From contig NZ_AOIQ01000017.1 in the NCBI RefSeq assembly GCF_000337515.1, positions 277,671 to 327,817 on the forward strand: a stretch of 50,147 nucleotides of DNA, read 5' to 3'. The position numbers were made by a program, and so were the translations under genes. The notes under the pieces were generated by a model. The model saw nothing but the letters and a program-made list of their open reading frames with translations. It made no database searches and had not been told where the DNA came from. Of the stretch, positions 1 to 50,147 are shown piece after piece (the first letter of the stretch is position 1; each line of letters opens with the position of its first letter). Source of the stretch: Halovivax asiaticus JCM 14624 (lineage in GTDB: Archaea > Halobacteriota > Halobacteria > Halobacteriales > Natrialbaceae).

Positions 1-1
1 C

Positions 2-97
2 TCGTCGGCGACCGCCGAACGGACGCAGATCGAACTCGTCCACAATCACATCCCGCGGCTCGTCGACCACGGCGTCCTGGAGTGGGACAGCCGGTAG
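2..97 (+). CDS. C-terminal end of a winged-helix (DUF7344-like) protein, 5' partial
   Basis: The reading frame is open from the window edge and ends at TAG 95-97. The visible 31 residues include HNHIPRLVDHGVLEWDSR. This matches the pattern (H-x-H-L-P-K-L-x-x-x-G-V-(V/I)-x-(Y/W)-D) of the winged-helix DUF7344 proteins common in haloarchaea, which are presumed DNA-binding regulators. The start and most of the domain lie outside the window. The family normally continues beyond this point, and the same frame stays coding-like after the TAG up to TGA 200-202, so the gene may carry an amber mutation. The family call is moderately sure; no specific function can be given. Confidence 0.55.
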   Translation, partial: SSATAERTQIELVHNHIPRLVDHGVLEWDSR

Positions 98-327
98 GGT
101 GACGTGGTTCGAAGCGATGGGTTCGACGCGCTCGACCGGATTGCCGAACTCGCCCCGGACGATCGCCAGCCGACTGTCGCGACGCTTACGGACGGGAACT
201 GATCGGCGGACTGATTGTATCGCCAGCCGGACTAGACCGAGGGTAGCCGGTAGCGCGGGTCACCGTTCGTCGTGTTACATGCTCGGGCTGAGCGGTTGCG
301 ACCGCCGGTGTGAGGCGGCCGGTTCGC
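98..327. other. Intergenic, with a coding-like in-frame extension to 202
   Basis: There is no independent gene with a convincing start here. Positions 98-202 continue the frame of the upstream gene after its TAG, giving GDVVRSDGFDALDRIAEL and a few more residues before TGA 200-202. That reads like the usual tail of the winged-helix family. From 203 to the end of argS at 328 I see nothing. The neighbouring genes are convergent, so both transcripts should end here. Confidence 0.4.
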
Positions 328-2106
328 TCACATCGACCGCGGTGGGGCGACACCGAGGACGTTCAGCGCGTTCGCCATCGTGTGCTTCGAGGCGGCGACG
401 AGCGCGAGGCGGGCGTCTCGGGTATCCGTATCGACGTCGTCGGCGAGGACCGGGCACTCCCGGTAAAACGCGTTGAACGTCTCGGCGAACTCGCGCGTGT
501 ACGTCGCGATGCGGTGGGGTTCGAGGTCGTCGGCGGCCTCCTCGATCTCCCACGGGAAGCGGCCGATGGTCTCGATCAGGTCGCGTTCGGCGTCGGTCGC
601 GAGCGCGTCCGTGTCGATCGTCGTCGCGAGTCCGTCCTGTACGTTTCCGGGGTCCAGGCCGGCCTCTTCGAGGATGCCACAGCAGCGAGCGTGGACGTAC
701 TGCACGTAGGGCGCCGACTGGGCCTCGAAGTCGAGCGCGCGGTCCCACTCGAAGGTGATGGCCTTGGTCGGTTGCTTGGCGACGATGTCGTAGCGAACGG
801 CGCCGATACCGACCTGTCGAGCGATGCGCTCGATGTCGTCCTCGGTGAGGTCGTCGTCGCGGATGCGGTCGTCGAGGCGGTCTTCGACCTCCTCGCGAGC
901 GCGGTCGATGGCCTCGTCTAACAGGTCGTCCAGATCGATACCGGTCCCCTCCCGGGTGCTCATCCCCTCGCCGCCGGGGAGGTTGACCCAGGAGTAGAAT
1001 AGTTGCTCCAGATTCTCGGTATCGTGACCGAGGAGGGAGAGCGCTTTGCGGAGTTCCTCGAACGTGAGCTCGTGGTCCTCGCCGATGACCGTCACCGCGC
1101 GATCGTACTGTTCGAACTTCCACTCGTGGTGGGCGACATCGCGAGTCGTGTACAGGGACGTGCCGTCGGCGCGCAGGAAGACGAACGGCTTCTCCATGCC
1201 GAACGCCGAGAGGTCGAGTTGCCAGGCGCCGTCCTCGTAGAACGCTTCGTCTACGTCCTGCAGGCGCGAGACGACGTCGTCGGTCGAGCCGTCCTGCATG
1301 AAGCGCGTCTCCTTGACGAACTCGTCGTACTCGGCCGGGAGGCGCGCGAGCGTCTCGCGCATGCCGCCGAGCACCTGATCGACGACCTCGGTCACGCGCT
1401 CGTAGGCGTCTTCGTCGCCGGCCTCGAGTCCCTGCATGATCGACTCGATCTCGGCCTCGGCGGCCTCGACCTCGGCAGCCGGGCCGTCCTCCAGGAACGC
1501 GTTGCCTTTGCGGTAGTAGCGGACGAGTTCGTAGTCGGCCTTCTCGCGCTGGGGTTCGGGCAGGTCGGCCTCGTCGAAGGTCTCGTAGGCCCAGGTGAAG
1601 ACGGCGATCTGGCGGCCGGCGTCGTTGACGTAGTAGTGACGGTCGACGTCGTAGCCGGCGTAGGACAGCAGCGTCGCGACGGCGTCGCCGATGATCGGGT
1701 TGCGGGCGCGACCGACGTGGACCGGTCCCGTCGGGTTGGCGCTCGTGTGCTCGACGACCACCGACTCGTCACGATCCGGCCGGTGTCCGTAGTCGTCGGC
1801 CGTCGCCGCCTCGACCGTCTCGGCGTAGTAGGTGGGACTCGGCAGGAAGTTCACGTAAGGTCCCTGGGTCTCGACGCGGTCGACGTAGCGCAATTCGTCG
1901 ACGTCGATCTCGTCGGCCAGCTCGGCGGCGACCTGTGGCGGCGCGGCACCGACCTCGCCGGCGAGCCGGAAGGCGACGCTCGAGGCGAGGACGCTGTCGA
2001 CGTCGTCCGGCGGTTCCTCGATCCCGAGGTCGTCGGTCGGCAACTCGCGGGCCGAGAGGGCCGCATCGAGCGCCGACGCGACCTCGTCGCGAAGCGCTGG
2101 GAACAT
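328..2106 (-). CDS. argS: Arginyl-tRNA synthetase
   Basis: This cytoplasmic class I aminoacyl-tRNA synthetase charges tRNA-Arg with arginine using ATP. The 592 residues are full length for the family. The N-terminal additional domain covers about residues 1-110. The HIGH-type signature is HVGR at 130-133, in the context [20 protein letters not shown]. The KMSKS-type loop is GMSTREG at 381-387. An anticodon-binding helical domain near the C-terminus contains a YVQYVHAR segment typical of ArgRS. The ATG at 2104-2106 is used because the N-terminal domain starts there. It lies 96 nt downstream of thrC on the same strand and could share its transcript. The identification is secure. Confidence 0.97.
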
Positions 2107-2202
2107 ACCGCTCCGTTTTCGGGGCGCGGGTATAGGAATGTCGGGTTCGGCCGGTCCGCGGATGCCGCGCGGTCACTGCGGTGGGGCGGTCGTCGGACGC
2201 AG

Positions 2203-3414
2203 CTACATCGTCTTCAGGCCGGAGCCGGTCAACGGCACGACGACGTCCTCGTCTTCGTCGAGGTGGCCCAGTTCCCGCAGGTGGGCGAGTGCGGCCGGCG
2301 CGACGGCCGTCGTGGGTTCGACGTAGAACCCGCCGCGGTGGAGTCGATCGAGGGCGTTCTCGACTGCGCCGTCGCCGAGGCCGATGGCGGTCCCGTCCGT
2401 CGCTTCGATCGCCTCGACGATCTGGCTGCCGCGGGCGGGCTCGCGGATCTGGATCCCGTCGGCGATGGCGGCCTCGGATTCGCCCTCTTCGACGACGCGG
2501 TCGCCGTCGACGACGGTGACGATCGGGTCGTAGCCGACCGACTGGACGCCGAGCAGACGGGGCATCGTGTCGGTGATGCCCGCCTCACGGAGGAGGTCGA
2601 AGCCGCGGTAGGCCCCCAGGAAGAGCGTCCCGTGACCGATCGGGAGGACGAGCGCGTCGGGGGCGCTCCACTCGCGCTGGGCGGCGATCTCGAAGGCGAA
2701 CGTCATCGTCCCCGCGTAGAAGGCGGGGTTCCAGGCGTGACTGGCGTACCAGCCGCGTCCGGTCTGATAGGGGGCGTCCGGATGGCCGTCGGCGGGGTTC
2801 GGGTGGCCGTCACTGCCCTCCCGGTCAGCCGCCGCGCCGTTTTGGTTGCCGGTGGCCGCACGGGCGCCCTCGACGGCGTCGACGCAGGCGGCCGTGACGT
2901 CCTCGCGCGAGCCCGGCACCCGGACGGGCCGGGCGTCGACGCGCTGGATCGCCATCAGCTTCGACTGTTTGACGTCCTCGGGGACGTATATGTCGGCGGG
3001 GAGCCCCGCCCGTGCGGCGTACGTGGCGATCGCGGCGCCGGCGTTGCCCGAGGAGTCCTCGATCACCTTCTCGACGCCGAGTTCGACCGCCCGCGAGAGC
3101 GTCGTGGTCGCCCCGCGGTCTTTGAACGAGCCCGACGGGAAGACGTACTCCAGTTTGAAGTCGGCGTTCCACTCGGGGGCGTCGACGAGCGGCGTGAACC
3201 CCTCGTGGAAGGTGACGTGTTCCTCGATCGGGAGGAACTCGAAGAACGTCCAGAGACCGCGGGAGGTGTCGAGACTCGACAGTGGCCGGGGATGGCCCTC
3301 CGGGTACGGTCGGTCGACGAACTCGAGGGCGTGCCCGCAGCCACAGCGCCAGGGTTCGTCGGGGCCGGCCTCGTAGACGGCGTCGCAGTCGGGGCAGACG
3401 AGATCTGACGCCAT
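2203..3414 (-). CDS. thrC: Threonine synthase
   Basis: The enzyme converts O-phosphohomoserine to threonine with PLP, the last step of threonine synthesis. The 403 residues begin with a zinc-ribbon-like segment (C7, C10, C24, C26), as in archaeal ThrC. SGSFKDRG at 94-101 contains the PLP Schiff-base lysine K98. SSGNAGAAIATYAARAG binds the cofactor phosphate. An acidic, glycine-rich insert near residues 190-225, with a repeated D-G-H-P, interrupts the middle of the fold. The ATG overlaps the TGA of the upstream deacylase gene by one base (TGATG), so the two are probably translationally coupled. The call is very likely right; the DUF-level relatives of ThrC use other substrates but usually lack this full motif set. 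Confidence 0.94.
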   Translation of the reverse strand: MASDLVCPDCDAVYEAGPDEPWRCGCGHALEFVDRPYPEGHPRPLSSLDTSRGLWTFFEFLPIEEHVTFHEGFTPLVDAPEWNADFKLEYVFPSGSFKDRGATTTLSRAVELGVEKVIEDSSGNAGAAIATYAARAGLPADIYVPEDVKQSKLMAIQRVDARPVRVPGSREDVTAACVDAVEGARAATGNQNGAAADREGSDGHPNPADGHPDAPYQTGRGWYASHAWNPAFYAGTMTFAFEIAAQREWSAPDALVLPIGHGTLFLGAYRGFDLLREAGITDTMPRLLGVQSVGYDPIVTVVDGDRVVEEGESEAAIADGIQIREPARGSQIVEAIEATDGTAIGLGDGAVENALDRLHRGGFYVEPTTAVAPAALAHLRELGHLDEDEDVVVPLTGSGLKTM

Positions 3415-4370
3415 CAGACCGTCTCCACCCCGGTTCCGACCGAACAGACGTACTCGCCGGTGGCGACCTGCGGCAGTCGCCGGGTCCGCCAGACGACGCC
3501 GTCGGTCTTCGCACGGACGGTCGCCTTGGGTTCACCGAACGGCGTCGTCACCGTAAACAGCGTCTCGCCGGCCTCGACGCGGTCACCGAGATCGCACGCG
3601 AGGGTCACGAGCCCGCCCGCCGGCGCACTGAACTGGTCGAAGTCGTCGGCGCGTGTCTGGGGCTCGACCGTCGCGTCCCCGTCGAGGAAGCCGTAGTACC
3701 GGAGCACGTTGAAGACACCCTCGACGCCGGTCTGGATGCTCGATTCGTCCCAGCCGACGCAGCCGCCGAGTTCCGGGTCGACCGTCGGGATCCCCTCGTC
3801 CGGGGCGACGCGGGCCAGTTGTCCCTCCGGCCCTTTCTGGTCCAGAATGTGGCCGGCGCCGAAGACGCGCGCGAGTTCGAGACACTCGTCGTGCAGTCGG
3901 TGGCGCTGGCCGCAGCGGACGCGCACCTCGTCGATCATGCGGCTCGTCGATCCCTGGTGGAGGTCGAGCACGAGGTCGGCCCGGCTCGCGGCGTCGAACG
4001 TCGCCGCCGCGATGCGCTCGCTCGAGGTCCCGGTCTCGTCGCCAGGGTAGGTCCGATTCATCTTCCGGTCGTCGATCGGGTTACGGTGTTCGGCGACCTG
4101 ATAGGCGTGGTAGTTGACGATCCCGACCACGAGGATCGTCCCCGACAGCTCGGCGGGATCGAGCTGTGGCACCACGCGCTGGAGGACACCCACGCCGTTC
4201 AGTTCGTCGCCGTCGCTCGCTGCTTGCAGGTAGAGGGTCGATCCGGCGTCGGCCCCGTTGATCACGGCGACCGGGAGCCCGAACGGCGAGCCGTCTCGGG
4301 TCTCGCCGACCTCGAGCCGACCCGTATCGAGCTCCCCGGGGGCCGCGTTCGCCGTTCCCAGCGTCGTCAT
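3414..4370 (-). CDS. Succinylglutamate desuccinylase/aspartoacylase family deacylase
   Basis: This is a zinc-dependent amide hydrolase of the AstE/AspA family (COG3608-type); the substrate is unknown. I start at ATG 4368-4370 (318 aa) rather than 48 nt upstream, because family members begin with a similar MTTLGTA-type N-terminus. The zinc site shows DLHQG (H138) and the first-ligand region ASDGDELNG (D53, E56). In most members that position reads H-G-N-E, so D53 replaces the usual histidine. NPIDDRKMNRTYPG is the family's substrate-binding Asn-Arg loop, and a beta-rich C-terminal domain follows from about residue 225. It overlaps thrC at its stop codon. It may act on an N-acyl amino acid, but thrC linkage alone does not prove this. 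Confidence 0.82.
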   Translation of the reverse strand: MTTLGTANAAPGELDTGRLEVGETRDGSPFGLPVAVINGADAGSTLYLQAASDGDELNGVGVLQRVVPQLDPAELSGTILVVGIVNYHAYQVAEHRNPIDDRKMNRTYPGDETGTSSERIAAATFDAASRADLVLDLHQGSTSRMIDEVRVRCGQRHRLHDECLELARVFGAGHILDQKGPEGQLARVAPDEGIPTVDPELGGCVGWDESSIQTGVEGVFNVLRYYGFLDGDATVEPQTRADDFDQFSAPAGGLVTLACDLGDRVEAGETLFTVTTPFGEPKATVRAKTDGVVWRTRRLPQVATGEYVCSVGTGVETV

Positions 4371-4565
4371 GGGATGGACGATGGTGGCGCGTGTCTTTAC
4401 TGGTTCGGTCTCCGGCACGTGGCCCCCGGGTGAGGGCGGTCACGTCGCCCGGTCGTCCTGCTCGACAAAGCGACTGATCGGTCCGCTCGACCGAATCATC
4501 GATCGAGCTGGCTGGCCGGGCCCGAAACGGGAATCGACAAGTGGATCCACCGCACACGCCTCGCC

Positions 4566-5963
4566 ATGAGTGATACGGCGGATGCGACCGACGCCGACCC
4601 GGATCCGCTGGATCCAGTCAGGCAGTTTCTCGCGCTTGAGCGAGACATCCTGGTGCTCTCGCTCGCGATGTTCGCCTTCAGCCTCGGCTTCCAGATGACG
4701 AGCCGGTACATGGCCGAGTACATGGTCGCCCTCGGCGCCGGCGGGATCGCCGTGGGGCTGTTCGGGACCGTCGGGAACGTCGTCTCGGCGGTCTATCCCT
4801 ATCCGGGTGGGGCGATCTCGGACCGAATCGGCTCGCGGTACGCGCTGACGGCGTTCGGCGCCATCTCGACGGCCGGGTTCGCGATCTGGTTCGTCGCGCC
4901 CGCACTCGCCGACGTCACGATCGGACCGACGTCGCTCGCCATCGTCGCGCTCTTCGTCGGACTGCTCTTCTCGCAGGCCTGGAAGTCGTTCGGCCTCGGC
5001 GCCACGTTCGCCATCGTCAAACAGGCGGTTCCGCCGTCGCGTCTCGCCGCGGGGTTCGCGAGCACCGAGACGTTCCGCCGGACGGCGTTTCTGGTCGGGC
5101 CGCTGCTCGCCGCGGCCGTCTTCCTCGCGTTCGGTGGGCCGACGGCCGAGGCCCTGTCCGCAGCGTCGGTCGTCACCGCCTTCCAGTGGATCCTCGCCAT
5201 CGCGATCGGGTTCGGTATTCTGGGAACCGTCGCCCAGCACGTCCTCTACGACGCGAGCGAGGACAGCCTCGGCTCGGAGTTCGCCGGCGTCGCGCAGATC
5301 CGCGAGGACCTCGGGAGCCTTCCGGAACCGCTGAAACCGCTGCTCGTCGGTGACGCACTCGTCCGATTCGCCAACGGAATGGTTTACGTCTTCTTCGTCC
5401 TCGTCGTTACCCGAGAACTCGCCGTCGGGCTGACACTGCCGGTCTCGCTCCCCGTCCTCGGCGACGCGCTCTCACCCCAGGCGTTCTTCGGGCTCCTCCT
5501 GGCCCTCGAGATGCTGGTCGCCCTACTCGTGATGATCCCCGCGTCGAAACTCGCCGAACGCGTCGGGTTGAAACCGGTCGTCGCGCTGGGCTTCGCCGTC
5601 TACGCTCTCTTCCCTGCCCTGTTGATCTCGGCACCGGCGAACGCCGCCGTCGTCGCCGCCCTCTTTGCGTTCTCCGGGCTCAGATTCGCGGGACTGCCCG
5701 CGCACAAGGCGCTGATCGTCGGCCCCGCCGACCGGGACGCCGGCGGGCGCGTGACCGGCTCGTACTACCTCGTCAGGAACGTGCTGGTCATCCCGAGCGC
5801 GGCGCTGGGTGGGGTTCTCTGGTCCGGCCTCTCGAACCCGCTTTCTGGGGCGACGATCGTCGAAGGGTCGCCGACACTCGCGTTCGTCCTCGCCACGGTG
5901 ATCGGTCTCGTCGGAACGGCGTACTTCCTCGTCTTCGGCCAGGAGTTCGAGGCCTACGCTTGA
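4566..5963 (+). CDS. Major facilitator superfamily transporter
   Basis: The 465-residue inner-membrane protein has about 12 hydrophobic segments. The loop between TM2 and TM3 contains DRIGSR, the MFS motif A (G-x-x-x-D-R-x-G-x-R). An acidic N-terminal tail of about 30 residues is typical of haloarchaea. A long hydrophilic loop in the middle (about residues 220-265) separates the two six-helix bundles. A second motif-A-like loop, KLAERVGLKP, appears in the C-terminal half. The substrate cannot be read from sequence; drug or metabolite efflux is the commonest role. It is transcribed divergently from the deacylase/thrC group and stands alone. Confidence 0.9.
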   Translation: MSDTADATDADPDPLDPVRQFLALERDILVLSLAMFAFSLGFQMTSRYMAEYMVALGAGGIAVGLFGTVGNVVSAVYPYPGGAISDRIGSRYALTAFGAISTAGFAIWFVAPALADVTIGPTSLAIVALFVGLLFSQAWKSFGLGATFAIVKQAVPPSRLAAGFASTETFRRTAFLVGPLLAAAVFLAFGGPTAEALSAASVVTAFQWILAIAIGFGILGTVAQHVLYDASEDSLGSEFAGVAQIREDLGSLPEPLKPLLVGDALVRFANGMVYVFFVLVVTRELAVGLTLPVSLPVLGDALSPQAFFGLLLALEMLVALLVMIPASKLAERVGLKPVVALGFAVYALFPALLISAPANAAVVAALFAFSGLRFAGLPAHKALIVGPADRDAGGRVTGSYYLVRNVLVIPSAALGGVLWSGLSNPLSGATIVEGSPTLAFVLATVIGLVGTAYFLVFGQEFEAYA

Positions 5964-6036
5964 GGTGGCGGTACCTCGGTTCCGCAGAGCACCGCACAAA
6001 TCAGTCGACCGGTCGTCCGTCCCCCGTCACCGGGGC

Positions 6037-7521
6037 CTACAGGAACGGTCGCCAGTAGTAGGGACTGACGAATCCCTCGATCAGGGCGGCGATTGCGAGC
6101 AGGATGCCGATGCCTAGCAGGACCCAGAACGCCCGTTCCAGGGCGTCGGCCAGCTCGAGGCGGCTTCCCGACCCGCGCCAGGTCCGCACCCAGGTCGTCC
6201 CGAGGAAGATGCCGACGGCGCCGGCGACGACGATTGCTGGCAGCTCGATCACGCCGTGGGGTGCCATAAAGGCGAGTAACTCGGCCAGTTCGACTTCGGT
6301 GCGGGCGACAACACCGATGGCGAGTCCGTTGAACGCGAGCGTGACGATTGCCGGGACGACCGCGAAGAACCCGGCGAACGCCATCGTCAGTGCGACCGTC
6401 CAGTTGTTGCCGAAGAACTCGGCCGCGGCGACTGGTGCCGAGTGGCCGACCAGCCGTCCGGCGATAGAACTCTCGACGGCGCCCGCGAGTGGTGCTGCGA
6501 GGAACCAGCCCGCGACGACACCCCCGACGAGCGTCACCGTCGCGATAGTGTGGACGCCGGGCGCCGCCTTGACGAACCCGAATAGTTCGCGCAGACTCCG
6601 ACCGAGGCCGCGTACCACCTGACCGACGAGCGACCGCTCGACCCGGGCCGGCGGGTCGATGGCGAACCGACCGCCCCCGTAGAGCGTCGTCTTTACGAGG
6701 TCGAGCAACGGGAGGACGAATAGCGCGTAGCCAAGCCCCGTTCCGGCTGCGACGCCGAGGCGCCCGAGTGCAGCCGTGACGACGCCGAACCCGACGAATG
6801 CGACGATCGCGACGAGGTAGTACCCGGCGGCCTCGATCGGTCGGTGTCGCACGTAACTGGCTGCGTATCGCAGGCCCGAGAGGGCGCCCGTCTCGTCGAC
6901 GACGACGGCGACGGGGGCGAACGCGAAGATCGCACGGACCGAGATGGCGCCGACGAGCCAGCCGAGGACGGCGACGAGGACGCCGATCGGACCGGCCTGC
7001 GCGAGGAGGACGGCCAGCAGCGTGAGACCGATCCAGGCGACCAGTTCGAGCACGTACAGCGCGAGGATCGAACGCCAGTACCGTCTGGCACCGGCGAGGC
7101 CGGCCACGAGGCCTCGCTCGTCCCGGAGTCGACCGAGGCTGCCGGCGAGCCGACCGGCGGTGACAGCGGCCGTGGTCAGGACGGCGACGAGCACGACGGC
7201 GAGGGCCGTCCCGATCCCGATCACGCCGACGGGAAGCGTCATCGCCGGTTCCAGGGCTGCCCCGAGTGATTCGGTCCACGCGGCGAACGCGTCGGGCGCG
7301 CGCTCGGGGTCTGGTGGGCCGCCGAGTCTCGAGAAATTGTCCCGAATCGTCTCGAGCCGGCCGGTCAGCGAGAGGTAGAGGCCGATCAGTGCGGCCCCGA
7401 GAAGGACGCCCGCCTGCGTGAGCCCGCCGATTGCCAGCCCGAGGACGTACAGCGGAAGCAGATCCGACGGCCGATTTCTCAGTACGTGCCAGGCCGTCGA
7501 AACGGCACGATCCAGTCGCAT
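6037..7521 (-). CDS. Stage II sporulation protein M (SpoIIM) family integral membrane protein
   Basis: The protein has 494 residues and many hydrophobic segments. The C-terminal part (about residues 320-494) carries the SpoIIM/DUF95 pattern: FFGNNWTVALTMAFAGFF, then FNGLAIGV, then FMAPHGVIELPAIVVAG. The N-terminal 250 residues are a separate multi-span region resembling the membrane domains often found with this family in haloarchaea. Haloarchaea do not sporulate, so the name is only structural. Archaeal SpoIIM proteins may be channels or scaffolds, but no function is known. It is a single gene, convergent with the MFS gene at 4566-5963. Confidence 0.8.
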   Translation of the reverse strand: MRLDRAVSTAWHVLRNRPSDLLPLYVLGLAIGGLTQAGVLLGAALIGLYLSLTGRLETIRDNFSRLGGPPDPERAPDAFAAWTESLGAALEPAMTLPVGVIGIGTALAVVLVAVLTTAAVTAGRLAGSLGRLRDERGLVAGLAGARRYWRSILALYVLELVAWIGLTLLAVLLAQAGPIGVLVAVLGWLVGAISVRAIFAFAPVAVVVDETGALSGLRYAASYVRHRPIEAAGYYLVAIVAFVGFGVVTAALGRLGVAAGTGLGYALFVLPLLDLVKTTLYGGGRFAIDPPARVERSLVGQVVRGLGRSLRELFGFVKAAPGVHTIATVTLVGGVVAGWFLAAPLAGAVESSIAGRLVGHSAPVAAAEFFGNNWTVALTMAFAGFFAVVPAIVTLAFNGLAIGVVARTEVELAELLAFMAPHGVIELPAIVVAGAVGIFLGTTWVRTWRGSGSRLELADALERAFWVLLGIGILLAIAALIEGFVSPYYWRPFL

Positions 7522-7691
7522 AGCGGGGGTTGGACGAGCCGACAGTTAAACTATCCGTCCGATTTCGCCGGGCGACGTGTGGACAAGTGTCCGTGTCCGG
7601 ACGGACGATCGGCGACGGATCGCCAGCAATCGCGTGGTAGAATCCCTCGCAAACGGCAACTCTTTTCCACTACCGACCGAAAGTCAATGGT

Positions 7692-8840
7692 ATGGCTGAC
7701 GAGCTCACCAAAGGGCTAGAAGGTGTACTCGCCGCGGAATCCGAGCTGAGCTCGATCGACGGCGACGCGGGCCGGCTGATCTACCGTGGCTACGACATCG
7801 AGGACCTGGCGGCCGAGGCATCCTTCGAGGAGGTGCTCTTCTTGCTCTGGCGGGGCCACCTCCCGACGCGGGACGAACTCGACGAGTTCACGGCCGCGAT
7901 GGCCGACGAACGGGCGATCGACGCCGCCGTTCTCGAGACGATTCGTTCGCTCGCGGCGGCCGACGAGGAACCGATGGCCGCGATGCGAACCGCCGTCTCG
8001 ATGCTCTCGGCGACCGACGGAGACGCCGACGCCCCCGCCGACGATCGCGAGGCGGCCCGCCGGAAGGCCCGCCGGATCGTCGCGAAGACGCCCACGATCC
8101 TCGCTGCGTACGATCGCGTGCGCCAGGGGGAATCGCCGATCGATCCCGACCCCGACCTCGGGCTCGCGGCGAACTTCCTCTACATGCTCACCGGCGAGGA
8201 ACCCGACGACGTGGCCGCCGAGACGTTCGACCAGGCGCTGATCCTCCACGCCGACCACGGCCTCAACGCCTCGACGTTCACCGCGATGGTCGTCGGCTCG
8301 ACGATGGCGGACATGTACGCGGCCGTCACGGCCGGCGTCGGCGCCCTCTCCGGCCCGCTCCACGGCGGGGCGAACCAGGACGTCATGGAGGTCATGTTCG
8401 AGATCGACGAGAGCGACCTCGGCCCCCGCGAGTGGGTGCAGCGCGCGACCGACGAGGGCCGACGCATCCCCGGCTTCGGCCACCGCGTCTACAACGTCAA
8501 AGACCCGCGTGCGAAGATCCTCCAGGCCCGGAGCGAGGAACTCGCCGCGAACGGCGACGATACCTGGTACGAGATCACGACGACCATCGAGGACTACCTC
8601 TCCGAGGAAAAGGGCCTCGTCGAGAAAGGAATCGCTCCCAACGTCGACTTCTACTCCGGGTCGGTCTACTATCAGCTGGGCATCCCGATCGACATGTACA
8701 CGCCCATCTTCGCGATGAGCCGCACCGGCGGCTGGACCGCACACGTCCTCGAATACCAGGCGGACAATCGCTTGATCCGCCCGCGCGGACGCTACATCGG
8801 CCCCGAAGAGCGGGAGTACGTCCCGATCGACGAGCGATAA
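7692..8840 (+). CDS. citZ: Citrate synthase
   Basis: The enzyme condenses oxaloacetate and acetyl-CoA to citrate, the entry step of the TCA cycle. It has 382 residues, the usual size of archaeal and Gram-positive type I enzymes. The catalytic triad is visible: H224 in SGPLHGGAN, H264 in GFGHRVY and D319 in NVDFYSG. HADHGLNAS (185-193) and the C-terminal MSRTGGWTAH also match. The ATG at 7692 gives the canonical N-terminus with GLEGV and YRGYDI; another ATG five bases upstream is out of frame. It is a single gene, and I see no clear TATA box in the 170 nt before it. 2-Methylcitrate synthase is the main alternative. Confidence 0.95.
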   Translation: MADELTKGLEGVLAAESELSSIDGDAGRLIYRGYDIEDLAAEASFEEVLFLLWRGHLPTRDELDEFTAAMADERAIDAAVLETIRSLAAADEEPMAAMRTAVSMLSATDGDADAPADDREAARRKARRIVAKTPTILAAYDRVRQGESPIDPDPDLGLAANFLYMLTGEEPDDVAAETFDQALILHADHGLNASTFTAMVVGSTMADMYAAVTAGVGALSGPLHGGANQDVMEVMFEIDESDLGPREWVQRATDEGRRIPGFGHRVYNVKDPRAKILQARSEELAANGDDTWYEITTTIEDYLSEEKGLVEKGIAPNVDFYSGSVYYQLGIPIDMYTPIFAMSRTGGWTAHVLEYQADNRLIRPRGRYIGPEEREYVPIDER

Positions 8841-8922
8841 CGATCGCTGGCTGTACCGCCCGTCGCGGTCGTCAGGATGCGAGCGCCGACACGCCTATTG
8901 TCGCCCGTCTACACGTCCCCGT

Positions 8923-9165
8923 ATGGCCTCCGAGCACCCGGTCATCGAGTCGCGGCCGCGACGTCTGCTCGCGTACCTGCGGCACAACGGCGGTCGGATC
9001 GTCGCCGACGCTGCCCTGTTACTCGGCTGGATGTTCGTCGCGTCGGCGACGTTCGACTGGCTCGAACAGCCCTCCTGGTTGCTCTACGTCGTCATCTTCT
9101 CGGGCGTCGTGCTGTACACGCGGGTGACGCCCACCTGGGAACGTCCGTACCGAAGTCCGGATTGA
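8923..9165 (+). CDS. Small two-helix membrane protein, haloarchaeal conserved hypothetical
   Basis: The protein has 80 residues. A basic amphipathic N-terminus (residues 8-28) precedes two transmembrane segments at about 30-50 and 55-73. The second is followed by RVTPTWERPYRSPD. The acidic and positive residues outside the helices and the codon use fit a real haloarchaeal gene. I think it belongs to a short conserved haloarchaeal family (possibly DUF8119) but cannot confirm this. The function is unknown. It follows citZ by 82 nt on the same strand and could be cotranscribed, although the products suggest no link. Confidence 0.65.
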   Translation: MASEHPVIESRPRRLLAYLRHNGGRIVADAALLLGWMFVASATFDWLEQPSWLLYVVIFSGVVLYTRVTPTWERPYRSPD

Positions 9166-9180
9166 GGTCGTCGACCCCGT

Positions 9181-10437
9181 TCACATGCCGAGATAACGAA
9201 GCAGCGGGATGCACATCGCGGCGGCCCACAGCAGAACGCCGGTCCGGACGTGCCCCGGCTCTACGACCGGCGATCGGGCGGTCTGGGAGGCGCCCGCAGC
9301 GACGAACCCGAGTGCCGTCGCGAGAGCGGCTTGGTGGACGATCGTGTTGAGCGGGAGTGTCGTTACGCCCATGCTCGTGTAATCGAAGAACATCGCGACG
9401 ACGAACCCGAGCGACGCGGCGGTAAAGGCGTGCGTCGCCGAAAGCTGGCGTGCGCTCAGGTAGGTGACCACGGGGAGGCCGAGGACGAGTGACGGATAGA
9501 GGACGGCCACGATCACCTTCGGCGGGGCGTCTACGAGGAACTGCTCGGCCTCGACACCGGCTACTCTGATCGCCGTGTAGAACGCGACGATGGCGGTTAC
9601 GACGACGAGCGCCCGCACGCTCTCCTGAACACTATCGTTGTTCCACCAGTCAGTGAGCGATTCGCGTCGCCAGGAGTGGAGCGAAATCGAGCCCAGCAGT
9701 AACAGCGAGAGTGCCGCCTGCGATCCGCTTCCACGCAGTTTGACGACGGTCATCCAGCCGTCGGCGTCGGCGCTGCGGTCGTTGCCGACGTGCTGGCGAT
9801 TCAGTTCCTCGACGAACCAGCGATCGAGGAACTCCGATTCGACGTACGACTGGGAGTCCTCGATGCCGTGGACGGTGTGGCGAAGCTGGAACCAGTCCCA
9901 GTGCTCGCGGTGGGCCTGCATCGCCGTCCAGTTGCCGTTCGCCGGATCGGTGTATGCCCGGATGTGGTGACGGTCGCCGAGGTACGTCCCGTCTTTGAGC
10001 TGGTAGGACTCGGGGAGCCAGTGGCCGGTCCCCGAGGGCGTCTCGACGTAGGCGTAGCGGTTTGCCCCGTCCGCCTGCCCCCAGGCGGTCGTCGACTCGT
10101 TGTTCGTCGCGGGGACGGCCTCGTCGTCGGGGGCGACGTCTCTCGATTCCGGTTCGAGCTCCTCCCAGTTGCCGGTCGAACGTTCTCGCAGGTATCGTTC
10201 CGTCACGTCGGCGTCGCCGTAGACGATGACGTTGAGTGCCAGCGTGCGCTGACCCGTCGTCTCGCCGCGACTCGTGTACGGCCAGAGTTCCGAGCCGTCT
10301 TCCAGCGGTTCCGTCGTGATCTCGCCACGCTGAGCGGGTTCGTCGAGTTCCGAACTCGCGATCGACCCCCCGACGGTCAGTAACAGGACGGCAAAGAGCA
10401 ACGCGACCGCCAGCTGGGGTCGAATTTCGATCCGCAC
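9181..10437 (-). CDS. Membrane protein with large extracellular domain, function unknown
   Basis: The protein has 418 residues and starts at GTG 10435-10437. An N-terminal signal anchor (residues 8-27) leads into a hydrophilic, acidic domain (about 30-235) that would face outside. About five transmembrane segments fill residues 235-418. The domain contains LALNVIVYGDADVTERYLRE followed later by RHHIRAYTDP. This order weakly recalls the C-terminal domain of LssY-type proteins (a small-molecule/phosphatase-associated domain), but I would not annotate it as such without a profile search. It is convergent with the small gene at 8923-9165, only 15 nt apart. Confidence 0.6.
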   Translation of the reverse strand: MRIEIRPQLAVALLFAVLLLTVGGSIASSELDEPAQRGEITTEPLEDGSELWPYTSRGETTGQRTLALNVIVYGDADVTERYLRERSTGNWEELEPESRDVAPDDEAVPATNNESTTAWGQADGANRYAYVETPSGTGHWLPESYQLKDGTYLGDRHHIRAYTDPANGNWTAMQAHREHWDWFQLRHTVHGIEDSQSYVESEFLDRWFVEELNRQHVGNDRSADADGWMTVVKLRGSGSQAALSLLLLGSISLHSWRRESLTDWWNNDSVQESVRALVVVTAIVAFYTAIRVAGVEAEQFLVDAPPKVIVAVLYPSLVLGLPVVTYLSARQLSATHAFTAASLGFVVAMFFDYTSMGVTTLPLNTIVHQAALATALGFVAAGASQTARSPVVEPGHVRTGVLLWAAAMCIPLLRYLGM

Positions 10438-10519
10438 GACCGTGCGTATGGAGGCATTCGCCGAAAACCTTTCCCCATATCTTGGCCCGTCTCTCGTCGA
10501 ACTGTCTCTACCGGACCGA

Positions 10520-11902
10520 TCAGCTGCGTTCCGAACTCGTGCGTTCGTCCATCATCCGCGCCGCCTTCCCGGCCCAGTCGCCGTACCTGAAGCCGACGGT
10601 GACGACGAGCAACGACCAGGCGAAGTAGCCGACGATGCCGGCGCCGACGCCGGCCGCGCCGTAGCCGAGGGGGATGGCGGCGACGTACGAGCCACAGAGG
10701 TAGAACAGGAAGAGTCCGCTCGCCCGGGCGACGAACGGAATCTTCGTCTCCCCGGCGCCCTGGAGCGCGCCGGCGATGACGATGTAGGTGACCAGGAACG
10801 GCGCCCCGAGCCCGTAGGCGACGGCGAAGGTGATGGCGTACTCGACGGTCTCGGTGTCGTCGGTGAAGATTGCCACGAACGTGTCAGCCTCGAGGGCGAG
10901 TCCGATGCCGATCACGCCGACGGTCGCGAGGCCGAGCGCGGCGATCGCCCACCCCTCGAACCGCGCCTGTTCTGGTTTCCCCGCCCCGAGCGACTGCCCG
11001 ACCACGACGCTCGCAGCGACGTTGTAGCCCCGGCCGAGCGGGCTCGTGATCTGCTGGTACACTCGCCGACCGACCTGATAGCCGGCGTTCACCTCGGTCC
11101 CGAGGAGGAGCAGCAGGGAGTTGAAGGGAAACTCGATGGCCGTCGCGACCATCCCTTCGCCGACGCGCGGCGTACTCACCGCGACGAGCTGTTTCGTCAC
11201 GACCCAGTCCGTCGGGCGGACGAGGCGTCCCTGCCGGAACGGGCTGGCGATGACGCCGACGAGGACGATGGCGGTGAAGACGTTGGCGACGGCCGTCGCG
11301 ATCCCGACGCCGACGATCTCCAGGCGGGGCGCGCCGAAGAGGCCGAGTCCCAGAACGACCGACCCGGTGACGTTGGCCACGTTCGCGACGACGTTGACGA
11401 CCATCGGCGAGACGGTGTCACCCGTGCCCTGCAGCGCACGGGCGGCGATCAGGCCGACGTGCCGTGCCGGCGCCGTCACCATGACGAGTGCGAGGTAGAC
11501 CGACCCGTAGGCGACGACGGCGGCGTTTCCGCCGAGAACGCTGATCGCGAACTCGGAGAGGACGAGCCCGAAGAGGACGAACGGAACGCCCGCGATCGCC
11601 CCGAGCACGATCGCCTGCGTGATGGCCTCGTCGCGGGTATCGCCCGCTCCGCGGCCGGTATCCTGACTCGACAGGGCGATCGCGCCACCGCCGAGACCGA
11701 GGCCGATGCGAAGCGGGAGGCGCGCGTAGAGGTCCGCCAGTCCGATCGCGGTGATCGCCGCCGGCGAGAACATGCCGCTGATGATGATGTCGACCGTCCG
11801 CATCAGCGTTCGCGTCGTCTGCTCGGCCATGATCGGCCACGCGAGGCCGATGACGCGCTTCCAGACGGCGAGCATCCGCGAGCGAACGCCCCCATCGCTC
11901 AT
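10520..11902 (-). CDS. MATE family efflux transporter
   Basis: The 460-residue membrane protein has about 12 helices arranged as two homologous bundles, the hallmark of the MATE fold. MATE-type signatures include WPIMAEQ near the N-terminus, the ARALQGTGDT motif at the end of the first bundle and its counterpart AGALQGAGETK in the second. It would exchange cations for an organic substrate across the cytoplasmic membrane. The drug, if any, cannot be inferred. It starts at ATG 11900-11902, divergent from the gene at 11974 across a 71-nt spacer that must hold both promoters. Confidence 0.92.
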   Translation of the reverse strand: MSDGGVRSRMLAVWKRVIGLAWPIMAEQTTRTLMRTVDIIISGMFSPAAITAIGLADLYARLPLRIGLGLGGGAIALSSQDTGRGAGDTRDEAITQAIVLGAIAGVPFVLFGLVLSEFAISVLGGNAAVVAYGSVYLALVMVTAPARHVGLIAARALQGTGDTVSPMVVNVVANVANVTGSVVLGLGLFGAPRLEIVGVGIATAVANVFTAIVLVGVIASPFRQGRLVRPTDWVVTKQLVAVSTPRVGEGMVATAIEFPFNSLLLLLGTEVNAGYQVGRRVYQQITSPLGRGYNVAASVVVGQSLGAGKPEQARFEGWAIAALGLATVGVIGIGLALEADTFVAIFTDDTETVEYAITFAVAYGLGAPFLVTYIVIAGALQGAGETKIPFVARASGLFLFYLCGSYVAAIPLGYGAAGVGAGIVGYFAWSLLVVTVGFRYGDWAGKAARMMDERTSSERS

Positions 11903-11973
11903 ACGATCCGAAACATCGGTGGTGATTTGAGTGTGCCGATAACGGAAAGTGGGGTGGCGTTCACCCTCCGATA

Positions 11974-12390
11974 GTGACGTTCGAACACACCTGCTTCGTG
12001 TACGGTACGCTCACCGAGCCAGCACGCGTCGAGACCGTCGTCGGTCCCGCCGATGCCGCGCAACTGGGACCCGCGATACTCGACGGACTCCACTGCGTCG
12101 AAGGCGAGTACCCGACGCTTGCACCCGGCGGGTCCGTCGAGGGATCTCTCCTTGCCGTCGACGATCCGGGCCTCAACGCGCTCGACGAATACGAGGGCGT
12201 CGACCGCGGGCTGTACGTCCGCGTCGCCGTCTCGTGTTCACATCCCGATATCGACGCTGACCGCGTCTGGACGTACGTGGGAGAGCCGTCCCGTCTCGAC
12301 GCTGACGCCGAGTGGCCCGGTGACCGATCCTTCGAATCGCGGGTCCAGGACGAGGTCGCCGACTGCGACGTCGTCGGGCCGCGGTCGTAA
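11974..12390 (+). CDS. Gamma-glutamylcyclotransferase-like (AIG2/GGCT fold) protein
   Basis: The protein has 138 residues and starts at GTG 11974. The N-terminal CFVYGTL matches the substrate loop of the family (V-Y-G-T-L). The likely catalytic glutamate is E in NALDEYEGVDRGLYVR, the region that carries the general acid/base of GGCT-type enzymes. GGCT-fold proteins release 5-oxoproline from gamma-glutamyl amides. Haloarchaea use gamma-glutamylcysteine as their main thiol, so a role in its turnover is possible but inferred. It has its own promoter region shared divergently with the MATE gene. Confidence 0.82.
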   Translation: MTFEHTCFVYGTLTEPARVETVVGPADAAQLGPAILDGLHCVEGEYPTLAPGGSVEGSLLAVDDPGLNALDEYEGVDRGLYVRVAVSCSHPDIDADRVWTYVGEPSRLDADAEWPGDRSFESRVQDEVADCDVVGPRS

Positions 12391-12511
12391 CGTCCTGCGT
12401 GTCCGTTGATCGGTTCCACCGCTCTCTGTATTGCCATCACGAATGACGGCCGTCCGCTTTCCGTCTGACGATCGATTTTCCCCGACGCCGTCTTCCGGTT
12501 TCACTTTCACT
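12391..12511. other. Intergenic, no gene seen
   Basis: This is the first part of the 327-nt gap between the GGCT-like gene and ilvA. It holds pyrimidine-rich sequence (12460-12515) and no credible reading frame on either strand. The hairpins that follow are listed separately, and the remainder up to the ilvA start holds only its putative promoter. Confidence 0.5.
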
Positions 12512-12576
12512 CCGGGGCCCCTACGTTTATGTGGGCCCCGGCCCCGAGTACAGATGCACGACACACGCCGTGCATC
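12512..12576. promoter_or_regulatory. Two strong hairpins upstream of ilvA
   Basis: The first is a perfect 9-bp stem: CCGGGGCCC 12512-12520 pairs with GGGCCCCGG 12533-12541 around the 12-nt loop CTACGTTTATGT. The second is a perfect 8-bp stem: GATGCACG 12553-12560 pairs with CGTGCATC 12569-12576 around ACACACGC. They sit 142-206 nt upstream of the ilvA ATG and 122 nt after the GGCT-like gene. They could be the terminator of that gene, operator sites, or part of an ilvA leader. No T-run follows, so simple intrinsic termination is not obvious. Confidence 0.45.
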
Positions 12577-12684
12577 CAGTATTCCCTCTCGCACGTGAAC
12601 CGACCCGCAATCCTGTCTGATCCGGGTCACCACACTGGGGGTGGGCGGGCCTGGCGCTATCGGGCTACGCCCGCACCGACTACA

Positions 12685-12696
12685 ATCCTTAACAGT
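12685..12696 (+). promoter_or_regulatory. Possible ilvA promoter
   Basis: AATCCTTAACAG is the most AT-rich stretch in the 80 nt before ilvA and lies about 25-30 nt upstream of its ATG. That is the distance expected if the transcript starts at or near the start codon (leaderless), as most haloarchaeal mRNAs do. The match to a TATA consensus is weak. Confidence 0.3.
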
Positions 12697-12717
12697 GACC
12701 TGTGTGTAGGCTACGGT

Positions 12718-13929
12718 ATGCTCGAACTCGCAGACATCGAGGCCGCCCGTGAGCGCGTGGCCCAGACGGCCCGCGGGACACCCCTCGAGTATTCACACAC
12801 CTACACCGCGATGACCGGCGCGGAGGTCCACCTCAAACACGAGAACTTCCAGCGCACCGGCGCGTTCAAGATTCGCGGCGCGACCAACCGCATCGCGACG
12901 CTCTCCGACGCGGCGAAGGAGAAAGGCGTCGTCACCGCGAGCGCCGGCAACCACGCCCAGGGCGTCGCCCTCGCCGCGACCCGCGTCGGTGTCGACTCGA
13001 CCATCGTCATGCCCGAACACGCGCCCACGGCGAAAGTCAAGGCCACCGAGAACTACGGCGCCGAGGTCGTCCTCCACGGGGCGAACTACGACGCCGCGGC
13101 CGAACGCGCCCACGAGATCGAGCGCGAGGAAGATCGCACCTACGTCCACGCCTTCGACGACGAGCAGGTCATGGCCGGCCAGGGAACCCTCGGCCTCGAG
13201 ATCGTCGAGGAGTGTCCCGACGTCGAGACCGTCGTCGTCCCGATCGGTGGCGGCGGCCTCATCAGCGGCATCGCGGCCGCCGTCAAAGGCATCGACCCCG
13301 ACATCCGCGTGATCGGCGTCCAGGCCGCCGGCGCCTCCAGCGCCGCCCCCTCGCTCCAGAAGGGCGAACGCGTCGTCATCGACGACGTCGAGACCATCGC
13401 CGACGGCATCGCCACCCGCTCGATCGGGGATCGGACCTTCGATCACATCCGGGAGTACGTCGACGAGGTCGTCACCGTCACCGACGCCGAGATCGCCGTC
13501 ACCATGGTCTACCTCTTAGAACGCTCGAAGACCGTCGTCGAGGGCGCTGGGGCGGTCGGTCTCGCCGCCACCATCTTCGACGCCTTCGACTACGACGAAG
13601 GCGAAGTGATCGTCCCGCTGCTCTCCGGCGGCAACGTCGACATGAACACGCTCACGACCGTCATCATGCGCGGCCTCGTCGAGATGGGGCGCTATCTCAA
13701 ACTGCGCACCGTCCTCAAGGACCGCCCCGGCTCGCTCGAAGAACTGCTCGCCATCGCCGCCGACCACGGCGCCAACATCTACTCCATCCACCACGACCGC
13801 ACCTCCCGCGAGATCGAACTCTCGGACGCCGAGATCGAACTCGAACTCGAGGTCCGCGGCCACGACCATGCCGACGCCCTCGTCAACTCGCTCCGCGAGT
13901 CGGGGTACGAGGTAGAACAACTCGACTAA
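12718..13929 (+). CDS. ilvA: Threonine ammonia-lyase (threonine dehydratase)
   Basis: The PLP enzyme deaminates threonine to 2-oxobutanoate, the first committed step toward isoleucine. It has 403 residues. ENFQRTGAFKIRG contains the Schiff-base lysine K51. SAGNHAQG (75-82) and the glycine run VPIGGGGLISG bind the PLP ring and phosphate. The last 80 residues form an ACT domain (LKDRPGSLEELLAIAADHG and onward), which usually binds an allosteric amino acid. An open frame extends 63 codons upstream, but the family N-terminus begins at ATG 12718. The length suits the one-ACT TdcB/IlvA type. Its substrate is made by thrC in this window, though the genes are 9 kb apart. Confidence 0.93.
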   Translation: MLELADIEAARERVAQTARGTPLEYSHTYTAMTGAEVHLKHENFQRTGAFKIRGATNRIATLSDAAKEKGVVTASAGNHAQGVALAATRVGVDSTIVMPEHAPTAKVKATENYGAEVVLHGANYDAAAERAHEIEREEDRTYVHAFDDEQVMAGQGTLGLEIVEECPDVETVVVPIGGGGLISGIAAAVKGIDPDIRVIGVQAAGASSAAPSLQKGERVVIDDVETIADGIATRSIGDRTFDHIREYVDEVVTVTDAEIAVTMVYLLERSKTVVEGAGAVGLAATIFDAFDYDEGEVIVPLLSGGNVDMNTLTTVIMRGLVEMGRYLKLRTVLKDRPGSLEELLAIAADHGANIYSIHHDRTSREIELSDAEIELELEVRGHDHADALVNSLRESGYEVEQLD

Positions 13930-13934
13930 CAACC

Positions 13935-13975
13935 TTTTGCGCTGCGGGCGCGGCACGGCCGCGCCCTCGGCAAAA
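13935..13975 (+). terminator. Probable terminator hairpin after ilvA
   Basis: GGGCGCGGC 13946-13954 pairs perfectly with GCCGCGCCC 13958-13966 around the loop ACG. TTTTGC 13935-13940 can pair with GCAAAA 13970-13975 as an outer stem. It begins six bases after the ilvA stop codon. Because of the outer A/T pairing it would look similar on either strand. Confidence 0.5.
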
Positions 13976-14005
13976 CGTTGATGAAAAGCCTCCTTCTTCC
14001 CCGCC

Positions 14006-14141
14006 AGCGCCGCGAAGCGGCGCTTCTGGGTCAGTCGTCGGCCCGCTCACTCGTCCGCAACGCGGACTCGCTCGCGGTGAAATCGCCAGTATCTACCTGC
14101 CTTTCCCCGTGCTCGCGCGGATCGCTGTCGCGATCACGCGC
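14006..14141. repeat. Train of short palindromes between ilvA and the Rieske gene
   Basis: Three further hairpins follow the ilvA terminator. AGCGCCGC 14006-14013 / GCGGCGCT 14017-14024 has the loop GAA. GTCCGC 14053-14058 / GCGGAC 14062-14067 has the loop AAC. GCGCG-GATCGC 14115-14125 / GCGATC-a-CGCGC 14130-14141 has the loop TGTC and one bulged base. There is no supported gene in 13930-14232. The style, with short stems and 3-4 nt loops just after a gene, resembles palindromic extragenic sequence seen again at 36894-37204. Confidence 0.5.
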
Positions 14142-14162
14142 TCCCGGCCATCCCGTCTCTCA

Positions 14163-14170
14163 TTTATATA
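14163..14170 (+). promoter_or_regulatory. TATA box for the Rieske gene
   Basis: TTTATATA at 14163-14170 is a near-consensus archaeal TATA element inside an AT-rich island (about 14158-14215) in otherwise GC-rich DNA. Initiation about 25 nt downstream would leave a leader of roughly 35-40 nt before ATG 14233, so this mRNA is probably not leaderless. Confidence 0.6.
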
Positions 14171-14232
14171 AGTTCAGAAACAAAAACACGGTTCAGGGAA
14201 CGATTTTGTTATCTGCGCTGGTGCTTGTTCGC

Positions 14233-16104
14233 ATGGAATCAGATGCGAACGAGGCTGATGCGGACGGGTTCGTCCCGGTCGTCGACGCGGCAGCACTCGA
14301 ATCGGAGGGTCGGAAACTCGTCACGCCGGAGGGGACGGCTATCGCGCTCTTTCATCACGAGGGAGCGGTGCGAGCGGTGGATAATCGATGTCCGCACATG
14401 GGGTTCCCGCTGTCGGACGGAACCGTCGAGGAGGGCATCCTCACCTGTCACTGGCATCACGCGCGGTTCGAACTGTCTTGCGGGGACACGTTCGATCCGT
14501 GGGCGGACGATGTGCAGACCTACCCCGTCGAGATTCGCGACGGGACGGTCCACGTCGATCCAAATCCACCACTCGACCGACCGCCTGCGGAACACTGGGC
14601 GGACCGGCTGGAGAGCGGCCTGCAGGAGAACCTCCGGCTCGTCGTCGCGAAGTCGACGATCGGGTTGCTCGACGCCGACGTCGATCCGCAGGACCCGCTT
14701 ACCACGGCGCTTGAGTTCGGCACTCGGTATCGCGAGGACGGCTGGTCGTCCGGACTGACGATTCAGGGTTGTATGGCGAACCTGTTGGGCGTGCTCGACG
14801 AGGACGACCGCAAGCGGGCCCTGTATACCGGCATTCGCCACGTGGCGGCCGACTGTGCCGGCCAGCCCGCCAAATTCGACCAGCCGTCGTTCTCGACGGA
14901 TGAGGTATCACTGGACAGGCTTCGCTCCTGGTTTCGCGACTGCATCGAGGTCCGTGATCAGGATGGCGCCGAGCGCTGTCTGCGGACCGCCGTCGCCGCC
15001 GGATACGACGACGCGGCGCTCGCCGACCTCGTCTTCACGGCGGCGACCGATCACCCCTACCTTTCGACGGGCCACACGCTCGACTTCGCGAACAAGGCGT
15101 TCGAGAGCCTCGACACGGTGGGGTGGCCCGACGGCGGCCGAGTCGGGACAGAAGCGGCGGATGCGAGCGCGGCCGGCACAGGAGCCGGCTCGTCCGCCAC
15201 CGGCAGCGGTGACGGGCTGGTCGCCGACACGCTCGCCTCGCTCGTCGAGCCGCTCGCGACCGCGACGCGCAGTGACGAGTCCTCGTCGTGGCGCCAGCCC
15301 GTCGATCTCGTCGCCCTCCTCGCCGAGGTCTACGGCGGCGACGTGACCGAGACGAGCGGAATCGAGTCGCTCGTCGAAGCTGGGCAGGGCGAATCGTGGT
15401 CTCGCTCAGACGGCTTCCGGGAGACGCTCCTGGGCGACGATCCGGCGGCCATCGTCGAGACGCTCACCGATGCGATTCGAGACGGCGCGACAACTGCGGA
15501 CCTCGCCGCCGAAGTCACGCGAGCGGCCACGACGCGGGTCGCACAGTTCGGCACCGCGAACGAATTCGGCGACTGGAACACGGTCCACCACACGTTCACC
15601 TACGCGAACGCGGTCCACCAGGCGGCCCGCCGGACCGACGCCGTCGCGCTCTACCGCGGCGTGTTCGACGCCGCACTGAGCGTCTACCTCGACCGCTTCC
15701 TGAACACACCGCCGGCCCCGATCCCGGAACCCGGTGACAACGAGACCGGTCGCAACCCGGGCGACGTTCGCGACGACCTTCTGGCGACCTTCGACGAGAA
15801 GGGACGGGTGAACGAGGCGGGTCGACTCGTCGCGGAGTACTTCGACTGCGGCGGGGAGCCGGCCGACCTGCAACGCACGCTCGGTCACGGACTCCTCCGC
15901 GAGGACGCCGGCTTCCACACCCTCCAGAACGTCGAAGCGGCGTTTCGCCAGCATTCGCTCGCGGAAACCGACGCGGACCGACGGCTCCCGCTCGTCGCGA
16001 CGGCACGCTACATGGCTGCTCACTTCCCGACGAATCGGGAGGCCGAACAGACGTTCGCCATCGCGGCCCGGTTGAACCGTGGCGAGCGCGTTCACGAGGG
16101 GTGA
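14233..16104 (+). CDS. Rieske [2Fe-2S] domain fused to a large duplicated alpha-helical domain
   Basis: The protein has 623 residues, starting at ATG 14233. Residues 10-110 are a soluble Rieske domain with both ligand motifs, CPHMG (C53, H55) and CHWHH (C72, H75), as in Rieske ferredoxins. The rest is mostly helical and contains an internal duplication. Residues about 226-296 and 395-468 share the order A-(V/I)-x-x-G, A-D-L-(A/V), A-A-T, then HTLDFAN (281-287) versus HTFTYAN (453-459). A Gly/Ser/Ala-rich linker (about 305-327) separates the repeats. No signal peptide or membrane segment is seen. The repeated histidines suggest a metal or cofactor site, so it may be an oxygenase-like or redox enzyme. 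That is inference; I do not recognise the helical domain. Confidence 0.75.
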   Translation: MESDANEADADGFVPVVDAAALESEGRKLVTPEGTAIALFHHEGAVRAVDNRCPHMGFPLSDGTVEEGILTCHWHHARFELSCGDTFDPWADDVQTYPVEIRDGTVHVDPNPPLDRPPAEHWADRLESGLQENLRLVVAKSTIGLLDADVDPQDPLTTALEFGTRYREDGWSSGLTIQGCMANLLGVLDEDDRKRALYTGIRHVAADCAGQPAKFDQPSFSTDEVSLDRLRSWFRDCIEVRDQDGAERCLRTAVAAGYDDAALADLVFTAATDHPYLSTGHTLDFANKAFESLDTVGWPDGGRVGTEAADASAAGTGAGSSATGSGDGLVADTLASLVEPLATATRSDESSSWRQPVDLVALLAEVYGGDVTETSGIESLVEAGQGESWSRSDGFRETLLGDDPAAIVETLTDAIRDGATTADLAAEVTRAATTRVAQFGTANEFGDWNTVHHTFTYANAVHQAARRTDAVALYRGVFDAALSVYLDRFLNTPPAPIPEPGDNETGRNPGDVRDDLLATFDEKGRVNEAGRLVAEYFDCGGEPADLQRTLGHGLLREDAGFHTLQNVEAAFRQHSLAETDADRRLPLVATARYMAAHFPTNREAEQTFAIAARLNRGERVHEG

Positions 16105-16194
16105 GCGCCACCGGCGGTTCGGCTACCCGACCAGTCGGAACCGACTCGCTTTTCGCCCGCGGCCCGTAGGACCACACGTGGAGGGGCAGGGATA

Positions 16195-16695
16195 GTGGAG
16201 GTCCACGTTTACTACGAGGGCGACGACGACCCGAAGAAGTGCACGGCTCGGCGGCTGGAGCGCTTCGACGAGGCGATCCTCCATCGTTCGATGGGGCAGG
16301 TTCCCTACGGCGTCGTTCTCAATCCCCACGCCGAACGGGCGCTGTCGCCCGCCGACCGGGATGGAGCGCTCGAGACGCTCGTCGCGCTCGATTGCTCGTG
16401 GGAGTCCGCCGGCGAAGCGGCCTTCTCGATGCCCGGCGAACACCGCGCACTGCCCTTCCTCGTCGCGGCCAATCCAGTCAACTTTGGCCGGCCGTTCCGC
16501 CTGACCACCGTGGAGGCGCTGGCCGCCGGGCTGTGGATCCTCGGCGAACAGGGCCACGCCGAGGAACTGCTCGACCCGTTCCGTTGGGGCGAAACCTTCC
16601 TCGAACTGAACGAAGAGCCTCTGCGACGGTACGCCGACTGCGCGGATTCGAGCGAGGTCGTCGCCGTCCAGGACGAGTATCTCGTCGACGAGTGA
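16195..16695 (+). CDS. tsr3: 16S/18S rRNA aminocarboxypropyltransferase Tsr3 (DUF367)
   Basis: Tsr3 transfers the 3-amino-3-carboxypropyl group of S-adenosylmethionine to a hypermodified uridine of small-subunit rRNA late in ribosome maturation. The protein has 166 residues and starts at GTG 16195. The signatures are [14 protein letters not shown] near the N-terminus, [46 protein letters not shown] and [11 protein letters not shown], all characteristic of the family. The GTG is the only start that keeps the conserved first beta strand ([14 protein letters not shown]). It follows the Rieske gene by 90 nt on the same strand but is functionally unrelated. Confidence 0.94.
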
Positions 16696-16762
16696 ACGTC
16701 TCGGCGCGGTCGCAGCCTGTGCGTCCTGAAATTATTTCAACGTGTATCGCATAGCGACACGC

Positions 16763-16951
16763 ATGGTGAGCCTCGGCCGCGGTGACTCTTCGACGATCGG
16801 GACCGCACTCGGTGCACTCGTCGCGATCATCGCCGTCGTCGGCACGCAGTTTCTCGGCTGGGAGTGGGGCGACGGCCAGCTCGTCCCGACGATCATCGGC
16901 GTTCTCGCGGCAGCGGTTGCGATCGTTCTTCTCAGTCGTCGGTTTCTGTAG
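16763..16951 (+). CDS. Small membrane protein, 62 aa
   Basis: A short polar N-terminus (VSLGRGDSSTIG) is followed by two hydrophobic segments at about residues 13-30 and 40-58 and a final RRFL. I start at ATG 16763; an in-frame GTG at 16742 is possible but would add seven residues without hydrophobic character. GAAATTATTTC (16728-16738), a small palindrome and the only AT-rich stretch, lies about 25-35 nt upstream and could serve as TATA box for a leaderless mRNA. The function is unknown. It is convergent with the RPA operon. Confidence 0.6.
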   Translation: MVSLGRGDSSTIGTALGALVAIIAVVGTQFLGWEWGDGQLVPTIIGVLAAAVAIVLLSRRFL

Positions 16952-17011
16952 CGTCGCGTGGCAGCCGGAACGACGGTAAAAAACGCGTGTCGGTGACAGG
17001 CGTCTGTGTCC

Positions 17012-17638
17012 CTACGCCGTCGCTTCGAGTTCGTCCAGACTCTCGAGTGCCTGGACGACGGCCTGGCGGTAGTTCTCGACCGGGGAGTCGTACTCCTCGC
17101 GGGCGAGCTGGGCGTACTCGTTCGTCGGGGCGGTCGAGCCGCCCTCGGGGTCGTCGCGCTCGGCCTCCCACGCCTGGAAGGCCTCGATGCGGTCGAGCGT
17201 GCGTTCTGCGGTCTCGACGACCCAGCGGTCGCGGGTGGTCTCGTCGACGATCGAGATGGACTCGGGTCGCAGCGAGACGGTGACCGATCCATCGTCGGGT
17301 TCGTAGGTGCGCGGTTTGCCGACGACGGCGACGTACTCGGGCGCCTCGGCCTCGCGGAGGACGGCGGCGGCCTCCGGCTGGTACTGGCCGGCGTAGGCGA
17401 AGAAGGTGCCCGTCGGGTCGACGACGCGGCCGCGCCAGTATTCCGAGTCGTCGCCGACGTCCTCGGTCTCGGTGAGGGTGCCGACGGCGAAGACGCGGTT
17501 GGCCCGATCGCCGGTGGGCAACAGCGCGTAGTTGGGCGCGCGTTCGTCGTCCGATTCCTTGAACGTGTACGTCGCGTCGTTGAATTCCGAGGCGAAGACG
17601 CGGCGGGCGACTTCGCGCGAGAGTTCTGCTTGGCTCAT
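17012..17638 (-). CDS. RPA-associated protein (RPA-family OB-fold partner)
   Basis: The protein has 208 residues and is of the type encoded with RPA in haloarchaea (Rpap) and as a subunit of the Pyrococcus RPA complex. REVARRVFASEFNDATYTF at the N-terminus and the OB-fold block (about 35-125) with YWRGRVVDPTGTFFAYAGQYQPEA are typical. The C-terminal third (130-208) is helical and acidic. It should bind the RPA3-like protein encoded immediately upstream and help it hold single-stranded DNA. Its ATG (17636-17638) lies one base after the stop of that gene, so they form one operon and are probably made at matched levels. In Haloferax the corresponding gene is called rpap3. Confidence 0.88.
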   Translation of the reverse strand: MSQAELSREVARRVFASEFNDATYTFKESDDERAPNYALLPTGDRANRVFAVGTLTETEDVGDDSEYWRGRVVDPTGTFFAYAGQYQPEAAAVLREAEAPEYVAVVGKPRTYEPDDGSVTVSLRPESISIVDETTRDRWVVETAERTLDRIEAFQAWEAERDDPEGGSTAPTNEYAQLAREEYDSPVENYRQAVVQALESLDELEATA

Positions 17639-17639
17639 G

Positions 17640-18569
17640 TTACATCGACCTCGCTCTGATCAGCAGGGGATCCGGATCCGCCGGCTCGTCGAGCTCCGTG
17701 ACGTCGTCGGCGAGGACGTATCGACCGAACGTCGGCCCCTCGACGCGGTAGTAGGTGCCGATGATCTCGTCCGCGATCTCGTCGGCGACGATTGTCGTGT
17801 CGAGCGCGTCCATCGCCATCTCCTTGGCTTCTTCGAGGGTGATTCCCGTGAGTGCTTCTGTCGCCTCCTGGTCGAAGATGACCTCGTGGGCGTCGATTCC
17901 GTCGTCGACGACGCCCTTGATCCGGAGGTCGAACTCACCCTCGACCTCGCCGTGTTCCGAACAACGGCCGTTCTGGAGGACGCGCGTACAGTCGTCCTCG
18001 GGACAGCGCTTGATGAGGCCGGAGCCGCTCTGCATGGCGACCATCGCGCCCTCGATCTCGGAGGTGTCGGTGCCGACCTCGATGTCGTCGTCGAGTTCCT
18101 CGATGACGGTCGTCTTGTTCAACTTGACCGAGTACCGGCCCTGGTACTCGTCGGTGACCACGTTCTCGAGGCGGTAGACGCCGCCCTCGTCGAGTGTCGG
18201 GAGCTCGGATTTGGCCCACTTCGTGAATTTGATCGTCCCGCTCGGGTCGCCGAGGAGGCCGACCTGTGCGACCGAATCGCTCCGGGGATCCCAGAGCTCG
18301 ATCACTTTCACCGTCACGTCGACCCACTGCTCGGGCTCGTCGATCTCGGCGAGTTCGACGGATTCGCTGCCGCCGCTCGCGATGTCCTCGCGTTCGAGGC
18401 CCGCCTGTTCTAAGTAGTGATTGGTGACGCTGCGTCGGGCCTCCTCGATGGGGACCTTGTACTCGTCGACGAGCGTCGTGAGTCTGTCCTCGACGTCGTC
18501 GACCGAGACGTCGAGATGGTCTGAAAACTGCTCGTGTATGTCTGCCGCGTGCTGGCTAACGTCGCTCAT
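17640..18569 (-). CDS. rpa3: Replication protein A (RPA3-type single-stranded DNA-binding protein)
   Basis: The protein has 309 residues, the size of haloarchaeal Rpa3 rather than the longer multi-OB Rpa1. A helical N-terminus (residues 1-65) is followed by one OB fold (about 80-160, with VKVIELWDPRSDSVAQVGLLGDPSGTIKF in two conserved blocks). A zinc finger CPEDDC...GRCSEH follows, with likely ligands C189, C194, C203 and H206. It protects single-stranded DNA during replication and repair. It is the first gene of a two-gene operon with the RPA-associated protein. It starts at ATG 18567-18569, with a good TATA element further upstream. Confidence 0.9.
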   Translation of the reverse strand: MSDVSQHAADIHEQFSDHLDVSVDDVEDRLTTLVDEYKVPIEEARRSVTNHYLEQAGLEREDIASGGSESVELAEIDEPEQWVDVTVKVIELWDPRSDSVAQVGLLGDPSGTIKFTKWAKSELPTLDEGGVYRLENVVTDEYQGRYSVKLNKTTVIEELDDDIEVGTDTSEIEGAMVAMQSGSGLIKRCPEDDCTRVLQNGRCSEHGEVEGEFDLRIKGVVDDGIDAHEVIFDQEATEALTGITLEEAKEMAMDALDTTIVADEIADEIIGTYYRVEGPTFGRYVLADDVTELDEPADPDPLLIRARSM

Positions 18570-18625
18570 AGTGCTCGCCTCCTCTTGTGTTCAACGGGAG
18601 GCATACGCCGATTGGTGCCCGATCG

Positions 18626-18633
18626 TATTTAAA
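18626..18633 (-). promoter_or_regulatory. TATA box for the rpa3 operon
   Basis: Read on the minus strand this is TTTAAATA, preceded by GCAC, in a GC-rich surrounding. It lies 57-64 nt upstream of the rpa3 ATG, which predicts a leader of about 30 nt. Confidence 0.55.
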
Positions 18634-18660
18634 GTGCCGTAACCGGGGCGAAAGTGTTTC

Positions 18661-18801
18661 TGTCGGGCGATTCGGTGCGGACCCGCCGACCGGACGGGAC
18701 TCGACACGAACGCCCGGCCAGGCGACGACGCGCTCGGCTGGGAGACGCTCTCTGACTGGATCGTCCCGGACGTGCTCCCTGCGGAGCTTGACCCGTTCTG
18801 A
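18661..18801 (+). pseudogene. Possible C-terminal gene remnant
   Basis: One frame, ending at TGA 18799-18801, reads TGLDTNARPGDDALGWET and then LSDWIVPDVLPAELDPF. It has haloarchaeal acidity, normal codon bias and an end that looks like a natural C-terminus. There is no ATG or GTG in this frame between the upstream TAA (18640-18642) and the coding-like part. The rpa3 promoter occupies the space before it. It may be what remains of a deleted gene, or it may lack a start because of a frameshift. I do not recognise the parent family. The rest of the 337-nt gap before 18907 shows nothing else. Confidence 0.3.
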
Positions 18802-18906
18802 CCTGCTGAAACCGTTCGATGCGCGGCCCCTATCGACGTTTTGGGCTGCGAATGCGCGGGGCGGCGACGGGCCTATGTGGGTGCCGGACGAAGGGATGGC
18901 ATCGAC

Positions 18907-19218
18907 ATGTCCAACCGGCGACGCCTGAAGCGGCTCCTCACACGGAAACTGCAGGAGGCAGGTCGGCAGTACGAGTCGTTACGGCGCTCGACGGACGACC
19001 AACTCGCCGAGGCCCGTGAATCCTACCAGCACGCCAGGAACGCCCGTGGCATTCCCTCGGACGAGGAGGGCCGGGCCAAGATCGTCTGCCGTCGCCACAC
19101 CGAACGCCGCGCCGCCCTGCTCGACGAGGAGTTCCGTCCGGCGTGTTTCGAGGCGGGCCACCCGGACTGCGAGGGCTGTGCGGAGGACGTCCGTGCCGGG
19201 CGGATCGAGACGTGGTGA
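18907..19218 (+). CDS. DUF7091-type conserved haloarchaeal protein
   Basis: The protein has 103 residues. I start at ATG 18907, because the frame upstream is not conserved-looking. A basic amphipathic N-terminus (RRRLKRLLTRKLQEAG) precedes IPSDEEGRAKIVCRRHTERR. A C-terminal cysteine cluster, FEAGHPDCEGCAEDV, ends with RIETW. The cysteine set (C68 region, C90 region) could bind a metal. This matches a short family I know as DUF7091, found only in haloarchaea. The function is unknown. It precedes the 40-residue gene at 19261 by 42 nt and may be cotranscribed with it. Confidence 0.75.
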   Translation: MSNRRRLKRLLTRKLQEAGRQYESLRRSTDDQLAEARESYQHARNARGIPSDEEGRAKIVCRRHTERRAALLDEEFRPACFEAGHPDCEGCAEDVRAGRIETW

Positions 19219-19260
19219 GACGGGGACAACACTATCAATCCGTTAGGACGTTGTAGCGCC

Positions 19261-19383
19261 ATGGCTCGCGACGAACGGTCCGAGACGTCCTCCGAGGCGG
19301 CATCCGACGATGACGATCCGAAGGAAGGGAAATACGACAACTACGTCGACAAACTCCTCGACGTGCTCGGTCTCCTCACGTAG
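19261..19383 (+). CDS. Very small acidic protein, 40 aa
   Basis: ATG 19261 to TAG 19381-19383 encodes a 40-residue protein. The first half is acidic and Ser/Ala-rich, and the second half (KYDNYVDKLLDVLGLLT) can form one amphipathic helix. GC at third positions is high, as in its neighbours, which supports coding. I know of no function; such acidic mini-proteins are frequent in haloarchaea. It sits between DUF7091 and the convergent HTH regulator. Confidence 0.5.
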   Translation: MARDERSETSSEAASDDDDPKEGKYDNYVDKLLDVLGLLT

Positions 19384-19444
19384 CGGGCGCTCGTCGCTCG
19401 TCAGTTGTCGGGAGTCGCAGGTTTCGCTTTTCCTATTGTGGGTC

Positions 19445-20464
19445 TCACATTCCGTTTTCCTCCGCCGACTCGACGATTCCCGTTTCGAGAACGTCGAGGT
19501 CACCGGTCATCGTCACGCGAAGCTCGTCGCCGTCGAGGGGCATTCGGACCGCGAGGCGGGCCGGTTCGCGTTCGACGAGCTCGGTGTACTCGTCGGAAAC
19601 GCACCACGGGAGCGTCCAGTACGGTCGTTCTTCGAGACGGACACCACGTTCCTGATGGAAGTTTACGACGGTCGAGTGATCGAGCAGGCGCAGGCCCGGA
19701 GCGGAGCAGAGGGTGTGCCCGCACTGGGAGCACTCGTGGTCGACGCGCGTGCTGGCGCCGAGACAGCAGTCGGCGTCGGCCTCGACGACGCGAGTCTCCA
19801 TGCGGCCGCTGCACTCCGGACAGACGCCGTCGGCGGCCAGACAGTGCAAGTGGCGCACTCGCTGATCGAACGCCTCGGCGATCTCGACGCGGGAGCGGTC
19901 GCCGAGGCCGCCCGGCGGAAACTGGTACTCGCCGTGGCCGTGCCCGCACGCGGTGCAGGTGATCGCCAGGTGCTCCTCGCCGTAGCTCGCCTCGAGTTGG
20001 CCGTTACAGTCGACACATCGCCCCTGCACGGTGAACGGCTCGATCGTCGGGTGTTCGTTGAACGAGCCCGCGATGACCGACCGGACGACCTTCTCGCCGG
20101 CGTGTTTGAAGTCGTACCCGGTGGCGCCGTCGGCGTCACCGTGGTGAGCGCCCCCCGATTCGCCGCGGCCGTCGGCCCGGCTTCCGCCGTCGACCTTGGT
20201 GACGAAGTGCCCCTCGAGTTGCTGGAGATGGTAGTTGAACTGCGCCGAATCGCGAACGCCCACGGCTCGTCGCAGGTCCGAGAATGCGACCGGCCGTTCG
20301 TCGGCGGCCCACAGCGCTTGCAGGATGCTCAGTCGGGTTTCGTTGGCGACGAGCGCGAAGGCGTCGGCCGGGTCGAGACAGTCCGTGCACGCGAAGGCTG
20401 GATCGTCCGCCGGGACGGCGTCCTCGGCGAACGGATCGAACTCCGAGTGGTCCGTTCCGCTCAT
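19445..20464 (-). CDS. ArsR-like winged-helix transcriptional regulator with zinc ribbons
   Basis: The protein has 339 residues, starting at ATG 20462-20464. A CTDC pair opens a winged-helix domain at about residues 31-95 (ANETRLSILQALW then SDLRRAVGVRD and FNYHLQQLEGHFV), the pattern of ArsR-type DNA-binding domains. Two treble-cysteine modules follow: CVDC...CTAC in the middle and CPEC...CSQCGHTLC further on, each probably a zinc ribbon. A hydrophobic C-terminal domain contains RLEERPYWTLPWCVSDEYTE. It probably senses a ligand or metal and represses or activates nearby promoters. The eIF2-gamma promoter lies divergently 158 nt away. The target is unknown. Confidence 0.8.
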   Translation of the reverse strand: MSGTDHSEFDPFAEDAVPADDPAFACTDCLDPADAFALVANETRLSILQALWAADERPVAFSDLRRAVGVRDSAQFNYHLQQLEGHFVTKVDGGSRADGRGESGGAHHGDADGATGYDFKHAGEKVVRSVIAGSFNEHPTIEPFTVQGRCVDCNGQLEASYGEEHLAITCTACGHGHGEYQFPPGGLGDRSRVEIAEAFDQRVRHLHCLAADGVCPECSGRMETRVVEADADCCLGASTRVDHECSQCGHTLCSAPGLRLLDHSTVVNFHQERGVRLEERPYWTLPWCVSDEYTELVEREPARLAVRMPLDGDELRVTMTGDLDVLETGIVESAEENGM

Positions 20465-20574
20465 ACCGGTGCCTCTCACCATACCAGGTAAAAGGTTCGC
20501 CAAAGCACAGTTACGTTGTCTAGATTTCATTTCTCTCCGAACCGCCAGTCCCGCAACCGCACCGGAACAGTAGG

Positions 20575-20580
20575 TTTATC
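20575..20580 (+). promoter_or_regulatory. Probable TATA box for the eif2g operon
   Basis: TTTATC, extended by CA, lies 43-48 nt upstream of the eif2g ATG in the divergent region shared with the HTH regulator. A leader of about 20 nt would result. Confidence 0.4.
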
Positions 20581-20622
20581 AATCGCAGACGGCGAAAACC
20601 CGGTAGAGATTACTCTCGTCTT

Positions 20623-21861
20623 ATGTCAGGAAACGATCAACCGGAGGTGAACATCGGACTCGTCGGCCACGTCGACCACGGCAAGACCACGCTGGTGCAG
20701 GCACTCTCGGGCGCCTGGACGGACCAGCACTCGGAGGAGATGAAACGCGGTATCTCCATCCGCCTCGGCTACGCCGACGCGACGTTCCGGCAGTGTCCGG
20801 ACGTCGACGAACCCGAGTGTTACACCGTCGAGGAGGAGTGTCCGGACGGCTCGGAAAGCGAGCCGATGCGGACCGTCTCGTTCGTGGACGCGCCGGGTCA
20901 CGAGACCCTGATGGCGACGATGCTCTCTGGGGCATCGCTGATGGATGGCGCCGTCCTCGTCGTCTCGGCGAGCGAACCTGTCCCCCAGCCCCAGACCGAA
21001 GAGCACCTGATGGCGCTCGACATCATCGGGATCGACAACATCGTCATCGCGCAGAACAAGGTCGACCTCGTCGACGGCGAGCGGGCGCGCGAGAACTACG
21101 AGGAGATCCAGGAGTTCGTCGCCGGCACCGTCGCCGAGGACGCTCCCGTCGTTCCGGTCAGCGCCGGACAGAACGTCAATATGGACCTGCTCATCCAGGC
21201 TATCGAGCAGGAGATCCCCACGCCCGATCGCGATCCCGAGGCCGATCCGCGGATGCACGTCGCCCGTAGTTTCGACATCAACAAACCGGGAACGACGGCC
21301 GCTGATCTCGCCGGTGGCGTACTGGGCGGCAGTCTCGTCGAGGGTGAACTCGCCGTCGACGACGCCATCGAGATCCGACCCGGTCGCGAAGTCGAGGAAG
21401 GCGGCCAGTCCGAGTACGTCCCGATCGAGACGACGATTCGCTCGCTGCAAGCGGCGGGCGACTCGGTCGAGACGGCCACCCCCGGCGGCCTGCTCGGTAT
21501 CGGGACCGGCCTCGACCCGGCGCTGACGAAGGGCGACGCACTGGCTGGCCGCCTCGCCGGCCCGCCGGGCTCGCTCCCACCGACGTGGCAGTCCTTTACG
21601 ATGTCGGTGGAACTGCTGGATCGCGTCGTCGGAGCCGACGAAGCCGACGGCGAGATCGACGAGATCTCGACCGGCGAACCGCTCATGATGACCGTCGGCA
21701 CGGCGACGACCGTCGGCGCCGTCACCAGCGCGCGATCGGGCGAGTGCGAGGTCAACCTCAAACGGCCGGTCTGTGCCGAACCGGGCGCGAAGATCGCGAT
21801 CAACCGCCGCATCGGCGCGCGGTGGCGACTGATCGGCGTCGGCACCCTCACTGACGAATGA
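20623..21861 (+). CDS. eif2g: Translation initiation factor aIF2 subunit gamma
   Basis: This GTPase subunit of aIF2 delivers initiator tRNA to the small ribosomal subunit. It has 412 residues, full length. The G motifs are present: GHVDHGKT (15-22), VDAPGHE for G3 and AQNKVDLV for G4. Domains 2 and 3 follow from about residue 210 with [11 protein letters not shown]. In the zinc-knuckle region only three cysteines are left ([19 protein letters not shown]), a common haloarchaeal reduction. It is the first gene of a five-gene operon; the next gene starts inside its stop codon (ATGA). Confidence 0.97.
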
Positions 21862-22295
21862 CGACACGCGTGGCCCTCGATACGAGTGCGCTCATGATGC
21901 CCGTCGAACTCGACGTGCGGCTGTTCGACGAACTCGATCGCCTGCTCGACGGCGGGCCACGTCCGATCGACCTGCAGGGAAACGAGGAACTGGCGGCGGG
22001 CGGCTACGAGCCGGTCACGCCGCAGCCGGTTCTCGAAGAGCTCCGCCGACTTGCCGAAAAAGGCGGGACCGAAGGGACGGCCGCATCCGTCGGCCACGAC
22101 CTGGCGACCGAGCGCTGCCTCCCCGTCGACACGGAAGAATCGTACGCCGACGACGCCCTGGTCGAGCTCGCCGAAGCGGGGATGGTCGACGCCGTCGTCA
22201 CGAACGATCGGCCGCTGCGTGAGCGCGTGCTCGCGGAAGGGATACCGGTACTTGCATTACGCGGGAGAAACAAATTGGGACTCACTCAACCATAG
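21858..22295 (+). CDS. PIN-domain nuclease-like protein (Fcf1/UTP24-type)
   Basis: The protein has 145 residues and a PIN fold. Acidic catalytic-site residues are visible in [11 protein letters not shown] (D8), in [11 protein letters not shown] and in [14 protein letters not shown] near the C-terminus. This archaeal family is found in the aIF2-gamma/RpoE' cluster. Its eukaryotic relatives Fcf1/Utp24 cleave pre-18S rRNA, so a ribonuclease role in rRNA maturation is a reasonable inference. There is no antitoxin gene beside it, which argues against VapC. It overlaps eif2g by 4 nt and is directly followed by rpoE1. Confidence 0.88.
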
Positions 22296-22865
22296 ATGTA
22301 CAAACGGGTCAGACTGAAAGACACGGTCGAAGTACCGCCGGAGGCTCTGGGCGACGTCTCGCCCGACCTCGTGAAGCGATTGCTCCAGGACAAACTCGAG
22401 GGACGGATGGACGAAGAAGTCGGCTCCATCGTCTCCGTCGTCGACGTCGACGACATCGGCGAGGGGACGGTCCTGCCGAACGAACCCGGCGTCTACTACG
22501 AGGCCGAGTTCGACGCCGTCACGTTCGATCCGAAGATGCAGGAAGTCGTCGACGGAACCGTTGTCGAGGTCGTCGAGTTCGGCGCCTTCGTCGGCATCGG
22601 CCCCGTCGACGGCCTGCTGCACGTCTCGCAGATCTCCGACGAGTACCTGGCGTTCGATCGCGAGAACCAGCGTCTCTCCTCGTCGGAGTCCGATCAGGCC
22701 CTCGGCGTCGAGGACGCCATCCGCACCCGGATCGTCACGAAGAGCATCGACGAGCGCAACCCGCGCGACTCCAAGATCGGGCTGACGGCCAAACAGCCCG
22801 GCCTCGGCAAGCACGGCTGGCTCGAGGAAGCGCGCGACGAGCCGGAAGCCACGGCGGGTGAGTGA
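22296..22865 (+). CDS. rpoE1: DNA-directed RNA polymerase subunit E' (Rpo7, Rpb7 homologue)
   Basis: With Rpo4 this subunit forms the stalk of archaeal RNA polymerase and contacts the emerging RNA. It has 189 residues. The N-terminal tip domain (1-80) begins MYKRVRLKDTVEVPPEALG. The S1/OB RNA-binding domain (about 80-170) is marked by GTVVEVVEFGAFVGIGPVDG followed by LLHVSQISDEY. ATG 22296 directly abuts the stop codon of the PIN gene. The identification is secure. Confidence 0.96.
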   Translation: MYKRVRLKDTVEVPPEALGDVSPDLVKRLLQDKLEGRMDEEVGSIVSVVDVDDIGEGTVLPNEPGVYYEAEFDAVTFDPKMQEVVDGTVVEVVEFGAFVGIGPVDGLLHVSQISDEYLAFDRENQRLSSSESDQALGVEDAIRTRIVTKSIDERNPRDSKIGLTAKQPGLGKHGWLEEARDEPEATAGE

Positions 22866-22867
22866 CG

Positions 22868-23065
22868 ATGGCGTCGAACCGACTCGTTTGTCGCGAGTGC
22901 CACCTCGTCAACGATGCCGACGCGGAGACCTGCGCGTCCTGTGCGTCCTCTTCCCTCACCGAAGACTGGGCGGGCTACGTCGTCATCGCCCACCCGGAAG
23001 AGTCCGAGATCGCGACGGAGATGCAGGTCGACGAACCCGGCGCGTACGCGCTCAAGGTCCGGTGA
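22868..23065 (+). CDS. spt4: Transcription elongation factor Spt4 (RpoE'')
   Basis: The protein has 65 residues. The N-terminal zinc ribbon is CREC...CASC with a hydrophobic core around DWAGYVVIAHPEESEIA, the Spt4 signature. With Spt5 it forms the DSIF-like processivity clamp on RNA polymerase. I prefer ATG 22868 two bases after rpoE1 stops; a GTG at 22862 would overlap rpoE1. The position directly after rpoE1 is conserved across archaea. Confidence 0.95.
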   Translation: MASNRLVCRECHLVNDADAETCASCASSSLTEDWAGYVVIAHPEESEIATEMQVDEPGAYALKVR

Positions 23066-23087
23066 GCACACCGCTCACACAGTACCA

Positions 23088-23663
23088 GTGACAGATTCGT
23101 CTCCATCAGACGCCGACGACGCTTCCCCACCGGAGCCGCTGGTCTCGCTGCCGACGTCCCTCCGACACGAACTCAAAGACCCAATCGGGCCCGTCGAGAC
23201 GGACCCCCACTCACTTCTCGAGGCCGCCGGCGAGCCGCTCGTGACCGTCGGCGACGTCGTCACCTACCACGTTCTCGAGGCCGATCGGACGCCTGACGTC
23301 GCTCTCGTCGACGGCATCACCAAACGCGAGGCGGTCGACGCCGTCATCCGCGAGACCGTGACGGCCGGCGAGACGGTCGACGTCGAAAATCCACAGGGTG
23401 CGCTCACCGACGCGCTGATTCGGGCGCTCGTCGCGGCGATCGACGACCCCGACCCGGTGACGATTCTGGTCGACGGCGAGGAAGACCTGGCGACGTTGCC
23501 GGCGATCGTCGCCGCACCCGAGGGCGCGAGCGTCGTCTACGGCCAACCCGACGAGGGGATGGTCCACGCGGTCGTCACCGACGAGCGGCGCGCAGCGATC
23601 CGATCGCTGCTGGCTCGCTTCGACGGCGATCCCGAAGCGCTGTTTTCGATTCTCGATCGCTGA
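23088..23663 (+). CDS. GTP-dependent dephospho-CoA kinase (DUF359)
   Basis: The archaeal enzyme phosphorylates dephospho-CoA with GTP, the last step of coenzyme A synthesis. It has 191 residues from GTG 23088. The family blocks are visible: VTVGDVVTYH, DVALVDGITKREAVD, VENPQGALTDALI, VDGEEDLATLPAI and VYGQPDEGMV. A 20-residue acidic tail precedes the fold, so the exact start is less certain than the identity. It is the last gene of the eif2g operon, 22 nt after spt4. Confidence 0.9.
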   Translation: MTDSSPSDADDASPPEPLVSLPTSLRHELKDPIGPVETDPHSLLEAAGEPLVTVGDVVTYHVLEADRTPDVALVDGITKREAVDAVIRETVTAGETVDVENPQGALTDALIRALVAAIDDPDPVTILVDGEEDLATLPAIVAAPEGASVVYGQPDEGMVHAVVTDERRAAIRSLLARFDGDPEALFSILDR

Positions 23664-23703
23664 GTCGCGGTCGTGGTGACTCTGCGAGCCGCCAGGGCGC
23701 CGA

Positions 23704-24123
23704 TCAGGAGTCGACGAACGGGTTGGCGCCGTCGACGAGATTCGTCTTGTACACGCCGCGGGTCGTCGCGAGTCGCCGATCTTCCGCGTCCGTGAGTTCG
23801 ACCTCGACGACGCCGGTGTCGCTGCCGTATCTGACGACCTCCGCGGCGCCGTAGATGTCGCCGGTCGCGGGACGGAGGTAGTCGATCCGCACGTCGAGGG
23901 TCGGTCCTGGCGTCCCCTCGACCGAGGCGATCGCCGCCGCGGAGAGCGAATCGGCGAGGCCGAACGGGACGGCGCCGTGGGCCAGTCGCGTCGATTCCGA
24001 GAGCGAGTGGTGGTCGTCGAGTTCGAGTCGGCCTTCGACGTAGCCCTCCTCGACGTGCGTGAGTTCGATGCCGAGGTGCTCGCCGAACGGGTAGCGGTCG
24101 TTGAAACGTTCGAGAACGTCCAT
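23704..24123 (-). CDS. PaaI/YdiI-type hotdog-fold thioesterase
   Basis: The protein has 139 residues and the single hotdog fold of the PaaI family of acyl-CoA thioesterases. STRLAHGAVPFGLADSL corresponds to the catalytic helix segment (N/H-x-x-G-x-x-x-x-x-x-D/E). The following strands (TLDVRIDYLRPATGDIYGAAEVV) are typical. In the usual family the catalytic helix begins H-G-G; here the second glycine is an alanine. The substrate is unknown. ATG 24121-24123 has a TATA-like CAATAATATC at 24145-24154 (minus strand), 22-31 nt upstream, so the mRNA is probably leaderless. Confidence 0.82.
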   Translation of the reverse strand: MDVLERFNDRYPFGEHLGIELTHVEEGYVEGRLELDDHHSLSESTRLAHGAVPFGLADSLSAAAIASVEGTPGPTLDVRIDYLRPATGDIYGAAEVVRYGSDTGVVEVELTDAEDRRLATTRGVYKTNLVDGANPFVDS

Positions 24124-24215
24124 AGTCGGAACTCGAACCGGTCTGATATTATTGTTTCTCCATATTGAACGAAAATCCGCGGGGCCACGCCGATGACAGT
24201 AGCTGTCGAAGCTGC

Positions 24216-24533
24216 TTACGGAGCGCCAGCCATGACGAATGTGCTCGTCGTGTCGCCGTTTCGGATCTGCCGTGTCTCCTCTGGCGCCAGCCGAATCGCG
24301 TCGCCCGGTTCCATCGAAATCTCCTCGCTCTCGACCGTGACCGTAGCGTTGCCGTCGACGAGGTAGTAGACCTCCTCCTGGCCGTCCTCGGCGTGGTCGT
24401 GTTCCATCCCCTCCCACTCCGGGTCGCACTCGAGGACGCTGAACCCGAGTTCCTCGCAGTCCAGTTCGTCCCGCATGAAGTGCAGTGCGCCCGCGGTCGC
24501 GTCGACGTCGGTGTAGTTGGCTGTCGTTGGCAT
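24216..24533 (-). CDS. Cupin-domain protein
   Basis: The protein has 105 residues. One conserved barrel carries the cupin metal motifs EHDHAEDGQEEVYYLVDG (H46, H48, E-containing strand) and PGDAIRLAPEETRQIRNG. The second histidine of the usual motif 2 is replaced by Q89/I90, so the metal site may be incomplete. It could be a small sensor or isomerase-like protein; nothing specific can be said. It lies 92 nt upstream of the thioesterase on the same strand. Confidence 0.82.
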   Translation of the reverse strand: MPTTANYTDVDATAGALHFMRDELDCEELGFSVLECDPEWEGMEHDHAEDGQEEVYYLVDGNATVTVESEEISMEPGDAIRLAPEETRQIRNGDTTSTFVMAGAP

Positions 24534-24694
24534 CGTCGCCTTCCGATTTGAGCGCCAGCGACAAGAAGGTGCGGCTGATCCGCCGCCGTCCGTCGCGGTT
24601 ATTTGCGGCTGATTCCCCACTGCTGTCGAGATTTTCACCGCTTTCCCGCGATCGCTCGTCGGTCGCCGGGAGCTCTCGTCCCGCGTCGCGCCAC

Positions 24695-25297
24695 CTACGT
24701 TCGCATCGCCGCCAGCAGGGCCGTGGCTCCGAGGAGGACCAGCGCGACCGCCGAAACGGGTTGCTCGGACGGACCGGCGAGGAAGGCTGCGTATCCGACG
24801 GCGACGCCCACCAGTCCGACAGTTGCGCTGGCGATGGCGTGTGCGAGTTCGATCCGGATCGTCGAGGCCGCACGGCCGAGTTGCTCGCCGACGGTGATCC
24901 CGTACCGACCGACGTCCCAGGCGACCGTCGCACAGAACGCGCCGCAAACCAGTGCGAGGGCCGGGACGCCCTGTAGCCCGCCGAGCAGCAGTCCGAGCGT
25001 GAGCACTGCGAACCCGTATCCGACCGAGCGGCGCGAGCCGGTGATCGCCCCGCCGGCGAGGAGCACGACGCCCGGGAGTCCGAAGAGCTGGGCCGTCTGC
25101 GTCGGGACGAGGAGCGCCGTCACCACCGACAGCGCCGTCGCGAGCGCGGCGCTCGTTCGTCCCGGTCTCCGATCGATCGATCGGGCCGTCCCTTCGGACC
25201 GAGCAGGTGCGGGTCGACCGATCGCATCACGTACTTGTCGGGCCCTCCGTTCGAGCCACGACTCGGTCGTCCCGCCGTCGCTTCGCGACGCGGTCAT
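24695..25297 (-). CDS. DUF7519-type membrane protein, last gene of the MoxR operon
   Basis: The protein has 200 residues. I start at ATG 25295-25297, which overlaps the TGA of the DUF58 gene (ATGA); another ATG three codons upstream is possible. A hydrophilic, Arg/Ser-rich N-terminus (1-48) is followed by about five transmembrane segments to the C-terminus. I know this from haloarchaea as DUF7519, always near MoxR/DUF58 genes. The function is unknown, but location and membrane topology suggest it is part of the same envelope complex. Confidence 0.75.
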   Translation of the reverse strand: MTASRSDGGTTESWLERRARQVRDAIGRPAPARSEGTARSIDRRPGRTSAALATALSVVTALLVPTQTAQLFGLPGVVLLAGGAITGSRRSVGYGFAVLTLGLLLGGLQGVPALALVCGAFCATVAWDVGRYGITVGEQLGRAASTIRIELAHAIASATVGLVGVAVGYAAFLAGPSEQPVSAVALVLLGATALLAAMRT

Positions 25298-26637
25298 CGG
25301 CTCCACCCCGCCGCTTCGGCCAGCGTCCGTTCGAGCGGTTCCCCCGCGGCCCAGTCGATTACCGTCAGTTCTTCGCGCCTGAGCGCGTCGAGACGGTCTT
25401 CCCGCTCGAAGCGAGCGAGGCGAGTGTGGACCGAGGTTGCGACCGTCGGATCCGGGCTGATCACCGTCACCGCGCGGCCGTGGTCGCGAAGCCGGCGAGC
25501 GACCGTCGCCGGCTCGTCGTCACAACACGGTGAGAGGACGAGTAGTTGCGTCTCGGCGGGGAGGCGCCGATGGAGGCGATCGATTCGACCGCGTAACCGC
25601 CGATTTCTGGCCTCGGCCGACGGGGGTCGCGACCGGTCTCGGTCCGGTGGCTGGCTCGACAGGGCGGGGTGGGTGTTCAGGAGCGTCCGGCCGTGCGTCC
25701 GGTGAGCGTCGCCGGCGGCCGGTTCGAGCCAGCACTCGTCGTCCCGGCCGAGTGCGGTGATGCCGACCTGATTTCCGGCGTCCAGCAGCGCCGTGAAGAG
25801 GCGGTCCGCGGCCTCGACGCTCTTGTCGACGGCGTGGGTCGCTGTCGGGCCCGGCGAGCGATAGGCTCGCCGACGGGCGTCGAGCACAATCATCACGGTC
25901 GCCGCTCGTTCCTCCCGGAAGTCGATCGTTCCCAGTTCCCCGGTTCGAGCGCGTCGGTGCCAGTCGATACGGGTCCGCGGGTCGGACGGTCGATACTCAC
26001 GCGTCGAGTGAAATTCGAGGCCCGACCCGCCCGTCTCCGTCTCGACCACTCCCGGGAGCCAGTCCGTGACCGCCCGCCGGAGCGTGGCGTCGTGACCGTC
26101 GTCGGGAAGCGTACAGTGAAGTCGCGTCTCCCGGGAGACGGTGATCGTCCGCTCGGTCGCGCCGAGCGGATCAGCGAGGGTCACGGCGGCGCCGTCCCAC
26201 TCGTGTTCGCCACGTCGAGCCGTGACCGTGTACGAAAACGTCGACCGGGCGCCCGGCCGCAGGACGGTCCCGTGACGGGGTGAGCCGTCGACGACAGCGA
26301 GTCCGTCCGGGACGCCGTCGACGACGCGCACGTCCGAACAGAGGCCGGCCCCGTCGTTCCGAACGCCGACCGTGACGGTGACTTCGTCGCCGGGGTCAGG
26401 CGCCGGGTCGTCGAGGTGACGGTCGATCGCGAGTACCGCCCCGCCGTCGTCGTGGGTGGCGACCGGTTCGGCGATCCACGCGTAGCCGGCGAACCCGACG
26501 AAGACGACGCTCGCGAGGACGAGTCCCGGGTTCGCGGCCATCGCGCCGACGCCGCCAACGACGAAGGCGACGGCGGCGATCCCGCTCCAGTGAAAGGTCT
26601 CCCGTTCGGCGTCGAGTTCGCCGGTCGCGTCGGTCAC
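25294..26637 (-). CDS. DUF58 domain protein (MoxR partner)
   Basis: The protein has 447 residues and starts at GTG 26635-26637 inside the stop of the preceding gene. Two transmembrane segments (about 17-57) precede an Ig/CARDB-like beta domain (60-190) rich in VTVTVGVRNDG-type strands. The DUF58 signature follows: FHSTREYRPSDPRTRIDWHR and RTGELGTIDFREE. A VWA-like fold then begins with VMIVLDARR, where the metal-binding motif D-x-S-x-S is reduced. DUF58 proteins act with MoxR AAA ATPases, probably in assembly or maturation of surface proteins or complexes. It is the fourth gene of the operon. Confidence 0.88.
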   Translation of the reverse strand: MTDATGELDAERETFHWSGIAAVAFVVGGVGAMAANPGLVLASVVFVGFAGYAWIAEPVATHDDGGAVLAIDRHLDDPAPDPGDEVTVTVGVRNDGAGLCSDVRVVDGVPDGLAVVDGSPRHGTVLRPGARSTFSYTVTARRGEHEWDGAAVTLADPLGATERTITVSRETRLHCTLPDDGHDATLRRAVTDWLPGVVETETGGSGLEFHSTREYRPSDPRTRIDWHRRARTGELGTIDFREERAATVMIVLDARRRAYRSPGPTATHAVDKSVEAADRLFTALLDAGNQVGITALGRDDECWLEPAAGDAHRTHGRTLLNTHPALSSQPPDRDRSRPPSAEARNRRLRGRIDRLHRRLPAETQLLVLSPCCDDEPATVARRLRDHGRAVTVISPDPTVATSVHTRLARFEREDRLDALRREELTVIDWAAGEPLERTLAEAAGWSR

Positions 26638-27515
26638 GACTCTCTCACCTCCCCGTTCGTGACCTCGTTCGCCCCGTCCGGCGGCTGTCCAGTCTCGTCA
26701 GTCGCCCGCCTGCTCTCGTTCGCCGCCGATCGGGCCTCTCCGACGGCGACGTCGAGTTTTCGGTTCCCGTCTCTGAGCGAGGCGATTTCGTCCATCACCC
26801 GTTTGCGTTCGCGGTCGTCGATGTCCGAACGGGTGAGTCGGGCGCGCAGCCGGGACCGAAGCGGCGGTCGCACGTCCTCGCTTATCGCGGCCGCCGCGAG
26901 TCGGTCGTTCGTCCAGGAGCCGTCATCGATTCGCTCTTCGGCGGCCGTAGACGAGAGTCCCGTCGCGTCGACCAGTGAGACGACCGCTCGCGTTCTGATT
27001 CGGTCCCGGAACTCGTGCTGGGGGAGCGTCTCGAACGCGTCGCCCGGAACCGGGAGCTGGGTCCCCGGCTCGGGATCGCGCGGCTGCCAGAGGCGTGCGT
27101 TCGTGACTCGCTGGTCGGCGGCGGAGAACAGCCCGAAAACGATCGTGACCGTCGCGACGCCGGCCACGAGGAGTCGGTTGTCGGTTTCGAGCACCGCGAC
27201 GCTGGGACTAATGAACAGCACGATCCCCGCGACGAGTAGCGCCAGCCCGATGATCGGCAGACGGCCCAGCCCACCGCGGTCCTCGTCGGCGACGCCGACT
27301 CTTGAGTCAGTCCAGTCGCCCTCGTCGGTGGTGCCGGCTCCTGAGCCCGTCCGGCCGTCCTCGTCGGTGGCGACGGCTTCTGGGCCCGTCCAGCCGCCCT
27401 CGCCGTGACCGTCGTCGAGGGCGCCCTCGGTTTCGCTCGCCTCGTCCGCATCGGTCGTCTCGTCCACAGCGGTTGGGGCTCCCGATTCGGCGTCGGTTGT
27501 CCCCCGCTCGCTCAT
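26634..27515 (-). CDS. DUF7269-type membrane protein
   Basis: The protein has 293 residues. A long acidic, low-complexity N-terminus (1-83, with repeats of TDEDG/TDEGD type) comes before two transmembrane segments (about 86-105 and 113-130). A helical cytoplasmic C-terminal domain (140-293) contains RDRIRTRAVVSLVDATGLSS and a coiled-coil-like ERKRVMDEIASLRDG. I know this as DUF7269, restricted to haloarchaea and linked to moxR. Its start overlaps the stop of DUF4129 (ATGA), and its own stop overlaps the DUF58 start, which shows tight coupling. The function is unknown. Confidence 0.75.
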   Translation of the reverse strand: MSERGTTDAESGAPTAVDETTDADEASETEGALDDGHGEGGWTGPEAVATDEDGRTGSGAGTTDEGDWTDSRVGVADEDRGGLGRLPIIGLALLVAGIVLFISPSVAVLETDNRLLVAGVATVTIVFGLFSAADQRVTNARLWQPRDPEPGTQLPVPGDAFETLPQHEFRDRIRTRAVVSLVDATGLSSTAAEERIDDGSWTNDRLAAAAISEDVRPPLRSRLRARLTRSDIDDRERKRVMDEIASLRDGNRKLDVAVGEARSAANESRRATDETGQPPDGANEVTNGEVRES

Positions 27516-28336
27516 TCGTCGGCCTCCGCGTATTCTCGCTCGATTCGTTCGAGCGCTGCGACCGCTCGGTCCGTTCGGCTCGCCGGGTCGCGTTCGCCGT
27601 AGCGGACGTCCCTGAAGAGTCGTGTGATCTCCGAGACGTCACCGGGGCGCATTCCCGCTTCGATCGCCAGCCGTTCGAACTCGGCGGGCGGTATCGTTTC
27701 GGGACGGACCATGCCGAGATGGTCGGTCATCTCGAGCCAGGCGCGGTACACTTCGTTCTCGACGTCCGCCTGCGCGTCGATCCGGGCCGCGGCCGTCCCG
27801 GCGGACGCGGCGATCGCGTCCAGATCGACCGGGCGGTCGGGTTCGACGTGGCGCTCGTCGACGGCCACGTCGTCACGGTCCGCGCTGATCCAGAGGAACC
27901 CGACAGTCCCGATCAGGCCGATCACGACGGCGGCGAGGACGAGTAGCGGCGACGGAGCCAGTCCGGCGAGCCAGGTCGTTCGAGGGTCGGCGCCGACGAG
28001 CGACGAACACCCGAGCGACCAGAGGATCGTCGGAACGCCGACGACGAGGACGGGGATCGTCGAACCGAGCAGTCGATACCCGGCGGCCATGCCGAGTCCG
28101 ACGATGCCGAGAGCGGCGGCGAGTCCGCCCGGCTCGTCGAGGGCCGCCGGACAGAGGCTGCCGTCCGACTGGCCGCTGGGGAACTCGAGGTATTCGAGCA
28201 GTTCGAGATTGGGGGAGAACGAGCCGCCGTCGCCTCCGCTCTCGGGAACGGTTCCGGTATCGATCGTCGCCGCGACCAGTCCGACGGCACAGACGAGCAC
28301 GATGACGGCGGCCACGCGGGTGCGGTCGCGTGCCAT
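27512..28336 (-). CDS. DUF4129 domain membrane protein
   Basis: The protein has 274 residues. An N-terminal signal anchor (9-24) and a short extracellular segment precede three transmembrane helices (about 75-165). The C-terminal cytoplasmic DUF4129 domain (190-274) has the pattern VYRAWLEMTDHLGMVRPETI, PAEFERLAIEAG and ITRLFRDVRYGE. DUF4129 normally sits at the C-terminus of transglutaminase-like proteins encoded with moxR/DUF58; here the transglutaminase part is absent. It is the second gene of the operon, two bases after moxR. Confidence 0.85.
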   Translation of the reverse strand: MARDRTRVAAVIVLVCAVGLVAATIDTGTVPESGGDGGSFSPNLELLEYLEFPSGQSDGSLCPAALDEPGGLAAALGIVGLGMAAGYRLLGSTIPVLVVGVPTILWSLGCSSLVGADPRTTWLAGLAPSPLLVLAAVVIGLIGTVGFLWISADRDDVAVDERHVEPDRPVDLDAIAASAGTAAARIDAQADVENEVYRAWLEMTDHLGMVRPETIPPAEFERLAIEAGMRPGDVSEITRLFRDVRYGERDPASRTDRAVAALERIEREYAEADE

Positions 28337-28338
28337 CG

Positions 28339-29325
28339 TTACTCGGGTGCCGGAGTGTCTGACCGCGAGACGGTTGGGACCGGCACGGACTCGAGCGCGT
28401 CGGCGAGGATCGCGCGTTTGGAGACGTCCTCGACCGCCGCCTCGGGCGTCAGGACCAGTCGATGAGCGAGGACGGACGGGGCGACCGTCGTGATGTCGTC
28501 CGGAGCGAGGTAGTCCCGCCCGTCGAGGACGGCTTTCGCCCGCGACACTTCGAGCAGGCGTTGCGTCCCGCGCGGAGAGACCCCGACGCGGACCCGTTCG
28601 GCCCGTCGCGTGGCCGCGGTAATCGCCGTCATGTAGGGTATGAGGTCGTCAGTCACGGTGACTGCCTCCGGCGCCGCCTGCAGCGCCCGAACGTCGTCGG
28701 CGGACGAGCAGACGGCCGAGACGGACGGCAACTTCTCCGTCCGATCCGTTCGCTGGCGTAACAACGTCGCCTCGCCGTCCTGGCCGGGGTAGCCGATCGC
28801 CGTCTTCACCGCGAAGCGGTCGACCTGCGCCTCCGGCAGGGGGAAGGTCCCCTCACTCTCGACCGGGTTTTGCGTCGCGATCACGACGAACGGGTCCGGC
28901 AACGACATTGTGTCGCCGGCGACGGTCACCTGGCGTTCGCTCATCGCTTCGAGGAGGGCGGCTTGCGTCTTCGGCGGGGCGCGGTTGATCTCGTCGGCCA
29001 GCACGACGTTCGCGAAGAGCGGCCCCTCGGTGAACTCGAAGGTCGCCTCGTGTTCGTCGTAGATGTGGGTCCCGGTTACGTCCGCCGGGAGCAAGTCCGG
29101 CGTAAACTGGATGCGGGAGAACGGGAGGTCGAGCGCCGATGCGATGGATTTCGCGGTGAGCGTCTTCCCCGTCCCCGGGACGTCTTCGAGCAGGACGTGC
29201 CCGCGAGCGAGCACGCCCACGAGGACCGTTTCGAGGAACTCCCGATCGGCGATCACCGCCTCGCCGATCTCGTCCAAGAGCTGTTCGCACGTCGATGCGG
29301 CCGCGGATGGATCAGTGACGTTCAT
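28339..29325 (-). CDS. MoxR-family AAA+ ATPase
   Basis: The protein has 328 residues, starting at ATG 29323-29325. Walker A is DVPGTGKT (48-55) and Walker B is LADEIN (109-114). Sensor 1 is in VIATQNPVESEGTFPLPEAQ, and the lid domain carries GVSPRGTQRLLE, all diagnostic of MoxR. These chaperone-like ATPases work on VWA or DUF58 partner proteins. It is the first gene of a five-gene operon (moxR, DUF4129, DUF7269, DUF58, DUF7519). The 297-nt divergent region upstream contains an inverted repeat that may regulate it. Confidence 0.93.
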   Translation of the reverse strand: MNVTDPSAAASTCEQLLDEIGEAVIADREFLETVLVGVLARGHVLLEDVPGTGKTLTAKSIASALDLPFSRIQFTPDLLPADVTGTHIYDEHEATFEFTEGPLFANVVLADEINRAPPKTQAALLEAMSERQVTVAGDTMSLPDPFVVIATQNPVESEGTFPLPEAQVDRFAVKTAIGYPGQDGEATLLRQRTDRTEKLPSVSAVCSSADDVRALQAAPEAVTVTDDLIPYMTAITAATRRAERVRVGVSPRGTQRLLEVSRAKAVLDGRDYLAPDDITTVAPSVLAHRLVLTPEAAVEDVSKRAILADALESVPVPTVSRSDTPAPE

Positions 29326-29516
29326 CGGTAGTAGGGAGGGGTCGTCGACAGGGAGCCGACGTTCGTTGGGCGTTCCGTCGACCGAGCGGAGACGGTCGCG
29401 TCGATCGCCGCGGATAACTCGAACCGATCGCACACGGTGAGCGATCGAGCGCTGTTTTGACGGACGATTGGGATGGGAACGACCGATCGAAGTTTCGCGG
29501 CCGATCGATTCGGTAT

Positions 29517-29545
29517 CGTCACCTAAAAATTACACCCTGGTGACG
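29517..29545. promoter_or_regulatory. Inverted repeat in the moxR / reductase divergent region
   Basis: CGTCACC 29517-29523 and GGTGACG 29539-29545 form a perfect 7-bp inverted repeat separated by 15 nt. The spacer begins TAAAAATTA, the most AT-rich string nearby, which could be a TATA element for either direction. It lies 192 nt before moxR and 78 nt before the reductase. The spacing (22 nt centre to centre, two helical turns) suits a dimeric regulator. Confidence 0.35.
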
Positions 29546-29592
29546 TAATCCTTTTGATCAGTTTTTCAGTCCGGCTGGGGTCGTCGAGAAGC

Positions 29593-29600
29593 TATTTATC
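29593..29600 (+). promoter_or_regulatory. TATA box for the geranylgeranyl reductase gene
   Basis: TATTTATC ends 22 nt before ATG 29623. Initiation about 25 nt downstream of the element would fall at the start codon, so this mRNA should be leaderless. Confidence 0.5.
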
Positions 29601-29622
29601 CGTCGCGGCAGTCACTCGATCC

Positions 29623-30705
29623 ATGTACGACTTCGCGGTCGTCGGCGTCGGCCCCGCCGGCGCACGGTTCGCCAGACGGGCGGCCGCCGCCGGTCACGAC
29701 GTCCTCGCCCTCGAACGCGGTCAGATCGGCACCCCGCTCGCGTGCTCCGGCCACGTCAGCACGGATATCTGGCAGTTCACCGGCGACGGTGCCCGTACGC
29801 ACCTGTTGCAAAACGAGGTGCGCGGCGCCCGCTTTCACGTCGACGGGCCCGGAAGCGACGCGTACCCGTTCTACCGCGACGAACCGGTCTCGAACGTCGT
29901 CGACCGCGTCGAACTGGATCGCCACCTCGCCGACCTGGCTCGCGAAGCCGGCGCGGACGTCCGCGAGGGCCATCGGGTGACCGACGTCGAGGAGCGAGCC
30001 GACCGGGTCGTCCTGACGGTCGCCGGGCCGGACGAGACACACGAATTCGCGGCGAAACTGGTTGCGGGCTGCGACGGCCCCCGGTCGCGAGTCCGCGAGG
30101 CACTTTCCCTCCCCGAACCCGACGAGTTCCTCCACGGGGTACTGGCGTTCGCCGACGACCCCGATCACGACGACTTCGTCGACGTCCACCTCACGGCGCC
30201 GACCTTCTTCGCCTGGCGGATCCCCCGCGGCGACGCCGGCGTCGAGTACGGGCTGGCCGCGCCGCCGGGCGAGGCAGTCAAACACCACTTCGACGAGCTC
30301 GTCGCCGACTACGGCGTGTCCGTCTCTCACCGCTGCTCCGGCGCGATCCCTGTCGGTCCACCCGACCGCGTCACCGCGGATCGAGCGTTCCTGCTCGGCG
30401 ACGCGGCCGCCCAGACGAAGCCGTTCACCGGTGGTGGAATCCTTTACGGGATGCGCTGTGCCGACCACGCCGCTCGCGAGATCGATCCCGACCATCCCTC
30501 AACCGTCGCCGCCTACGAACGCGCCTGGCGGCGCGACATCGCCACCGACCAGCAACTGGGCCACTGGATTCGGCGTGCCTACTCGTTCCCCGAACCGGTC
30601 CAACACGCGGGCCTCAAAACCTTCTCCGGCGAGATCGGCGTCCACATGGATCGCCCGACGTCGGTGTTCTCGACCGAGCACCTTCGGGCGATGCTGTCCC
30701 GGTAG
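29623..30705 (+). CDS. Geranylgeranyl reductase family flavoprotein
   Basis: The protein has 360 residues. FAVVGVGPAGARFARRAA (residues 4-21) is the FAD dinucleotide-binding motif. CSGHVSTDIW carries the cysteine region seen in archaeal GGR proteins. VAGCDGPRSRVREAL and FLLGDAAAQTKPFTGGGILYGM (in two conserved blocks) are the G-D and C-terminal FAD motifs. Members saturate the isoprenoid chains of archaeal lipids, or act on other polyprenyl substrates. Haloarchaea have several paralogues, so the exact substrate is not certain. I start at ATG 29623; an upstream extension of 23 codons lies within the promoter. Confidence 0.88.
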   Translation: MYDFAVVGVGPAGARFARRAAAAGHDVLALERGQIGTPLACSGHVSTDIWQFTGDGARTHLLQNEVRGARFHVDGPGSDAYPFYRDEPVSNVVDRVELDRHLADLAREAGADVREGHRVTDVEERADRVVLTVAGPDETHEFAAKLVAGCDGPRSRVREALSLPEPDEFLHGVLAFADDPDHDDFVDVHLTAPTFFAWRIPRGDAGVEYGLAAPPGEAVKHHFDELVADYGVSVSHRCSGAIPVGPPDRVTADRAFLLGDAAAQTKPFTGGGILYGMRCADHAAREIDPDHPSTVAAYERAWRRDIATDQQLGHWIRRAYSFPEPVQHAGLKTFSGEIGVHMDRPTSVFSTEHLRAMLSR

Positions 30706-30761
30706 TCGGGCCCGAATTCGATGGATGACCGGGAGGATTCCTATCCGTCTCCGATCGGTCA

Positions 30762-31019
30762 TCAGTTTCGCTTGTTCACCTGTTGTGGATGCGTTCCTGG
30801 GTACCGAGTGGTCGAATCGTCCCGCGCGCGGTTGATGACAGCACCCGTACCGATCGTGGTGATGATGAACCTGCCGAGGCCGCCGAGGATCGGGACGCTC
30901 CTGCTGAATGCGACGACAACCGTGACGAGGCAGTCGCTCACCCACCACTCGATCAGCCAGCGACCGAATGCGAGTCCGCCTGCCCAGTCGCGTCGGTCGG
31001 CCGACCGGGACGAGATCAG
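30762..31019 (-). other. Possible small membrane-protein ORF or gene remnant
   Basis: One minus-strand frame ending at TGA 30762-30764 reads RRDWAGGLAFGRWLIEWW, then VSDCLVTVVVAFSRSVPILG and GLGRFIITTIGTGAVIN, ending PGTHPQQVNKRN. This looks like a membrane helix pair with a polar tail. About three quarters of its third positions are G or C, lower than neighbours but higher than chance. There is no ATG: the only common start is GTG 30939-30941 (59 aa), while the frame is open back to 31025, overlapping the end of the YgfZ-like gene. It is either a small coupled gene or a decayed one. Nothing else is seen in 30706-31015. Confidence 0.3.
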
Positions 31020-32206
31020 GGGTAACTAGGCAGCCGCGCGGACCGTTCCGATCCGTCGACGAACGGCAACTCGGTCGCAGTCGCAGGGAGCGCTTCGCCG
31101 TCGACACGGACGGTGAGGGACGACGCGTCGAGGTCGAAATCGACGAGCGCCAGCGCGATGGGCGTCTCGAGTGTCGGGCTCGTCATCGACCGCGTCACCT
31201 CGCCGACGACGCTGTCTCCGTCGAAGACGGCGGCGCCGGGTTCGGCCGTCTGGTCGGCTGCATCGGCCGATTCGGCTGTCCCGTCGCCCGTTTCGGCCGT
31301 TTCGGTCGAGTCGCTTACCGCGGTCGTGTCGTCTGCCTCTCCCGTATCGCCGTCAGTTCCGAGCGTCAGCCCGATCAGGCGGCGGCTCGGCTGGCCGCGA
31401 TTCTCGACCCGTGAGACGACCTCCTGGCCGACGTAACAGCCCTTGGCGAAGTCGAGGGCGTTCCGGAGTCCGAGGACGTTGGGAATCGTCCCCGCCAGTT
31501 CGTGTTCGAAGAGCGGTGTTCCGGCTTCGAGCGTCAGCGATCCCCAGGTCTGGTAGCCGAACGGCGCGGCGTTCATTCCCTGCACGGAGAGCGCTTCGAA
31601 GACGGCAGGTGCGTCCGTGACGTCGCAGATAATTTCGTATCCCTCCTCGCCAGTCGGCGCGTCGGTTCGGATCACGCTCACGCCGGCGTCGGCGATCGAG
31701 CCGCGGACGAACGTGAGCGGTTCGTCGGGCGTCGCCGAACCGTGGAGGACGCTCGCGACTTTCTCGGTGGCTTGCGGGCCGTGGACGCCGAAGATCGCGA
31801 GGTCGTCCGTGACGTCGTCGATCTCGACGTCCTGGATGAACACCTTCTCGGCCCACTCGTCGGCGAGTGCCTCGGCCCGGCCTGGTGGCGTGAAACACAG
31901 CACCCGCTCACCGGCGTTGTAGACGTACAGATCCGTTTCGATCCCACCCTGGGGGTCGAGCAACAGTGCGTAACAGCCCTCCCCTTCCGAGGACGGGACC
32001 CGATTCGAGAGGACGTTGTCGACGTAGTCGATCCGATCGTCGCCCCGGACGGAGACGACGCCGACGACCCGCTCGATCAGTCCGACGCCGTTTCGAACGG
32101 CGCGATGGGCCCGCTCCGGGCGCCCGTAGTGAGAGACGACCGTCCTGTCGCCTCGAGTGGCGAACGTCGCCCCGTGATCGGCGTGAGTCGACTCGATGCT
32201 CATCAT
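31016..32206 (-). CDS. YgfZ/GcvT-like folate-binding protein
   Basis: The protein has 396 residues, starting at ATG 32204-32206 (a second ATG directly follows it). The fold is that of aminomethyltransferase GcvT. The motif KGCYVGQEVVSRVENRG is the YgfZ signature (K-G-C-Y-x-G-Q-E) that distinguishes this Fe-S cluster-repair/assembly family from GcvT proper. An acidic, repetitive insert (DTGEADDTTAVSDSTETAET and on) sits before the C-terminal barrel. It probably uses tetrahydrofolate in Fe-S enzyme maintenance. Haloarchaeal genomes often label it aminomethyltransferase. Confidence 0.85.
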   Translation of the reverse strand: MMSIESTHADHGATFATRGDRTVVSHYGRPERAHRAVRNGVGLIERVVGVVSVRGDDRIDYVDNVLSNRVPSSEGEGCYALLLDPQGGIETDLYVYNAGERVLCFTPPGRAEALADEWAEKVFIQDVEIDDVTDDLAIFGVHGPQATEKVASVLHGSATPDEPLTFVRGSIADAGVSVIRTDAPTGEEGYEIICDVTDAPAVFEALSVQGMNAAPFGYQTWGSLTLEAGTPLFEHELAGTIPNVLGLRNALDFAKGCYVGQEVVSRVENRGQPSRRLIGLTLGTDGDTGEADDTTAVSDSTETAETGDGTAESADAADQTAEPGAAVFDGDSVVGEVTRSMTSPTLETPIALALVDFDLDASSLTVRVDGEALPATATELPFVDGSERSARLPSYP

Positions 32207-32354
32207 CGTCACTAGTCGGGGATACGGACCCTTTTACGTGGCGATCCGTCGTGACGGCCGCCCAGCGTCGACGACCGGTCTGGGGCGACGATCTCGGGCG
32301 TCTGCTACCGTCCGGCCCGGACCGTCGGGGCGGTATCCGTCACGGGACGCCGAC

Positions 32355-32651
32355 TCAGAACGGGAACCGCTCGCGCACCCACTCCACGATCGACCCGTCG
32401 GACTCGGCCGCGCCCGGTTCCGGGACGACCCGGGGGGCGGGTTTGATCACCGTCTCGCTCGCACTGTTCTCGACGACGATCAGGTCCTCGTCGTTGAGGC
32501 TGGCGAGTGCGGTCTCCAGGCGATCGATGTCGATCGAGACGGCGGCCCGGAGCTCGAAGACGGTCATCCCGTCTTCGTTCCGGTCGACGAGGGCGTCGAG
32601 TATCGTAACCTGTGTCTCGTCGCGGTCACGATACTCCCGCTTGGCTCGCAT
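32355..32651 (-). CDS. DUF6432-type small winged-helix protein
   Basis: The protein has 98 residues. A basic N-terminus (MRAKREYRDRDETQ) leads into VTILDALVDRNEDGMTVFEL, RAAVSIDIDRLETALASLND and EDLIVVENSASETVI, the helix order of a winged-helix DNA-binding domain. A flexible Pro-rich tail ends VEWVRERFPF. I recognise it as the haloarchaeal family DUF6432. A transcriptional role is inferred from the fold. It lies 148 nt upstream of the YgfZ-like gene on the same strand and may be cotranscribed. Confidence 0.75.
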   Translation of the reverse strand: MRAKREYRDRDETQVTILDALVDRNEDGMTVFELRAAVSIDIDRLETALASLNDEDLIVVENSASETVIKPAPRVVPEPGAAESDGSIVEWVRERFPF

Positions 32652-32767
32652 ACTCGCCCCTTCGTGCCCGCAGGGTTTGACGTTTGTCGTCCTCGGTGGG
32701 GCTGGGTGAGACGCCCGTCAGACACCAGGCGGTACGTTTTTCACTCCCGCGCGGGCTACCCAACTCA

Positions 32768-33544
32768 ATGGCTGTTCGATGTTCGCTGCTCGGTCACGAC
32801 TTCGGGGCGACAGAAGTCGAACGCGAGCGCGAAGAACGCGGAAGTGAAGTCGTCGTCACCGTGACGGAGTACGAATCCTGCACACGGTGTGGCGAACGAA
32901 CCGTTATCAGCGAGAACACCGAAGTCCGGGGGATCGAGCCGGCGGACGACCCCGAGCCGGCGACGGCCGCCGGGGCCGCTTCGGAGTCGGTCGACGACGC
33001 GACGGCGCCGGCCGAATCGACCCCCGCGGCCGATTCCGAGACGCCCGCGGGTGACTCACGGCCGTCCGAGCCCGAGTCGGAACCACTCCCGACCGACGAG
33101 CACGGCGAACCGATCACCGACGACGCGGAGATTCTGGATGAACCAGCCGCCGAACCCACCGCCGAGGCCGATCGTGACCGGGCGCACGGTGCGTGGCCCG
33201 ACTCAGACGACGTCGGCCAGGACGACGCGTCCGACAAACCGACCGAATGGCCGGCGGCTGCGTCCGACGAGACCGCCGCTCCCGAGGCCGACCCGATCGA
33301 CGAAGGCGGCTCACCGGAGGCAGTCTCGACGGCAGCTGATCGCGAGACGGCGACGGCCACCAGCGGGATTCAGCGCGCGGGGACTGCCCCGGCACCGGGC
33401 GAGACCGGCCCGCGCGACGACGTCCCCGTCGAGTTCTTCTGCCCGCGCTGTTCGTTCGTCGCGCCGGGCGACCGCAGCTCGCTTCGCGCGGGCGATATCT
33501 GCCCCGAGTGCAAGAAGGGCTACCTCGGCGAACGCGAGCGCTGA
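32768..33544 (+). CDS. DUF7093-type protein: zinc-binding ends joined by an acidic linker
   Basis: The protein has 258 residues, starting at ATG 32768. The N-terminal 55 residues (VRCSLLGHDFGATEVERERE, then ESCTRCGERTV) carry one cysteine pair. Residues about 60-220 are a low-complexity acidic stretch rich in Asp, Glu, Ala, Pro and Ser. The C-terminus is a compact zinc ribbon FFCPRCSFVAPGDRSSLRAG with DICPECKKGYLGERE. The domain layout matches haloarchaeal DUF7093. The function is unknown; zinc ribbons of this kind often bind nucleic acid or protein. A short conserved operon with DUF5611 is possible, as it follows by 58 nt. Confidence 0.78.
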   Translation: MAVRCSLLGHDFGATEVEREREERGSEVVVTVTEYESCTRCGERTVISENTEVRGIEPADDPEPATAAGAASESVDDATAPAESTPAADSETPAGDSRPSEPESEPLPTDEHGEPITDDAEILDEPAAEPTAEADRDRAHGAWPDSDDVGQDDASDKPTEWPAAASDETAAPEADPIDEGGSPEAVSTAADRETATATSGIQRAGTAPAPGETGPRDDVPVEFFCPRCSFVAPGDRSSLRAGDICPECKKGYLGERER

Positions 33545-33602
33545 AATCCTCGTTCGTCGCGGATGAAAAGAGGTAAAGAGCCTCCCGTATTTCCAACGAG
33601 CC

Positions 33603-33989
33603 ATGAAGGAGTACAAGATGCGCCGCGGTGAGTACCTCGAAGAACGGATCCCCGACATGGAAGCCTCCATCGAGGACTACTTCGGCCCGATCACCGGGAC
33701 GGAGGAGTTCAAGGGCAGTGCACTGCACGTCGTCGCGGAACCCGACAACCCCGTCTTCGAGCGAATCGTCGTCGGCGCCGTCGAATACTCCGGGAAGAAG
33801 GACAAACTCGCCGTCGAGTTCCACGAACGCGACCCGACCGAACTCGGTCCGGACGAACTCGAAGCCGCTGCCGACGCCGTCGACGCGAAGAACGACTTCC
33901 TCCTCGAAGCGACCGGTCGCGACGCGAAAGCCCGACGCGACTCCCTCAAACGCGCCGTCGAAGACGACCCCGACCACGACGTCGAGTAA
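33603..33989 (+). CDS. DUF5611-type conserved haloarchaeal protein
   Basis: The protein has 128 residues and no cysteine. The N-terminal MKEYKMRRGEYLEERIPDME and the alternating strands FKGSALHVVAE, ERIVVGAVEYSGKKDKLAVE are followed by a helical, charged tail (KARRDSLKRAVEDD). This fits DUF5611, a small archaeal family of unknown function. It starts at ATG 33603 with GAGGTAAAGAG about 25 nt before. It is convergent with the ferredoxin gene across a 178-nt gap without other features. Confidence 0.78.
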   Translation: MKEYKMRRGEYLEERIPDMEASIEDYFGPITGTEEFKGSALHVVAEPDNPVFERIVVGAVEYSGKKDKLAVEFHERDPTELGPDELEAAADAVDAKNDFLLEATGRDAKARRDSLKRAVEDDPDHDVE

Positions 33990-34167
33990 CGCCGATTTTC
34001 GACGACTGTCCGTACAGATCACTCACGAGTCTGTGAGCGATGCTGCGAGGAGCGTCTGTCAGTCCGCACTGCAGGTCTCCGATACCGATCTGAAAATTGC
34101 GCAGCTGTCGTGGGAGTCACGCCGACGGCCGTCGAGCCTCGTCCGGTCCGTTCAAGCCGTTGCCCGG

Positions 34168-35796
<1,629 letters not shown>

Positions 35797-35981
35797 TTAC
35801 GGTCGGGTCTACCGACTCCTCGTCACCGGCGGGAAAAAGCGTCGTTGATACCGGTCGTCACCGCCGCCATTCCCGTGGGTAGTGTCCACCGTCAGTTTTC
35901 GCTCTCACTGCTTTCGCTGTTCGAGCCGTCTCACGACAGGCGACGATGATTCCGCTCAAATGACTGGATATCTAGAAAAAA

Positions 35982-35988
35982 TTTATTA
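35982..35988 (+). promoter_or_regulatory. TATA box for the exported hydrolase gene
   Basis: TTTATTA lies within AAAAAATTTATTATGG, the start of an AT-rich island (35975-36010) that also contains TTAATATTG. It is 44 nt before ATG 36033. The 252-nt gap 35781-36032 otherwise holds only promoter-like sequence for the two divergent genes. Confidence 0.5.
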
Positions 35989-36032
35989 TGGTTAATATTG
36001 CATATTATGGCGTATCGGTTCGAGGTAATACC

Positions 36033-36830
36033 ATGAACTCCAACGCTAATTCAACCGAAGCCAGCCGTCCCGGCGATGAAACCGCGAGCGCCACGCGACG
36101 CGACGTGTTGCGGGTCGCGGGTGCAACGACTGTCGCCTCGGCGATCGCGAGCGTCGTCCCCGCTACGACGGCTGCACAGAGCGACGATATCCGAGAAATT
36201 GACTTCCGGGACGGGACGCCGCCGGTATCGGACGGGCCACAGGGCCGAACCGAGGTCGTCTTTCACGCACACGGCTACACGCAGTCGGGCAACAGCGTGG
36301 ACGAGGCCGCGCAGTTCCGTTCGAACGCGCGAGAACTCGGGTACGGCGGAACTGTCGCGGCGGTCACCTGGGACGACTTCGGGTTTCCGGGGACGGCCGA
36401 AGGAAACGCTCGCGACACCGGCGACGCGTTCGCCGGTTGGCTCCAGGACTTCCGCGCAGAGAATCCCGAGACGACGATTCGACTCCTCGGGTACTCGATG
36501 GGCGGTATCGTCGTGATGGAGGCGGTAGCCGGTATCGACGGCGCGTTCACGCTCGCGAACGCGGACACGATCGGCTCCTACGAGGTATCGAGCGCGCCTT
36601 GCGAGGGAGCCGGGTTCTACGACGCCATCGCGAACTCCTGTGAGGGAATGCACAACTACTGGTCGGCAAACGACTGGATCGCCCGTCTGGGATCCGCTGG
36701 CGGCGCCAGTTGCACCGACTCGGAAACTCCCACGAACTACCACGACGTCGACGTGAGCGAGTTCGTCGCCAGTCACTCCGACTACAAGGCGAGTCCCGGT
36801 TGTATCCAGGCGATCCTCGACAACTACTAG
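36033..36830 (+). CDS. Tat-exported alpha/beta hydrolase (lipase-like)
   Basis: The protein has 265 residues. The N-terminal twin-arginine signal TRRDVLRVAGATTVASAIAS ends near PATTAAQSDD, so cleavage is expected around residue 48. The mature protein has the alpha/beta-hydrolase core. HAHGYTQSGN is the oxyanion-hole strand, GYSMGGIVV (G-x-S-x-G) holds the nucleophile, and a histidine in YHDVD or SHSDYK near the C-terminus may complete the triad. Four cysteines in the C-terminal 60 residues (CEG, CEGMH, CTDS, CIQA) suggest disulfides outside the cell. It may hydrolyse an ester or act as a lipase. The real start follows an in-frame ATG that lies within the AT-rich promoter. Confidence 0.85.
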   Translation: MNSNANSTEASRPGDETASATRRDVLRVAGATTVASAIASVVPATTAAQSDDIREIDFRDGTPPVSDGPQGRTEVVFHAHGYTQSGNSVDEAAQFRSNARELGYGGTVAAVTWDDFGFPGTAEGNARDTGDAFAGWLQDFRAENPETTIRLLGYSMGGIVVMEAVAGIDGAFTLANADTIGSYEVSSAPCEGAGFYDAIANSCEGMHNYWSANDWIARLGSAGGASCTDSETPTNYHDVDVSEFVASHSDYKASPGCIQAILDNY

Positions 36831-36893
36831 GCGGAAGGCGAACACGGGTCGAAAATCGAACTCGCAGCGTCGACGCGAGACGCTCATCTTTCT

Positions 36894-36997
36894 GAGCTTC
36901 TCGCGCCTACGGCACTCACGGGTCGTTCCTCCCCGTTCGCGTAACTGCGGTCTTCGCTACGCTCAGCCCTCGCTCGCCCCGAACCGCGCCCTACTCA
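36894..36997. repeat. Palindrome-rich extragenic repeat, copy A
   Basis: This 104-bp sequence is repeated at 37101-37204 (same orientation, 207 bp apart). Both begin GAGxTTCTCGCGCCTACGG, share CTCACGGGTC and CCCCGTTCGCG, and end CCGAACCGCGCxCTACTCA. It does not encode a protein. The minus-strand translation gives the low-information SRARFGA/ERSEAS phrases that often appear in haloarchaeal C-terminal extensions. Confidence 0.6.
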
Positions 36998-37026
36998 CGG
37001 CTCCCGCTGGTCGCCGTTCGTCATAC

Positions 37027-37061
37027 CGAGGATTTCGCTCACTTCGTTCGCTCAATCCTCG
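37027..37061. repeat. Hairpin between the two repeat copies
   Basis: CGAGGATT 37027-37034 pairs perfectly with AATCCTCG 37054-37061 around a loop containing TCACTTCGTTCG. The same loop string is seen in copy B between CGAGGCC 37155-37161 and GGCCTCG 37173-37179, so a conserved loop is flanked by different but self-complementary arms. Confidence 0.6.
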
Positions 37062-37100
37062 CGCTACTTGCGGGTCGCTTCGCTCCCCGCTCGCTTTTTC

Positions 37101-37204
37101 GAGGTTCTCGCGCCTACGGCGCTCACGGGTCACTCCGTTCCCCGTTCGCGTTCCCGAGGCCTCACTTCGTTCGGCCTCGCACGCTCCGAACCGCGCTCTA
37201 CTCA
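37101..37204. repeat. Palindrome-rich extragenic repeat, copy B, ending in the gcdH stop codon
   Basis: This is the second copy of the 104-bp repeat, with the hairpin 37155-37179. Its last 7 bases (37198-37204) overlap the final codons and TAG stop of the acyl-CoA dehydrogenase gene, so the element abuts the gene exactly. Together with copy A it fills the 367-nt gap 36831-37197. Confidence 0.6.
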
Positions 37205-38361
37205 AACGCCGCAATCCCAGTCAAATCCTGGCCGAGAATCAGCGTGTGGATGTCGTGGGTGCCTTCGTAGGTGTAGACAGTCTCCATGTTCGCCATGTGG
37301 CGCATGGGCGAGTAGTCGGTCGTGATACCGTTGCCGCCGAGCATTTCGCGGGCGACGCGGGTCTGGTCGCGAGCCATGCGGACGTTGTTGCGTTTGGCCA
37401 TCGAGACGTGCTGCGGGCGGAGGTCGCCGCGTTCTTTGAGTTCGGCGAGACGGTAGGCCAGCAGCTGGGCGGTGGTGATCTGGGTGGCCATCTCGGCGAG
37501 TTTCTCCTGCTGGAGCTGGAAACGCGCGATGGGGCCGTCGAACTGGTCGCGTTCGAGGGCGTAGTCGCGGGCCTGTTCGAATGCGTCGCGGGCGGCGCCG
37601 ACGGCGCCCCAGGCGATGCCGTAGCGCGCCTGGGTGAGACACGACAGTGGTCCCTTCATCCCGGAGACGCCGGGAAGGACGTTCTCCTCGGGGACGCGGA
37701 CGTCGTTCAGGCCGATCTCGCCGGTGATCGAGGCGCGCAGCGAGAGTTTGTCGTCTAACTTGTTCGTCGAGAACCCGTCGCGGTCGGTCTCGACGAGGAA
37801 GCCGCGGACGGGTTCGTCGTCGGCCGAGCGGTCGCGCGCCCAGATGATCGCCACGTCGGCGATCGGCGCGTTCGTGATCCAGGTCTTCGAACCGTTGATG
37901 AGGTAGCCGTCCGCATCCTTCTCCGCGGCGGTTTCCATTCCGGAGGGATTCGAGCCGTGTTCGGGCTCGGTGAGGCCGAAGCAGCCGATGGCCTCGCCCG
38001 TCCCCATGTCTCGGAGCCACTCGTCCTTCTGGGCCTCGCTGCCGTAGGCGTGGATCGGGTACATGACGAGCGAACCCTGCACCGAGGCCATCGATCGAAC
38101 GCCGGAGTCGCAGGCCTCGAGCTCCTGCATCAGGATGCCGTAGGCCGTCTCGGAGACGTTCGGGAGGCCGTAGCCCTCCAGATTCGGAGCGAAGAACCCG
38201 AGTTCCCCGAGTTCGGGGATCAGGTCGGTGGGGAAGGTCCCCGCCTCGTAGTGGTCGGCGATGTCCGGACGGACCTTCTCGTCGACGAACTCGCGAGCCG
38301 TGTCACGGATCATTCGCTCCTCGGCGTCTAAATCTGCCTCCAGGGAGACGTAATCCAGCAT
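37198..38361 (-). CDS. Acyl-CoA dehydrogenase, glutaryl-CoA dehydrogenase type
   Basis: The FAD enzyme has 387 residues. The sequence tracks human glutaryl-CoA dehydrogenase block by block: SGVRSMASVQGSLVMYPIHA (R89 corresponds to the carboxylate-binding arginine), GCFGLTEPEHGSNPSGMET, LINGSKTWITNAPIAD, and METVYTYEGTHDIHTLILG with catalytic base E366. GCDH oxidises and decarboxylates glutaryl-CoA to crotonyl-CoA. Haloarchaea have several acyl-CoA dehydrogenases of this subgroup, so the true substrate could be another acyl-CoA. It starts at ATG 38359-38361, back to back with the tryptophan-degrading genes. Confidence 0.88.
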   Translation of the reverse strand: MLDYVSLEADLDAEERMIRDTAREFVDEKVRPDIADHYEAGTFPTDLIPELGELGFFAPNLEGYGLPNVSETAYGILMQELEACDSGVRSMASVQGSLVMYPIHAYGSEAQKDEWLRDMGTGEAIGCFGLTEPEHGSNPSGMETAAEKDADGYLINGSKTWITNAPIADVAIIWARDRSADDEPVRGFLVETDRDGFSTNKLDDKLSLRASITGEIGLNDVRVPEENVLPGVSGMKGPLSCLTQARYGIAWGAVGAARDAFEQARDYALERDQFDGPIARFQLQQEKLAEMATQITTAQLLAYRLAELKERGDLRPQHVSMAKRNNVRMARDQTRVAREMLGGNGITTDYSPMRHMANMETVYTYEGTHDIHTLILGQDLTGIAAFE

Positions 38362-38585
38362 GCCAATTGCTGGGACGAGCGGCGTGAAAAGCGCTCCTAT
38401 GTTGCCAGCGTGGCTCGCCTTCTGTCACCGTCTCGTGTTCTCGCCGAGTCGTCGCTTCGGCCGTTCATCGGCTCCCCATCTCTCCGCTGATGCGTCCGAT
38501 CGGGTAGTGGTGCAGGAATCTACGCACTGATACCCGGCCATTCGTGCTGGCGCGCACCTTCCGCCATCGATGTGTCTATTTCCGG

Positions 38586-38594
38586 ATAAATATT
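38586..38594 (+). promoter_or_regulatory. TATA box for the IDO gene
   Basis: ATAAATATT lies 30-38 nt upstream of ATG 38624, the right position for an almost leaderless mRNA. In the 262-nt divergent region 38362-38623 there is no other gene-like sequence. Confidence 0.5.
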
Positions 38595-38623
38595 GATACG
38601 GGTCCCGCTCGTTTCGTTCGACG

Positions 38624-39790
38624 ATGACCCGAACCGCCGTGGCCGCGCTCGACCACCACGATATCTCTCGCGAACGCGGCTTTCTTCCCGAAACCGACCC
38701 ACTGTCTTCGTTCGATCCCGCGTCTCACGATCCGTCGGTCGGCGCGGCCCTGGAGGCGTTCGACCAGCTGAGTGCGGAACTCCCGGCCCGTCTCGACGAG
38801 GGCTCCGTTCGGCAGGCGGTCGAGACGCTTCCCGAACTCTCCGCCGACGCGATCGCCTCGCTCACAGACCGCGAGGCGATCCGGCTCTGCACCCTGAGTG
38901 GTTTCTTCGCCAGCGCGTCCGTCCACCAGGTCGACGCTGCGTCCGTCGACCGGCTCCCCGAGTCGGTCGCCGTCCCGCTCGTGGAAACGTCCCGCCGGTT
39001 CGGTCGCAAACCCATCCTCTCCTACGACCAGCTCTGTCTCCACAACTGGCGCCGCCGCGAACCAGATGCCGCGCTCACCGAGCCCACGAATCTCGAGGCG
39101 CTCGTCCAGTTCACCGACCACGACGACGAGCGCTGGTTCGTCGTCATCCACGTCGCGATCGAGGCACGGGCGGGGCAGGCACTCTGGGCTGGCGCGAACG
39201 CGCAGGAGGCTGTCCGCACCGCCGATCCCGACGCACTGGTCGACGAACTCGAGACCCTCGCCGACTCGATCGACGCCCAGACCGAGATCATGCGCCGGAT
39301 GACCGAGCGCAACGACCCCGAGGTCTTCGCTCGCGAGTACCGTCCGTACTACGAGGGGTTCGACGACGTCGTCTACGAGGGCGTCGACGGCTTCGACGGC
39401 GAGACGCGCACCTACCGCGGTGGGTCCGGCGCCCAGAGTTCGATCCTCCCCTCGCTCGACGCTGCCCTCGGTGTCGACCACGCCGCGACCGAACTCATCG
39501 AGAAGCTCACGGACATGCGCAGCTACATGCCCGAATCTCACCGCGAGGTGATCGACGCGTTCGACCGCGGACCGGCGATCGGCGCGTACGTCGACGAGAC
39601 GGGCCGCGACGATCTCCGCGCGGCCTACAACGACTGCACCGACTCGCTCGCTACATTCCGCCGGGTCCACTTCGGGCAGGTCATCCAGTACATTCGGGCG
39701 GTGACCGGCGACACGACCGGCACCGGCGGGACAGACTACATGGAGTTCTTGCAGGTGATGCAAGAGGAGACGGCAGCGCAGACGCGGTAG
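38624..39790 (+). CDS. ido: Indoleamine 2,3-dioxygenase family haem enzyme
   Basis: IDO opens the indole ring of tryptophan with O2 to give N-formylkynurenine. It has 388 residues, close to human IDO1 (403). The blocks match the family strongly. GRKPILSYDQLCLHNWRR lines the distal site, and EYRPYYEGF contains R240 at the position of human R231. RTYRGGSGAQSSILPSLDAA follows, then MRSYMPESHREVIDAF. The proximal haem ligand is H349 in FRRVHFGQVIQYI. GTGGTDYMEFL is the C-terminal loop that closes over the substrate. No signal peptide is seen, so it is cytoplasmic. IDO is best known in animals, fungi and some bacteria. It is convergent with kynureninase, 80 nt apart. Confidence 0.9.
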   Translation: MTRTAVAALDHHDISRERGFLPETDPLSSFDPASHDPSVGAALEAFDQLSAELPARLDEGSVRQAVETLPELSADAIASLTDREAIRLCTLSGFFASASVHQVDAASVDRLPESVAVPLVETSRRFGRKPILSYDQLCLHNWRRREPDAALTEPTNLEALVQFTDHDDERWFVVIHVAIEARAGQALWAGANAQEAVRTADPDALVDELETLADSIDAQTEIMRRMTERNDPEVFAREYRPYYEGFDDVVYEGVDGFDGETRTYRGGSGAQSSILPSLDAALGVDHAATELIEKLTDMRSYMPESHREVIDAFDRGPAIGAYVDETGRDDLRAAYNDCTDSLATFRRVHFGQVIQYIRAVTGDTTGTGGTDYMEFLQVMQEETAAQTR

Positions 39791-39870
39791 TTCGAACGGG
39801 TTGGCGTATCGTGGTTTGTCGATCACAGCGCCGTTTCAGCGTGCTGATTCGTCACTGGCCAGCGGACCGG

Positions 39871-41178
39871 TCACGTCACGTCGCCGGCCGCCTCGTACGC
39901 CTCGTATCGTTTCTCGTCGATGATATCGGCCACGATCTCGACGACGTCGTAGACGTCCTCGTAGCGCACGTACAGCGGCGCGGGGGCGACGCGGATCACG
40001 TTCGGTGGGCGGAAGTCGACGATCACCTCGCGGTCGCGAAGTGCCTCGCTGATTCGCTCGGCTTCGGGGTGTTCGAGGGCGACGTGGCCGCCGCGGTGGG
40101 CCGGGTCGCGGGGCGTCCCGATCGAGACGCCCCGGTCGGCGAGGTGCTCGTCGACGAGGTCGATCAGGTACTCGGTGAGGGCGATCGACTTCTCGCGGAC
40201 CGCCTCGATGCCGGCGTCGTGGGTGAGTTCGAGCGCGCCGAACAACGGGGCGGCGCTGAAGACCGGGATCGTCCCCGCCTGCCAGGCGCCGGCGTCGTCT
40301 GCGGGCGTAAAGTCGAGGTTCAGCTCGAACTGTGACTCCTTGTCGTGGCCCCACCAGCCCGCGAGTGCGGGCTCCTCGCCGAAGTGTCGCTCGTTGACGT
40401 AGAGGCCCGCGACGGCCCCCGGTCCCGCGTTTAAGTACTTGTAAGAACACCAGACGGCGAAGTCGACGCCGATCGCGGAGAGGTCGTGGGGCACGACGCC
40501 GATCGAGTGTGCCAGGTCGAACCCGACTAGGACGTCCCGCTCGTGGGCCGCCTCGGTGATCGCCTCGATATCGAACAGCTGCCCGCTCCGGTAGAGCACC
40601 GAGGGCATGAAGACGATGCCGACGTCGTTTGCGTCCATCGCGTCGATCACGTCCTCGGTTTCGATGGTCCGCCCGTCCCTGCTCTCGACGAGGTGGAGGT
40701 GTTCGTCGGGGTCGAGTCCGCGCTGGCGCAGCTGGGACTGGATCGCGTAGTGGTCCGTCGGGAAGTCGAGGTCGTTGACGAGGACGCCGCGGGGCTCGTC
40801 CGGCTCCTGCGCGTCTACGAAGGTTCCAACGAGCGTGTGGATGTTGATCGTCGTCGAGTTGCCCACGACGACCTCGTCGGGGTCCGCGCCGACGAGCGGT
40901 GCGAGTTCGCCGCCCAGCCGTTCGCCGTACCAGAACCACGGGGGCTCCGAGTCGGTCCAGCCGCGGATGGCCTGGTCGCGCCACTGGTCCACGGCGCGCT
41001 GCAGGCTCTCCTCGGCCGCGTCGGAGATCGGTCCCAGCGAGTTGCCGTCCATGTAGTAGTCGTCGGGAATCTCGAAGCGCTCGCGGAAGTCGGCGAGCGG
41101 ATCGGCCTGGTCGCGTTCGCGGGCGTCGCGGCGACCCGCGTCGGCCACGGCGTCACCGTCGCTTTCGCTGTCAACCAT
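39871..41178 (-). CDS. kynU: Kynureninase
   Basis: The PLP enzyme cleaves kynurenine to anthranilate and alanine. It has 435 residues, starting at ATG 41176-41178. YMDGNSLGPIS (42-52) is the family N-terminal motif. VGNSTTINIHTLVGTF binds the PLP phosphate, and GFDLAHSIGVVPHDL contains the aspartate that pairs with the PLP nitrogen. SYKYLNAGPGAVAGLY has the Schiff-base lysine K247. NVIRVAPAPLYVRYEDV at the C-terminus is also conserved. An acidic tail of about 30 residues precedes the fold. It would use the product of IDO once deformylated. It is divergent from the HSL-type hydrolase. Confidence 0.93.
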   Translation of the reverse strand: MVDSESDGDAVADAGRRDARERDQADPLADFRERFEIPDDYYMDGNSLGPISDAAEESLQRAVDQWRDQAIRGWTDSEPPWFWYGERLGGELAPLVGADPDEVVVGNSTTINIHTLVGTFVDAQEPDEPRGVLVNDLDFPTDHYAIQSQLRQRGLDPDEHLHLVESRDGRTIETEDVIDAMDANDVGIVFMPSVLYRSGQLFDIEAITEAAHERDVLVGFDLAHSIGVVPHDLSAIGVDFAVWCSYKYLNAGPGAVAGLYVNERHFGEEPALAGWWGHDKESQFELNLDFTPADDAGAWQAGTIPVFSAAPLFGALELTHDAGIEAVREKSIALTEYLIDLVDEHLADRGVSIGTPRDPAHRGGHVALEHPEAERISEALRDREVIVDFRPPNVIRVAPAPLYVRYEDVYDVVEIVADIIDEKRYEAYEAAGDVT

Positions 41179-41349
41179 GGTGTCGGCTGTCGTGGTCGAC
41201 CTACAGGTAGCTTTCGACGCCGGAACGATCGGATCCCGTCGCTGGTGTGCAGGTTCGCCGGCGAGGTATCGGATTTGTGCGCCGGTAGGCCGAGCGAGTC
41301 CCCCGTTCCGGGCGGTGGACTCATCTACCAGTCCGCCGATGTCCCGCGC
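41179..41349. other. Divergent promoter region kynU / hydrolase
   Basis: This 171-nt spacer lies between the two start codons. The plus strand is open through it, but the first in-frame start is ATG 41350. It contains CTACAGGTAG (41201-41210 approx.), a small palindrome close to kynU. No consensus TATA box is obvious on either side. Both genes could be controlled together from here. Confidence 0.35.
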
Positions 41350-42327
41350 ATGGACGAGACCGCAGTCGAGTCGAGCGAGCACGACGAACCGCATCGGGAG
41401 TCGACCGACGAACTCGACCCCGAACTCGCCGCGGTCGTCGCGGACATCCAGGCGGCCGGCGTTCCCCAGTGGTCGGCGCTCTCGGTCGCGAGCGCGCGGC
41501 GAATCGAAGACGAGGTGTTCTCCGGCGGAGCCAGCCCCGACCTGCGGACGGTGCGGGATCTCCGCATCGACGGTCCCGGCGGCGACCTGCCGATCCGCGT
41601 CTACCGGCCCGACCGTGAGGACCCGCCGACGCTGGTCTTTACCCACGGCGGCGGCTGGACGCTCGGGACGCTCGACTCGTCGGACAACATCTGTCGCGAA
41701 CTGGCGAGCCGTGCGGGCGCCCTGGTCCTGTCGGTCGACTACCGACTCGCGCCCGAACACCCGTTCCCGGCCGCGACGGACGATGCCTACGCCGCCCTGG
41801 AGTGGGCCGGCGCACACGCGGCCGAACTGGGTGGCGATTCCGACCGGCTCGGCGTCGTCGGGACGAGCGCTGGCGGGAACCTCGCGGCTGCGTCGGCGAT
41901 CCGGGCGCGGGATACTTCGGTCACCCTGGACGGCCAGTTCCTCCTGTATCCGATGACGGACCGGCGATTCGACCGCTCGTCCTACGACGAACACGGTGAC
42001 GGCCCGCTGCTCACCGAGGCCGACGTCCGCTGGTTCTGGGACCAGTACCTCCGCAGCCCGGTCGACGAACACAACCCGTTCGCGACCGTCTGCCGCGCGC
42101 CAGACCTCGCCGGCGTGGCACCCGCGACGGTGGTGACCGCCGGCCACGATGTCCTTCGGGACGAAGGCGCGGCCTACGCGGAACGACTGGCCGACGACGG
42201 CGTCACGGTCGACCACGATCACTATCCGTCGATGACGCACGGCTTCCTGAGCCTGACCGACAGCGTCTCGCGGGCGGACGAGGCGATGGACGCCCTGGCG
42301 GCTGCGATTCGGGACCGACTCGGCTAA
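41350..42327 (+). CDS. HSL-family alpha/beta hydrolase; candidate kynurenine formamidase
   Basis: The protein has 325 residues from ATG 41350. It carries the hormone-sensitive-lipase family marks: HGGGW (99-103) as oxyanion hole, nucleophile S173 in GTSAGGNLAAAS, D267 in TAGHDVLRDEG and H297 in MTHGF. A cap of about 70 residues precedes the core. Carboxylesterases of this family are common in archaea. Animal arylformamidase (AFMID), which hydrolyses N-formylkynurenine, belongs to the same structural family with an H-G-G-x-W and G-x-S-A-G. Since the gene sits beside IDO and kynureninase, that activity is a plausible inference, but an unrelated esterase is equally possible on sequence alone. 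Confidence 0.85.
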   Translation: MDETAVESSEHDEPHRESTDELDPELAAVVADIQAAGVPQWSALSVASARRIEDEVFSGGASPDLRTVRDLRIDGPGGDLPIRVYRPDREDPPTLVFTHGGGWTLGTLDSSDNICRELASRAGALVLSVDYRLAPEHPFPAATDDAYAALEWAGAHAAELGGDSDRLGVVGTSAGGNLAAASAIRARDTSVTLDGQFLLYPMTDRRFDRSSYDEHGDGPLLTEADVRWFWDQYLRSPVDEHNPFATVCRAPDLAGVAPATVVTAGHDVLRDEGAAYAERLADDGVTVDHDHYPSMTHGFLSLTDSVSRADEAMDALAAAIRDRLG

Positions 42328-42426
42328 CCCATCGAGACTGGGCGCCGTCCAGGTGTTGGGTGGTGTCCATGGCGATAATTGTCCCACTGATTACGAACTA
42401 ACCTTCGCCATTCTTAACCACGATAA

Positions 42427-42432
42427 TTTATA
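42427..42432 (+). promoter_or_regulatory. TATA box for the small membrane protein
   Basis: TTTATA, within GATAATTTATAC, ends 23 nt before ATG 42456. That is the standard arrangement for a leaderless haloarchaeal transcript. Confidence 0.55.
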
Positions 42433-42455
42433 CTCGCCGAGACAGATTTCGACGT

Positions 42456-42644
42456 ATGCACGACGAACACGCCAACTCGGTCCTGTTCTATCTCAACTCG
42501 ATCCGGTCTGCCGTTGCGGCGCTGGCACTTGCCGTCTTGTCCGCCACGTTCGTCTTTGGTGGCAGTGATGGCGTTGGTTTCATTTTCGCCATCTGTAGTC
42601 TTCTGTTGCTCCTATACGCGTTCGCGCCGGCAGCGGACTTGTAA
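42456..42644 (+). CDS. Small membrane protein, 62 aa
   Basis: A hydrophilic N-terminus (MHDEHANSVLFYLNSIRS) comes before two hydrophobic segments, about 17-34 and 40-56, ending APAADL at TAA 42642-42644. The TATA box and ATG spacing support it being expressed. The function is unknown. The same frame continues after the stop with coding-like sequence to about 42750, but no homology argument supports joining the two. Confidence 0.6.
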   Translation: MHDEHANSVLFYLNSIRSAVAALALAVLSATFVFGGSDGVGFIFAICSLLLLLYAFAPAADL

Positions 42645-42971
42645 TTCGGCGACACCATCGACGGACGGGACGGTACGGAGGCCTGCGCAGTTCTCGGACG
42701 AGACGCCCTCGACTGGCGGCCGTCCGCTGCGCTACCCAGTGGTGTGAGGACGGGTCCGTAATCGGAGCTGCCGGTACGCGCCGGGTCACTTCGTTCGCCG
42801 GTTACAGTCCGTCGTCTCGCCCTCTGCCTCGAAAGCCGACCGGTCGCTGTGTCCAGTTCAATCGTCGTCGGCGGGTCATCGTCACACCACCGAACCCCGT
42901 TACGACCTGGCATGTGCCCGTCTCTCCTAGGCAGTCACTTACTTAGCCGATCGACGGTGCGTCTCTGGGCG
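42645..42971. other. Intergenic, no gene seen
   Basis: This is a 327-nt gap. Frames here are short, without starts, or look like antisense translation. GGGTCACTTCGTTCGCCGG (about 42783) contains the CACTTCGTTCG string also present in the repeats at 37 kb. TACTTAGCC (about 42941) could be part of the promoter of the next gene. Nothing else is evident. Confidence 0.4.
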
Positions 42972-44396
42972 ATGCAGCCCGATCGCCGGCACCTCTCCGC
43001 GCGACTCGTCCCCGACGAGGACCTTCGCGTCGTGACCGAGGGGCGACTGGTCGACGAGTCGGTCCGCGGACCGCTCTCGATCGGCCTGACGGACCGTCGC
43101 GTCGTCTGTCTCTCCGCGGCGGGCGACGTCGTCGAGGTCGAGTACGCGACGATCAGCACGATCCGGAGCTTCACGCGATCTCGGCTGACGGTGGAGGGGG
43201 TCGACCGGCGACTCCTCACCGTCGTGTTCGGTGGCCTGTCGATTGCCTTCCTAACCTTCACCCTCTCGCTCACGACGGGCGCGTGGACAGCCGAGGGATC
43301 GGTCCCGCAGACTGCATTCGTCGTTCTCGCGACGTGTTCCGTTCTTCTCGCCTTCTTCGGTAGTCGCCTGCTCCCGACCGGCGCGATCGGCCTGACGACC
43401 CGCTGGATCGGTGATCGATGGACCACGCTCGCGACGACGTACCGACGGCTCGCTGGGGCGTGGGCTGGCCTCCGTCTCGCGGGCACCGACCGCGTCTCGT
43501 CGGCGGTCCGATGGCTTCGCCGACGCGGCGTCGGGCTCGCTCGGTGGACCGCCGACCGGACGCGATCGTCGTACTGGGAGGCCCACTCGCGCGGTTCGAC
43601 GGCGATGTGGTGGCTCGGGGTACAGCTACGAGCGTTCCCGGCGCGGATCGAGACGACCGCGGACGCCGGCTATCGGCTGTACGCGACGCGGACTGATCGT
43701 CCGCTCGCGCCACTGGCACGGTCGATGCGTCTCGCGTGGCGGTCACGACCGGCTCGAACGATTCGACGCGTCGCTCGGCAGGCGTGGCGTGGGTTGAGAA
43801 CGGCCTCCGTCAGGATTACCGGCCTCGGGCGGACGTGGCTGTCAGTCGTCGACCGTCGACGATCGACCGTCCGACGTCTGGGACGGCGAGCAGGTGTCGG
43901 ACGACTGGGGCGGCGATTCCGTTCGACGGTGCGCGTCGCTCGAACGTCCACGACACACGCCGTCCGCTCGCGAGTGCCTGCCGTGGAGCGTTCACGTCGG
44001 TCGCGTCGGCTGGGACGATCGCTTCGCTCGCTGTCCGCTCCTGCCCCATCGACGCGAGGGTGGTGGGTCGCCCGCGGGTTGGCGGGACTGCTCGCCGTCG
44101 CCTCGGTCGGTTCGCTCGTTGTCATCGAGACCGCCCCGCTGGTCGTTCTCGCCCTCGTCGTGGCTGTCGGCTGTCTCTGCCTCGTGGCGATCGCACGCCG
44201 GTACGGGACCGAGTGTGCCGGGGTCCAGTTCACCCGGCGACGGGAGACGGAGCTCTCGATTCACACCGTCGACGGCGACGTGGTTCGCCTCCTGCTCGAC
44301 CCGGAGACCGATCTCGACGTGGAACTCAGCCGGTCGGCCGCGTCCGTGTCGCGAACCCCTCTCGACGGCCAGCGGTCGGGTTCCGTCGCCGAATGA
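42972..44396 (+). CDS. Membrane protein with PH-like N-terminal domain and long Arg-rich region
   Basis: The protein has 474 residues. Residues 10-75 (LVPDEDLRVVTEGRLVDESV, then LTDRRVVCLSAAGDVVEVEY) resemble the PH-like domains of small haloarchaeal membrane proteins. Two transmembrane segments follow (about 78-100 and 115-138). Then comes a stretch of about 240 residues very rich in Arg, Trp and Ser, such as WLRRRGVGLARWTADRTR. Two more hydrophobic segments (395-440) and a short beta-like end (ETELSIHTVDGDVVRLLLD) complete it. The Arg-rich part is unusual for the normally acidic proteins of this organism. The frame is intact over 1.4 kb, but the function is unknown and I could not rule out frameshifts in the middle. 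Confidence 0.6.
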   Translation: MQPDRRHLSARLVPDEDLRVVTEGRLVDESVRGPLSIGLTDRRVVCLSAAGDVVEVEYATISTIRSFTRSRLTVEGVDRRLLTVVFGGLSIAFLTFTLSLTTGAWTAEGSVPQTAFVVLATCSVLLAFFGSRLLPTGAIGLTTRWIGDRWTTLATTYRRLAGAWAGLRLAGTDRVSSAVRWLRRRGVGLARWTADRTRSSYWEAHSRGSTAMWWLGVQLRAFPARIETTADAGYRLYATRTDRPLAPLARSMRLAWRSRPARTIRRVARQAWRGLRTASVRITGLGRTWLSVVDRRRSTVRRLGRRAGVGRLGRRFRSTVRVARTSTTHAVRSRVPAVERSRRSRRLGRSLRSLSAPAPSTRGWWVARGLAGLLAVASVGSLVVIETAPLVVLALVVAVGCLCLVAIARRYGTECAGVQFTRRRETELSIHTVDGDVVRLLLDPETDLDVELSRSAASVSRTPLDGQRSGSVAE

Positions 44397-44425
44397 GTGT
44401 GGGCCCGATCACCCCCAGCCGGGGC

Positions 44426-45151
44426 TCAGTCCGCGCCGGCGCGTTCGACACCGCCTTCTCCGTCGGCGTCCCCTCGAACGCCCTCGACGTACGCCACGAA
44501 GTTCTCGAAGAGCTGTTTCGATTCGGCGGCTCGCCGGGCGTTCTCGTCGGTGATACCGGCAAGGACGCGCTCGCGACGGTCGTCGTCCAGTTCCTTCTCC
44601 ATCGTCAGATCGCGGGCGCTCTGGGCGTCGTACTCAGGATGGAACTGAACGCCGAAGACGCGATCGCGGCGGAAGGCGTGGTTCGAGTACTCGTTTCTGG
44701 CGAGTTCGATCGCGTCCGGGGGGAGGTCGACGACTGCGTCAGAGTGGGTCGTGAAGGCGAGGAACGTCTCGTCGATGCCCGCTAGCAGGACCGACTCGTC
44801 GGTCGTCCGGTCGATCTCGTGGTAGCCGATCTCGTAGACGCCCATGTCGGCGACCTCGCCGCCGAGTACGTCGGCGAGTAGCTGGTGACCCCAGCAGACG
44901 CCGAGGCAGGGAACCCCGCGGTCGATTGCACCTCCGACCCACGCCTTCGTCGCCTCGATCCAGTCTTCGTCCCAGTAGACCGACGATCGCGAGCCGGTGA
45001 CGACCACGCCGTCGACATTGTAGTCCGCCGGCAGCGACCCCGCCGTCACGTCGAATTCGGCGAGCGAGGCCGAAAGCTCGCGGCGGTAGTTCCGTGGGAC
45101 GTTCTCGTCTCCGTGGCTGGCATCGAGCAGGGCGAGTCGCGGTCGGCGCAT
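44426..45151 (-). CDS. Class I glutamine amidotransferase (GMP synthase-like)
   Basis: The protein has 241 residues. The triad is readable: C86 in LGVCWGHQLLADVLGGEV and H and E in FGVQFHPEYD. VTGSRSSVYWDEDWIEA (from about residue 52) is the oxyanion-loop region of free-standing GATase1 proteins related to YfeJ/GuaA. THSDAVVDLPPDAIELA also matches the family. These proteins move amide nitrogen or hydrolyse gamma-glutamyl compounds. No synthetase partner is adjacent, so the acceptor is unknown. It is convergent with the gene ending at 44396. Confidence 0.88.
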   Translation of the reverse strand: MRRPRLALLDASHGDENVPRNYRRELSASLAEFDVTAGSLPADYNVDGVVVTGSRSSVYWDEDWIEATKAWVGGAIDRGVPCLGVCWGHQLLADVLGGEVADMGVYEIGYHEIDRTTDESVLLAGIDETFLAFTTHSDAVVDLPPDAIELARNEYSNHAFRRDRVFGVQFHPEYDAQSARDLTMEKELDDDRRERVLAGITDENARRAAESKQLFENFVAYVEGVRGDADGEGGVERAGAD

Positions 45152-45253
45152 TCGAGTCGTAGTTGGGTTGCCGGCTCAATATGCGTTGTGCCGGTGTGCT
45201 CTGATCGTCACCGGTCGTCGCTGGGACCCGGCTTCGCCGCGGCTCACTATTTG

Positions 45254-46570
45254 TCAGGGCGTCTCGTCCATGTCCGTCTCCAGCGCATATCGACCGCGTT
45301 CGTCGCGCCGAAATCGGGTGCCCGACCGTCGCCACCGTCGTGGGTGCGCGCCGTCCCTCCCGTCCTCGCCGGGGACCACGTCGTTGGCCACGACCGGCCC
45401 GGACACGGCAAGTTCACCGGTTCCCGCACCCGCCACGACGGTCCCGTCGTCGACCAGTCGGGCGTCGACGTCGAGGAACGGGCGGCCGATCACCTGTGGG
45501 TGGAAACTCGCGTGCTGGTCGTGTGCAGATTCGGACGTCTCGCGGTCGCTCGCGAGCGCGTTCGGACAGCCCAGCCAGCCGAACGATCGGTCGACGGTCC
45601 CGGCGCACGCGTCGAGTGAGTCGAGGAGCTCGCCGTCGGTCCGCCCCGAGACGACTGCTCGATCGACGGCGGAAAGCGCCGCAGCGCCGCCGTCGCTCGC
45701 GAGGATCGACCGATATTCGTCCGCCGTTCCGACGAGGTGGGTCGCTCCGTGGGCCGCGATCGCTTTCGCCGCGTCGGCCGGGTCGAACGCCCGGTCGATA
45801 GCGAGTCGACCACCCGCGTAGAGGGTCGGCAACGCGACGGCCAGGAGTCCGTCCGGTCGCGAGAGCGGCCGGAGGAGGATCGTCCGATCGGTCGGCCCGA
45901 GTCCCCACGTCAGGACCGCCGCGAGACAGTTCGCCTCGACCGTTGCGGCCGAGTACGCGGCGATCGGCGCGCCGTCGCTTCCGTGGAGGGCCAGCAGTGG
46001 GGCCGCTTCGCCGTCGTCCCCTCGATTCGGGCCGCCTGTTGATGGCGATTCGTCGGGCGGGTCGGCGGCAGTGTCGGCCGAGCCATCGTCCGCGCCGACG
46101 GTCGTGTCGGACGGGTCGCCGTTCGCTCCGACGGTCGTGCCGGTCCCGCCACCGTCGGCGTCGAAGAGCGATTCCAGCGCGACCGTCCGGGCGCCATCGA
46201 CGCTTCGGACGAGGTCGCGCTGGGCGGATTCCGCGAGCACGATCGCCGGGTCGAGCAGCGAGAGCGGCGTCTCCACGCTGACGGGGGTCAGTCGGTGCGA
46301 GATCGGGGCGAACGTGGCTCCGAGGCGCTCGCAGGCGAAGAGCAGCGCGACGCCGGTGATTCGGTTGCGCGAGAGGAGTGCGACCGTCTCGCCAGCCTCG
46401 ACGCCCTGGGTTGCGAGCGCGTCGGCGAGCCACGACGACAGGGTGGCGAGCTCGCCGTAGGTCAGGCGATCGTCGTCGATGGTCCCCGCCGGGGCGAACC
46501 GGTCGGTCTCGGCGACGTCGACGATTGCGGTTCGGTCGCCCCACCGGGCGGCCCGCGCGTCGATTGACAC
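45254..46570 (-). CDS. Truncated, divergent AMP-binding (acyl-CoA synthetase-like) protein
   Basis: I start at GTG 46568-46570 (438 aa); GTG 46582 is the alternative, and the farther upstream start would be TTG. The N-terminus (ARWGDRTAIVD, then RLTYGELATLSSWLADALAT) and VALLSRNRITGVALLFACERLGATFAPI are those of adenylate-forming enzymes. The phosphate loop S-G-T-T-G-x-P-K is replaced by LHGSDGAPIAAYS. The aromatic-loop motif Y-G-x-T-E is FGWLGCP, and the C-terminal domain with the acyl-transfer lysine is absent. An acidic linker with a repeated TTVGA lies at about 157-175 of the longest form. It probably cannot adenylate normally. It follows the serine-less hydrolase gene by 87 nt. Confidence 0.7.
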   Translation of the reverse strand: MSIDARAARWGDRTAIVDVAETDRFAPAGTIDDDRLTYGELATLSSWLADALATQGVEAGETVALLSRNRITGVALLFACERLGATFAPISHRLTPVSVETPLSLLDPAIVLAESAQRDLVRSVDGARTVALESLFDADGGGTGTTVGANGDPSDTTVGADDGSADTAADPPDESPSTGGPNRGDDGEAAPLLALHGSDGAPIAAYSAATVEANCLAAVLTWGLGPTDRTILLRPLSRPDGLLAVALPTLYAGGRLAIDRAFDPADAAKAIAAHGATHLVGTADEYRSILASDGGAAALSAVDRAVVSGRTDGELLDSLDACAGTVDRSFGWLGCPNALASDRETSESAHDQHASFHPQVIGRPFLDVDARLVDDGTVVAGAGTGELAVSGPVVANDVVPGEDGRDGAHPRRWRRSGTRFRRDERGRYALETDMDETP

Positions 46571-46657
46571 GTTGGAAATCACGACGGCGATCCCCGTCAA
46601 ACCGGCGGGCCGGATTCGCCGGGACGGGTATGACGTGGTGCTGCGCTACCGCTCACG

Positions 46658-47437
46658 CTACTCGTCGTCGGTCTGGTCCGCCAGAAACCCGAGTAGATGA
46701 TCGTTGACCGCCCGCGATCGTTCGATCTGTGGCAGGTGGTCGCTACCGTCGATCGATCGCAACTCGCCACGGGGGAGCGACTCGGCGAGGCGGCGACCGG
46801 CGTCGTGGGGAACGACCAAGTCGTCGCTCCCGTGGAGGACGAGCGTCGGCGTCGTCAGTTCGTAGCCCCACGCCGTCGCGTCGAACCCGGAGGCGGCGTC
46901 GAGTTGGGCGCGCGTGGACGCCGGATCGGCGTCACCGTCCTCGCGCCACTCGACGATGCCGTCGACGACGTCCGGCTGCTCGGCCCGGAAGGATGACGAG
47001 AGGAGCGATTCGGTCGACGCCCGGAGGGCGGTTCGATCCCGGTCGACGACGAGCGCGTCACGATCGACCGCCTCCGCCCGTGCGGGCGTCCCGATCACCG
47101 TGAGCGTCTCGATTCGTGTCGAGTCGCGGGCGGCCTGCAGCGCGACCACGCCGCCGAGGCCGGCCCCGACGACGTGTGCGTTGCGAGCGTCGAGCGCCTG
47201 GAGGATCGCCTCGAGATCGTCGACGAGCGTCTCGAGTTCGTAGGGCCCGTCGGGAGCGTCGGAGCGGCCCGTCCCCCGGAGGTCCCAGACGACGCTCCGG
47301 TAGGGGCCCGTGACGGCCCGGTGTTGCCACCCCCAGGACCAGCCGCCGAAGCCCGCTTCGTTCACGAAGACGACCGGCGTCCCCGCTCCGTCGACCTCGT
47401 AGTGCAGCGAGACGCCGTCGTTCGAAACCGTCGGCAT
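46658..47437 (-). CDS. Alpha/beta hydrolase lacking the nucleophile serine
   Basis: The protein has 259 residues and a full alpha/beta-hydrolase fold. VVFVNEAGFGGWSWGWQ carries the oxyanion region, VVWDLRGTGRSD is the conserved turn, HGSDDLVVP holds the acid and GSDHLPQIE the histidine. The nucleophile elbow, normally G-x-S-x-G-G, reads GAGLGG (91-96) with Gly93 (codon at 47159-47161) in place of serine. The DNA there is clean GC-rich sequence, so a simple error is not suspected. Members without the nucleophile may bind ligand or act with another mechanism. It is the first of two same-strand genes, with the AMP-binding gene downstream. Confidence 0.82.
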   Translation of the reverse strand: MPTVSNDGVSLHYEVDGAGTPVVFVNEAGFGGWSWGWQHRAVTGPYRSVVWDLRGTGRSDAPDGPYELETLVDDLEAILQALDARNAHVVGAGLGGVVALQAARDSTRIETLTVIGTPARAEAVDRDALVVDRDRTALRASTESLLSSSFRAEQPDVVDGIVEWREDGDADPASTRAQLDAASGFDATAWGYELTTPTLVLHGSDDLVVPHDAGRRLAESLPRGELRSIDGSDHLPQIERSRAVNDHLLGFLADQTDDE

Positions 47438-47544
47438 GCGTGATCCGACGCACTCGGCTCAAAGGTTCCTTTCGATCTCGTGCGCTGTCTCCGTCAGCTA
47501 CTGTCCGATCCCACACCCGAGCGCACTGTCGCTCGCCCGCCGGC

Positions 47545-47712
47545 TCACACCTGGTCCCACACCTGGGCGCGCGGCGTCTCGCAGCCGTCACAGACCACGG
47601 CCCGGTTGCCCTTGTAGGGTTTCAGGACGAGCGTTCCGTCCTCACAACTCGGACACGAATGTCCGCGTAACCGCCACAGTATCGCGTCTCCGTCGGATAC
47701 AGCCTTCGCCAT
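47545..47712 (-). CDS. Small zinc-ribbon protein, 55 aa
   Basis: ATG 47710-47712 to TGA 47545 encodes a single zinc ribbon: HSCPSCEDGTL and CDGCETPRAQVW (two C-x2-C knuckles 21 residues apart). The flanking AVVCDGC and the ending QVWDQV are typical of small haloarchaeal zinc-finger proteins (I think of the HVO_A0556 type). The function is unknown; nucleic-acid or protein binding is expected from the fold. It is divergent from trmY across 105 nt. Confidence 0.75.
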   Translation of the reverse strand: MAKAVSDGDAILWRLRGHSCPSCEDGTLVLKPYKGNRAVVCDGCETPRAQVWDQV

Positions 47713-47817
47713 ATCGTCTCCGGTCGCCGGGTCGACGCATACCGATTCGGCCTGTGTATGCAACCCGTACCGCTCGGAATCGGGACACCTATCCGCCCCG
47801 TCCGCGACCGAGACGGT

Positions 47818-48414
47818 ATGCGCCAGTTCGTCTGTCTCGCCCACGAGGTGCCGACGACGCCGTCGTTCTCGCTCGACGACCTCGCGGGCGGCGCCGGTCG
47901 CTTGGACGCCCTCTGCAGATCGCTGACGGCTGCCCTCCTGCGTTCGCACGGCATCCGCGAAGACGTCCGCGTCCACCTCGTCCTGCAGGACGAACTCACA
48001 ATCACCGTCGACGGGCGCGAGGTCCGCCGGCTGAACCCCGACGAGCGCTCGACGGCCGCCCGCATCAGGACGGCGCTCGAACACCGCGACGAGGCCATCG
48101 GCGCGCTCCCGGCCGAACCGAGCCCCGGCTTCGAGGTGTATCGGCGCGGCTTCGCGGAAACGCTCGACGAACTCGCCGCCGAGGCGACGATCGTCCACCT
48201 CCACGAGGACGGCGACCCGCTGGTCGCGGGCCCGCTCCCCGAGGAGCCGGCGTTCGTCCTCTCCGACCACGGCGACTTCACCGACGCCGAACGCGAGACG
48301 CTCGCCGAGTACACCGATCGCCGCGTTCGCCTGGGTCCGCACGCGCTGCACGCCGACCAAGCGATCACGGTCGCCCATCACGCGCTCGACACGGACGGCT
48401 ACGAGCGATTCTGA
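47818..48414 (+). CDS. trmY: tRNA (pseudouridine(54)-N1)-methyltransferase
   Basis: TrmY methylates pseudouridine 54 of archaeal tRNAs to N1-methylpseudouridine, using S-adenosylmethionine. It has 198 residues from ATG 47818; a longer in-frame start at 47758 would add 20 residues that do not belong to the fold. The SPOUT-family pattern is visible. MRQFVCLAHEVPTTPSFSLD forms the first strand and loop, and ALHEDGD-like VHLHEDGDPL is near the centre. FVLSDHGDFTDAERE and VRLGPHALHADQAITVAHH form the C-terminal trefoil knot that binds the cofactor. Confidence 0.94.
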   Translation: MRQFVCLAHEVPTTPSFSLDDLAGGAGRLDALCRSLTAALLRSHGIREDVRVHLVLQDELTITVDGREVRRLNPDERSTAARIRTALEHRDEAIGALPAEPSPGFEVYRRGFAETLDELAAEATIVHLHEDGDPLVAGPLPEEPAFVLSDHGDFTDAERETLAEYTDRRVRLGPHALHADQAITVAHHALDTDGYERF

Positions 48415-48527
48415 GATCGGGGACTCGTGGGACACAGCGTTCTCTGGCCGGGCGTCGGTCTCCACCGTTCGAATTCGCGCTGGCTCACTCTCTTTCCTCC
48501 AGCCCGCGGGACGACTTGAGTGAGGCT

Positions 48528-50075
48528 TCAATCGGCCGAGAGCGACGACTCGGTGCTCGCCTCCGGGATCCACCGGCGGACGATCGGGATGGGTCGTCCG
48601 AGGGCGTCTTCGAGGACGTCGATCACGACAGCGTCGTCGGGTTCGAAGCCACCGACGAGGCCGACCACGACGAGCGAGCACAGTCCCGTGCCCGCGAGGA
48701 ACGGGAGGACGGTGACCGGCGTGATGGTGAGCCACTCGGCCGCGAGCACCGTCACGGGGAGTATCGCTACTGGAAGGGCGAGATACGTCCGGGTCGCTTC
48801 CGTGGAGAAAGGCGTGATGTCGTACTGGACGGCGAGGACGCCGCAGATGACGACGTGGACGGCGACCAGCGAGGTGACCGAGGCGACGCTGGCGCCCAGG
48901 ATGCCAAAGCGTGGGATCAACGCGAGGTTGACGACCACGTTCAACAGGAGGCCCGCACCGTTCCCGACGGCGATCCAGGTGGTCGACCCGAGTGCGGAGA
49001 GGGTCTCCCGGTCGCGGCCGGCGGCCGCGGAGACGAAGAAGCCGGCGGCGAGGATCGGGAGGACGGTCGCCGCGTCGGTGTATGCCGGGCCGAAGACGAG
49101 CGCGAGGACGTCCGCCGGGAACACCGCGAGCAGGACGAACGCGGGGAAGGTGACGACGTAGACCCACTTCGTCGTCGTGGCGTAGATCTCGTCGACGGCA
49201 TCGCGTTCGCCCGCGGCGTCGAGTCTGGAGGCGATGGGAAGGTAGAGAAAGCCGAAGGCGGTGAGCACGACGAGCAGGCCCGCCGCCAGCGGATAGGCGG
49301 CGCTGTAGAGGCCCACCTCGGCTGAACTTCTGAAGTAGCCGAGCATGACGGTGTCCGTCTGGGTGAGGAGTGTGCCGACCACCGTCGCGACCACGAGCGG
49401 CGCGGAGAAGGTGATCAGTTCGCGCACGTGGGTGCGGACGGGACCACGGAGGGCCACGAGCCGGGAGAGCAACAGGTGGGCGACCACGACCGTCGCGCCC
49501 GCTGCGACCAGGTAGGCGACGCTCGCGGCGACGATCCCCCAGCCAAGGACCAGCAAGAGCGCGATCAGGCCGATTCGCAGCGTCGGGTCGAGGAGGTCCC
49601 TGGCGACGGTACGATAGACGGTGTTCTCGTACCCCCGGATCGCGGCGACGGCGACGCGGAAGCCGACGAGGAACGGCAGTGCGAGTGCGAGCACGCGGAG
49701 GAAGGGGACCGCCGCCTCGGTTTCGAACAGATGCGCGGCGAACCACTCCGCACCGACGAACAGGATCGCCCCGGCCGCGAGCGCGAGCGTCTCCGTGACG
49801 AGCAACCCGCTCACCCAGACGCCCCGCCGGTCAGCGGGGTCGGTGTACCGCGGGACGAACCGGGAGACGCCCTGGGTACAGCCGGCGATGGCGAACGTGG
49901 CCGCGAACGTCAACAGTGCGAGGCCGATGCTCACCTCGCCGTAGGCGTCGGGCGAGAGCAGCCGGCCGATCACCACCCGCTCGCCGAGTTTTGCCACCGA
50001 ACCGACCATCCCGCCGGCGATAACGAGCGCGGCGCTCGAGAGCAGTGCCGAGAGTTCTCGCGCCCGATCGGCCAT
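48528..50075 (-). CDS. Oligosaccharide/polysaccharide flippase (MviN/RfbX-like)
   Basis: The protein has 515 residues and about 14 hydrophobic segments. GERVVIGRLLSPDAYGEVSI near the N-terminus is a signature of the polysaccharide-biosynthesis (RfbX/Wzx) family. QTDTVMLGYFRSSAEVGLYS in the middle and FGPAYTDAATVLPILAAG near TM9 also match. It would flip lipid-linked glycans across the membrane for N-glycan, exopolysaccharide or S-layer glycosylation. Its ATG overlaps the stop of the upstream gene (TGATG), so the two are coupled. The downstream 113-nt gap before trmY is convergent and empty. Confidence 0.9.
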   Translation of the reverse strand: MADRARELSALLSSAALVIAGGMVGSVAKLGERVVIGRLLSPDAYGEVSIGLALLTFAATFAIAGCTQGVSRFVPRYTDPADRRGVWVSGLLVTETLALAAGAILFVGAEWFAAHLFETEAAVPFLRVLALALPFLVGFRVAVAAIRGYENTVYRTVARDLLDPTLRIGLIALLLVLGWGIVAASVAYLVAAGATVVVAHLLLSRLVALRGPVRTHVRELITFSAPLVVATVVGTLLTQTDTVMLGYFRSSAEVGLYSAAYPLAAGLLVVLTAFGFLYLPIASRLDAAGERDAVDEIYATTTKWVYVVTFPAFVLLAVFPADVLALVFGPAYTDAATVLPILAAGFFVSAAAGRDRETLSALGSTTWIAVGNGAGLLLNVVVNLALIPRFGILGASVASVTSLVAVHVVICGVLAVQYDITPFSTEATRTYLALPVAILPVTVLAAEWLTITPVTVLPFLAGTGLCSLVVVGLVGGFEPDDAVVIDVLEDALGRPIPIVRRWIPEASTESSLSAD

Positions 50076-50147
50076 CAGATGTACCCGAGATTTTCGAGAC
50101 GTGCGGTCACCTCGCTGCCCGTCGTTCCGTCGTCGGCTTCGCCGTCC
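50075..50147 (-). CDS. C-terminal end of an upstream gene, 5' partial (sulfatase-like ending)
   Basis: The last 23 codons run DGEADDGTTGSEVTARLE then NLGYI, with stop TGA at 50075-50077 overlapping the flippase start. The acidic run followed by a short helix and the ending L-x-x-L-G-Y-I resemble the C-termini of haloarchaeal sulfatase/phosphatase-superfamily proteins, which often precede flippases in glycan clusters. Too little is visible for a firm family call. Confidence 0.45.
   Translation of the reverse strand, partial: DGEADDGTTGSEVTARLENLGYI

Follow-up and report, generated by a model that had tools for sequence, protein, structure and literature searches.

The window, the 50,147-nucleotide stretch of Halovivax asiaticus JCM 14624 DNA that was analysed, carries three intact genes encoding an indoleamine 2,3-dioxygenase (IDO), a kynureninase (KynU) and an HSL-family alpha/beta hydrolase. 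The IDO and kynU genes converge with 80 nt between their 3' ends, and kynU and the hydrolase gene are divergent with starts 171 nt apart, as an earlier sequence-only reading of this DNA had described. All three proteins are kept in sister genomes at 81-96% identity, which rules out chance ORFs.

IDO (388 aa, 38624..39790, plus strand) matches PF01231 in a profile search with an E-value of 3.1e-79 and a score of 267 bits against a curated cut-off of 26. The proximal haem histidine H349, the substrate arginine R240 and the loop that had been read as GTGGTDYMEFL (GTGGT at positions 366-370) are in place, and H349, R240 and GTGGT are unvaried across an alignment of 14 haloarchaeal IDOs. The enzyme is of the animal type and is predicted to act on tryptophan; the activity on tryptophan is very low in some IDOs of bacteria and fungi (PMC4217691). 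The presence of IDO in an archaeon had been called unexpected, and it is indeed rare, being found in 14/243 genomes of the order and 9/77 genera, but it is not unique since public records already carry the annotation for haloarchaea. The haloarchaeal gene is often carried by plasmids. In a tree, as the earlier reading had suggested building, the IDOs of haloarchaea group in a single clade that excludes the bacterial ones sampled (support 97/95), the bacterial side being a small sample of four rows of which two have long branches.

Kynureninase (435 aa, 39871..41178, minus strand, with the best start placement at 41178, MVDSESDG) scores 388.8 bits against the TIGR01814 equivalog cut-off of 246.4 and is homologous to 1qz9 (E 3e-73). 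The gene is complete and includes the DLAHS motif at 221 and PLP lysine K247. The residues W74, G302 and T303 at the specificity positions are those of the Pseudomonas fluorescens enzyme (1qz9), as opposed to H102, S332 and N333 in human, and the same trio occurs in 33 of 36 haloarchaeal KynU copies. This pocket presumably marks kynurenine-using enzymes as distinct from the 3-hydroxykynurenine type; kynurenine is thus the predicted substrate and, because the pocket is of the Pseudomonas type, anthranilate would be the expected product.

The hydrolase (325 aa, 41350..42327, plus strand, ATG at 41350) is the proposed N-formylkynurenine formamidase and belongs to the HSL family IV, the HSL family consisting mostly of esterases. 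It has the HGGGW motif at 99, a GxSxG motif and the S173, D267 and H297 triad, and is matched by PF07859 (E 3e-74) and by the NCBIfam LipP1-family hormone-sensitive lipase model (376 bits, cut-off 350), which upholds the initial family assignment and residues. Its structure model (pLDDT 93) matches the fold of Est8 with a Z score of 48.8. Among the matches listed, the closest relatives in sequence and fold are family-IV/LipP1 carboxylesterases, Est8 and the chloramphenicol amide hydrolase EstDL136, which shares 44-48% identity in fold searches and cleaves an amide bond (PMC6333409). The hydrolase had been likened to animal arylformamidase in fold and motifs, and the two share the alpha/beta fold and serine triad; animal AFMID/KFase is absent from the best 50-60 matches listed, which is no evidence of difference, and a resemblance of KFases to esterases has been described (PMC5171882).

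Association of the hydrolase with kynureninase

The distribution of the hydrolase was surveyed in 243 genomes of the order representing 77 genera. KynU is present in 104 genomes, 85 with and 19 without the hydrolase, while 7 have the hydrolase only and 132 have neither (odds ratio 84, p 1e-37); four of the 7 hydrolase-only genomes are just 62-88% complete. At the genus level the corresponding counts are 29 with both, 2 with KynU only, 1 with the hydrolase only and 45 with neither (p 1e-17). Paralogues of the hydrolase, used as a control, give an odds ratio of 1.0. Both genes lie within 1 kb of each other in 47 of the 85 genomes, divergently in 44 of these 47, and are unlinked in 24 genomes. 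Linked or unlinked, the orthologues form one clade that is separate from the paralogues in a tree (support 100/100). An accidental position beside kynU of what is simply a common family-IV carboxylesterase or a drug amidase is improbable, although its top matches (LipP1-type esterases, Est8 and EstDL136) might indicate it: the co-occurrence with KynU is specific to the clade, extends to unlinked copies and is absent for paralogues, and the linkage is retained through different gene orders. The random linkage in relatives that would have spoken against a shared function is not seen.

The formamidase step was originally considered to be missing, and a dedicated KynB elsewhere in the genome was named as possible counter-evidence. 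No KynB (TIGR03035) scores over the curated cut-off in any of the 243 genomes, but to call a formamidase missing is too strong because the window genome encodes elsewhere, unlinked to the trio, a KynB-superfamily cyclase-family protein similar to solved KynB (L016, G000:C3:31299-31943; E 1e-19), which at 106 bits is the best TIGR03035 match in the genome and falls below the cut-off of 223. Deformylation by this protein, or a spontaneous reaction, could complete a route in which IDO and KynU act as proposed and the hydrolase acts elsewhere, for example on an ester side product. KynB-like proteins with matches stronger than E 1e-25 show a mild enrichment with KynU, 11 of 14 falling in KynU genomes (p 0.01), among them two KynU genomes that lack the hydrolase (G092, G225). 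However, just 11 of the 104 KynU genomes have a protein this similar to KynB, the enrichment is not significant at the genus level (p 0.08), and the association of the hydrolase with KynU is far stronger, which makes this alternative unlikely. Judged by genomic association, the HSL-family hydrolase is the likely candidate for the missing formamidase.

Of the 14 IDO genomes, 13 have KynU and likewise 13 have the hydrolase. Co-occurrence of the hydrolase with both IDO and kynureninase had been put forward as a check; the link to KynU was confirmed and dependence on IDO was not, as 73 genomes have the hydrolase-KynU pair without IDO or TDO (tryptophan 2,3-dioxygenase), adjacent in 39 of them, and TDO is found in none of the 243 genomes. 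The partner that the hydrolase follows is thus KynU and not IDO. Since 91 KynU genomes have neither IDO nor TDO, the substrate of the pair may be a different one. A possible, tentatively held explanation is that the pair originated as an old salvage system for N-formylkynurenine or kynurenine that comes from outside the cell or is derived from oxidised protein, and that IDO was recruited later in a few lineages, which would be compatible with the proposed enzyme roles. The 73 pair genomes, the frequent plasmid location of IDO and the lack of a conserved third gene, such as a missing dioxygenase, at 20 KynU loci without IDO are consistent with this origin, although the data would fit equally well if those genomes encoded a tryptophan dioxygenase of a kind yet to be identified. 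A more far-reaching proposal, which is rather doubtful, is that the HSL clade constitutes a new archaeal kynurenine formamidase in about 30 haloarchaeal genera, that an undescribed tryptophan dioxygenase operates in the pair genomes lacking both IDO and TDO, and that the IDO islands discussed below also feed indole into tryptophan via a second TrpB and on to the anthraniloyl-CoA pathway.

A longer island in relatives

Related genomes have the trio within a longer, often plasmid-borne island, complete in Haladaptatus salinisoli and Natronococcus sp. CG52, with genes for a second TrpB, a benzoate-CoA-type ligase, an anthraniloyl-CoA-type monooxygenase (a fused FAD monooxygenase/OYE-type reductase), RidA, an F420-type LLM oxidoreductase and the beta-oxidation enzymes acyl-CoA dehydrogenase and enoyl-CoA hydratase. 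The monooxygenase is present at at least 59% identity in 9 genomes, every one of which has IDO. The window trio is the remainder of such an anthranilate-degrading island, of which both flanks are absent. One end is retained as a glutaryl-CoA-dehydrogenase-like acyl-CoA dehydrogenase gene (37198..38361, minus strand; PF00441/PF02771/PF02770), which sits downstream of the monooxygenase gene in L018, L021 and L025. According to blastn, the sister genome L018 has 3.2 kb with the LLM oxidoreductase and monooxygenase in place of 38401..38517 (window 38400 and 38518 correspond to L018 12418 and 9177), and 3.3 kb with the ligase and second trpB in place of 42315..42925 (42314 and 42926 correspond to 5385 and 2090). 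No scar or direct repeat was found at the two deletion junctions.

Searches of the window genome by named proteins found no full-length monooxygenase and no close ligase orthologue (best 36% identity, compared to 90% between sister genomes), and a search by named families found no Rieske oxygenase as an anthranilate exit. Because these and both flanks were not found, anthranilate looks like the end product, and with the lower half lost the cell probably either excretes it or recycles it into the synthesis of tryptophan.

The proposed route and known pathways

It is proposed, with a probability of roughly 0.7, that the trio forms a kynurenine route from tryptophan to anthranilate that in relatives is the core of the longer island and whose lower half was lost here. 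IDO would use haem to open tryptophan to N-formylkynurenine, the serine hydrolase (S173-D267-H297, with HGGGW as oxyanion motif) would deformylate this to kynurenine and formate, and kynureninase, with PLP on K247, would split kynurenine into anthranilate and alanine. The data establish the gene identities, catalytic residues, co-occurrence, linkage and losses directly; what each enzyme acts on here, deformylation most of all, and what becomes of anthranilate are inferred. The same route to anthranilate and alanine had been anticipated, and the linkage of hydrolase and KynU together with the absence of TDO, and of KynB and 3-HAO over cut-off, supports it; the 19 KynU genomes without the hydrolase count against it. 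A quinolinate branch via 3-HAO (HAAO), also proposed as a check, was sought in 34 genomes, of which none has a match over cut-off and which together yield just two weak sub-cut-off fragments. In relatives, the second TrpB could make tryptophan from indole and serine for the route, and the CoA ligase, monooxygenase, RidA and beta-oxidation enzymes would take anthranilate to central metabolism.

No description of such a route in haloarchaea was found in the open-access literature. If correct, haloarchaea gain a complete aerobic tryptophan degradation built from parts unlike the bacterial ones, and a hydrolase family annotated merely as 'alpha/beta hydrolase' gains a testable function. The survey also exposes a gap, namely the source of kynureninase substrate in the approximately 90 sampled haloarchaeal genomes without a known tryptophan dioxygenase.

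In bacteria, for example Pseudomonas and Ralstonia, the branch of the kynurenine pathway that leads to anthranilate consists of TDO, KynB and KynU and follows the same chemistry with a homologous KynU, whereas the haloarchaeal route has IDO for TDO and an HSL hydrolase for the metal-dependent KynB, in an archaeal host. Sampled bacterial IDOs (Methylocystis, Sphingobium and Terriglobia copies) share 30-37% identity with that of the window and, unlike it, the three bacterial plasmid copies examined have no annotated kynU beside them. Animal arylformamidase AFMID and Drosophila kynurenine formamidase (4E11) resemble the hydrolase in their alpha/beta fold, serine triad and esterase-like sequence, whereas among the matches listed the nearest to the window protein are those of the LipP1/family-IV HSL group. 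The relatives' ligase, fused monooxygenase/reductase, acyl-CoA dehydrogenase and enoyl-CoA hydratase are reminiscent of the aerobic 2-aminobenzoyl-CoA (anthraniloyl-CoA) pathway known from, for example, Azoarcus evansii. The haloarchaeal islands differ from it in being joined to IDO and KynU, in their frequent plasmid location and in the addition of RidA, the F420-type LLM oxidoreductase and the second TrpB, and in the window the lower half is absent.

Genes and predicted product of the trio

The indoleamine 2,3-dioxygenase (IDO; 38624-39790, plus strand) of Halovivax asiaticus (G000; 3.24 Mb in 24 contigs, 99.3% complete) matches PF01231 with an E-value of 3.1e-79 and carries H349, R240 and GTGGT366. 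It is separated by 80 nt from the convergent kynU (39871-41178, minus strand), whose product contains DLAHS221 and K247 and scores 388.8 bits against a TIGR01814 cut-off of 246.4. The gene of the HSL-family alpha/beta hydrolase (41350-42327, plus strand) is divergent from kynU with 171 nt between the two starts, and encodes HGGGW99, S173, D267 and H297 in a protein matching the NCBIfam LipP1 model (376 versus 350 bits). Profile matches and residue positions agree exactly with the genes and residues named in the sequence-only reading.

At the sequence level, the kynureninase has W74, G302 and T303, which match the aligned Pseudomonas fluorescens enzyme, while human kynureninase has H102, S332 and N333 at the same positions. 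According to published studies of human and Pseudomonas kynureninase, these three residues distinguish kynurenine from 3-hydroxykynurenine enzymes. The W/G/T trio occurs in 33 of 36 haloarchaeal kynureninases, and its presence in the window points to anthranilate as the likely product. The 3-HAO gene, one of those proposed for checking, was not found in G000, nor over cut-off in any of 34 genomes searched.

Across 243 genomes of the order, kynureninase is over cut-off in 104 and IDO is present in 14 (9 of 77 genera), and tryptophan 2,3-dioxygenase (TDO, PF03301) is found in none, the same profile matching in two control genomes. IDO, held to be unexpected in an archaeon, is indeed rare but already annotated in public haloarchaeal records, and several copies are plasmid-borne. 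The tree that had been called for places the haloarchaeal IDOs in one group of two subgroups apart from bacterial IDOs (support 97/95), in a small sample with only four bacterial sequences, two of them on long branches.

The hydrolase and its partner

Hydrolase hits with at least 53% identity to the window protein form a single clade whether kynU-linked or not (support 100/100; 28 clade and 14 paralogue rows sampled), a line set after the gap was seen and with which the tree agrees; paralogues of 44-51% identity fall outside. The clade and KynU occur together in 85 genomes, KynU alone in 19, the hydrolase alone in seven (four of them 62-88% complete) and neither in 132 (odds ratio 84, p 1e-37). 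Counted once per genus, the figures are 29, 2, 1 and 45 (p 1e-17), and the paralogues show no association with KynU (odds ratio 1.00). kynU lies within 1 kb of the hydrolase gene in 47 of the 85 genomes, 44 of these divergent as in the window, and within 10 kb in 61; the remaining 24 show no linkage inside 10 kb. Because 73 of the 85 are without IDO, the hydrolase goes with KynU rather than with IDO.

Residues invariant in the clade, and not in the paralogues, include W41, E53, T107 and S110. The AlphaFold model (pLDDT 93) is a classic family-IV esterase whose best match is Est8 (Z 48.8). One solved relative, the HSL enzyme EstDL136 (44-48% identity in these alignments), hydrolyses chloramphenicol at its amide bond (PMC6333409), so there is a precedent for proteins of this type acting on amides. 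The hydrolase is a putative formamidase for N-formylkynurenine.

A real but weaker candidate for this step is L016, an unlinked KynB-like protein: it resembles solved KynB (E 1e-19) and TIGR03035, yet its 106 bits fall below the cut-off of 223, which no protein in the 243 genomes passes, as the proposed search for a KynB-type enzyme found. KynB-like proteins better than E 1e-25 are enriched with KynU (11 of 14 holder genomes, p 0.01), but are confined to those 14 of 243 genomes and the enrichment weakens at genus level (p 0.08). L016 is one of two PF04199 proteins in G000. A second cyclase-family protein (L015:1471-2274; G000:C17:4119-4664), flanked by LivF-type ABC ATPase and BKACE-like genes, scores only 36 bits with the KynB model.

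Kynureninase is over cut-off without IDO or TDO in 91 of the 243 genomes, where its substrate would be supplied either by a further tryptophan dioxygenase or by kynurenine salvage; no conserved third gene was seen among 20 such loci read. Downstream of kynU in G022 (L031:6379-8000) are a gene resembling VOC-type ring-cleaving dioxygenases and one for an alpha/beta hydrolase, an arrangement not conserved at other loci. L023 (G193:C7:75271-92386) has IDO and the hydrolase with no kynureninase over cut-off; trpB, a class-V aminotransferase-like gene and the alpha and beta genes of a Rieske dioxygenase are nearby, and the locus possibly represents another fate of kynurenine.

The longer island and the window locus

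In a sister genome (G164, locus L018) hydrolase, kynU and IDO are preceded by a CoA ligase and trpB, and followed by an F420-type LLM oxidoreductase, a monooxygenase fusion and an acyl-CoA dehydrogenase. The fusion, an FAD monooxygenase/OYE-reductase, scores 845 bits with the salicylyl-CoA 5-hydroxylase/oxidoreductase model (cut-off 1078); its size and domain order are as expected for a 2-aminobenzoyl-CoA monooxygenase/reductase, and 2-aminobenzoyl-CoA is its presumed substrate. Nine genomes, each of which also has IDO, carry a copy with at least 59% identity. Public plasmids carry the same gene set. That of Haladaptatus salinisoli encodes benzoate-CoA ligase, LLM, FAD monooxygenase, RidA, acyl-CoA dehydrogenase, MaoC and SDR, together with enoyl-CoA hydratase, trpB, MFS, kynU, alpha/beta hydrolase and IDO; those of Natronococcus sp. 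CG52 and Natronosalvus halobius encode IDO, kynU, hydrolase, trpB, ligase and a branched-chain ABC transporter. RidA would fit the island since the monooxygenase is predicted to yield an enamine.

Nine of the 14 IDO genomes have a second trpB no more than about 14 kb from IDO (for example L018:4201-5358, L093:15704-16858 and L095:9364-10536), and in a tenth it adjoins the monooxygenase gene. The island TrpB clade is separate from biosynthetic TrpB and also found in genomes without IDO; in G082 (L105) an island-type trpB adjoins branched-chain ABC transporter genes. As a lead only, the second TrpB may make tryptophan from indole and serine, feeding indole into the route.

Alignment of the window core and flanks with L018 reveals two large gaps. 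The LLM and monooxygenase genes (3.2 kb) are missing between 38400 and 38518, with 0.1 kb of other sequence instead, and ligase and trpB (3.3 kb) between 42314 and 42926, with 0.6 kb instead. A small membrane-protein-like ORF (MHDEHANSVLFYLNS...; approximately 42457-42645, plus strand) occupies the latter junction. As the monooxygenase is next to or near acyl-CoA dehydrogenase in L018 and three further loci (L021, L025 and L027), the simpler reading is that the window locus would be an island cut down through loss. Neither a full-length monooxygenase elsewhere nor a Rieske oxygenase was found in G000, its best match to the island ligase is 36% identical, and its one TrpB over cut-off is biosynthetic. 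With these lower-half genes missing, the route probably stops at anthranilate, which would be excreted or go back into tryptophan synthesis. Genes for a glutamine amidotransferase, an AMP-binding ligase and a PcaD-like alpha/beta hydrolase lie side by side at 44426-47437 (minus strand).

The tryptophan-to-anthranilate route first read from the window is largely right, save that the hydrolase is LipP1-like and goes with kynureninase generally, and the trio is a variant of a known pathway.
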